From an uncultured Bacteroidales bacterium (GTDB lineage: Bacteria > Bacteroidota > Bacteroidia > Bacteroidales > UBA932): a stretch of 39,852 bases of DNA. Location: assembly GCA_946546175.1 (NCBI GenBank), contig CAMNNY010000128.1, forward strand, positions 1-39,852, written 5' to 3'. Both the position numbers and the translations under genes were made by a program. How positions within the stretch are numbered: position 1 is the first letter of the stretch; each line of letters begins with the position of its first letter. This document shows, piece after piece, positions 1 through 39,852 of the stretch. The notes beneath the pieces were generated by a model. It made no database searches, had not been told where the DNA came from, and was given only the letters and a program-made list of their open reading frames with translations.

Positions 1-267
1 CCCGCGCCGACGTCACGATGATGGAGTGCAACATCAACGCCGACTACGACCTCCTCTGCAGAACCACCCGCGACGAAAGCTCCAGGATCGCCCAGCTCGA
101 AGCAGAGCTCAAGAGAGCCTACGAGACCATCAACGAGAAGACCAAGCTCGTCAGCGAGCTGGCCACGGAGCGCGACGGCGCCATCGCCAACTTCCGAGCC
201 GCCCAGAAAGAGAACGACGACCTGCAGAACGACCTCTACGAGAAAGCCCACGACTGCGAGCGCCTCA
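1..267. repeat. Terminal direct repeat, identical to 39586-39852; marks a circular or circularly permuted genome, unit length 39,585 bp
   Basis: cccgcgccgacgtcacgatgatggag... at 1 recurs at 39586 and runs to the window end (offset 39585). Confidence 0.95.
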
Positions 268-365
268 AGTACCAGATCATCACCCGGGACCTCCAGCTCG
301 GAAAAGAGCTCACCAAAGAGCAAAGGAACCTGGTCCTGGAGACCCTCGAGGGATACGAAGACTAA
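1..365 (+). CDS. C-terminal part of the junction-spanning coiled-coil protein
   Basis: ORF 18..365 with open frame upstream; same protein as the 39495 start. Confidence 0.75.
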   Translation, partial: RADVTMMECNINADYDLLCRTTRDESSRIAQLEAELKRAYETINEKTKLVSELATERDGAIANFRAAQKENDDLQNDLYEKAHDCERLKYQIITRDLQLGKELTKEQRNLVLETLEGYED

Positions 366-411
366 ATCACCGGAGGGCCTTCGGGCCCTCCCCCAAAAAC
401 CTTATAAAGCA

Positions 412-639
412 ATGGAAATCATCAAGCACACCTCAGGAAAGGCCATCGGCCAGATCAGCGTCCGAAACACCATCGCCACCATGGAGAGAGGCGAGGAATG
501 GACGGCAGAGCCCGGCGACATCAAGCTCGGCTATGCCCAGGTCTGCTGCTCCCAGTACGGAGCCGAGACCGGCAAGCAATTCCACGTCTCCAGCCCCAAA
601 GAGGCCAACGGACGTATAACCATCAAGCGAATCAACTAA
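412..639 (+). CDS. Hypothetical protein, 75 aa
   Basis: ORF track; compact spacing with neighbours. Confidence 0.6.
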   Translation: MEIIKHTSGKAIGQISVRNTIATMERGEEWTAEPGDIKLGYAQVCCSQYGAETGKQFHVSSPKEANGRITIKRIN

Positions 640-641
640 CC

Positions 642-878
642 ATGGAACAGAACGAGACACCCAAGACCGACTGGCTGAACGAGGATGCCGCCAACGAGAT
701 AGACCTCGACGCCATCATGAACAAGATCTGCCGCTACACCTGGGCAGGACTTGGAATCGCCTGCCTGGTCGGCGCCATCTTCGCCGGAGCCTGGTGGCAC
801 CTTTTCACCGCTGCCATCTGCGGAGTCATGTGGCTGGCCTTCAAAGCAGAACAACCCGAAGACAAAAATGGAAAATAG
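642..878 (+). CDS. Small membrane protein (MEQNETPKTDWLNEDAANEIDLD...)
   Basis: ATG at 642 inside ORF 498..878; two hydrophobic segments; overlaps the next start. Confidence 0.6.
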   Translation: MEQNETPKTDWLNEDAANEIDLDAIMNKICRYTWAGLGIACLVGAIFAGAWWHLFTAAICGVMWLAFKAEQPEDKNGK

Positions 879-1104
879 CGACCAAATGTACTGCATCCTT
901 TGCCACGGACGAGGTCTCAACAGATGGGACTACACCTGCCACCGCTGCAAGGGCACCGGCTACGAGCCAGAGGTGCTCGAGCTGGGCAAAGGAGCAGCTG
1001 GCTGCCAATTCGACCCCTATGCCCGGCCCGGTGGGTCAAGCCATAACTTGAATCTTTCCACACAGACGGAGGGTCCGACTCCCTCCCCGGGCACAACCCG
1101 CTGA
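868..1104 (+). CDS. Small zinc-finger protein, DnaJ-type CxxCxGxG pair (CILCHGRG...CHRCKGTG)
   Basis: ATG at 868 in the frame of ORF 751..1104; paired CxxCxGxG motifs. Confidence 0.55.
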   Translation: MENSDQMYCILCHGRGLNRWDYTCHRCKGTGYEPEVLELGKGAAGCQFDPYARPGGSSHNLNLSTQTEGPTPSPGTTR

Positions 1105-1152
1105 ATGCGGGGCTACAACACACAAAACATTTTACTTTCATAAAGTTGGTAT

Positions 1153-1186
1153 GGCGGCACTGCCGCGACGGTACTGCCGCCTTTTT
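1153..1186 (+). terminator. Stem-loop followed by T-run
   Basis: GGCGGCA (1153-1159) / TGCCGCC (1175-1181) then TTTTT. Confidence 0.55.
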
Positions 1187-1207
1187 AACGACAAAACGAC
1201 AGACGAA

Positions 1208-1486
1208 ATGAACGATAGAACGTACATAGCAGACCTCACCACCGACGAGCTCCAGGCCCTGATCAGGGTCACCGTCGCCGAGGCATTACAGCTCCAGCCC
1301 CGCTGGGTCTCCGGCATGGAGGGACTCATGGAGATCTTCGGATGCTCCGAGAGCACCGCCAAGCGAATCAAGAAAAGCGGGACCATCAGGAGGGCCATCC
1401 ATCAGCAAGGCCGGACCTTCGTCACCAACGCCACACTCGCCCTCGAGCTTTACGGATCCAAGACCGGAAAACACATCAATCCTTAA
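1208..1486 (+). CDS. DUF3853-like small DNA-binding protein
   Basis: MNDRTYIADLTTDELQALIRVTVAEAL...GCSESTAKRIKKSGTI resembles the Bacteroidetes DUF3853/helix-turn-helix family. Confidence 0.5.
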   Translation: MNDRTYIADLTTDELQALIRVTVAEALQLQPRWVSGMEGLMEIFGCSESTAKRIKKSGTIRRAIHQQGRTFVTNATLALELYGSKTGKHINP

Positions 1487-1490
1487 TTAT

Positions 1491-1877
1491 ATGGAACCCA
1501 TCAGAATCAACATCAACGTCACCCTGGACGCCAGCGACCAACTGCTGCAAGCCGTCCAGGCACTGATCGGACAGCGCGCCCAGGCGCCCGCCGCTCCGGA
1601 ACACAAACCTGCCCCGCAGGTCGAGACAAAGCCCGCACCCAAGCCGGAGACCAAAGAGGCTCCCGCCCCTGAAGCTCCTGCGGAAGCGCCCGCGCCGGCA
1701 GAGACCACGGAGATCTCCGACGAGGAGCTCCGGGCCATCATCAAGGAGACCCGCACGGCATCCTCACCGGCAGCCGTCCGCGCCCTCTTTAACGAATTCG
1801 GTATCAAGACCAGCATCGAGTGCCCGATGGAGCGTCGAGCAGAACTCGTGGCCAAGTTAAAAAAATTAGCAGCTTAA
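1491..1877 (+). CDS. Hypothetical protein with Pro/Ala-rich linker
   Basis: ORF track. Confidence 0.6.
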   Translation: MEPIRININVTLDASDQLLQAVQALIGQRAQAPAAPEHKPAPQVETKPAPKPETKEAPAPEAPAEAPAPAETTEISDEELRAIIKETRTASSPAAVRALFNEFGIKTSIECPMERRAELVAKLKKLAA

Positions 1878-1881
1878 CACT

Positions 1882-3129
1882 ATGCCCACGACCCACGCAA
1901 TCCTCGCTCCATCGGCCTCCAAGCGCTGGATGACCTGCCCGCCTTCAGCACGGCTGGAGGCGCAGGTCCCCAGCAAGGAGACAGCCTACACCAAAGAGGG
2001 CACCATCGCCCACTCGATGGCGGAGACCCTCCTGCGCATTTGCCTCGAGCAGAAAGGACAGCTCGTCGAAGACTTCGTCGACAAGTTCCAGATCGCCTAC
2101 AACGCCACCCAGGGCACCGGCAAGATGGCGCCCCTCTACCAAGAGCTGGCCACCCACGTCCACCAGGCCCAAGACGAGCAGCTGGACCCCTGGGAGATGA
2201 TGGCCACCGTCCTCAACTATTACTGCCGCCCGGTCTTCGACGACTACCTCGCCGCCATTGGAGAGGACCCGGATGCCATCCTCCTGGTGGAGCAGCAGCT
2301 CAAGCTCTCCGAGTATATCCCCGAGGGCTTCGGATCCAGCGACGCCGTCATCATCTGGGGAAGCACCCTGGCCGTTTACGACCTCAAATACGGCAAAGGA
2401 GTCAAGGTCAGCGCCAAGAACAACACGCAGATGAAATGCTACGCCCTCGGCGCCATCCTCGGCCCCGGAGAGCTCTACGACCTGGCCCAGATCCGGATGA
2501 CCATCATCCAGCCCCGCCTGCAGTGGATCAGCACAGACGAGAGCACCTACTGGGACATTTTGAAATGGGCCACAGAGGAGCTCAGGCCCGCAGCCGTCCT
2601 GGCATACCAGGGAGGCGGAGACTTCGTCCCGGGAGAGCACTGCCGCTTTTGCAACGTAGCGCCCCGATGCAAGGCGCTGGCCGCAAAGGCATCCCAGCTG
2701 AACGCCAGCAGAGGCGACACTGCCCTGATGACCAACGAGGAAATCGCCGAGGCCCTCATCAACGCGCAGCAGCTCAAGAGCTGGCTCACCGGGCTCGAGG
2801 CCTACGCCTTGGAGAAAGCCCTCGAGGGCCAGACCTTCCCCGGCTTCAAAGTGGTCGAGGGACGCAGCGTCCGCCAGATCAGCGACCAGGCCGCGGCAAT
2901 GCAGACCCTCGAGGACGCCGGCTTCGACGAGGCCAGCTACTGCAAGCCCAAGGAGCTAAAGACCATCAGCGACCTCGAGAAGCTACTCAAGAAAAAAGGA
3001 TTCCAGGAGCTGCTGGGCCAGTACGTCATCAAGCCCCAAGGCAAGCCCGCCCTCGTTGAGGAGAGCGACCCCAGGCCCGCGATGAACAGCGCCTCCAGCG
3101 CAGCGGAAGAATTCAAAGACATTCAATAA
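1882..3129 (+). CDS. DUF2800 family protein (Cas4/RecB-like PD-(D/E)XK nuclease-like)
   Basis: HAILAPSASKRWMTCPPSARLE...YTKEGTIAHSMAE; Cys motif CRFCNVAPRCKAL near the C terminus. Confidence 0.8.
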   Translation: MPTTHAILAPSASKRWMTCPPSARLEAQVPSKETAYTKEGTIAHSMAETLLRICLEQKGQLVEDFVDKFQIAYNATQGTGKMAPLYQELATHVHQAQDEQLDPWEMMATVLNYYCRPVFDDYLAAIGEDPDAILLVEQQLKLSEYIPEGFGSSDAVIIWGSTLAVYDLKYGKGVKVSAKNNTQMKCYALGAILGPGELYDLAQIRMTIIQPRLQWISTDESTYWDILKWATEELRPAAVLAYQGGGDFVPGEHCRFCNVAPRCKALAAKASQLNASRGDTALMTNEEIAEALINAQQLKSWLTGLEAYALEKALEGQTFPGFKVVEGRSVRQISDQAAAMQTLEDAGFDEASYCKPKELKTISDLEKLLKKKGFQELLGQYVIKPQGKPALVEESDPRPAMNSASSAAEEFKDIQ

Positions 3130-3164
3130 CACCTTTTTATAAACCCTTTAAACGAAAAAACGTC

Positions 3165-3758
3165 ATGAACGAAAACGTCACAACGAAAGTGAAAATCGGC
3201 GAGGTCCGATTCAGTTATGTCCACATCTTCACCCCCGAGGCCGTGGCAGAGGGAAGCGACAAAAAGTACAGCGTCTCCCTGATCATCCCCAAGTCCAACA
3301 AGAAGCTCGTCGCCGAGATCAAAGCTGCCATCGAGGCAGCCATCGAGGCAGGAGTCGCCCAGCGCTTCGGAGGCAAGCGCCCGCTCAACCTCCGCAGCCC
3401 TCTGCGCGACGGAGACCTGGAGAAAGCAGATGACGACGCCTACGCAGGCGCATACTTCATCAACGCCACCTCCAAGACCAAGCCCGGCATCGTCAAGCGC
3501 GTCAAGCTCAACGGCGAAAACAAGCTGGTCGAGGTGACCAACGAGGACGACGTCTACAGCGGATGCTTCGGATTCGCCTCCGTCAACTTCTTTGCCTACA
3601 ACAACGCAGGCAACAAGGGCATCGGCGCAGGCCTCAACAACATCCTGAAGACCCGAGACGGAGACTACCTCGGAGGACGATCCAGCGCAGAGTCCGACTT
3701 CGGAAACGGAGCCATAGACCTCGACGCCTACGAAGACTTCGACGACCTGCCTGAATAG
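3165..3758 (+). CDS. DUF2815 family ssDNA-binding-like protein
   Basis: VRFSYVHIFTPEAVAEGSDKKYSVSLIIPKSNKKLV...; follows the DUF2800 gene. Confidence 0.8.
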   Translation: MNENVTTKVKIGEVRFSYVHIFTPEAVAEGSDKKYSVSLIIPKSNKKLVAEIKAAIEAAIEAGVAQRFGGKRPLNLRSPLRDGDLEKADDDAYAGAYFINATSKTKPGIVKRVKLNGENKLVEVTNEDDVYSGCFGFASVNFFAYNNAGNKGIGAGLNNILKTRDGDYLGGRSSAESDFGNGAIDLDAYEDFDDLPE

Positions 3759-3768
3759 GCAGCACAAA

Positions 3769-3866
3769 GGACCGGATGGTATAAGGGCATAACCGCCGGG
3801 ACGAGGGAAATCCGAGAGCAAGCAGCCTCGCCGCTGGAGATGCCGGTTCGAGTCCGGCTCCGGTCC
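3769..3866 (+). ncRNA. tRNA-like structured RNA: 8-bp acceptor-like stem and canonical T-arm, no convincing anticodon arm
   Basis: GGACCGGA (3769-3776)/TCCGGTCC (3859-3866); GCCGG-TTCGAGT-CCGGC (3842-3858); CGAGG/CCTCG (3802-3806/3826-3830). Confidence 0.5.
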
Positions 3867-3902
3867 CAAATTAACCGCCGAAAGGCACAAAAACCTACAA
3901 AA

Positions 3903-4358
3903 ATGAAGATTTACATCATCAACCCCGACAACAACAAGCCCGTCACCATCGAGGACTGGCGCAAAGACGAGAACCCGACCAGAGCCCAGCTGCTCGCCAT
4001 CGAGACGGAAGACGGACACCTGCTCTGCATGAGCAAGAGCTACCTCCCCGGAGAGCACACATTCGAGGAGGCCCAGAAAGCCTGCGCAGCCTTCAAACCC
4101 CTGGAGAGCATCACCTTCAGGAGTCCGAGCCGCAAAGAGTGCATAGACATCTACGACGCCCGCTTCCAAGGCCTGGACGAAGCCATCAAGCTCACCGGAG
4201 GAGACTACGCCAAGAGAGGCCGCTACCACTGGACCGGAGATCGGGACACGGACCCGAACTACGCCTACTACGCCTGGTACTCCTACGGCTACGGCGTCCT
4301 CGGCAACGGCTTCATGTACAACTCGTACCTGGCGCTCCCGGTCGCGCTTTTGAAGTGA
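3903..4358 (+). CDS. Second (remote) DGR target: small C-type-lectin-like variable protein, 151 aa
   Basis: ATG at 3903 in ORF 3840..4358; C terminus YYAWYSYGYGVLGNGFMYNSYLALPVALLK aligns to the VR1 protein and to TR. Confidence 0.85.
   Translation: MKIYIINPDNNKPVTIEDWRKDENPTRAQLLAIETEDGHLLCMSKSYLPGEHTFEEAQKACAAFKPLESITFRSPSRKECIDIYDARFQGLDEAIKLTGGDYAKRGRYHWTGDRDTDPNYAYYAWYSYGYGVLGNGFMYNSYLALPVALLK
4260..4346 (+). repeat. VR2: DGR variable repeat (remote)
   Basis: Aligns to TR 32855-32944 with 14 substitutions, all at TR adenines, and one 3-nt gap; identical 3' end ctggcgctcccggtcgcg. Confidence 0.9.
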
Positions 4359-4390
4359 GCGAAGCGAACCCTTCAAAATTAACCCTTAGT

Positions 4391-4412
4391 GCCCGGGGCT
4401 CCGTCCCCGGGC
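4391..4412 (+). other. Perfect GC-rich hairpin downstream of VR2
   Basis: GCCCGGGG-CTCCGT-CCCCGGGC, no T-run. Confidence 0.6.
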
Positions 4413-4430
4413 GATTAACCACCGCGCCAG

Positions 4431-6425
4431 ATGAAGACACTGCACATAGACATCGAGACCTACAGCCCGGAGCCAATCGCAGATACAGGGCTCTACAAAT
4501 ACGCCGCCAACCCGGAGTTTGAAATCCTCCTCGTGGCATACGCCCGAGACGACGAACCCACGCAGATCGTGGACCTCGCCCAGGGAGAGGAGCTGCCCGA
4601 CTGGTTCATCCCGGCCCTGCAGGATCCGGAATATCGCAAGGCTGCGCATAACGCCTCCTTCGAGCGCGTCTGCTTCAGCAACTACCTGCGCCGCAAGGGC
4701 ATCCTCGCCCCCAGCCAATGGCTCGACCCTTACCAGTGGCACTGCACGATGGTCCAGTGCTCCCGCTGCGGCCTTCCCCTGAGCCTCGCCCAGGCAGGCG
4801 CAGCGCTCGGACTCGCAGAGCAGAAGATGACAGAGGGCAAAGCCCTCATCAAGCTATTCTGTACACCAAAGAGCGAGAAAGCGCCCGCCGGCATCTTCGG
4901 CGAAGACGACGGCAGGAACCACCCCGAGGACTTCCCCGACAAATGGGAGATCTTCAAAGACTACTGCGTCAGGGACGTGGACGTCGAGAGGCAGATAGAC
5001 AAAGCGACCGCCTGGTACCCGGTCTCCCTTCAGGAACAGAGGCTCTACGCCATAGACCAGGAGATCAACGACCGCGGAGTCCTGCTGGACATGGAGCTCG
5101 TCAGGAACGCCGTCCGGGCAGACACCATCCAGGCCGCCCGCCTCAACGAGGAGGCAATGAAGCTGACCGGGCTCTCCAACCCCAACAGCGTACCACAGCT
5201 CAAGCGCTGGCTCTCCGAGACACTCGGCATCAGCCTTGACACCCTCAACAAGAAAGACGTGGCCGACATCAAAGGAGCCACCGACGACCCCCGCGTCCGC
5301 AGAGTCCTCCAGATCCGGAGCGAGATGGGCAAGACCTCCAACAAGAAATACGAAGCGATGCTCAACGTAGCCGGAGACGACAACCGCGTCCGCGGGCTCT
5401 TGCAGTTTTATGGAAGCCGGACAGGCCGCTGGGCCGGACGCCTGGTCCAGGTGCAGAACCTGCCCCAGAACCACATCAAGGACCTGGACTTTGCAAGGAC
5501 CTGCCTCAAGGAAAACGACATCGAGATGATAGAGATCGGATACGGCAACGTAGCCGACACCCTCTCCCAGCTCATCCGCACAGCCTTCATAGCGCCCAAG
5601 GGCAAAACCTTTGCAGTTTGCGACTTCAGCGCCATCGAGGCCCGCGTCCTCGCTTGGATCGCAGGAGAAGACTGGGTGCTCGACGCCTTCAGGCACGGAA
5701 AGGACATCTACTGCGAGACCGCCTCCCAGATGTTCCACGTCCCGGTCGAAAAGCACGGTGCCAACGCAGAGCTCCGGCAAAAGGGAAAGATCTCCGTCCT
5801 GGCCCTCGGCTACGGCGGAGGCGTCAGCGCCCTGGACGCAATGGGAGGCAAGCGCCAAGGAATGACAGAACAGGAGGAGGCCGACACGGTGCGCAAATGG
5901 CGCGCTGCCAACCCGAAGATAGTCCAGTTCTGGAGCGACGTCGAGAACGCCGCCAAAGAGTGCGTGATCACCAAAGCCACCACACACGTCGGACCGCTCG
6001 AGTTCAAAATGCACGGCACCACGATGACCATCCAGCTGCCCAGCGGACGCCTCATCAGCTACCCCGACATCAAGCCCTCGACAAACCGCTTCGGATCCAG
6101 CAGCCTCCAGTACCACGGCCTCAACCAGGTTACCAACAAATGGAGCTGGATAGAGACCTACGGAGGGAAGCTCACCGAGAACATCATCCAGGCCACGGCC
6201 CGAGACTGCCTGGCAGAGGTGATGTACCTCATCAGCTTCCACTACGCCAACCCCTACGACATCGTCTTCCACGTCCACGACGAGATCATCTGCGAGGTCC
6301 CGGAGGACCAAGCCGAGGAAGCGCTCGCCTGGATCCGGGACATCTTCAGCAAGAATATGCCCTGGAACGAAGGACTCCCGCTGAACGGAGCCGGATACAT
6401 CACACCTTACTACCTAAAAGATTAG
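4431..6425 (+). CDS. Family A DNA polymerase with N-terminal 3'-5' exonuclease
   Basis: LHIDIETYSPEPI (exo I), FAVCDFSAIEARVLAWIAGEDW, VFHVHDEIICEVP. Confidence 0.95.
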   Translation: MKTLHIDIETYSPEPIADTGLYKYAANPEFEILLVAYARDDEPTQIVDLAQGEELPDWFIPALQDPEYRKAAHNASFERVCFSNYLRRKGILAPSQWLDPYQWHCTMVQCSRCGLPLSLAQAGAALGLAEQKMTEGKALIKLFCTPKSEKAPAGIFGEDDGRNHPEDFPDKWEIFKDYCVRDVDVERQIDKATAWYPVSLQEQRLYAIDQEINDRGVLLDMELVRNAVRADTIQAARLNEEAMKLTGLSNPNSVPQLKRWLSETLGISLDTLNKKDVADIKGATDDPRVRRVLQIRSEMGKTSNKKYEAMLNVAGDDNRVRGLLQFYGSRTGRWAGRLVQVQNLPQNHIKDLDFARTCLKENDIEMIEIGYGNVADTLSQLIRTAFIAPKGKTFAVCDFSAIEARVLAWIAGEDWVLDAFRHGKDIYCETASQMFHVPVEKHGANAELRQKGKISVLALGYGGGVSALDAMGGKRQGMTEQEEADTVRKWRAANPKIVQFWSDVENAAKECVITKATTHVGPLEFKMHGTTMTIQLPSGRLISYPDIKPSTNRFGSSSLQYHGLNQVTNKWSWIETYGGKLTENIIQATARDCLAEVMYLISFHYANPYDIVFHVHDEIICEVPEDQAEEALAWIRDIFSKNMPWNEGLPLNGAGYITPYYLKD

Positions 6426-6429
6426 CACA

Positions 6430-6870
6430 ATGCAAGCACTCAAAGAAAACGGCGAATTCGCAGACGAGGTCGTCACCCAGCTGGCCGTCATGGCAGAATG
6501 CGTCTACGGCGCAGAGCTCATCGCCTACCGGATGAGCAGGGTCCTGGACCAAAAGGGCATCACCGGCACCGTATTCCACAACCGGAAGCAGGCGCTCACC
6601 CGCGCCCGCCAGGCCCTGGACAACTGCCTCCACAACCTGGAGATAGCCTTCGACACCCAGGTCTTCGACAGAGCGACCCGGAACAGCGCAGAGCGCACAG
6701 AGGCACTCCACTACCAGGCCAATGACGTGGTCCAGGTCCTCCTCCTTTACTTCTCCCGCTGCGACGAAAGCGAGGGCAAGCGGGACGCCATCAAAAAGAT
6801 GCTCCGCCGGTTCAAACAAAACCCCGGCCTCGACATTGAGAGCGTCATCGATTACTACAGAGTGAAATGA
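6430..6870 (+). CDS. Hypothetical protein
   Basis: ORF track; overlaps the next start. Confidence 0.65.
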   Translation: MQALKENGEFADEVVTQLAVMAECVYGAELIAYRMSRVLDQKGITGTVFHNRKQALTRARQALDNCLHNLEIAFDTQVFDRATRNSAERTEALHYQANDVVQVLLLYFSRCDESEGKRDAIKKMLRRFKQNPGLDIESVIDYYRVK

Positions 6871-9257
6871 CAGAGAGAGAATACCAAATATCAGTCGGTC
6901 GGTCAAGGACCGAAACCGCATGGATGAACAAGACCGTCACCTGGGCCACCCTGGCAGCCAGGCTCAAGAACTGCAAGCGGACCGCAGAGAGCGTCTCCGA
7001 CTACAAGGCAATGAGCCGGCCCCAGAAAGGAAAGGCCAAGGACACCGGAGGATTCGTCGGAGGCCCCATCGACGGAGGACGCCGCAAAGGCGACAGCATC
7101 ATCTGCCGCAGCCTCGTGACCCTCGACATCGACTACGGCCAGACGGACACACCGGACATCGTCGCAGATGTGCTCTACGACACCGCCTGGTGCCTTTACA
7201 GCACACACAGCCACACGCCCGAAACGCCGCGCTTCAGGCTCGTCATCCCGCTGAGCCGGGACGTCACCCCGGACGAATACATCCCTATCGCCCGCCGAAT
7301 CGCAGAGCAAATCGATATAGACATCTTCGACAGCTCCACCTACGAGCCGAGCCGCCTGATGTACTGGCCCAGCTGCCCCAGGGACGGAGAGTACGTCTAC
7401 CGCTGCAGCGAAGCAGACACGCCGCTGGACGCCGACGAAATCCTCGCCAGCTACAACGACTGGCGGAACGTCGCAGAGTGGCCGATGGACAAAAGGACGA
7501 TGCGCCTGGTCCACGGCACCGGCGCCAAGCAAGAGGACCCGCTCACCAAGCCCGGATCCATTGGAGCCTTCTGCCGCGTTTACGGAATCACGGAAGCCAT
7601 CGAATTCTTCCTGCCGGACGTCTACGAGAAGACCGCACACGATGACCGCTACACGTTCATCGGAGGAACCACCGCCGCCGGCCTTGTGATCTACGAGGAC
7701 AAATACGCCTACAGCCACCACGGCACAGACCCCTGCTGCGAGAAGCTCTGCAACGCCTTCGACTTGGTGAGGATCCACAAATTCGGAGAGCTCGACCAGG
7801 ACAGCGACATCAACACGCCGGTGGCCAAGCTCCCGAGCTTCGTCGCCATGGAGCGCTTCGTCAGGGAAGACCCCAAGGTCAGTGGCCAGATGGCCAAAGA
7901 GAAGCTGCACGAACTTAACGAGGAATTCAAAGACATCCCCGATGACGAGACGGACTGGATAGAGCAGATGCAGATGGACGAGCGCCGCAAGAACTTCCTC
8001 GCCTCGCCCTTCAATTTCGGACTCATCATCCGAAACGACCCGCGCCTCAAGGGAGCCGCCCGACGCGACCTCTTCAGGGCCCGCGACATCGTAGTCCGGG
8101 ACCTGCCCTGGCGCAGCAAAGACATTGACCCATACTGGACCAACAGCGACGACAACGGCCTCATCGACTTCATGAGTGAGCACTACAGCCTCACCGGAAA
8201 GACCGCCATCCTGGACGCCTTCGATCTGGCCGTCAGCCAGGACTGCTACCACCCGGTGAGGGACTACCTCAAGACCCTCAAGTGGGACGGCACCCCGAGG
8301 CTCGACACCCTGCTCTCCGACTACCTGGGAGCCGTGGACTGCGAGCTCGTCCGGGCAATGACCCGCAAACACTTTGTAGCAGCCGTGGCCCGCGTCATGC
8401 GCCCAGGCGTCAAATACGATTACATCCTCACCCTCATAGGACCGGAGGGGCTCGGCAAGACCTCCCTCATCAGGACACTCGCCCGGGACTGGTTCGATAA
8501 CAGCATCTCCAGCATCGACGGCAAAGACGCCATGGAGCAGATCCGAGGCAAATGGCTCGTCGAGATGGGAGAGCTCACCAACTACAAGAACTCCACCAGC
8601 GAGGCCTACAAGAACTTCATATCAAAGCAGGAGGACAACTACCGCCCGGCCTACGCCCGGAAGACCGAAACCTTCCCGCGGCAGTGCGTCTTTTTTGCCA
8701 CCACCAACGAACCCAACTTCCTCAAGGGCAGCACCGGTAACCGCCGGTTCTGGACCGTGGAATGTGGGGAGGACATAACGACCAAAGACGTCTGGGACGA
8801 CCTCCCCGGAGAGGTGGACCAGATATGGGCCGAGGCCGTGGTCCGGTTCCAGGAGGGAGAGACACTCTACCTGAGCCACGAGCTCGAGACCAAGAGCCGC
8901 GAGCTGCAGACAGCCCACAACGAGCTGGCAGCGGATGACCGCGCCGGCATGATTGAAGCCTTCATCCGGAAAGAGCTCCCGACCACCTGGGAGTCAATGA
9001 CGATGAAGCAGAGACAGGACTGGTTCAGGCTCTCCAGCGAGACGGAGAGCTCGGAGCCCAGGATGAAGCGCGAGACCATCTGCGCCGTTGAGGTCCTCGT
9101 GGAGCTCTTCGGACAGCAGCTGGACGAGAAGACCCGCTACCGCACAAAAGATATCAACCAGATCATGCGCGAACTCCCGGACCTCGAGTACATCGGCAGA
9201 GGCTACGACAAGGCCTACGGACGCCAGCACAGATTCAAAATCAAAGACCCAGAATGA
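6867..9257 (+). CDS. VapE-like primase-helicase
   Basis: Walker A-like LIGPEGLGKTSLIRTLARDWF, GKDAMEQIRGKWLVEMGEL, FFATTNEPNFLKGSTGNRRFW. Confidence 0.9.
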   Translation: MTEREYQISVGRSRTETAWMNKTVTWATLAARLKNCKRTAESVSDYKAMSRPQKGKAKDTGGFVGGPIDGGRRKGDSIICRSLVTLDIDYGQTDTPDIVADVLYDTAWCLYSTHSHTPETPRFRLVIPLSRDVTPDEYIPIARRIAEQIDIDIFDSSTYEPSRLMYWPSCPRDGEYVYRCSEADTPLDADEILASYNDWRNVAEWPMDKRTMRLVHGTGAKQEDPLTKPGSIGAFCRVYGITEAIEFFLPDVYEKTAHDDRYTFIGGTTAAGLVIYEDKYAYSHHGTDPCCEKLCNAFDLVRIHKFGELDQDSDINTPVAKLPSFVAMERFVREDPKVSGQMAKEKLHELNEEFKDIPDDETDWIEQMQMDERRKNFLASPFNFGLIIRNDPRLKGAARRDLFRARDIVVRDLPWRSKDIDPYWTNSDDNGLIDFMSEHYSLTGKTAILDAFDLAVSQDCYHPVRDYLKTLKWDGTPRLDTLLSDYLGAVDCELVRAMTRKHFVAAVARVMRPGVKYDYILTLIGPEGLGKTSLIRTLARDWFDNSISSIDGKDAMEQIRGKWLVEMGELTNYKNSTSEAYKNFISKQEDNYRPAYARKTETFPRQCVFFATTNEPNFLKGSTGNRRFWTVECGEDITTKDVWDDLPGEVDQIWAEAVVRFQEGETLYLSHELETKSRELQTAHNELAADDRAGMIEAFIRKELPTTWESMTMKQRQDWFRLSSETESSEPRMKRETICAVEVLVELFGQQLDEKTRYRTKDINQIMRELPDLEYIGRGYDKAYGRQHRFKIKDPE

Positions 9258-9520
9258 GGACCGTCAACGGAATCAACATCTACTGGCAGACCGAAGACGA
9301 CCTGCCCAGCAGCTGCGGAAGCTGCCCCTTTTACTTCGACGGATCCACGTCCGTCCCAGGAGTCGGCAGCACGCAGGAAAGAGGACTCTGCAACCTCCGG
9401 GAGATGATGAAAAGCAGGTGGACTGACACCCCGCAGGCCTGCCTCCGCTTTTTCCGCAGGATCCTCAAGGCCCCGGACGGAGAGCGATACGTCATAGTTT
9501 TACGAGATGAGAACTTATAA
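9254..9520 (+). CDS. Small cysteine-containing hypothetical protein
   Basis: ORF track; ATGA overlap with the VapE-like gene. Confidence 0.6.
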   Translation: MRTVNGINIYWQTEDDLPSSCGSCPFYFDGSTSVPGVGSTQERGLCNLREMMKSRWTDTPQACLRFFRRILKAPDGERYVIVLRDENL

Positions 9521-9603
9521 CTTTTTCACCCGATGCGCCATCCAGAACGCGCCCCTTTACCGGCTCAGGGAAAGAGCCCTCAACCCAAAAAACCTACACG
9601 AAA

Positions 9604-9846
9604 ATGAACCCCAGAACAAGACAAGCAACCGGACACATCGACCGCGACGGACGGATGATCCACAGACACGATGAGGTCGCCGTGACCAGGCGGCCGCACT
9701 ACATCAACACCAACTACGAGACCGAGCCGGCACGCCGCGCCCGCGTCCTTTGGGTAGGCCGGAAATGGCTCCTGTACTTCGAAAACGGAGCCACGGAAGA
9801 CCTCAATAACTACGGCCAAAAAGAGCTCAAATTCATGGGACAATAG
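9604..9846 (+). CDS. Hypothetical protein, 80 aa
   Basis: ORF track. Confidence 0.5.
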   Translation: MNPRTRQATGHIDRDGRMIHRHDEVAVTRRPHYINTNYETEPARRARVLWVGRKWLLYFENGATEDLNNYGQKELKFMGQ

Positions 9847-10088
9847 CCAAAAACGCATTGTCCCATAAAACGGGACAACAAAATCATTGTCCCACGATTG
9901 TCCCAAAGATTGTCCCACGCCCAAAAGACTGAAAGCCAAAGAGTTAGCCCCAAAATGGGACAATGGGACAATAAAATCAGCAAAAAAACATTTTTAGCGA
10001 ATTATGTCGGAAACCAATAAGAAAGACTACATAAATGGCCCCTGCGGGAAAGTTACGCGCGCGCGAGTCCCATTGTCCCATTGTCCCA
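9836..10088. repeat. Iteron-like cluster of ATTGTCCCA / TGGGACAAT, candidate origin of replication
   Basis: Copies at 9836(+), 9857(-), 9872(partial), 9886, 9897, 9909, 9956(+), 9964(+), 10067(partial), 10072, 10080. Confidence 0.75.
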
Positions 10089-10408
10089 AAAAGCAGGAAA
10101 GCGAGAAGACTCTCGAGGCCCGGCTGCGGAAAGAAATCGAGAAGCGAGGTGGCATGGCCATCAAGCTGATGAGCCAACTCCACCGAGGACTGCCGGACCG
10201 GATGATCATCATGCCCCAGGGCTGCATCTATTTCGTCGAGCTTAAGAGCACCGGCGAAAAGCCCACCGGACTGCAGACCCACTGCCACAATCAACTCCGG
10301 AACCTCGGCCACACCGTCTACATCATCGACACCACCCAGCGCCTGCAGGACTTCCTGTTCATCCTGGACGTCGAGCAGCTGGAGAAAGCCAACTCACCCA
10401 GAAGATGA
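10004..10408 (+). CDS. VRR-NUC domain nuclease
   Basis: EKRGGMAIKLMSQLHRGLPDRMIIMPQGCIYFVELKSTGEKPTGLQ. Confidence 0.85.
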   Translation: MSETNKKDYINGPCGKVTRARVPLSHCPKKQESEKTLEARLRKEIEKRGGMAIKLMSQLHRGLPDRMIIMPQGCIYFVELKSTGEKPTGLQTHCHNQLRNLGHTVYIIDTTQRLQDFLFILDVEQLEKANSPRR

Positions 10409-11769
10409 GATACACCCCGCACGCATACCAAGAGCGAGCCACGCAGTTCATCATCGACAACCGGTACTGCGCCCTCTTCCTGGACATGGGTCTCGGGAAG
10501 ACGGTCGCCACACTCACAGCGCTCCAGCAGCTGAAGGAGGACTACTTCGAAATCGACAAGACCCTGGTGATAGCGCCCAAGTCCGTGGCCCGGAATACGT
10601 GGACAGGTGAGTCCCATAAATGGGACCACCTGCGGAGCCTCAAAATCTCCGTCATTATGGGCACGCCAGCCCAAAGACGGAAAGCCATCGAAGCGGAGGC
10701 GGACATCTACGTCGTGAACCGGGACAACGTCAAATGGCTCGTGGACTACTGCGACCTCGAGCTGGTCCGCTGGCCTTTCGACAGCGTCGTCATCGATGAG
10801 AGCTCCAGCTTCAAAAACCCGCAGAGCCGCAGGTTCAAAGCCCTGCGACGGATGCGCTGGCTGATCCGAAGACTCGTCCTGCTGACAGGCACGCCCAGCC
10901 CCAACGGACTGATGGACCTCTGGTCGCAGATAGAACTGCTGGACTACGGCAAGCGCCTGGGCCGGACCCTCACGATGTACAGACAGGAGTACTTCAGGCC
11001 CGGACGGCACAACGGACACGTCGTCTACGAATGGATCCCGAAGCCCGGATCCAGAGAACGGATCACAGACGCCATCAGCGACATCTGCCTCTCCATGCAG
11101 GCGAGCGACTACCTCGAGATGCCAGATCTCATCCAAGCCGGAACCACCATCGCCCTGAGCGACTCCGAGCAGAAAGCCTACCTGGAATTCGAGAAAGAGC
11201 AGCTGCTGGAAATCGACGAAGCAGAGATAGAGGCAGTGACCGCCGCGGCCCTTACCAACAAGCTGCTGCAGTTCACCGGAGGAGCCGTCTACGACTCCGA
11301 GCACGACTGGCACGAGGTCGGCCAAAGCAAGATGGAGGCCCTGAGCGACATTCTCGAAGCAACCGAGGAACCGGTCCTGGTCTTTTATGCCTACCAGCAC
11401 GAAAAAGAGCGAATTCTGGCCAATTTTGGAAATTATCAGCCCGAAACCTTCAACGGAGAGCCCGAAATCCTCAAGAAATGGAACAATCAGGAAATCCGCC
11501 TGCTACTTTGCCACCCGGCCTCCGTGGCATACGGACTCAATATGCAGGAGGGAGGCAGGACCATCATCTGGTACACGCCCACCTGGAACCTCGAGCTTTA
11601 CCAGCAAGCCAACGCCAGGCTCTACCGGCAAGGGCAGGACAGGCCGGTCCTTCTTTACCACATCGTCGCAACTGGCACGATGGACGAGAGGGTGATGGAG
11701 GCCCTCTCCGGAAAGGGAGACTGCCAGACCGCTCTGCTCCAGCGAATCAAGGAGTTAAGGAAAGTATAG
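10405..11769 (+). CDS. SNF2/DEAD-like helicase
   Basis: LFLDMGLGKTVATLTAL (Walker A), VVIDESSSFKN (motif II), YQQANARLYRQGQ (motif VI). Confidence 0.9.
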   Translation: MRYTPHAYQERATQFIIDNRYCALFLDMGLGKTVATLTALQQLKEDYFEIDKTLVIAPKSVARNTWTGESHKWDHLRSLKISVIMGTPAQRRKAIEAEADIYVVNRDNVKWLVDYCDLELVRWPFDSVVIDESSSFKNPQSRRFKALRRMRWLIRRLVLLTGTPSPNGLMDLWSQIELLDYGKRLGRTLTMYRQEYFRPGRHNGHVVYEWIPKPGSRERITDAISDICLSMQASDYLEMPDLIQAGTTIALSDSEQKAYLEFEKEQLLEIDEAEIEAVTAAALTNKLLQFTGGAVYDSEHDWHEVGQSKMEALSDILEATEEPVLVFYAYQHEKERILANFGNYQPETFNGEPEILKKWNNQEIRLLLCHPASVAYGLNMQEGGRTIIWYTPTWNLELYQQANARLYRQGQDRPVLLYHIVATGTMDERVMEALSGKGDCQTALLQRIKELRKV

Positions 11770-11779
11770 GAAAATTCAT

Positions 11780-11787
11780 TAACTTTG
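11780..11787 (+). promoter_or_regulatory. Bacteroidales-type -7 box TAACTTTG upstream of the HTH gene
   Basis: Matches TAnnTTTG; about 20 nt before the ATG at 11808. Confidence 0.5.
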
Positions 11788-11807
11788 CACAAAACGAACA
11801 GGTACAC

Positions 11808-12077
11808 ATGGGAAACACTCACACACGACCACTGACGGAGGACGACTTCAGGGCAAACGAGGCCCGGAGGCTCCAGGAGCTGGCAGGCCTGATCAGGGCC
11901 ACCGGCCAGACCGCACGACAGATAGCCGACGAGTGCCACCTCGACAAGCGGACAGTGCTGCGGGCCTTGAGGGCAGAACCGCTCAAGAGCGACGCCACCG
12001 CCCGGCTGGAGTTTTACGCCAAATACACAATCACCTATGGAATTCCGAAAGATAAAGCTCGGACGGCTCGAGCTTAA
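11808..12077 (+). CDS. Small HTH protein
   Basis: TARQIADECHLDKRTVLRALRAEP; in the frame of ORF 11031..12077 from ATG 11808. Confidence 0.6.
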   Translation: MGNTHTRPLTEDDFRANEARRLQELAGLIRATGQTARQIADECHLDKRTVLRALRAEPLKSDATARLEFYAKYTITYGIPKDKARTARA

Positions 12078-12618
12078 CAAGGGCCAGGTCCACGGCCTGC
12101 CGGCGAACCCGCGAAAGTGGACCAAAGGCGACGTGGTCTCCCTGGCCAGGTCGATGGAGGAGACGCCCGAGCTTGCAGAGGCCCGAGGCGCCATCGTCTA
12201 TCCGGTCGGCTCGGCCTTCGTTGTGCTGGGAGGCAACATGAGAGTGGAGGCAGCCAGGCACCTCGGCTGGCAGGAGCTCATGTGCGCCGTGCTCCCAGAG
12301 ACCACACCCACGGAGAAACTCAAGCAGATCGTCCTCAAGGATAACTCCAGCTTCGGAGCCTGGGACGTCGACCTGCTGAAAGCGGACTGGGGAGAGTTCG
12401 AGTTCATGGACATCGGCATCAAGCTGCCGGACCTCCCGCCCAAGGGCAACAAGAAAGCCCGCGACGACGGCTACGACCCGAGCAGGATCCTGGGACGGAA
12501 GACCCCACCCAAGACCAAACGAGGTGACCTCATTCAGCTGGGAGAGCACCTCCTCATCTGCGCAGACACCAAGGACGTCCACGCCCTCGAAAAATTGATG
12601 GGGGGGGTAACTCATTAG
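12037..12618 (+). CDS. ParB/Srx-like N-terminal domain of a phage DNA methyltransferase, ends just after a G8 tract
   Basis: VLGGNMRVEAARHLGWQELMCAV...GDLIQLGEHLLICADTKDVHALEKLMGG; frame breaks at 12600-12607. Confidence 0.8.
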   Translation: MEFRKIKLGRLELNKGQVHGLPANPRKWTKGDVVSLARSMEETPELAEARGAIVYPVGSAFVVLGGNMRVEAARHLGWQELMCAVLPETTPTEKLKQIVLKDNSSFGAWDVDLLKADWGEFEFMDIGIKLPDLPPKGNKKARDDGYDPSRILGRKTPPKTKRGDLIQLGEHLLICADTKDVHALEKLMGGVTH

Positions 12619-12626
12619 CGGACCTT

Positions 12627-13334
12627 TTGGTGACAGACCCGCCCTACAACGTGGCAATAAGCAACAGCGACGGCAAAACGATAGAAAACGACGATATGAG
12701 CGACGGCGCCTTCCGAGACTTCCTCTACGGATGCTTTGTGGCAGTCAGGGACTGCCTCAAGGCCGGAGCCGCCTGTTACATCTGGATGGCCAGCAGCGAG
12801 ATCGACGCCTGCATCGAGGCATACGAGAAAGCCGGCCTTCTTTACAAGCAGCTGCTGATCTGGGTGAAAAACTCGTTCACCCTGGGGAGGCAGGACTACC
12901 AATGGCAGCACGAGAGCTGCGTCTACGGATGGAAACCGGGAGCCGGTCACTACTTCAGCGACAGCCGCCGGGAGTCCACCGTCAAGGAAGACAAGCTGGA
13001 CCTGGAGCACATGAGCAAGACGGACATGAAGCTGCTGCTCCAGCAGATCTTCGAGGAGAACGGCATACCCACCACCGCGCTCCATTACGACAAGCCCAGA
13101 AAGGACGACGAGCACCCGACGATGAAGCCGGTGCCCCTTTTCGGAGACCACATCATCAACAGCAGCCGCGCAGGCGACATCGTGCTGGACCCCTTCGGAG
13201 GCAGCGGCACAACCCTCATCGCTTGCGAGCAGCTGGGCCGGCGCTGCCGGATGGTGGAGCTCGACCCCGTCTACTGCGACGTGATCGTCGACCGGTGGGA
13301 GAAATTCACAGGACAAAAGGCCATCAGGCCGTAA
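12627..13334 (+). CDS. N6-adenine DNA methyltransferase domain (DPPY), in the -1 frame relative to the ParB-like ORF
   Basis: TDPPYNVAIS catalytic motif; DPFGGSGTTLIACEQLGRRCRMVELDPVYCDVI (SAM motif). Confidence 0.9.
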   Translation: MVTDPPYNVAISNSDGKTIENDDMSDGAFRDFLYGCFVAVRDCLKAGAACYIWMASSEIDACIEAYEKAGLLYKQLLIWVKNSFTLGRQDYQWQHESCVYGWKPGAGHYFSDSRRESTVKEDKLDLEHMSKTDMKLLLQQIFEENGIPTTALHYDKPRKDDEHPTMKPVPLFGDHIINSSRAGDIVLDPFGGSGTTLIACEQLGRRCRMVELDPVYCDVIVDRWEKFTGQKAIRP

Positions 13335-13347
13335 CGACTAAAGCACT

Positions 13348-14031
13348 ATGGACAATGGCGAGGATCTCTTCAGCGGGCTCGACCTCTTCAGCTTTGACGG
13401 CAAGCCGCCGGTACCAGACGAGGCACCGGAGCCAGAGCCGGAGAAAGAGAGCAAGAGCAAAAAGGGACGGAAGCACAGATACACCGAGGTCTACGAGCTG
13501 ACTCCGAAATTCGAGTACCGGCGCGCCTTCAGCGAAAGCAAGCTGCTGGACGCGCTGGCCGCTCCGGGCTTCCATTTCCAGGAGGGACACGCCTACAACT
13601 TCATCACCGCCGGAGACGTTGACAGCCTCTCATTTTTGAAAGCCGTCCTCCGGCAACAGGACCTCGACTACTGCCTGGCCTCCACCTGGTGCATGGGCGC
13701 AGAGGATATCCTGCAATTCCGGGAATGGGTAGAGGCCGACCGGATCCGGAAGCTCGACATTTACGTCGGCGAGATTTTCAGCGGCAGCTACGCCGTGGAG
13801 TTCCAGATGCTCAAGAGACTCTACCAGGACCACCCGGACCTTGGACGATTCGCTCTCTTCAGGAACCACAGCAAGGTCTACGCCGGCACCGGCCCGCTTT
13901 GGAGCTTTGGCATCCAGAGCAGCGCCAACATCAACACCAACCCCAGAACGGAAAACACCTGCATCACCATCGACCGCGGGCTGTTTGAGTTTTACAAGAA
14001 ATACTACGACGGAATCAAATCCTTTGAATGA
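13348..14031 (+). CDS. Hypothetical protein with possible PLD-superfamily-like motif
   Basis: FRNHSKVYAG...QSSANINTNPRTENTCITID. Confidence 0.45.
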   Translation: MDNGEDLFSGLDLFSFDGKPPVPDEAPEPEPEKESKSKKGRKHRYTEVYELTPKFEYRRAFSESKLLDALAAPGFHFQEGHAYNFITAGDVDSLSFLKAVLRQQDLDYCLASTWCMGAEDILQFREWVEADRIRKLDIYVGEIFSGSYAVEFQMLKRLYQDHPDLGRFALFRNHSKVYAGTGPLWSFGIQSSANINTNPRTENTCITIDRGLFEFYKKYYDGIKSFE

Positions 14032-14426
14032 TGAAATCAGGCAAGCACTACAGCAAGGCGCAGATCAAGCAGATCAAGGCGGACTTCCTCGAAGCGCTCA
14101 AGGCCAGCGCCGGCCTCGTCACCCAGGCCTGCAAAAAGGTCGGCATCGGATCCAGGAAGACCCTCTACGAGTGGCGCTCCAAGGACCCGGACTTCGACGC
14201 CGCCTGGGAGGAGGCCAGCAAGGAGGCATCCGAGATGGCGCTCGACCTCGCAGAGTCAGCGCTGATGCGCAACATCCAGGCAGGAGACACCAAGGCCATC
14301 AAGTTCTACCTCCAGTGCAAGGGCAAGCCACGCGGCTACGACCTGCGGCAGGAGATAGACCTCAACGCCACGGTCACCAGGCCCAAGGTCGTATTTGAAG
14401 ACGACGAGGATGGCGTACAGGATTAG
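14028..14426 (+). CDS. terS: Terminase small subunit
   Basis: HTH-like N terminus; KTLYEWRSKDPDFDAAWEEA; immediately upstream of the large subunit. Confidence 0.75.
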   Translation: MMKSGKHYSKAQIKQIKADFLEALKASAGLVTQACKKVGIGSRKTLYEWRSKDPDFDAAWEEASKEASEMALDLAESALMRNIQAGDTKAIKFYLQCKGKPRGYDLRQEIDLNATVTRPKVVFEDDEDGVQD

Positions 14427-15738
14427 CAAAAAGTACAAGCCCCTCTGGGACGCCACGACCCGCTACACCATCGTCACCGGTGGCCGCGGATCGGGCAAAT
14501 CTTATGCGCTCGCCTGCGCAATGCTGGACAGCACCTACGACGACGAGTTCAATATCCTCTACACCCGATGGAACCTCACGAGCGCCGAGGTCTCAATCAT
14601 CCCGGAATTTGTCGAGAAGATGGACATCGGCGACTGCCGCAACGCCTTCTACGTCCGGAGGCGGGACGTCCAGAACCGCGCCACCGGAGGCCGCATCTGG
14701 TTCCGAGGCATCCAGCAAAGCTCGAAAAACCAGATCGCCAAACTCAAATCGCTGAACCGCCTGAAGACCTGGGTGCTTGACGAGGCCCAGGAGCTGATGT
14801 CGGAGGCGACCTTCGACACCATCGACCAGAGCATCCGTGAAAAGGATGCAGAGAACAGAGTCATCCTCGTCCTCAACCCAGCGGACATCAGCCACTGGAT
14901 CTACCGCCGCTTTTTTGTGGAGCCCGGCGTGCCTTACGACTTCAACGGCACCAAGGGAAACGTGACCTACATCCACACCACCTGGGAGGACAACAAGTCC
15001 AACCTCTCCCAGAGCTTCATCGACATCGCAGAGGAGCTGCGCGAAAAGAACCCCGACAAATACGAGCACCTCTACGGAGGCAAATGGCTCGTCCGGAAAG
15101 AGGGCCTCATCTACAAGGACTGGCAGGAGATCCCCGAGGACGAGTACCCGGACGGCTTGCCCCAGTGGTGGGGAAACGACTGGGGCTACGGCGGAGACCC
15201 GGACGCGCTGGTGCGGATGTGTTACGACCCGGTCACCGGCACCCTCTACCTCAAGGAGATCTGCTACCAGACCGGCCTGCTGCCCCGGGACATCGCCGCC
15301 CGCATCATTCAGGACGGAGAGCAGCTGGTCCACCACTACGAGACCAAGCGAGACGAAAACGGAGAGCTGCTCCGAGGCGAGGACGGAGAGCCGCTCAAGT
15401 TCCCGGTCTATTACAGCCCCGGCCTTTGCGAGGTCTACTGCGACCCGGCCAGGCCCGACAGCATCGCCGAGCTCCGGAAGATCTACGGCATCAGCGCCAG
15501 CGGAGGAGTCAACCGCAGCAAGAGCGAGCGAGTCGCCTGGCTGCAGGGATTCCAGGTCCGCTACGTCGGCGCCCACATCAAGAGCGAGGTCGAGGCTTAC
15601 AGCTGGAAACCCAACAAGGACGACGAGTCCATCTTCACCGACGAGCCCCAGGACGGCAACGACCACGCCATGGACGCGACCAACTACGGAGCCTTCACTC
15701 ACCTCCACCGGATGGGCATAAGCAACCAAATGCACTGA
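14395..15738 (+). CDS. terL: Terminase large subunit (start may be 14410)
   Basis: VTGGRGSGKSYALACAML (Walker A), TWVLDEAQEL, nuclease-domain DATNYGAF. Confidence 0.92.
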   Translation: MKTTRMAYRISKKYKPLWDATTRYTIVTGGRGSGKSYALACAMLDSTYDDEFNILYTRWNLTSAEVSIIPEFVEKMDIGDCRNAFYVRRRDVQNRATGGRIWFRGIQQSSKNQIAKLKSLNRLKTWVLDEAQELMSEATFDTIDQSIREKDAENRVILVLNPADISHWIYRRFFVEPGVPYDFNGTKGNVTYIHTTWEDNKSNLSQSFIDIAEELREKNPDKYEHLYGGKWLVRKEGLIYKDWQEIPEDEYPDGLPQWWGNDWGYGGDPDALVRMCYDPVTGTLYLKEICYQTGLLPRDIAARIIQDGEQLVHHYETKRDENGELLRGEDGEPLKFPVYYSPGLCEVYCDPARPDSIAELRKIYGISASGGVNRSKSERVAWLQGFQVRYVGAHIKSEVEAYSWKPNKDDESIFTDEPQDGNDHAMDATNYGAFTHLHRMGISNQMH

Positions 15739-15794
15739 CCCATTGAGAGCAAAACCCGCAACCCTTTATAACTTCGCACAAAAGACAGCACGCC
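15722..15794 (+). promoter_or_regulatory. Late-promoter-like repeat, copy 1 (GCAACCAAATGCAC + 42 bp + CTTTATAACTTCGCAC)
   Basis: Shared sequence and spacing with 17943 and 27911. Confidence 0.65.
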
Positions 15795-17075
15795 ATGAAG
15801 ATAATCAGCAACAAGGAATACAACCGGCTGCTCCGGATCAAGGGCTACTACGACGGCGACAACGCCGATAACGAGTACTTCAAACAGATCGCCGCCCAGC
15901 TGGTCGGCCTGCGCCTTCCCGGCATCACCGGCCTGGGACGCGAGGAGATCAAGAAAGCCTACGAGACCATCGCCCCGGTGAACGGAGTGGTGGATTACAT
16001 CGCTGACAACGTGGGAGAGGTGATGAAATACCTCGAGCTCCGGAAGCTCAAACAGGACGGCAGCTACGACTACGTGGACAAACACTGGCTGCTGGACGTC
16101 CTGCGCAAGCCCAACGACCGCTACAACCTGCGCCGCTTCGGAAAGGCCTGGGCCGTGAACAGGCTCCTCTTCGGAGACGCCTGGGTCTACGCGCCGCTGA
16201 CCGCCGGTAAAGACCGCAAGATAAACCCCAAGATCGGAATGTTTGTGCTGCCCAGCCAGAAAGTGTCCGTGGACGCCGGAGGCCTGAACAAGCCCATCAA
16301 GGGAGTCAAGCTCATCGGCACAACCGGCGACGAAATCGACATCGAGGGTAAGGTCTTCGAGAGCTTCGACTACAACCTGGACGATACCTCCTTCTTCGGG
16401 ACCAGCAAGGTGGTGGCTGCAGCCGTCTACCTTTCCATCCTTGACAAGGGCATGAGGCGCCAGGACGTGGCGCTGGACAACGGAGGCGTCTCCGGCATCA
16501 TCACCCCCAAGGCAGACAGCGAATACGGCATCAAGCCCCAGGACGCAGACCAGGTCGAGAAAGACGTGAACGGCTCCGGCAGCTTCAACAAGCTCAAGGC
16601 GCTGCGGACACCCATCGAGTACCACGCCATCGGAAACACCCCGGTGGACCTGGGCATCCTCGCATCACACAAAGAGGCCGTCACCGCCCTCTGCTTCGTT
16701 TTCCGTCTGCCGGTGGACCTTTACTATGGCCAGGCCAAATACGAAAATGCCAAGGAGGCAAAGAAGACCATCTACGAGCAGCAGGCCATCCCGCTGGCGG
16801 AGGAATTCGCTCAGGACCTGCTCTCTTACTGCAAGCTGGACCAGGAGTTCGAGCTGGTCATCAACCGGGACGAGATCCCGGCCCTCCAGGAGAAACCCAC
16901 CGAGGTGCTGGACCGCATCACCAAGATGCACGGCACCCTCAACGAGCTGCGAGAGGCAAACGGTTTCGATCCCATCGACGAGCCCTACGCCGACGAGCCC
17001 ATCCTGCCCATTGGCGTCCAGTTCGGAAACGAGACCTACGACATCAACGAAACCGAACCGGCTCCCGCAAATTAA
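15795..17075 (+). CDS. HK97-type portal protein
   Basis: Position after terL; VNGVVDYIADNVGEVMKYLEL...LLFGDAWVYAPL. Confidence 0.85.
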   Translation: MKIISNKEYNRLLRIKGYYDGDNADNEYFKQIAAQLVGLRLPGITGLGREEIKKAYETIAPVNGVVDYIADNVGEVMKYLELRKLKQDGSYDYVDKHWLLDVLRKPNDRYNLRRFGKAWAVNRLLFGDAWVYAPLTAGKDRKINPKIGMFVLPSQKVSVDAGGLNKPIKGVKLIGTTGDEIDIEGKVFESFDYNLDDTSFFGTSKVVAAAVYLSILDKGMRRQDVALDNGGVSGIITPKADSEYGIKPQDADQVEKDVNGSGSFNKLKALRTPIEYHAIGNTPVDLGILASHKEAVTALCFVFRLPVDLYYGQAKYENAKEAKKTIYEQQAIPLAEEFAQDLLSYCKLDQEFELVINRDEIPALQEKPTEVLDRITKMHGTLNELREANGFDPIDEPYADEPILPIGVQFGNETYDINETEPAPAN

Positions 17076-17162
17076 GACCGGGCCCCAGGCCGGGCACACC
17101 CTCTGCGACATAGCCGCGCAGACAAGTGAAACGGCGGGCATACTTGGGGCCTTTTCAGAACA

Positions 17163-17942
17163 ATGATAAAAAAGCGACGCATAACAGCGGCAGAGCGAAA
17201 GCACCAAGACTACCTCCGCCGCAAAGGACTCAAGGTCGGGCACGTTTACGAGGCCCGGCTTTTGCGCGCCCGGGCTCACGAGGTGAAACGAGTGCTGGAC
17301 ATCTGCGCCCAGTATGACAACCCGCAGCACTGGCCCGGCCTCATTGACACCTACCTGGACGAGACCGGCTACCTGCCCAAGTGGTGGAACGGCCTCTATC
17401 AGGACACCGGCCTGCCGATGTGCAAGAGCACGGCCCGCGACCTCAACCAGGCCAAAGCCGCGGAGGACGATATGCTCTGGCTGGGCAGCCTTCAGGACTA
17501 CGCCGCCAACCGCGCCGGATCCGAAATCGTCGTCGTCAGCGGCACCCTCCGAGAGACCCTCATCGACATCCTCCGGGACGAGATGGCAGAGGAATACGGC
17601 CTCGGCATCGAGAAGCTCACCAAGCGCATCTACAACAAGTACAAGGAGCTCGCAAAGTGGCAGGTCCGCCGCATCGCCCAGACGGAGTCCATGGTCGCAA
17701 TGGCGGACGCCGCCAACATCGCAGCCGGCACACTGGACATCGGATTCACCAAGCAGTGGTGCATCAGCGGCCTGGGCAACACCCGGGACACCCACGAGAT
17801 CATGGACGGCATCGAGGTGGACCAGACGGAGCCCTTCGAGCTGCCAGGCGGGATGCTCATGTACCCGCACGATGGGAGCCTCGGAGCCGACGCCGCGGAG
17901 ATCATCAACTGCGCCTGCTGCTGCATCCGCCGGCCCAAGTGA
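17163..17942 (+). CDS. Head morphogenesis (Mu gpF-like) protein
   Basis: Position; RRIAQTESMVAMADAANIAAG...GNTRDTHEIMDGIEVD. Confidence 0.8.
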   Translation: MIKKRRITAAERKHQDYLRRKGLKVGHVYEARLLRARAHEVKRVLDICAQYDNPQHWPGLIDTYLDETGYLPKWWNGLYQDTGLPMCKSTARDLNQAKAAEDDMLWLGSLQDYAANRAGSEIVVVSGTLRETLIDILRDEMAEEYGLGIEKLTKRIYNKYKELAKWQVRRIAQTESMVAMADAANIAAGTLDIGFTKQWCISGLGNTRDTHEIMDGIEVDQTEPFELPGGMLMYPHDGSLGADAAEIINCACCCIRRPK

Positions 17943-18015
17943 GCAACCAAATGCACGGTAAAAAATCAGCATAACCACGGAACTCTTTATAATTTCGCAC
18001 AAAAGACAGCACGCC
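17943..18015 (+). promoter_or_regulatory. Late-promoter-like repeat, copy 2
   Basis: GCAACCAAATGCAC at 17943, CTTTATAATTTCGCAC at 17985. Confidence 0.65.
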
Positions 18016-18615
18016 ATGAACAAAGAGACCCAATACAAGACCCACATCCATCAGGTCGAAATCAAGGCCAAGAGTGAGGATGGCAAGACCCTCCACATCA
18101 AGGCCTATGCCTGCGCCTTCGGGAATGTGGATAGCTGGGGAGACCTCATAGCTCCCACAGCCTGCGACGACTTCCTCAAGAGCGAGGACGCCAAGCGCAT
18201 GAAGCTCTGCTACCAGCACGACTCGCACGAGGTCATCGGTGTGATCACCGACAAGGGAGTGGACGCCATCGGCCTCTGGTTCGAGGCGGACATCATCGAC
18301 ACCGCCACCGGCCTCGACGTCCAGAAGCTCATCAAGGCCGGCGCCATTGATGAGTTCTCCATCGGCTACTACGCAGACAAGTACCGCTACGAGAAGATGG
18401 ACGGCTACGAATACGAGATCCGAGTTCTTGAGGCCATCACCATCGTGGAGGTCTCACCGGTGACCCGGGCCGCCAACCCCAAGGCCATCCTCCTGGACGC
18501 CAAGAGCGAAAAGGAAATGGCCTCCAGCTTGCAGACGATGGCGCCCGAGGACTTCCAAGCCCTCAAGACCGCCGTCGATAATGAATTTGCAAGGCGAGTG
18601 CTCGCCAGTTTATAA
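18016..18615 (+). CDS. HK97-family prohead protease
   Basis: HIKAYACAFGNVDSWGDLIAPTACDDFL...CYQHDSHEVIGVITD. Confidence 0.9.
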   Translation: MNKETQYKTHIHQVEIKAKSEDGKTLHIKAYACAFGNVDSWGDLIAPTACDDFLKSEDAKRMKLCYQHDSHEVIGVITDKGVDAIGLWFEADIIDTATGLDVQKLIKAGAIDEFSIGYYADKYRYEKMDGYEYEIRVLEAITIVEVSPVTRAANPKAILLDAKSEKEMASSLQTMAPEDFQALKTAVDNEFARRVLASL

Positions 18616-18638
18616 ATTAACCATAACCCAATCCAGCC

Positions 18639-19883
18639 ATGACTGAATTCGAAAAGAAAGCGGAAGAAATCCGCCAGAGCGCCGAGCAGGCAAAAGCCGA
18701 AGCTCAGGCCGCCAAGGCTGAAGCAGCTGCTGCAAAGGCAGAGGCCGAAGCCGCCAAGGGCGAGCTCGCCACCAAGAGCGCTGAGCTCAAGACCGCCCAG
18801 GAGAACATCGACAACCTCGACGCCAGCGTCAAGGAACACGCCGCCACCATTGAGGAGCTCAAAAAGTCCCTCAAGGCCGCCAAGAGCGTAGGCTTTAAGG
18901 CCGCCTTCCGTGCAGCCCTCGAGGAGAAGAAAGAGGCTATCAAGAAAGCCATCGATTCCAAGACCGAAAAGTTCGAGGTCACCCTCGAGCTCAAGAACGT
19001 CAACGACATCGGTACCAGCCAGATCAGCCCCAACAACCGCCTCGGCATCGCCGACGATCCCACCATCTACGCCGCTGCCCCCGTGGCCAACGCATTCATC
19101 GTAGCCTTTGGCCTGCGCCCTCGCACCGCCAACAAGCTCGGATGGATCGAGTCCACCAAGCAGGCCGTCGTAGACTACGTGGCCGAGCTCGCACAGAACA
19201 CCAACAAGAGCGACGTCTCCTTCAGCGAGAAGACCCGCGCATTTGGTAAGCTGGCCACCCTGGTCCGCATCTCCACCGAATTCGAGGACTGGTTCGAGCA
19301 GCTCTACAACTACTGCGTGAACCAGGGCGTCCGCATGATCGAGGACAAGCTCGACGAGGAGATCTGGAAAGGCGTCGGCGCTGACTCCGGTGCAGGCACC
19401 AGCCCCAACAAGATCTACGGCCTTAAGAGCCAGGCCACTGCCTTCTCCGCTCTTGCAGCCCACGCCGTTAAGAAAGCCAACGAAGCAGACGTCATCTTCG
19501 ACGCCGTCGACCAGATCGGCAAGGAGGGCTTCCACGCCAACGCCGCCTTTGTGACCTGGGCTATTTTCCGCGCCATCAAGTCCCTCAAGGACGAGAACGG
19601 AAACTACCTCTACGACAAGATCACCGGAATGCTCTCCGGCATTCGCATCTACCCGACCACCCGCCTCTCCTCCGGTGAGATCCTCGTGGCCGACACCAAC
19701 GCCGCAGAGGTCTATGCTGGCAACAGCTTCGAGCTCGAGTTCATCCGCAACGGCGCCTACGACGCATACGACGTCTACTTCCGCAAGGCCGCGCAGACCA
19801 AGGTGCCGACTCCCAACAAGAAAGGCCTCATCTACGTCGCCAGCGTTGCGACCGCCATCACCGCTCTCGCCCCGAGCGCATAA
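18639..19883 (+). CDS. HK97-family major capsid protein with N-terminal coiled-coil scaffold-like domain
   Basis: Coiled-coil N terminus; LRIYPTTRLSSGEILVAD-type C-terminal region; follows the protease. Confidence 0.9.
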   Translation: MTEFEKKAEEIRQSAEQAKAEAQAAKAEAAAAKAEAEAAKGELATKSAELKTAQENIDNLDASVKEHAATIEELKKSLKAAKSVGFKAAFRAALEEKKEAIKKAIDSKTEKFEVTLELKNVNDIGTSQISPNNRLGIADDPTIYAAAPVANAFIVAFGLRPRTANKLGWIESTKQAVVDYVAELAQNTNKSDVSFSEKTRAFGKLATLVRISTEFEDWFEQLYNYCVNQGVRMIEDKLDEEIWKGVGADSGAGTSPNKIYGLKSQATAFSALAAHAVKKANEADVIFDAVDQIGKEGFHANAAFVTWAIFRAIKSLKDENGNYLYDKITGMLSGIRIYPTTRLSSGEILVADTNAAEVYAGNSFELEFIRNGAYDAYDVYFRKAAQTKVPTPNKKGLIYVASVATAITALAPSA

Positions 19884-19899
19884 CCGCCCACCTCGCCCC

Positions 19900-19933
19900 G
19901 GGAGCCGGATCGCCATCGCCGGCTCCCTTTTTT
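19900..19933 (+). terminator. Strong intrinsic terminator after the capsid gene
   Basis: GGGAGCCGG-N10-CCGGCTCCC-TTTTTT. Confidence 0.85.
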
Positions 19934-19952
19934 CCTTTAAGCATTGACGCCG

Positions 19953-20423
19953 ATGATACAGGTACGAATTATAGAAAGCGGAGAGCCGCAGACTGACCAC
20001 CTTGAGCAGTTCAAACAATACGCATCAGTCCCTGACGACAGCCGGGACGGCGTGCTGCAGAAGATGCTCAAGAGGGCCATGCTTGCCGTCCAGGAGCACT
20101 CGGACACCGCCCTCCTCCCTTGCAAGTTCGAACTGACCATCACCGACGTCAAGCCGGAAGACAGGATCCGCCTCTATCAAGGCGGAAAGACCGTCACCCG
20201 GGCAGAGGACCAGGACGGCCAGCCGGTCGAATTCACCCAGGAGGGAAGCAGCATCCGCGTCAGCAGGCGCTGCGCCACCCTCGTGGTCGTGTACCAAAAC
20301 GAGGTCAACATCCCCGAGGCCGAGAAGCTGCAGCCAGTCGTCTGGCAGCTGGCCACGGCCATCTACGACGGAGAGGACCCCAAGGTCCAGGCTTCCATCT
20401 TGAAAACCACCTACGGACTATGA
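19953..20423 (+). CDS. Head-tail connector (gp6-like)
   Basis: Position; ATG at 19953; LATAIYDGEDPKVQAS. Confidence 0.7.
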   Translation: MIQVRIIESGEPQTDHLEQFKQYASVPDDSRDGVLQKMLKRAMLAVQEHSDTALLPCKFELTITDVKPEDRIRLYQGGKTVTRAEDQDGQPVEFTQEGSSIRVSRRCATLVVVYQNEVNIPEAEKLQPVVWQLATAIYDGEDPKVQASILKTTYGL

Positions 20424-20791
20424 GACGAGACCCCCAGAACGCCCGCCGGTTTAATGACCGCGTAATCCTCACCAAGGCGGTGGCCACCGTTGACTCGATG
20501 AGCCACGCCGCAATGGGGACGCCACGGATCGTGCTGGAGGCCTACGCCCAGGTCCGGCAGATGAGCGCCACGAAGACGATGCTCACCTTCCAACAGGCAG
20601 ACGTCGTCGGAGTGGACATCGAAATGCGAAAGCCCGCCGTGGACTTTGACGGACTCATCTGGAGAGGGCACGAGGTCCACTTCCCCACGCCCGAGGACGT
20701 GGACAACCGCGGAAGATACATCCGCATCAGCGGCTGGTACCAGAGCGACGATCCAATCCAGGAGGAGCCCGAGCCAGAGGAGGAAGACTAA
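20420..20791 (+). CDS. Head closure/adaptor protein
   Basis: RFNDRVILTKAVATVDSMSHAA...FDGLIWRGHEVHF; in the frame of ORF 20120..20791. Confidence 0.7.
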   Translation: MRRDPQNARRFNDRVILTKAVATVDSMSHAAMGTPRIVLEAYAQVRQMSATKTMLTFQQADVVGVDIEMRKPAVDFDGLIWRGHEVHFPTPEDVDNRGRYIRISGWYQSDDPIQEEPEPEEED

Positions 20792-21294
20792 TGGCCGGGC
20801 CCCTCGATGTGGAGGGCCTCGACAAGCTGCTCCGGGCCTTTGACAGAGCGGAGAAAGACGTCCGCAAAGCAGCGATGAAAGGACTACAGAAAGCCGGCCT
20901 CGGCATCATCGCAGATGCGCAGATGAACCTGCGCGACAACAGCTCGGTGGTGACAGGCCTCCTCCGCCAAAGCGGCAAGGTCCAAAAGGTGGACGAAGAA
21001 AACCTCGACGTCGGCTTTTTTGATTCACAGAACAGACAAAGCGGCTACGCCTACTTTGTAGAGTACGGAAGACGCGCCGGACGGATGCCACCGCCGGATG
21101 AACTCGCGCAATGGGCATACAAGAAATACCAGCTGCACGACCGGAAAGCAGCCCGGGCCGCAGGATGGGCGCTGGCAGTGAAGATAGCGAAAGAGGGCAC
21201 GAAGCCTCATCCATTCTTTGCTCCAGCGATTGACAAAAACAAGAGCAAGATCATCGACGCCATAGGAGGCGCGATAAACGACGAAACACGATGA
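20791..21294 (+). CDS. HK97 gp10-like tail completion protein
   Basis: Position; GLDKLLRAFDRAEKDVRKAAMKGLQKAGLGIIADAQ...FVEYGRRAGR. Confidence 0.8.
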   Translation: MAGPLDVEGLDKLLRAFDRAEKDVRKAAMKGLQKAGLGIIADAQMNLRDNSSVVTGLLRQSGKVQKVDEENLDVGFFDSQNRQSGYAYFVEYGRRAGRMPPPDELAQWAYKKYQLHDRKAARAAGWALAVKIAKEGTKPHPFFAPAIDKNKSKIIDAIGGAINDETR

Positions 21295-21758
21295 GCATCC
21301 TCTCTCGGATTTTTCAAAGATGGCCCCGCCATCAGGTTAGCGGATACCGGACGATTTACAACGCCCTGGTAGCCCAGCTTACCCGCCAGGGAGTGACCAT
21401 CGGCGGAACGGCAAAATATCCCAGAGTGGAGATCCACTCAATCAGGGAGCAGGAGAGGCTCGACAAAGACGGAGCCCTCCGACAGATAAACGTCACCGTG
21501 GAGAGCATCAGCAACCGGAGCCTCGGAGAGGCCACCACGATGAACGAAGACAACCTCCGGCTGCTGACCGAAAATGAACTGGAGCTCACCGGATGGACCT
21601 GCCTCGGCATCCTCCCGGTGCAGCTGCAGGACATGACGGAGAGCAGCGACACAAACAAGATCATATACCGCCTGCTCCAGGAGGTGACCATCTACCTGGA
21701 AAAGACGAAAACCGATACACAGCCGGAGACCCCGGCCCAAGAGCAAGAAAACAATTAA
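21291..21758 (+). CDS. Minor tail/tail terminator-like protein
   Basis: Position between the gp10-like gene and the major tail proteins. Confidence 0.55.
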   Translation: MSILSRIFQRWPRHQVSGYRTIYNALVAQLTRQGVTIGGTAKYPRVEIHSIREQERLDKDGALRQINVTVESISNRSLGEATTMNEDNLRLLTENELELTGWTCLGILPVQLQDMTESSDTNKIIYRLLQEVTIYLEKTKTDTQPETPAQEQENN

Positions 21759-21770
21759 AAGCAATAGACC

Positions 21771-22202
21771 ATGGCAGAACTTGGAAACATCCGCCGCGTT
21801 TATATCGTAACCGGCACCAACGAGCTCACCTACACCTGGCTGTCAGGCGAGCAGACAAACTCCTTCAACAGGACCGCCGAGGCCATCGAGACCAGTGACA
21901 AGAGCACGCAGTGGGCCCAGTTCCTCTCCGGAAAGAAAGGCGCTACCGCTGAAGTTACCGTCTACACGGACGACAGCAACGCCCAGCAGAAAGCAGCCCT
22001 GGCCGGGCTGCATAACGGCTCCACCGTTAAGGTCTTCATTGGCACTCTCTCCACCGGACAGAGCCCCGCACCCTCTGCTGGCGACCTCTTCGACGCCGTC
22101 GTGACCGCCATCAGCGACACCAACGACAATGGCGCCGTCGCTTCCCGCTCCATAAGCCTCACCGCCACTGGAGCCGTCACCCACACTCCCGTAATCTCCT
22201 AA
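21771..22202 (+). CDS. Major tail protein, paralogue 1
   Basis: MAELGN...TWLSGEQTNSFNRTAEAIETSDKSTQWAQFLSGKKGATAEVTVYTDD. Confidence 0.8.
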   Translation: MAELGNIRRVYIVTGTNELTYTWLSGEQTNSFNRTAEAIETSDKSTQWAQFLSGKKGATAEVTVYTDDSNAQQKAALAGLHNGSTVKVFIGTLSTGQSPAPSAGDLFDAVVTAISDTNDNGAVASRSISLTATGAVTHTPVIS

Positions 22203-22215
22203 CACCTGAAGCACC

Positions 22216-22641
22216 ATGGCAGAACTCGGAAACGCACGCAAAGCGTACATCACACTCGGCAGCTCCGGCACACCCACGACCTGGCTCTCCGGAGAGCAGA
22301 CCAATTCCTTTAACAGGACCGCAGAGGCCATCGAGGTCTCCGATAAGAGCACCCAATGGGCGCAGTTCATCGCGGGCAAGAAAGGCGCTACCGCTGAAAT
22401 CACCGTCTATACGGATGACACGGCAGACGGCCCTCAGTACAATGCCATCAAGGCCCTCCACACAGGAGCGACCGTCCGCGTTTTCATTGGCAAGCTGAGC
22501 GGCAGCACCGCCAGCCAGGGCGACGTCTTCACCGCCATTGTCACCGCCATCAGCGACACAAACGACAACGGCGCAGTGGCCAGTCGTAGCATCAGCCTCA
22601 CCGCCACCGGCGAGGTAACCCATTATCCCGCACTGAGCTAA
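22216..22641 (+). CDS. Major tail protein, paralogue 2
   Basis: Clear tandem paralogue of 21771..22202. Confidence 0.8.
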   Translation: MAELGNARKAYITLGSSGTPTTWLSGEQTNSFNRTAEAIEVSDKSTQWAQFIAGKKGATAEITVYTDDTADGPQYNAIKALHTGATVRVFIGKLSGSTASQGDVFTAIVTAISDTNDNGAVASRSISLTATGEVTHYPALS

Positions 22642-23072
22642 TGAGGACCCTACGACGGAAGATACAGCTAAAGGACGGAGTGGAGGTGGACACCCTCTTC
22701 ACTCCGCACCTTTTTAGCTACAAGGATGAGAAAGGCCTCGCCTTGGAGACCGACACGGCCAGCTTTAATTCGGTGCTGGAAGCCTACGCCGACATCTACT
22801 TCCTGGCGGCCATCAACGCCTGGGAGCTGGACGGAAAAGGCACAGCCGACGACTTCCCGCACACCCGCGGAGACTTCCACGAATATGCAGCGGCCAACCC
22901 GCGCGAATTCGCAAAGGATGTGGACTTCGCCGTTCAGGCGCTCACCGGAAAGACAGCCAAGGAATTAGTCGTCGAAAAGCAGAAAGAGGAGAGCGCCGCC
23001 GCAGAGCAAGCAGCCCCCGCAGGTAAAAAAAAAGCATTTGCCTGGATTGGCCGGCTATTGAGGCGTTCCTGA
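22641..23072 (+). CDS. Tail assembly chaperone (gpG-like), zero-frame product
   Basis: Between major tail and tape measure; ends after the GGT AAA AAA AAA slippery run. Confidence 0.8.
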   Translation: MRTLRRKIQLKDGVEVDTLFTPHLFSYKDEKGLALETDTASFNSVLEAYADIYFLAAINAWELDGKGTADDFPHTRGDFHEYAAANPREFAKDVDFAVQALTGKTAKELVVEKQKEESAAAEQAAPAGKKKAFAWIGRLLRRS

Positions 23073-23422
23073 TAGGCCGCTGCGGACTGACTGAAGACCA
23101 GGCTGCTCGAACCAGCTACCACGAATACCAGCTCCGCTTCAAAGGCAAAGAGCAGGAGACCCAGGAGCGCTGGACCGTCGCAAGGTGGATGATGTGGCAG
23201 GAGATGCTCCTGTCCCCGAACATCAAACCCGGGCGCAAACCAAAGACTCCGCAGGCCTTCTGCCGCTTCCCTTGGGAGCAGACCGAAGCAGAGGAGCTGG
23301 CCGAGAAAGCAAAGCAGTACAGGATCACCCCGGAGGAGGAGGCCGAACTCAATCGAATAATGAAAGAATGGGAGGCCAGCAAGGCCTCAAAATCTGCAAC
23401 AGACAATGAGCAAGATAGGTGA
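23033..23422 (+). CDS. Tail assembly chaperone -1 frameshift extension (gpT-like)
   Basis: -1 frame open from the A9 run (23025-23033): SICLDWPAIEAFLIGRCGLTEDQAARTSYHEYQLRFKGKEQETQERWTVARWMMWQEML... Confidence 0.8.
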   Translation, partial: SICLDWPAIEAFLIGRCGLTEDQAARTSYHEYQLRFKGKEQETQERWTVARWMMWQEMLLSPNIKPGRKPKTPQAFCRFPWEQTEAEELAEKAKQYRITPEEEAELNRIMKEWEASKASKSATDNEQDR

Positions 23423-25328
23423 TCTCTTCGTCCGACTCGGACTCAAAAAGGACGAATTCTCCAGAGGCATCAAGGATGCCAAAAAGGAAACCGAGGGCTT
23501 CGGAATCGGTCTGAAGAATATGGCCGCCGGAGCCAAAGTGGCGTGGGCCGCCGTGGCCGCCGCCGTGGTAAAATTTGCCACGGATGCCGTCAAGATGACC
23601 CAGAAATGGGGAGACCAATGGAGGACCACGATGGCGGGCGTCAACGCCGCCTATGGCTCCTTCGTCCGCCAGCTGGCCAGCGGCGAGGGATTCTCTAACC
23701 TCTTCGCCAATATGCGCGAGGCTGCCAGGCTCGCCCGGGAGGCCGCCCAAGAGCTGGACGAGGTCTTCGAGAGAACCACAAGCTACAACTACACCGAAGC
23801 ACAGACCAACAAGGAGATCGCCCAGCTGCAGCTTATTATGCGCGACAGCTCCAAGAGCGACAAGGAGCGAATGGCTGCCGCCCAACAGATCATCCAGAAG
23901 ACGGAGGAGCTGGGCCAACTCAAGAAAGACATCGCCACTCAAGAGGCCGACGGCTATCGGAAGCAGCTCAAGTCCCAGACGAAGATGAACGACGACGAGA
24001 TCAACTTCCTCGTCCGCGAATACAACCAGAACAAAGCCATCATCGACCAGGGCCGCGCCTATCTCAATGAACGGAAGCAGGCCCAGAAAGACAAGACCTG
24101 GCTGAGCATCGGCGCCGCCCTTGACGACACACCAGGAGGCTCGGCCCTGGGCCAGATGCGAGACGATGCCGCACAGAGGGTGAAAGACCTCGACGCCGCC
24201 ACCTCGCAGGCCGTCAAGGACGTGGCCGCCGTACTGCAGAAATACGACAAAGGCAACGATGAGCTCATCAGCAATCTCGCAAAAGCAGAGGTCGCCGTCA
24301 TCAACGTGGATACCGCGATGTACCACGCCCAGATGCGCGCAACCTCGATGCTCGGATCCTTGAGCAAGGCGGGCTCCGGAGTGAGCACAGACGACACCAC
24401 GGATCCAGGAGCTGAAGCAGCCGCGAAGATTCAACAGCGAGCAGTGGACTCGGCCAAGAGCGAGCTGCACCTTCTGGCAGAGAAATACAACGCCGAGAAA
24501 GCCCTGCTCCAGCAATATGGAATGGACACCGAGGCGCTGACCAAAGAGTACGAGGCCAACACCTACAAGATCCTCCTCGACTACACCAACAAGCGCGGTG
24601 CCAACGCCCAGGAGCGAGAGGCCCTGCTACGCGAAGCCTACAAGGCAGAGAAAGACGAGCTGCAGCAGGCCGGCATCGACACCACCACCCTGACGGACAC
24701 CTTCATGAAGCGCCTGCTCGAGATATCCGACGAGGGCTTCCAAGAATTCGTGGATCAGCTCGATGAGGAATTCCCCATAGAGCTGGAACCTATCGAGATA
24801 GTCGACGACGAATTCCAGGCCTGGCTGGACCAGCTGGAGCGAAACGTGGAGAGGGCAAAGGAAATCACCGAAGACTTCCACAACGCCGTGGTCGCCGGCT
24901 TCAGTGATGCCTGCCAGGAGATGGCAGACCAGCTCTTCGGACTTGAGGACTTCAATCCCGCATCCGTTATCAAAGCTCTGCTGGACCCCCTCTGCAAGAT
25001 GGCCATCACCGCCGGTGAGATCATCATGCTCGAGGGCATCGCTACCGTAGCCGCCAAGGACGCCCTGCTCTCCTTCGGATGGACCGGCTACGGAGCTATC
25101 GCCGCCGGCGCCGCTCTTATGGCAGCTGGCGCTGCGGCAAGCGCCGGCCTCGCCGCACTTGCGAAGAACGGAGGCAGCGCCACGTCCTCCAGCACCTACC
25201 AGGGAGGAGGCGGAGCCGCCTCAACCCAGACCATCAAGACGGAGCTCGAGGTGGTGGTGACCGGACGCATTTCCGGACGCGACCTCGTCCTCTCCGGACA
25301 GAGAACCGTAAGCGAGAACAACCGATGA
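23406..25328 (+). CDS. Tape measure protein
   Basis: Coiled-coil plus Ala/Gly hydrophobic stretch; position. Confidence 0.85.
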   Translation: MSKIGDLFVRLGLKKDEFSRGIKDAKKETEGFGIGLKNMAAGAKVAWAAVAAAVVKFATDAVKMTQKWGDQWRTTMAGVNAAYGSFVRQLASGEGFSNLFANMREAARLAREAAQELDEVFERTTSYNYTEAQTNKEIAQLQLIMRDSSKSDKERMAAAQQIIQKTEELGQLKKDIATQEADGYRKQLKSQTKMNDDEINFLVREYNQNKAIIDQGRAYLNERKQAQKDKTWLSIGAALDDTPGGSALGQMRDDAAQRVKDLDAATSQAVKDVAAVLQKYDKGNDELISNLAKAEVAVINVDTAMYHAQMRATSMLGSLSKAGSGVSTDDTTDPGAEAAAKIQQRAVDSAKSELHLLAEKYNAEKALLQQYGMDTEALTKEYEANTYKILLDYTNKRGANAQEREALLREAYKAEKDELQQAGIDTTTLTDTFMKRLLEISDEGFQEFVDQLDEEFPIELEPIEIVDDEFQAWLDQLERNVERAKEITEDFHNAVVAGFSDACQEMADQLFGLEDFNPASVIKALLDPLCKMAITAGEIIMLEGIATVAAKDALLSFGWTGYGAIAAGAALMAAGAAASAGLAALAKNGGSATSSSTYQGGGGAASTQTIKTELEVVVTGRISGRDLVLSGQRTVSENNR

Positions 25329-27910
25329 GCTACCTACCCACAACATACCAGCTGAAATATTACAGCGAGTTAACCAACGAGCGAAACGAAAAGGTCCGTC
25401 TGGAAATCCACCAGAAAGGGACCCTCACCTCCGACTTTCCGAAGCAGATCGGAGAGCTGCGCGACTTGCAGCTCAACGTCCTCGGAAACAGCGCTGACGT
25501 TTTCGCGCCCATCATCAAGACGGAGCTCAACTTCAGTCTGGTGGACACTTGGGACATTCCGTCCGGAGTCCAGGCCAACAGCATCAAGCACGGAGCCTGG
25601 GAGGAGTTCTACACCCCCGACAGCACCGGCTACCTCGTCATCGTCAAGACCACCGCCCCAGGAGGTAACACCTTCGCCACGCGCTGGTCCGGTTACATCA
25701 CCCCAGACAGCTGGCAGGAATACATCCACTATCACGGCATCGTAACCATCACCGCCCGAGACAACATCGGCCACCTGCAGGACTTCGACTTCGATCTGAC
25801 GGGAGACGAGTCCGGGACGGTCACCATCCAGCAGCTGATCACAGCCGCAATGCAGAAAATCAACCTGCCGATGGACCTCTCCTTTAACGACTCCAGCACC
25901 GGAGACCTCGAGAAGCTCGAGACAACAGGTACGACCAACGGCGTCCTCGATTTGAGAATGAACACCTCGCTCTTTAAGGACGACGACTGGCAGACCGTCC
26001 TGAGCGACGTGCTCGAGGCCATCGGCTACGTTTTGAGATACGAGGACAGCAACAAGATCGTCTGCTTCCCGCTCCGGAACTTGCAGACCTGCGGAACCAC
26101 CAGCCTGAACCCGGGCACCACCGAGATCAAGTTCCTCGACGGAACCAGGACCCTCGACCCGGCCTACAAAGACATCACCGAGGAAATCGGGTTCGAGCCC
26201 AAGGACAAAGTGGAGGTGCCACCGGCTGGAGGCGTCCAGTTTAGTCCGAATTATACCGGCAGCTACACGGCATATATGCTAAAGGAAGACGGCACCTCCC
26301 TCGGCAATTCCTACGGCGCGCTAAACGAGATCTACAGCGGAGGACCCTACTGGAATGGAACGCAGAGCCAGCGCCGCGCTTTCCTGGACATAGCAACTCG
26401 AGAGCTCACGGACGATGCCCAGCGCAGAGAGGGCGACGGCTTCAAAGAGGCACTATTCATCGCCGCGAATGCCAGCGGCGACTCAATTACCCCGGTTTGG
26501 AAGCATTACATGGCCGACGCCACCGGGCGCTTTACATTCGTCTTCAAAGAGAAACCCGCGTGCCTCGACAGCAACGGAAAACTTGACATCGCCTCATACC
26601 TCAAGCTCTACAAGATAGGAGTCCAGGTGAACTTCGTCACAAATGGCCAGACCTATAACCTCAACTTCCACGAGGCGGGTGGCTATTATTGGGATACCCT
26701 CGGAGCTGAGACCATCGACATCTTGATGCAGAACGACAAGCACGAGATATCGCTGGAGTTCCTCAGCCAATACGGAATGGGCCACGGCTATCTGGAGATA
26801 AAACTGATGTGGATCCAGTACCGATGCACCACGAGCACCTACAACGGCAACGGATGCTACGCCCGCTTGGAAAGCATCGAGCTCCAGCCCTGGACCACCA
26901 ACGGCCAGATCAAGAGCGACAAAGTCCATACGACGAACAACAATGGATACAATGTCCGCTGTACCAGGAACCCCCGCCTCGGAGTGCTCAGCGCAGAGAG
27001 AACACCATCTCTGCCGGGCTTTTATGAAAAGGCGCTCTTCTGCACCGATTCCAACGGAACAATCATCCCGGCGCCCTACAAATGGAAGTGGAGCGACGAG
27101 AGCACATACACGCCATTCCCAGTCCAGATTCATAAGCAGCTGCTTTGCTTCTACCACGAGACCACAGAGCTCCTGGAGGGTGACTGCCTGCCGGCCATCG
27201 ATTCCGTGGCCGCACGATTTGACAAGCTGATGCTTTACGGAGGCAGGACGCACATCGTCCTCGGCGGCACCTTGGACTTTACGACTGGGCGCTTCAGGAC
27301 GCTCCGGATGCGTACCTTCTTCACGTGGGCTGAGCTCTGGGGAGGAGGCGAGCAGGCTGCCATCGCCGTGGTACCGACAGCCGCAGATCTTACCCAGACC
27401 TCCGGCGTGGCCGTCCGAATTGACTGCAACACCAGCTGGCGAATCAGGACCCTGCCATCAGGCCTCACGGCCTCGTCCAGCTCCGGAACCGGGACCTCTT
27501 ACATCAGCATCTATCGAGACCAGAGTTTTAATGGCGGAACCGTGGTCTTTGAGACGACGGACGGACAGCACACAGCGAACCTCGTCCTCACCAGGCAGAC
27601 CACAGGAGTGTTGGCGATGGTCAGCGTCGGCAGCGACCTCGACGATATGAGCTTCCCGTTGATTGAGGGCATCTACGCCATTGAGATCAGCTTCGATCCT
27701 GACGAGGAGGGCATGGTCTTCCTGAACTTCCCGAGCTGGATCCACTTCAACGATGCCGATGCAGAGGGCGGCGTTATTTACACGCCTGGCGTCTACTATT
27801 TGTGGCACGACGAGGGCCTGACATCGGAGCTCCCGAGAGACGGATACATCGAAGCTCAAGGCGCCGGCACCGGAGCAGAGGCCCGGCTCTACGTAAAGCA
27901 GTGGGGCTAA
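25325..27910 (+). CDS. Large tail/baseplate protein with C-terminal BACON-like domain
   Basis: ATG at 25325 in the frame of ORF 25079..27910. Confidence 0.75.
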   Translation: MSYLPTTYQLKYYSELTNERNEKVRLEIHQKGTLTSDFPKQIGELRDLQLNVLGNSADVFAPIIKTELNFSLVDTWDIPSGVQANSIKHGAWEEFYTPDSTGYLVIVKTTAPGGNTFATRWSGYITPDSWQEYIHYHGIVTITARDNIGHLQDFDFDLTGDESGTVTIQQLITAAMQKINLPMDLSFNDSSTGDLEKLETTGTTNGVLDLRMNTSLFKDDDWQTVLSDVLEAIGYVLRYEDSNKIVCFPLRNLQTCGTTSLNPGTTEIKFLDGTRTLDPAYKDITEEIGFEPKDKVEVPPAGGVQFSPNYTGSYTAYMLKEDGTSLGNSYGALNEIYSGGPYWNGTQSQRRAFLDIATRELTDDAQRREGDGFKEALFIAANASGDSITPVWKHYMADATGRFTFVFKEKPACLDSNGKLDIASYLKLYKIGVQVNFVTNGQTYNLNFHEAGGYYWDTLGAETIDILMQNDKHEISLEFLSQYGMGHGYLEIKLMWIQYRCTTSTYNGNGCYARLESIELQPWTTNGQIKSDKVHTTNNNGYNVRCTRNPRLGVLSAERTPSLPGFYEKALFCTDSNGTIIPAPYKWKWSDESTYTPFPVQIHKQLLCFYHETTELLEGDCLPAIDSVAARFDKLMLYGGRTHIVLGGTLDFTTGRFRTLRMRTFFTWAELWGGGEQAAIAVVPTAADLTQTSGVAVRIDCNTSWRIRTLPSGLTASSSSGTGTSYISIYRDQSFNGGTVVFETTDGQHTANLVLTRQTTGVLAMVSVGSDLDDMSFPLIEGIYAIEISFDPDEEGMVFLNFPSWIHFNDADAEGGVIYTPGVYYLWHDEGLTSELPRDGYIEAQGAGTGAEARLYVKQWG

Positions 27911-27971
27911 GCAACCAAATGAACACCTCGAAAACGGCAAGAGCAAAAAACCTTTAATAACTTGCAGACAA
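27911..27971 (+). promoter_or_regulatory. Late-promoter-like repeat, copy 3
   Basis: GCAACCAAATGAAC at 27911 and CTTTAATAACTTGCA at 27952. Confidence 0.55.
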
Positions 27972-28751
27972 ATGGCAACGATAACACTCAAACCCATACG
28001 GCAGCAGACCGACGTCATACTGCGAGTGACCCTGACCGACAACGGAGTCAGGGTCAGCTGGCTGGACGCCGAGACCATCCGCGCCTTCCTTTACTCCGAG
28101 AGGCAGAGGATCATAGACGGCCCCTGCACCTGGGAGGTGGACAGCGAGGACGACACCATCCTCGTCTGTCATTACGATGCACACCAGCCCCAGCACCTCG
28201 GAAAGACGAAGCTCATCGTCGAGGTGACTATCCAGGACCAGACGTCGACCTACGACAAATACGCCCTCGAGTTCGTGGCCACCACAGACGAGACGCAGGA
28301 CGACGGCACGACTGCAGAGGATGAGACCGCAGAGGTGGACATCGACGTCACAGACGTGGATACCAGCATCCTCACCGGCGCCATTCAGGCAGCGCTCGAT
28401 GCAGCGGAGGCAGCCAACGCCGCAGCCGGACACGCGCCCTACATCAGCGAGAACGGCAACTGGTTTATCTGGGATGCTACCACCGGAGACTACGTGGACT
28501 CCGGTACCAGCGCCACCGGGCCGGAGGGCCCTGCAGGCCAGGACGGACGAGACGGCCAGGATGGCCGCGACGGCGCAGACGGACAGGACGGAGCAGACGG
28601 CCAGGACGGACGAGACGGAGTGGACGGAGGCATCCTCTACCCGACGTTCAGGATCGACGCCGCGATGCACCTGAAGATGAGCGACGCCGGAGAGAGCGCC
28701 AACCAGCGCTTCGAGGTGGACAGCGCCGGCCATTTCAAAATGACAATTTAA
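27972..28751 (+). CDS. Tail fibre/baseplate protein with collagen-like Gly-X-Y repeat
   Basis: GPEGPAGQDGRDGQDGRDGADGQDGADGQDGRDGVDGG. Confidence 0.75.
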   Translation: MATITLKPIRQQTDVILRVTLTDNGVRVSWLDAETIRAFLYSERQRIIDGPCTWEVDSEDDTILVCHYDAHQPQHLGKTKLIVEVTIQDQTSTYDKYALEFVATTDETQDDGTTAEDETAEVDIDVTDVDTSILTGAIQAALDAAEAANAAAGHAPYISENGNWFIWDATTGDYVDSGTSATGPEGPAGQDGRDGQDGRDGADGQDGADGQDGRDGVDGGILYPTFRIDAAMHLKMSDAGESANQRFEVDSAGHFKMTI

Positions 28752-28763
28752 ACGACAAGAGCA

Positions 28764-29651
28764 ATGACAATAGACCTCGGCAAAGTTGCAATCACCGCAG
28801 GAGGCAACTGGAAAAACAACGTCACCTACGAGGCACTGACCCTCGTGGTCTTTGCAGCGCTGGACGGAGGTGATGGCTGCGGATACATCAGCCTCAAGAA
28901 CAACCTCGGAGTGACCCCGGGCACAGACGAAACTACCTGGAAGAAAGCTGCCGAGGCCGGCCAAAGCATCTACACCCTCTGCGTCGCCCACGGCACCTTC
29001 GTAGGCACAGAGGAGGAATTCGTCGCAGCATACAACGACGCCGTCACCGCCGCAACAAACGCAGCGAGCGCAGCGAACAGCGCCGCCACCTACGCCCAAA
29101 ACACTGCAGACACCGCCGCCGCGGAGGCCGCTGCCACAGCAGCCAGGGCAGCCCAGGCCGCGGAGGCTACCGCTGCAGCTGCTGCATCCCAGGCCCAGCA
29201 GACCGCAAACGAGGCCGCCGCGGAAGCCCGCGAGGTCTCCGACGCAATGGTAGTCAGGATGGAGACCTTCGACGAAAATGAGGAGGCCCGCCAGAGCCAC
29301 GAAGAAGACCGCCAGGAGGCAGAGACTGCCCGAGAGACCGCGGAGGAAGCGAGGGCATCTGCAGAGACCGCCCGAGAGACCGCGTCCGCAGAGGCGACCG
29401 CAGCTGCCACGGCAGCCGCAGCCGTCGCAGAGGAGAAAGCCGGCGACGCCAATGATGCAGCCGCCGCTGCCTCCGCAGCCGCCGCTGAAGCAGAAGCCGC
29501 CACGGAACAGCTCGAGCAGCTGACCACCGGCCTCATCGGACTCAAGGTGGAAGACGGAGAGCTCATCCTCGTCCAGAACGCGCAGACCGGAGTGGCCCAG
29601 ACCGGATCCATCGATGACGACGGAATGGTCACTATCGAATTCACCGTATAA
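28764..29651 (+). CDS. Tail fibre protein with long Ala/Glu coiled coil
   Basis: Coiled-coil composition; position in the fibre module. Confidence 0.7.
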   Translation: MTIDLGKVAITAGGNWKNNVTYEALTLVVFAALDGGDGCGYISLKNNLGVTPGTDETTWKKAAEAGQSIYTLCVAHGTFVGTEEEFVAAYNDAVTAATNAASAANSAATYAQNTADTAAAEAAATAARAAQAAEATAAAAASQAQQTANEAAAEAREVSDAMVVRMETFDENEEARQSHEEDRQEAETARETAEEARASAETARETASAEATAAATAAAAVAEEKAGDANDAAAAASAAAAEAEAATEQLEQLTTGLIGLKVEDGELILVQNAQTGVAQTGSIDDDGMVTIEFTV

Positions 29652-29668
29652 CCAAAAACCCGCATACA

Positions 29669-30814
29669 ATGTCCGCATCATCCCAAATCATCCTCGGCCC
29701 GGTGCCCCATTTCAAAAACGAGTGGGCCTCCGGGACCAACTACAAGAAAGGAGCTATCGTCTATCACAACGGCAGCTCCTACACCGCGCTCATAGCAAAC
29801 CCGAGCACCGAGCCGTCCTTCACCTACGATCCAGCGGCTGGGACCTTCACCGTCTCCGAGGGATGGGGCCTGCTGGCCGTCGGCGCAGCCGCAGCGAGCG
29901 AGACTCTCCTCGGAGAGTTCAAAGCTGCCCTCGGCTACTCTGCCGAAAAGAGCATCATCACCCTGACCGCAGGAGAGACAGGCAAGTACGTCAAGTGCGC
30001 CACACGATCCGCGGCAGCCAACGCCAACTTTAACATCTCCGAGCCCTTCGACGTGGAGGCCTGCACCGAGCTGCTGATCAAGACCGGATACAACCCGAGC
30101 GACAACACACACGCCGCTCTGGACATTTCCGTCATCGCCCTCTACGAGGAGACGGAGCGCATCCGCACCGTCCAGAAGAAAAACAGCCAGAACCAGCCGC
30201 TCTACTACGTCGTGATCATCGACCCTGAGACCGGCAGCGAGACCGTCACCACAGAGGAGACCACCGTCGACACCGGGCATCCGGTCTACATTCAGGAGAC
30301 CTATACCGAGCACCGCTACCTCCCCAACAATGAGGACCGCTTCGTGAAGATCCCCGACACCGGCTACTACGTGGCGAACATCCCCCAGAGCTGCAAGTGC
30401 GTCGTGAGTTACAAGCCCGGCGTGACAGACCTCGAGGTCGTCGCCATCAAATACGGCTGCCTGGCCAACCTCACCTCTCAGCTTTATGGCATCTACGAGC
30501 ACCGCACGATGGCCGAGGCCGTCGCCTCGCTCGCAGAGCGCCTGCGGGCCCTGGAGGACAGCATCGGCAAGCTCGGAAAGGTGACAGCCGAGAGCGTCGA
30601 CGCCCTCGAGCTGACCAAGTACCTCTACCCGACGGTGCTCTACGGCGCCGGCGTTCCGGCAGCGGCCACCAAGCCCGCCAACCTTCCCGAGGGCCTGCCT
30701 TGGGACGGCATCCCCGCCTTTAAGGGCCAGCTCTACATCAACACCGAAGCCGCATCCGGTGGACTTTACTACGCCAAAGACGTGAACGCCGTAAGCGACT
30801 GGATCAACGCATAA
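29669..30814 (+). CDS. Tail fibre protein, carbohydrate-binding-like N terminus
   Basis: ASGTNYKKGAIVYHNGSSYTALIANPSTEPS. Confidence 0.6.
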   Translation: MSASSQIILGPVPHFKNEWASGTNYKKGAIVYHNGSSYTALIANPSTEPSFTYDPAAGTFTVSEGWGLLAVGAAAASETLLGEFKAALGYSAEKSIITLTAGETGKYVKCATRSAAANANFNISEPFDVEACTELLIKTGYNPSDNTHAALDISVIALYEETERIRTVQKKNSQNQPLYYVVIIDPETGSETVTTEETTVDTGHPVYIQETYTEHRYLPNNEDRFVKIPDTGYYVANIPQSCKCVVSYKPGVTDLEVVAIKYGCLANLTSQLYGIYEHRTMAEAVASLAERLRALEDSIGKLGKVTAESVDALELTKYLYPTVLYGAGVPAAATKPANLPEGLPWDGIPAFKGQLYINTEAASGGLYYAKDVNAVSDWINA

Positions 30815-30826
30815 AAACCGAAAGCC

Positions 30827-32221
30827 ATGATCAAATACTACGACACCGAGGCCGCATACGCAGCCGACGCCAAATCCCCATTTGAATCGCAGGTCTCCCT
30901 GGTGGGAGAGAGCAACGCCATCCACTACGATGGCCGTAACGTCATCGTCGGAGCCAAGCACGCCAAGACCGGCAGCATCGTCGTCCTGGACGGCAACAGC
31001 GCCCTGCATTTCGTGGCGCTGGACACCTTCAGCAGCTCCAGCTTCATGAGCAACTACACCGTCGTCGGAGTGGTCGCCGTCGGCGTAGACCACAAGGACT
31101 ACCGCGGCAAGCTGGTCATCGTTCACAAGACCAACACCAGCAAGCAGTGGAGCGCCATCTACAGCTTTAAGCTCACTGGCTACACCCTGGACGGCACCGA
31201 CCGCTCAGGCGTCCTCACCGTCCGCAGCGCGAGCGACTGGGGCACCGGAGTGGACTACACCATCAACTACAACGCCGACAACGTCGCAGACTTCCTGACG
31301 ACCCTCAATGCCTACTTTAAGAGCACTGCTCCCTTCACCACCCAGCAGTGGAGAGCCGACTCTGACGCCCAGGGCAACATCACCCTGTCCTTCCTGTTCA
31401 CCGACTACCGCCAGGCCAGCAACAGCGCCAAGTCGGGCTTCTCCATCAGCGCCAACCTGCTGCCCGGCATCCCGGCCAGCAGCGCAATGCTCCGCGTCAA
31501 CGGTCAGCGCTCCGGAGAGGGCAGCATCAGCAACTGGGACCGCGCCCTCGCTTATTATCGCAACGACAACGGACCCTCCGCATACCAGGGAGGCCGCACC
31601 AGCGACCAGGGCAGCAACGTCAAGCAGACGTACCCCATCAACCTCCCGACCTGGCTCGGTACCAGCGCACAGAATCCCGGCGACTTCTGCGCCGGCCTTC
31701 GCGCCATCTACGGAGAGGGAGAGGCTGGCTGGCTCAAGTTCATGGAGACCTGCCTCCCGGTCCGTCCGACCAACTACGGCCCGCTGGGAGACAAGGCCAC
31801 CTACGGAGACGGAAAGCGCAACACCTACCAGATGGCAGGCGTCAAGTTCATCAAGCAGGACAACACGGAGATCGTCGCCTTCCCGGCAGCCGACTACTGC
31901 GCATCCGTGGTCTACAACCACGAGCTCCTCAAGAAAGGCGCCTGGCAGCTGCCCGACGTGGACACCCTCAGCGGGATCCTTTCGACGATCAAGTACGGAA
32001 CCTCGGCAAGCCGTGACGCAGACCCCGTCAACAGAGCCCTCAACGCCATCGGCGGCAGCGCCATCTCGAATGGTTCGGGCATCTGGTCCGCATCCCGTTA
32101 CTACGCCAACGGCGCCTGGTGCTCCTACGGCACATACGGCGTCCTCGGCAGCTACGGCATGTACTACTCGAGCCTGGCGCTCCCGGTCGCGCTTTTAGAC
32201 GTGAGCGAAGCGAACATCTAA
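30827..32221 (+). CDS. Primary DGR target: tail/receptor-binding protein with C-terminal C-type-lectin-like variable domain
   Basis: Contains VR1; GIWSASRYYANGAWCSYGTYGVLGSYGMYYSSLALPVALL. Confidence 0.9.
   Translation: MIKYYDTEAAYAADAKSPFESQVSLVGESNAIHYDGRNVIVGAKHAKTGSIVVLDGNSALHFVALDTFSSSSFMSNYTVVGVVAVGVDHKDYRGKLVIVHKTNTSKQWSAIYSFKLTGYTLDGTDRSGVLTVRSASDWGTGVDYTINYNADNVADFLTTLNAYFKSTAPFTTQQWRADSDAQGNITLSFLFTDYRQASNSAKSGFSISANLLPGIPASSAMLRVNGQRSGEGSISNWDRALAYYRNDNGPSAYQGGRTSDQGSNVKQTYPINLPTWLGTSAQNPGDFCAGLRAIYGEGEAGWLKFMETCLPVRPTNYGPLGDKATYGDGKRNTYQMAGVKFIKQDNTEIVAFPAADYCASVVYNHELLKKGAWQLPDVDTLSGILSTIKYGTSASRDADPVNRALNAIGGSAISNGSGIWSASRYYANGAWCSYGTYGVLGSYGMYYSSLALPVALLDVSEANI
32068..32191 (+). 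repeat. VR1: DGR variable repeat, 124 nt
   Basis: Colinear with TR 32821-32944; 20 differences, 19 at TR adenines. Confidence 0.95.
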
Positions 32222-32233
32222 ACCTTAAACCTT

Positions 32234-32262
32234 GGCGAGGCCGCTCCGGCGGCCCGCCTTTT
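32234..32262 (+). terminator. Intrinsic terminator between the VR1 target and avd
   Basis: GGCG-a-GGCCGC TCCG GCGGCC-CGCC TTTT. Confidence 0.75.
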
Positions 32263-32273
32263 CCCTTACCAAG

Positions 32274-32738
32274 ATGCACAGCGAATACAGAGATCCAAAG
32301 CCACTGCCCGGAGAAAGACCGGTGCCCAGCATCAAGGTTGACGCCCTGAAGCTGCTCGGGCTCTTGCTCAGGGCAGAGCTGATGATGACCGCCGTGGACC
32401 GCAGGCGCTACGCCAACCGGGCCATCGAAGCAATCGAAGACGTCATCCGGGACTTCCAACTCGCCCACGACTTCGAGGACGAGCGACTCCACTACCTCAA
32501 AAAGATGTGGGCCGACATCGCCGTTTTTATGGACCTGATGAGGATCATCGGAGAGACCAACGCCATCCGCGTGAACCTCGCCTCCAGCAGGCGCAAAGAC
32601 GGAGAACCGGTGGACACGATGACCCCGGACCAAATGAAGCTCGAGCTCTACAACCGCGTAGCATCCCTGGACGAGGGAGCAACAAAATGGAAAAATAGCA
32701 TATATAGGAACAAGGGCACGACCTACACCAAAGAGTGA
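32274..32738 (+). CDS. avd: Avd-like DGR accessory variability protein (four-helix bundle)
   Basis: ALKLLGLLLRAELMMTAVDRRRYANRAIEAIEDVIRDFQLAHDFEDERLHYLKKMWADIAVFMDLMRII; sits between VR1 and TR/RT. Confidence 0.85.
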   Translation: MHSEYRDPKPLPGERPVPSIKVDALKLLGLLLRAELMMTAVDRRRYANRAIEAIEDVIRDFQLAHDFEDERLHYLKKMWADIAVFMDLMRIIGETNAIRVNLASSRRKDGEPVDTMTPDQMKLELYNRVASLDEGATKWKNSIYRNKGTTYTKE

Positions 32739-32765
32739 CCTGGGCAGGCTCCCCATTGAATAAAG

Positions 32766-32811
32766 GAGGCTCTGCTGGCCAAAACCAGCTAAACCGAAAG
32801 GAAAGAGCCTC
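32766..32811 (+). ncRNA. Structured leader 5' of TR: outer 8-bp stem enclosing a 5-bp hairpin and CC-GAAA-GG
   Basis: GAGGCTCT/AGAGCCTC (32766-32773/32804-32811); GCTGG/CCAGC (32774-32778/32785-32789). Confidence 0.55.
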
Positions 32812-32820
32812 GGAGAACGT

Positions 32821-32944
32821 GAATGGTTCGAACATCTGGTCCGCATCCCGTTACAACGCCAACAACGCCTGGTACTCCAACGGCAACAACGGCAACCTCA
32901 ACAACAACAACATGTACAACTCGAACCTGGCGCTCCCGGTCGCG
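32821..32944 (+). repeat. TR: DGR template repeat (Asn/AAC-rich)
   Basis: Non-coding between avd and RT; source of VR1 and VR2. Confidence 0.95.
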
Positions 32945-32960
32945 AATTATTCAAAAAGGA

Positions 32961-34199
32961 ATGGACACAAAGACCTTCATAGACTCTTACCTGGGCTGCC
33001 GCGAGAACAAGCGCAGAAGCCCGGACAGCGTCTACTTCGAGCTGCACTGGGAGAGAGATCTCAAGCGGCTCGAGCTGGACTTTGAAGACCGCTCCCTTGT
33101 TCCTTTCATTTACGGATTCATAGCACCGCGCCCCAGGCCCAGGGAGGTCATCGCCTGCCTGATGCAGGGCAAGATCCTGCAGTTTTACTTCGACTTGCAC
33201 ATCCGCCCGCTGGTGGAAGATGAGCTCACAGACCGGACCTTCAACAACCGCATCGGCTACGGACCGGACAAAGCCGTCAAGCAGCTGATGGAGGACATCC
33301 GACGAGTCTCGCAGAATTACACAAGGGACTGCTGGGTCATCGGCCGGGACATCCGGGCATACTTCCCAAGCAGCGACCTGGACCGGAGCTACAATCACTA
33401 CCGCCAGCTCATCGAGCGGCACTTCCCCGAGGGAGAGCAGAGAGACGACCTGCTCTACATCCTGCTCCGGACCAATTACTCCTACCCGGCAGAGAACATC
33501 CACCTGCGAAGCCCGAAGCACAAGTGGGAGCCCATCATTGCGGAGGGCAAGAGCGTTATCTTCAATGCGCCGCCCGGACGAGGTGCCTGCCTCGGGAACC
33601 AGTACTGGCAGGTGGAGAAAAACTACGACCTCAACGATTTCGATCATTTCCAGGTGGACGAATGCGGCCTGGCTTACGTCCGCTTCGTGGACGATATGCG
33701 CTGGGTCGTCGCAAATAAAGAAGCGGGCCTCGCCCAAGTCGCCCTGAGCGAGAAAAAGCTGCAGGAGGAATACGGCTACCAGATGCACCCGCGCAAGCGC
33801 TCCTGCCAGCATTACACCAAAGGCGGCAGCTTCATCGGCATCTGGTTCAAACCAGGACGGACCTACATCGGCAACAGAGTGGTCCGCAACTGCAAGGCCC
33901 GGATCCAGGAGTGGAACCGGCACGTCACAGAGCTCAACATCGACCACTTCCTGGCAAGCATCAACAGCTACACCGGCCAGATGAAACACCACGCCGCCTA
34001 CAACATAATCCGAGGCATTGTGGACAACACGGTGTCAAAGAAATGGACAAAATACGTCCACTTCAACGAAGACCGGCTCTGCTACCAGGCCAACCCCGGC
34101 TACACGCACAACGAGCTCCTCCAGAAAAGATATCACTTTAAACTTCATAAAAATGACAAAGCAAGAACAACTCAACGCCCTGGAGTCGCGGCAGCTTGA
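32961..34199 (+). CDS. DGR reverse transcriptase
   Basis: RT motifs: YVRFVDDMRW (catalytic), CLGNQYWQ (motif 4), GSFIGIWFKPGRTYI; AAAAGGA just 5' of the ATG. Confidence 0.95.
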   Translation: MDTKTFIDSYLGCRENKRRSPDSVYFELHWERDLKRLELDFEDRSLVPFIYGFIAPRPRPREVIACLMQGKILQFYFDLHIRPLVEDELTDRTFNNRIGYGPDKAVKQLMEDIRRVSQNYTRDCWVIGRDIRAYFPSSDLDRSYNHYRQLIERHFPEGEQRDDLLYILLRTNYSYPAENIHLRSPKHKWEPIIAEGKSVIFNAPPGRGACLGNQYWQVEKNYDLNDFDHFQVDECGLAYVRFVDDMRWVVANKEAGLAQVALSEKKLQEEYGYQMHPRKRSCQHYTKGGSFIGIWFKPGRTYIGNRVVRNCKARIQEWNRHVTELNIDHFLASINSYTGQMKHHAAYNIIRGIVDNTVSKKWTKYVHFNEDRLCYQANPGYTHNELLQKRYHFKLHKNDKARTTQRPGVAAA

Positions 34200-34407
34200 A
34201 CTCCAGGCCATCATGGAAAAGAGCGACGCCCACGCATCCAAATGCTCCAAGCTCGGTCTCAAGTTTAATCAGGAGTACCCCGACGACCTCGCTGAATACC
34301 AGGCCGCCAATACGGAGTACAACACCAACGAGTCCCGGATCAAGGCCCTCAAAGCGGAAATCGCTGCGGAGCCCGAGCCGGAACACGCAGCACCCGAGGA
34401 GGAATAA
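34153..34407 (+). CDS. Small coiled-coil hypothetical protein overlapping the RT 3' end
   Basis: MTKQEQLNALESRQLELQAIMEKSDAHASK; ATG at 34153. Confidence 0.6.
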   Translation: MTKQEQLNALESRQLELQAIMEKSDAHASKCSKLGLKFNQEYPDDLAEYQAANTEYNTNESRIKALKAEIAAEPEPEHAAPEEE

Positions 34408-34410
34408 GCA

Positions 34411-34824
34411 ATGGACTGGACTGCAATCATCACCGCTTTAATCACCGCCCTCATCCCGACCGGAGGACTCGTGGCCATCGTTACGCTCACCGAGAAAAAG
34501 AGCGCAGCGATGCTCGAGAACGCCAAGCAGCTCGCCGAGAGCTACAAGGCGCTGGCCGACGAGTACCAGGAGAGGGAAGCGAAGACTCAAGTCCTTCTGC
34601 AGACCAAGGAAGACGAGCTGCTGAAGCAGATCCGGATGAACTCCGGGCTGCGACACAGCCTCGATGACGCCCACACCGAGTGCGCCGTGGCCAAGCTGAT
34701 GTATTGCAGGAACAGCAAATGCATCCAGCGAGACCCGCCATTTGGAAAAGACGCTAACCTGGTCGTCAAGGAGATGGAGGGAAAAACCCAAAAAAGATAC
34801 AGCGACAATGGGGACAATCAGTAA
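34411..34824 (+). CDS. Membrane-anchored coiled-coil protein (holin/lysis-associated candidate)
   Basis: One N-terminal TM segment; adjacent to endolysin. Confidence 0.5.
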   Translation: MDWTAIITALITALIPTGGLVAIVTLTEKKSAAMLENAKQLAESYKALADEYQEREAKTQVLLQTKEDELLKQIRMNSGLRHSLDDAHTECAVAKLMYCRNSKCIQRDPPFGKDANLVVKEMEGKTQKRYSDNGDNQ

Positions 34825-35245
34825 AAACTTCAGCTACCGCGAGTTCGAGGAGAGCGAGACCGCCAAAGCCCGGGGCATCACCAACGTGATCTCCAGCTTT
34901 GAGGTCCGCGACGCCGTCCGCGAACTGACCAACACCGTGCTGCAGCCGCTCCGGGACGCCTGGGGCCTGCCGCTGCACATCAACTCGGGCTACCGCTGCC
35001 CGAAGCTCAACGCCGCCGTGGGAGGAGCCGCCACCTCCCAGCACATCAAAGGCGAGGCGGCTGACATCAAGGCAGAGCACCCGATCAAGCTGGCCCAGCT
35101 GGCATATGACCTCGGGCTGCCCTACGACCAGATGATCATCTACCCGACCTTCGTGCATTTTTCCCACAAGCTCCATGGAGAGCAGCGCCGCCAGGTGCTC
35201 TACAACAAGAGCTACAAAGGAAGACGAATCACAACCAAAAAATAA
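34808..35245 (+). CDS. Peptidase M15-family endolysin
   Basis: INSGYRCPKLNAAVGGAATSQHIKGEAADI. Confidence 0.9.
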   Translation: MGTISKNFSYREFEESETAKARGITNVISSFEVRDAVRELTNTVLQPLRDAWGLPLHINSGYRCPKLNAAVGGAATSQHIKGEAADIKAEHPIKLAQLAYDLGLPYDQMIIYPTFVHFSHKLHGEQRRQVLYNKSYKGRRITTKK

Positions 35246-35252
35246 CATTATT

Positions 35253-35519
35253 ATGCGTAAAATTTGGAACTGGATCGTGGCCCTTATTTCCAAGGCGCCC
35301 TACGACAAATTGCTGCACTTCATCGCCGGCCTCATCATTGCCGCCTTCTTTGCAATCGTACTCCCCAAATGGGCGGAGTGGTGCATCGTCCCGGTAATCT
35401 TCGCCGGAGTCTTTAAGGAATTCTTCGACAAATGGACCACCCAGGAGTGGGACTGGTGGGATTTCGCTGCCACCTGCGCCGGCGGCCTCATAATCCAGCT
35501 CTTCGTTATCCTGGGCTAA
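35253..35519 (+). CDS. Small membrane protein, lysis-associated/holin candidate
   Basis: Three hydrophobic segments; next to endolysin. Confidence 0.5.
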   Translation: MRKIWNWIVALISKAPYDKLLHFIAGLIIAAFFAIVLPKWAEWCIVPVIFAGVFKEFFDKWTTQEWDWWDFAATCAGGLIIQLFVILG

Positions 35520-36026
35520 ATGGAGAAACGCCTGGCATACCTCGCCATCGTCCTGGTCTTCGCCGCGGGCCTTTTTGTAGGTTTATGGGTCCGCAGGCCA
35601 AGACCAGGCACCGGTGGAGGTGACGAGCCAAAGAGAGACACCACCTGGCTCCACGACACCATCAGGATAGCAGCGCCCACCCCGAAGCCCATCAGGATCC
35701 ACGACACCCTCTGGCTGCCAGCGCCGGTACCACCGGACACGACAGGCCACAGACCCGACACCATCTACGTGCCGGTACCACGGCAGACCGACTACTACCA
35801 CGGCGAACAATACGAGGCCTGGGTGACCGGTTACGAGGCCAGCCTCGACAGCGTCCACGTGTTCCAGAACACCGCCATCGTTGAGGTCCCGGTCTATAAA
35901 ACCGTGACCAAACGAGCCCCCTGGGGAGTCGGGATTCAGGCGGGCGTGACCTACCTCCCAGGACAAAACGGAGGAGTGACGCCCTACATCGGACTGGGCA
36001 TCAGCTACAACATCCTGAACTTTTAA
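35520..36026 (+). CDS. Membrane-anchored protein, DUF6808-like/spanin candidate
   Basis: N-terminal TM, Pro-rich periplasmic region, terminal YIGLGISYNILNF. Confidence 0.5.
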   Translation: MEKRLAYLAIVLVFAAGLFVGLWVRRPRPGTGGGDEPKRDTTWLHDTIRIAAPTPKPIRIHDTLWLPAPVPPDTTGHRPDTIYVPVPRQTDYYHGEQYEAWVTGYEASLDSVHVFQNTAIVEVPVYKTVTKRAPWGVGIQAGVTYLPGQNGGVTPYIGLGISYNILNF

Positions 36027-36053
36027 CAGATACTAACTGACCAAAGACCAAAT

Positions 36054-36082
36054 GCCGGAGCGCCCCAGAGCCCCGGCTTTTT
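36054..36082 (+). terminator. Intrinsic terminator after the lysis module
   Basis: GCCGG ... CCGGC TTTTTC. Confidence 0.65.
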
Positions 36083-36094
36083 CTTTGCATTTTC

Positions 36095-36148
36095 TTTGAA
36101 AAATGTTTGAAAAATGTTTGCATAAATCAAATTAAAGTGTTAACTTTG
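36095..36148 (+). promoter_or_regulatory. Bacteroidales-type promoter: TTTG (36117-36120), 20 nt, TAACTTTG (36141-36148), preceded by 11-bp tandem repeats
   Basis: Consensus -33/-7 boxes; TTTGAAAAATG x2 at 36095 and 36106. Confidence 0.75.
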
Positions 36149-36191
36149 ATACCAGAAAGAGAACAAGAAAGAACAACAAAAACACAACACC

Positions 36192-36479
36192 ATGAGCACA
36201 ACCTACACACAGAAACTCAGAGCAAGCATCGCCTACAACACTGACGACTACCTCCTCAACTGCGACATCCCCGGCATTCCTGCCCTGGAGCTTAAGAACG
36301 GCATCCACGCCAACGCCCCCACCGTAAAGGTTGAGGCCATCGCCATGGACAGAACCGGCGCCCTGGTCTTCTACATGGCCCCCAATAGCTGGGAGTACAA
36401 CAACCCCACCGAGGCCGCCTGCAAAAAAGCCCTTGAATGGATCAACGACAACTTCGACAAACTCTTCCCTGAAGCCTAA
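36192..36479 (+). CDS. Hypothetical protein
   Basis: ORF track; downstream of a promoter. Confidence 0.65.
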   Translation: MSTTYTQKLRASIAYNTDDYLLNCDIPGIPALELKNGIHANAPTVKVEAIAMDRTGALVFYMAPNSWEYNNPTEAACKKALEWINDNFDKLFPEA

Positions 36480-36503
36480 CCAACCCTTAAAACCTACAAA
36501 GCC

Positions 36504-36980
36504 ATGACACGCGCACAGATCCTCGCCAGCATTGAGTTCAACAAAGAGACCCTCGCTGAAGCACAAGCCATCCTCGACCGGATCCAGAACGAGGGTGCCC
36601 ACAAGATGCCTTACTACCCGGAGCGCCTCGCCTCCGCCCAGAGGCTCGTCGACGACATCACCCGCCACCAGGCCAAACTCCAGGACGAGCTCGCCGCCCT
36701 GGAGGCCAAGGCGGCCAAAGCCAAAGAGCCCAAGACCTGCCACGGATTCACCCAGACCGGCCACGTTTTCGCTACCACCCTCGGCTGGGACGGAAAGGAC
36801 TACGAGGGCATCGGCAAGACCTGGCCCTGCTGGGAGAGCCCGAGCCACCCCGGCCAGCTCTTCATCAGGATCTACATCGCCCGCTACAAAGAGTGGGGAT
36901 TCCTCAAGGTCACGGACCGCAACAGCGCCGCCGGCGCCCCGGTCGTCGAATTTCAGTGCAGCTTCCCCAGATACGAATAA
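36504..36980 (+). CDS. Hypothetical protein
   Basis: ORF track. Confidence 0.65.
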   Translation: MTRAQILASIEFNKETLAEAQAILDRIQNEGAHKMPYYPERLASAQRLVDDITRHQAKLQDELAALEAKAAKAKEPKTCHGFTQTGHVFATTLGWDGKDYEGIGKTWPCWESPSHPGQLFIRIYIARYKEWGFLKVTDRNSAAGAPVVEFQCSFPRYE

Positions 36981-36999
36981 ACCCCAAACACATACCACC

Positions 37000-37287
37000 A
37001 TGGAAACCTACAAACTCACAATCCTCGAAAAGACCGGCTGGATCACAAAAAAGGAAACCAGCGACACAAGCATCCTCGAGCAGTACAGAAAAGAAGCTCA
37101 CGACCAGGCCCTCAAATACCTGCCCTGGGCCAACATCGAGGACAAATTCACCCACCTGGTCTACTATTACGAGATAGGCACAGAGGTCGACATCCGATTC
37201 ATTCCCACGGCCTGCACAGACGCCGACCTCGACCTGTTCATCCAGGAATGGCAGCCCGCCTACGTGGGCGCCTTGCACAGAAGATAA
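37000..37287 (+). CDS. Hypothetical protein, 95 aa
   Basis: ATG at 37000 in the frame of ORF 36532..37287. Confidence 0.6.
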   Translation: METYKLTILEKTGWITKKETSDTSILEQYRKEAHDQALKYLPWANIEDKFTHLVYYYEIGTEVDIRFIPTACTDADLDLFIQEWQPAYVGALHRR

Positions 37288-37297
37288 AAAATTTCAT

Positions 37298-37305
37298 TAC
37301 CTTTG
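37298..37305 (+). promoter_or_regulatory. TACCTTTG -7 box, predicted leaderless/short-leader start for the gene at 37312
   Basis: TAnnTTTG match 7 nt before the ATG; TTG at 37273. Confidence 0.5.
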
Positions 37306-37311
37306 CAGACA

Positions 37312-37533
37312 ATGAGTGAAGACAACAACAAGACCGGCAGAGGCGGAGCCCGCCAAGGATCCGGACGCAAACCGATAACAGACGAGGCGCGCAGGCGCAA
37401 CGCGACGGTCTCCTTCCGAGTGAGGGAGACCACCCGCGCCGCCCTTCAGGAACTACGCGCCCAGGGCATCGACATAAACGCCGAGCTCGAGAGACTGGTC
37501 GCAAGGCTGGCCAAGAGGGACACCAAAGGCTGA
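37312..37533 (+). CDS. Small ribbon-helix-helix-like DNA-binding protein
   Basis: GGARQGSGRKPITDEARRRNATVSFRVRETTRAALQELRAQGIDINAELERLV. Confidence 0.6.
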   Translation: MSEDNNKTGRGGARQGSGRKPITDEARRRNATVSFRVRETTRAALQELRAQGIDINAELERLVARLAKRDTKG

Positions 37534-37740
37534 CACCTCCCGACCTGCTGCGACCTTTAGAGAACTCAAAAAAAGCGGCAGGACCACACCGAGAGCTGCC
37601 AAGGCCCCCAATGACCCCCGGTGAACTCAAGCGGCTAATCTTCCCAGCACCACAAAGACCGCTGAAAATCAGCGAAATAGCAAAAAGGGACACCAAAAGG
37701 ACACCAAAACGTCTAAAAGGTGGCCCTTTTTTCGTCGTTT
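37534..37740. other. Candidate attP region next to the integrase 3' end
   Basis: Non-coding; CGCTGA-AAA-TCAGCG inverted repeat (37660-37674); GGACACCAAA direct repeats at 37688 and 37699 (third copy at 37518). Confidence 0.4.
37715..37732. terminator. Hairpin AAAAGG-TGGC-CCTTTT-TT, possibly bidirectional
   Basis: Between convergent genes 37312..37533(+) and int(-). Confidence 0.5.
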
Positions 37741-39009
37741 TTAGTCCCGATTGAACAAAGACATCGCCGCAGCTTTGGAGGAATCGGCAATGCCGATGTA
37801 GGGCTTCATGGACTCATAATCCGCGTGCCCGGTCCATTGCATGACCACCGTGGGCGAGATGCCCATAGCCAAAGCATTACAGATAAACGTCCGGCGCCCA
37901 GCATGAGTGGAAATCAGCGCCCACTTTGGATGCACCTCGTCGTGGCGCTCCGAGCCGCGGTACCAGGTGAGATGCACAGGATCATCAATGCCACACAGGC
38001 GGCAGAGCTCGTGGAGGTTCCGGTTCATTACCTGGTTCGAGATGGACGGAAAGACCCGATCGCCGGCATACCCTTCATCCGCATAGCGCCAAAGCAGCTC
38101 CGTGCTCCATTTATTCAGCTGAATCTGCAGAGGCTCCGCCGTCTTCACCGTGGTCAAGGAGAAAGACGACTCGCCCACATCCGACCAGCGGAGATTCATG
38201 GCATCGGAGTACCGGAGAGAGCTGAAGCAGCAAAAGCAGAAGATGTCCCGGACCTGGCCCATGAACTCCCGGCCCACAGCGTCAAAGTTCCAGAGCAGCA
38301 TCAGCTCGTCCCACGTCAGGAAGACGACCGTCCGCGCTACACTTTTAAGCTTAGGTTTGAAAGACCGATAGTCCTGGCACTGGAGCAGCCCGGCGGAATC
38401 TGCCCAGCCAAGGAACCAGCGAAGATACCCTAAATGCTTACGCACCGTGGAGTTTTTATGGCCGCGAGCATCCCGGAGGAACCCCACATAAGAAGCCAGG
38501 CCGTGCTCGTCGAAATCCGACCAGGAGAGCGCCGGCCTCCACTCGCAGAGATGATGACGGACAACCCGCATCTGGGCATGAGTGGCATCGCTCCAGGAAT
38601 TCTTCACACCTCGCTCCCGGCAAAACCGGTCAAAGCAAGACAGCACATCCTCCACCGGCACCTCGCTCTGCTGCGACAGCCGTCCCTGCACAGCCGCCCG
38701 GACATCAGGCACCGAGGGAAACAGATCTCGAGACACAAAATCAGCAAAGACCCGGTCCACCACGTCCTGATACCGGACAATTTCGTCATTGATAGCAGCT
38801 GCAGGAATGCGGCGCGCACCATGGAACGAGCCAGGAACACAGCGCTGGCGCTCGGAGTCCCAGCGCTCCGGATTCACCCGATAGCCGGTGTTCACCGTGA
38901 CGATGAACCGGGAGCTGCCCCACTTGATCCGGCACTGGAGCTGAGGGTCGAGCTCCCGATCATGCCGATGGAGGCAGAACAGCACCTTGTATTTTATAGG
39001 AGTCCCCAT
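37741..39009 (-). CDS. int: Tyrosine recombinase integrase
   Basis: ALISTHAGRRTFICNALAMGISPTVVMQWTGHADYESMKPYIGIADSSK (HxxR...GH...Y). Confidence 0.95.
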   Translation of the reverse strand: MGTPIKYKVLFCLHRHDRELDPQLQCRIKWGSSRFIVTVNTGYRVNPERWDSERQRCVPGSFHGARRIPAAAINDEIVRYQDVVDRVFADFVSRDLFPSVPDVRAAVQGRLSQQSEVPVEDVLSCFDRFCRERGVKNSWSDATHAQMRVVRHHLCEWRPALSWSDFDEHGLASYVGFLRDARGHKNSTVRKHLGYLRWFLGWADSAGLLQCQDYRSFKPKLKSVARTVVFLTWDELMLLWNFDAVGREFMGQVRDIFCFCCFSSLRYSDAMNLRWSDVGESSFSLTTVKTAEPLQIQLNKWSTELLWRYADEGYAGDRVFPSISNQVMNRNLHELCRLCGIDDPVHLTWYRGSERHDEVHPKWALISTHAGRRTFICNALAMGISPTVVMQWTGHADYESMKPYIGIADSSKAAAMSLFNRD

Positions 39010-39011
39010 AG

Positions 39012-39371
39012 CTATCTCGAGCTTTGGAACCCTTCGATGATGCCCAGGAGCCGGTCAATCTGCTCCTGGCTTTTTGCGTTCTGGGCCTGGGCCTCCCGGA
39101 GAGCCGCCACCAGGCCGGCATCCGCAGTCAGGTCCCGACCCGCTACGGTGTTCCCATCACCCTGGACGGAGACAGGGCCCACCAGAGGAGTCACATCCCA
39201 GCCGCGGTCATTCTCCAGCAAGCGCTGCCGCTGCTCGTAGGGAAGATCCACGCGGCCATTCTCGATCTGTGAAACAAAAGACTTGCTCACGCCCAGAAAG
39301 TCGCCAAGCTCCTCCTGGGTCAATTTGTTGAGGCGACGGAAAGCCGTCACCCGGTCGTTTTTCGTAGCCAT
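39012..39371 (-). CDS. XRE-family HTH repressor
   Basis: FRRLNKLTQEELGDFLGVSKSFVSQIENGRVDLPYEQRQRL. Confidence 0.85.
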   Translation of the reverse strand: MATKNDRVTAFRRLNKLTQEELGDFLGVSKSFVSQIENGRVDLPYEQRQRLLENDRGWDVTPLVGPVSVQGDGNTVAGRDLTADAGLVAALREAQAQNAKSQEQIDRLLGIIEGFQSSR

Positions 39372-39389
39372 AACAAAAAAAGTTTACTT

Positions 39390-39466
39390 AATTTCCATTA
39401 AATGTTTGGAATTTCCATTTACTTTGCTTAACTTTGCCAAAGAAAAGGAAAGAAAGTAAGCAAAGT
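39390..39466. promoter_or_regulatory. Divergent control region: paired AATTTCCATT direct repeats, ACTTTGCTTA/TAAGCAAAGT inverted repeat, TAACTTTG box
   Basis: AATTTCCATT at 39390 and 39410 (20 bp apart); ACTTTGCTTA 39421-39430, TAAGCAAAGT 39457-39466. Confidence 0.6.
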
Positions 39467-39494
39467 TAATTAAAAACCCTTTACCGAACAAGTT

Positions 39495-39852
39495 ATGGCA
39501 CAGAAAACAAACAATCCCAAGCAAGCCGAGATCGAGCTCATCGAAAAACTCTTTGCAATGGACGGCTACTTCGCCGCCGCCTTCACCCGCGCCGACGTCA
39601 CGATGATGGAGTGCAACATCAACGCCGACTACGACCTCCTCTGCAGAACCACCCGCGACGAAAGCTCCAGGATCGCCCAGCTCGAAGCAGAGCTCAAGAG
39701 AGCCTACGAGACCATCAACGAGAAGACCAAGCTCGTCAGCGAGCTGGCCACGGAGCGCGACGGCGCCATCGCCAACTTCCGAGCCGCCCAGAAAGAGAAC
39801 GACGACCTGCAGAACGACCTCTACGAGAAAGCCCACGACTGCGAGCGCCTCA
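39495..39852 (+). CDS. Hypothetical coiled-coil early protein (MAQKTNNPKQAEIELIEK...); continues across the circle junction into 1..365
   Basis: In-frame ATG at 39495; frame continues into the 18..365 ORF after circularisation. Confidence 0.75.
   Translation, partial: MAQKTNNPKQAEIELIEKLFAMDGYFAAAFTRADVTMMECNINADYDLLCRTTRDESSRIAQLEAELKRAYETINEKTKLVSELATERDGAIANFRAAQKENDDLQNDLYEKAHDCERL

Follow-up and report, generated by a model that had tools for sequence, protein, structure and literature searches.

The window analyzed here, a 39,852-nt stretch of DNA, carries a DGR whose single template very likely supplies two targets, a tail-region gene located next to the reverse transcriptase (RT) and, in trans, a remote gene in the replication module that codes for a 151-aa protein. 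We conclude that the variable repeat of the remote gene, VR2, is an active second DGR target; since no reads, expression, or knockout data are available, homing and its dependence on the RT are inferred from sequence alone. The window corresponds to contig C128 in an assembly totaling 1.73 Mb. An exact 267-bp repeat is present at both termini, indicating a circular phage genome of ~39,585 bp (~39.6 kb), most probably that of a gut-type Bacteroidales phage. According to Pfam, the phage encodes DUF2800, a DUF2815/Enc34 single-stranded DNA-binding protein (SSB), DNA polymerase A (PolA), a VapE-like primase, an SNF2 helicase, and an integrase.

An RT of the DGR type (32961-34199; PHROG 1423 reverse transcriptase, E 4e-29; placement supported by an RT tree) adjoins the template repeat (TR, 32821-32944), as required of a DGR. 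The order of the region, in which all features are on the forward strand, is tail gene with VR1, 159-aa ORF, TR, and RT. The tail-region target gene (30827-32221), which weakly matches Lcl_C and adjoins the RT in relatives too, contains VR1 (32068-32191) at its C-terminus, with 19 of 36 TR adenines and 1 of 88 other bases changed. It is followed by a hairpin, GGCCGC-TCCG-GCGGCC (32239-32254). The 159-aa ORF (32259-32738) lies where Avd (accessory variability determinant) would be expected. Its product matched nothing in Pfam, in NCBIfam above the cutoff, or in PADLOC; homologs that are 57-63% identical occupy the same position in two related phages, G003 and G006, and a divergent Avd is possible. 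TR, the one template serving both variable repeats, VR1, and VR2 are the sole copies of the repeat in the entire 1.73-Mb assembly.

The remote gene (3903-4358, forward strand) is located between the genes for a DUF2815/Enc34-type single-stranded DNA-binding protein (3165-3758, forward; Pfam E 2e-64; PHROG 112, gp2.5-like) and PolA (4431-6425, forward; Pfam E 6e-34). VR2 (4258-4346, forward) comprises its C-terminal codons. Alignment of VR2 with TR positions 32853-32944 revealed 14 substitutions, all of them at TR adenines (9 A>T and 5 A>G), so that 14 of 28 adenines but 0 of 61 non-adenine sites were changed (Fisher p = 5e-9), and a single 3-nt gap; an extra T>A mismatch at position 4257 marks the edge of the homology. 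The initial annotation had aligned 4260-4346 with 32855-32944, and its substitution counts, the gap, and the identity of the 3' ends all held, as did its description of a stand-alone 151-aa gene between DUF2815 and DNA polymerase lacking an obvious signal peptide (confirmed by Pfam and Kyte-Doolittle analysis). The distances it gave between VR2 and the RT, about 28 kb, or 11 kb across the circle junction, fit the separation of VR2 from TR (~28.5 kb linear, ~11 kb circular); from the end of the RT gene to VR2 the distance is 9.6 kb across the junction. With a second VR several kb from the RT and outside the structural module, the criterion for a distal second DGR target is met. Copying of VR1 into VR2 was considered and rejected. 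Out of 11 adenine sites changed in both repeats, 7 contain the same base and 4 a different one, about the split expected by chance with two possible bases, and thus there is no evidence of such copying.

Comparison with a conspecific phage fragment, G001 (IMG/VR contig L004; 98.65% identity over 15.9 kb), revealed that VR2 differs at 15 of 90 sites, with all 15 differences at TR adenines, compared to 1.25% divergence outside of it. The TR of G001 lies beyond the end of its fragment, and the window TR was used as reference. The 3-nt gap is absent from G001. No differences are present between the two phages in the 5' part of VR2, which fits incorporation of only the 3' portion of the cDNA, though this is an inference. 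Exact-pattern scans for further conspecific phages recovered only the known G001 fragment, and population depth for the window species is therefore two phages. A second pair of phages, G830 and G831, contains 2 differing sites in the remote gene outside of the VR and 19 inside, 17 of the 19 at TR adenines. Apart from VR2, divergence from G001 peaks a second time at 11250-11500, within the gene for the SNF2 helicase, where 250 bp contain 31 mismatches; recombination is the probable cause.

Protein searches with the remote gene product returned homologs in IMG/VR contigs L004-L008, a goat-omasum Bacteroidales MAG (L009), and whole genomes G304 and G390. All four records that were recovered by way of the remote gene and are of sufficient length to cover the DGR (G002, G003, G004, and G006) carry a DGR RT, and each contains exactly three copies of the repeat: TR, tail VR, and remote VR. 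In these phages and the window taken together, 82 of 86 remote-VR substitutions fall on TR adenines (among 165 adenine and 334 non-adenine sites), as do 86 of 87 tail-VR substitutions. The TRs of the five phages differ from one another by 18-30 bases over their aligned parts. When remote VRs were compared with the TR of their own phage, 0-1 non-adenine mismatches were observed over the core, versus 8-19 in most comparisons with TRs of other phages. Such a match is expected only if the local TR repeatedly rewrites the remote site. The initial annotation had proposed an active second target in the early region and stated that VR2 differences spread evenly over all bases in relatives would refute it; the differences are at TR adenines in 15 of 15 cases in the conspecific pair and are not spread over all bases in the other phages, and the proposal survives.

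A search with the RT yielded 80 loci, among which 32 long records were searched with a profile of the remote gene and 9 contained family members. All 9 homologs, located without reference to TR, have TR-derived VRs. Altogether, the ~150-aa type of remote protein is encoded by 15 phages (the window, G002, G003, G004, G006, G390, G830, G831, G832, G835, G836, G838, G844, G857, and G858), and a ~224-aa type is encoded by G850 (with its near-copy G853), G855, G848, G849, G845, G847, G851, and Bacuni phage F4. No remote VR was visible in ca. 15 records, some of which are fragments, so that a missing remote VR is not always a true absence. In pooled data, 363 of 826 adenine sites and 30 of 1738 other sites were changed in remote VRs, while the corresponding numbers for tail VRs were 363 of 820 and 18 of 1872. 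The pooled VR pairs had passed a filter of at least 75% adenine mismatches, which the five-phage set (82 of 86) did not need. We conclude, again from sequence alone, that the remote VR is in all probability diversified as strongly as the tail VR, with the tail target retained. The "retargeting" to a small early protein suggested by the initial annotation is thus slightly wrong, since the tail target has not been given up and is diversified to the same extent; its statement that in DGR phages the diversified gene is usually a tail gene adjoining the RT held, and a distal second target has precedent (PMC8143477, PMC8008677, PMC12629997). One of the listed prophages, G390 (G390:C2, L039-L041), has a very divergent RT (23% identity) with the same remote-target architecture, an IS3-like insertion just 5' of the remote gene, and, like the window, a 3-nt gap in the remote VR relative to TR.

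Target-site signals were found at both VRs. At the 3' end of VR2, the stretch CTGGCGCTCCCGGTCGCG, identical to TR, runs into an IMH-like CTTTT (4329-4351, forward strand), where TR has AATTA; VR1 ends in the same way, such that GCG-CTTTT is present in VR1 and VR2, and GCG-AATTA in TR. An inverted repeat, TTTTGAAG-N15-CTTCAAAA (4348-4378, forward), overlaps the stop codon and is followed by a GC-rich hairpin, GCCCGGGG-CTCCGT-CCCCGGGC (4391-4412, forward), a candidate target-site hairpin or cruciform. Its stem is 8 bp long, compared to 6 bp for the hairpin downstream of VR1 and 4 bp for the best one downstream of TR. In phages of the ~150-aa type, both tail and remote VRs almost always run into CTTT and TR has AATT or ATT, G390 being the exception; in Bacuni-type phages, GCATTT is found at VRs versus GCACTT or GCACTA at TR. 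Most VRs are followed by a GC-rich hairpin ~20-60 nt downstream, which is mostly missing 3' of TR. These stems might possibly also serve as terminators. In Bordetella phage BPP-1, a 7-10-bp hairpin together with the VR end suffices for homing into a foreign gene (PMC3240598). The presence of both elements at the remote gene therefore suggests that it is equipped for hits in trans.

Wherever the remote target could be interpreted, it occupies an early or replication position and never lies in the tail module. It lies between the DUF2815 SSB and PolA genes in the window, G836, and G858, and in the same interval, with extra genes present, in G831; in G857, where the gene is cut by the record ends, PolA is 3' of it. 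RecT and YqaJ flank it in G004, and in G830, G835, and G838 a DnaD-like or initiator protein is encoded next to it or close by. In G844 and G002, the gene comes after one for a repressor-like protein and a small ORF, with an initiator gene 3' of it; in G006 and G390, it is 5' of the gene for a primase-sized protein (DNA primase in G006). In eight independent Bacuni-type phages the remote target is placed after DNA polymerase. No defense gene consistently adjoins members of the ~150-aa family. On the RT tree the remote gene is patchy, requiring at least 5 changes. A common 529-bp block (96% identity) extends in G830 and G831 from 3 nt before the start codon to 31 nt past the stop codon, thus including the remote gene and its 3' hairpin, in early regions that otherwise align little. 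The remote gene is likely a one-gene cargo that travels with the DGR without adjoining it and is kept or exchanged singly. The block common to otherwise non-homologous early regions backs the "moron-like" function that had been suggested at the outset; the "intracellular" part of that suggestion remains an inference, based on the lack of a signal-like N-terminus, the early location in 15 of 15 phages, and the absence of host-range linkage in Bacuni phages (see below).

An AlphaFold2 model of the 151-aa protein was obtained with a pLDDT of 85.7 and a pTM of 0.83, with the lowest confidence in the VR. The top PDB match of the model is 8q4e, the C-terminal domain of Legionella Lcl (prob 0.99, E 0.015). 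On the basis of this match, which is of modest likeness (E 0.015, TM 0.46-0.52), VR2 is predicted to lie inside a stand-alone protein with a C-type-lectin fold of the Lcl_C/DUF1566 type, in support of the lectin-like assignment made initially. The protein differs from the Lcl_C/DUF1566 domain it matches in being free-standing, without a collagen-like or export region; its N-terminus contains no hydrophobic stretch, the maximal 19-residue Kyte-Doolittle mean over the first 60 residues being 0.43. None of the sequence searches with the window target (Pfam, PHROGs, NCBIfam, PADLOC, and PDB) returned a match that exceeded the cutoff, and in PADLOC no described defense family matched the target protein; a family member, L007, has a weak Pfam Lcl_C match (E 0.0035) that is under the gathering score. 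The closest viral model is that of a Siphoviridae protein (41% identity, E 9e-7). Just 5' of the gene, a tRNA-like sequence (3769-3866) with 7-bp acceptor-like ends and a T-arm GGTTCGAGTCC was noticed, and the 3751-4000 bin contains no mismatch versus G001. A tRNA is unsupported: ARAGORN found none, and the Rfam tRNA-Sec score is 20.7 bits versus a cutoff of 47.

Bacuni phages F1, F2, and F4, which infect Bacteroides uniformis, have two DGR targets, one adjoining the RT and one distant (PMC8143477), and so resemble the window phage. Their distant VR is adenine-specific and variable among isolates, and the distant target is also in the replication module, directly 3' of PolA and before a C5-methyltransferase gene. 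(F2_00026, upstream of PolA, was considered as the remote target and rejected; the remote target is F2_00029.) The Bacuni remote protein is different, ca. 224 aa with an extra N-terminal part; BLASTP against the window family gave no match of substance, and only the C-terminal half (~73 columns) aligns by profile (hhalign 97.3%). No phage isolate with the same protein as the window target was found by tblastn. With isolate hosts taken from PMC8143477, the remote VRs of F1 and F2, which share a host, are 16 nt (11 aa) apart and their tail VRs 1 nt apart, while F1 and F4, from different hosts, have identical remote VRs and differ by 18 nt (13 aa) in the tail VR. Thus, the tail VR tracks the host and the remote VR does not, although this comparison is limited to three isolates and a different remote-target family. 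F2 (L043) is reported to contain a 57-bp insertion in its RT (PMC8143477), yet its remote VR is 16 nt away from that of F1.

Distal second VRs far from the RT, in non-structural regions, have also been described in Quimbyvirus (PMC8008677) and in four gut prophages (PMC12629997), close to defense genes in the former and to methyltransferases in the latter, and were read as counter-defense. In contrast, the window family has no adjoining methyltransferase, and its constant neighbors are replication and early genes. A C5-methyltransferase gene adjoins the remote target in the replication module of several Bacuni-type phages; its absence next to the ~150-aa family indicates that such adjacency is not general. 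BPP-1 shares with the window an RT, a TR, a VR with a target-type 3' end, and a GC-rich hairpin after VR and not TR (PMC3240598), but has a single target, a tail-tip protein, in cis; the loops of the window hairpins are TCCG and CTCCGT and not the BPP-1 5'-GRNA, with GAAA and similar loops found in Bacuni-type relatives. Targets of Thiohalocapsa PB-PSB1 are likewise diversified in trans by a distant DGR, and cytoplasmic C-type-lectin targets have been proposed to act there in conflict systems (PMC10907252), but these are cellular multi-domain sensors and not a single phage domain from a replication module. Tentaclins of phages nd4 and nd12 (PMC10743442) are two different C-type-lectin targets of one phage DGR; unlike the window targets, both are within the DGR cassette and are long, Ig-containing proteins, one with an N-terminal VR.

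The sequences show one template with two recipients: adenine-mutagenized TR copies are installed at the 3' terminus of the tail gene (VR1) and, in trans at a circular distance of ~10 kb, at that of the 151-aa early gene (VR2). Shared target signals that are missing at TR are present at the two sites. The remote gene encodes a stand-alone domain with a predicted C-type-lectin fold, and rewriting of its VR surface is as extensive as in the tail protein. By inference, the product may act in the cytoplasm early in infection, or upon lysogen induction, as a variable binder of some fast-changing intracellular component, most likely one of host defense or restriction, and one DGR would then tune both entry and post-entry success. 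Early location, the lack of an export signal, and the linkage of host to the tail VR but not to the remote VR in Bacuni phages favor the cytoplasmic binder. It ranks above the alternatives considered below, none of which is shown; taken on its own, a cytoplasmic binder, probably directed against host defense, falls a little short of an even chance, as location, binding, and counter-defense are each inferred.

The alternative that survives best, and remains possible, is that the remote gene, although early, encodes another component of the virion or of receptor binding, as proposed for Bacuni phages. The C-type-lectin fold is the usual one for DGR receptor binders, phage structural proteins need no signal peptide, and both Bacuni targets were called host-adhesion proteins, with a fimbrial-tip-like adhesin proposed (PMC8143477). 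Against it are the early or replication location throughout, the lack of a tail-attachment module in the ~150-aa single domain, and the remote VR that was rewritten (11 aa) between F1 and F2 with the host unchanged. It is unlikely that the protein is a prophage superinfection-exclusion or immunity factor diversified to block rival phages: the genes of G844, G002, and G390 are found soon after the repressor/immunity region and many such phages are temperate, but the protein has neither a membrane nor a signal segment by which it could mask the surface, and most members are within the replication operon. Even less probable is a role in DNA replication, recombination, or retrohoming as an accessory to single-stranded DNA-annealing proteins. 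The gene does repeatedly adjoin those for such proteins or PolA (DUF2815, RecT/YqaJ), but a hypervariable surface is unexpected in a replication cofactor, the neighbors belong to unrelated families in different phages, and many related DGR phages lack the gene. A decayed old duplication of the tail VR in which rewriting has ceased, with which the homology of the VR1 and VR2 domains and the 3-nt gap in the window VR2 would agree, is all but excluded by the confinement of substitutions to TR adenines, by each phage's VR2 following its own TR, and by a conspecific pair that differs at VR2 solely at TR adenines, one member being gapless.

The usual explanation of phage DGRs is that they adjust tail tropism. 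In the present set, two dozen or so phages with two families of remote targets turn their DGR on a protein of the replication or early region, and remote diversification equal to that of the tail suggests that variability is also of advantage in a second arena, after entry. Distal second targets were already known (Bacuni, Quimbyvirus, and the four gut prophages); what is new is the ~150-aa family, its location in replication modules that are themselves unrelated, the common target signals, the equal mutation load, and the single-gene exchange. A bolder reading, which we offer as a conjecture that may well fail, is that a widespread family of Bacteroidales phages possesses an early-expressed, cytoplasmic, hypermutating binding repertoire that is diversified by the RT and TR that also serve the tail and that counters intracellular defenses, expression being inferred. 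If it is true, a single retroelement evolves entry and post-entry traits together. Plaque-forming Bacuni isolates with both targets exist, and the post-entry question is therefore open to direct testing. A large metagenomic survey of 2021 restricted its repeat search to a distance of 20 kb from the RT (PMC8144416); since distal targets are 26-33 kb from it on linear maps, many of them were possibly missed.

Two minor observations concern other records. A second, divergent DGR-like RT (G006:C28:6011-6874, L014) is present in the same Bacteroidales MAG as G006. At the end of record G834 (L162-L163), a TR-like VR was found on the opposite strand, with 16 of its 20 mismatches at adenines; its target is truncated and may possibly be a third kind of remote target.
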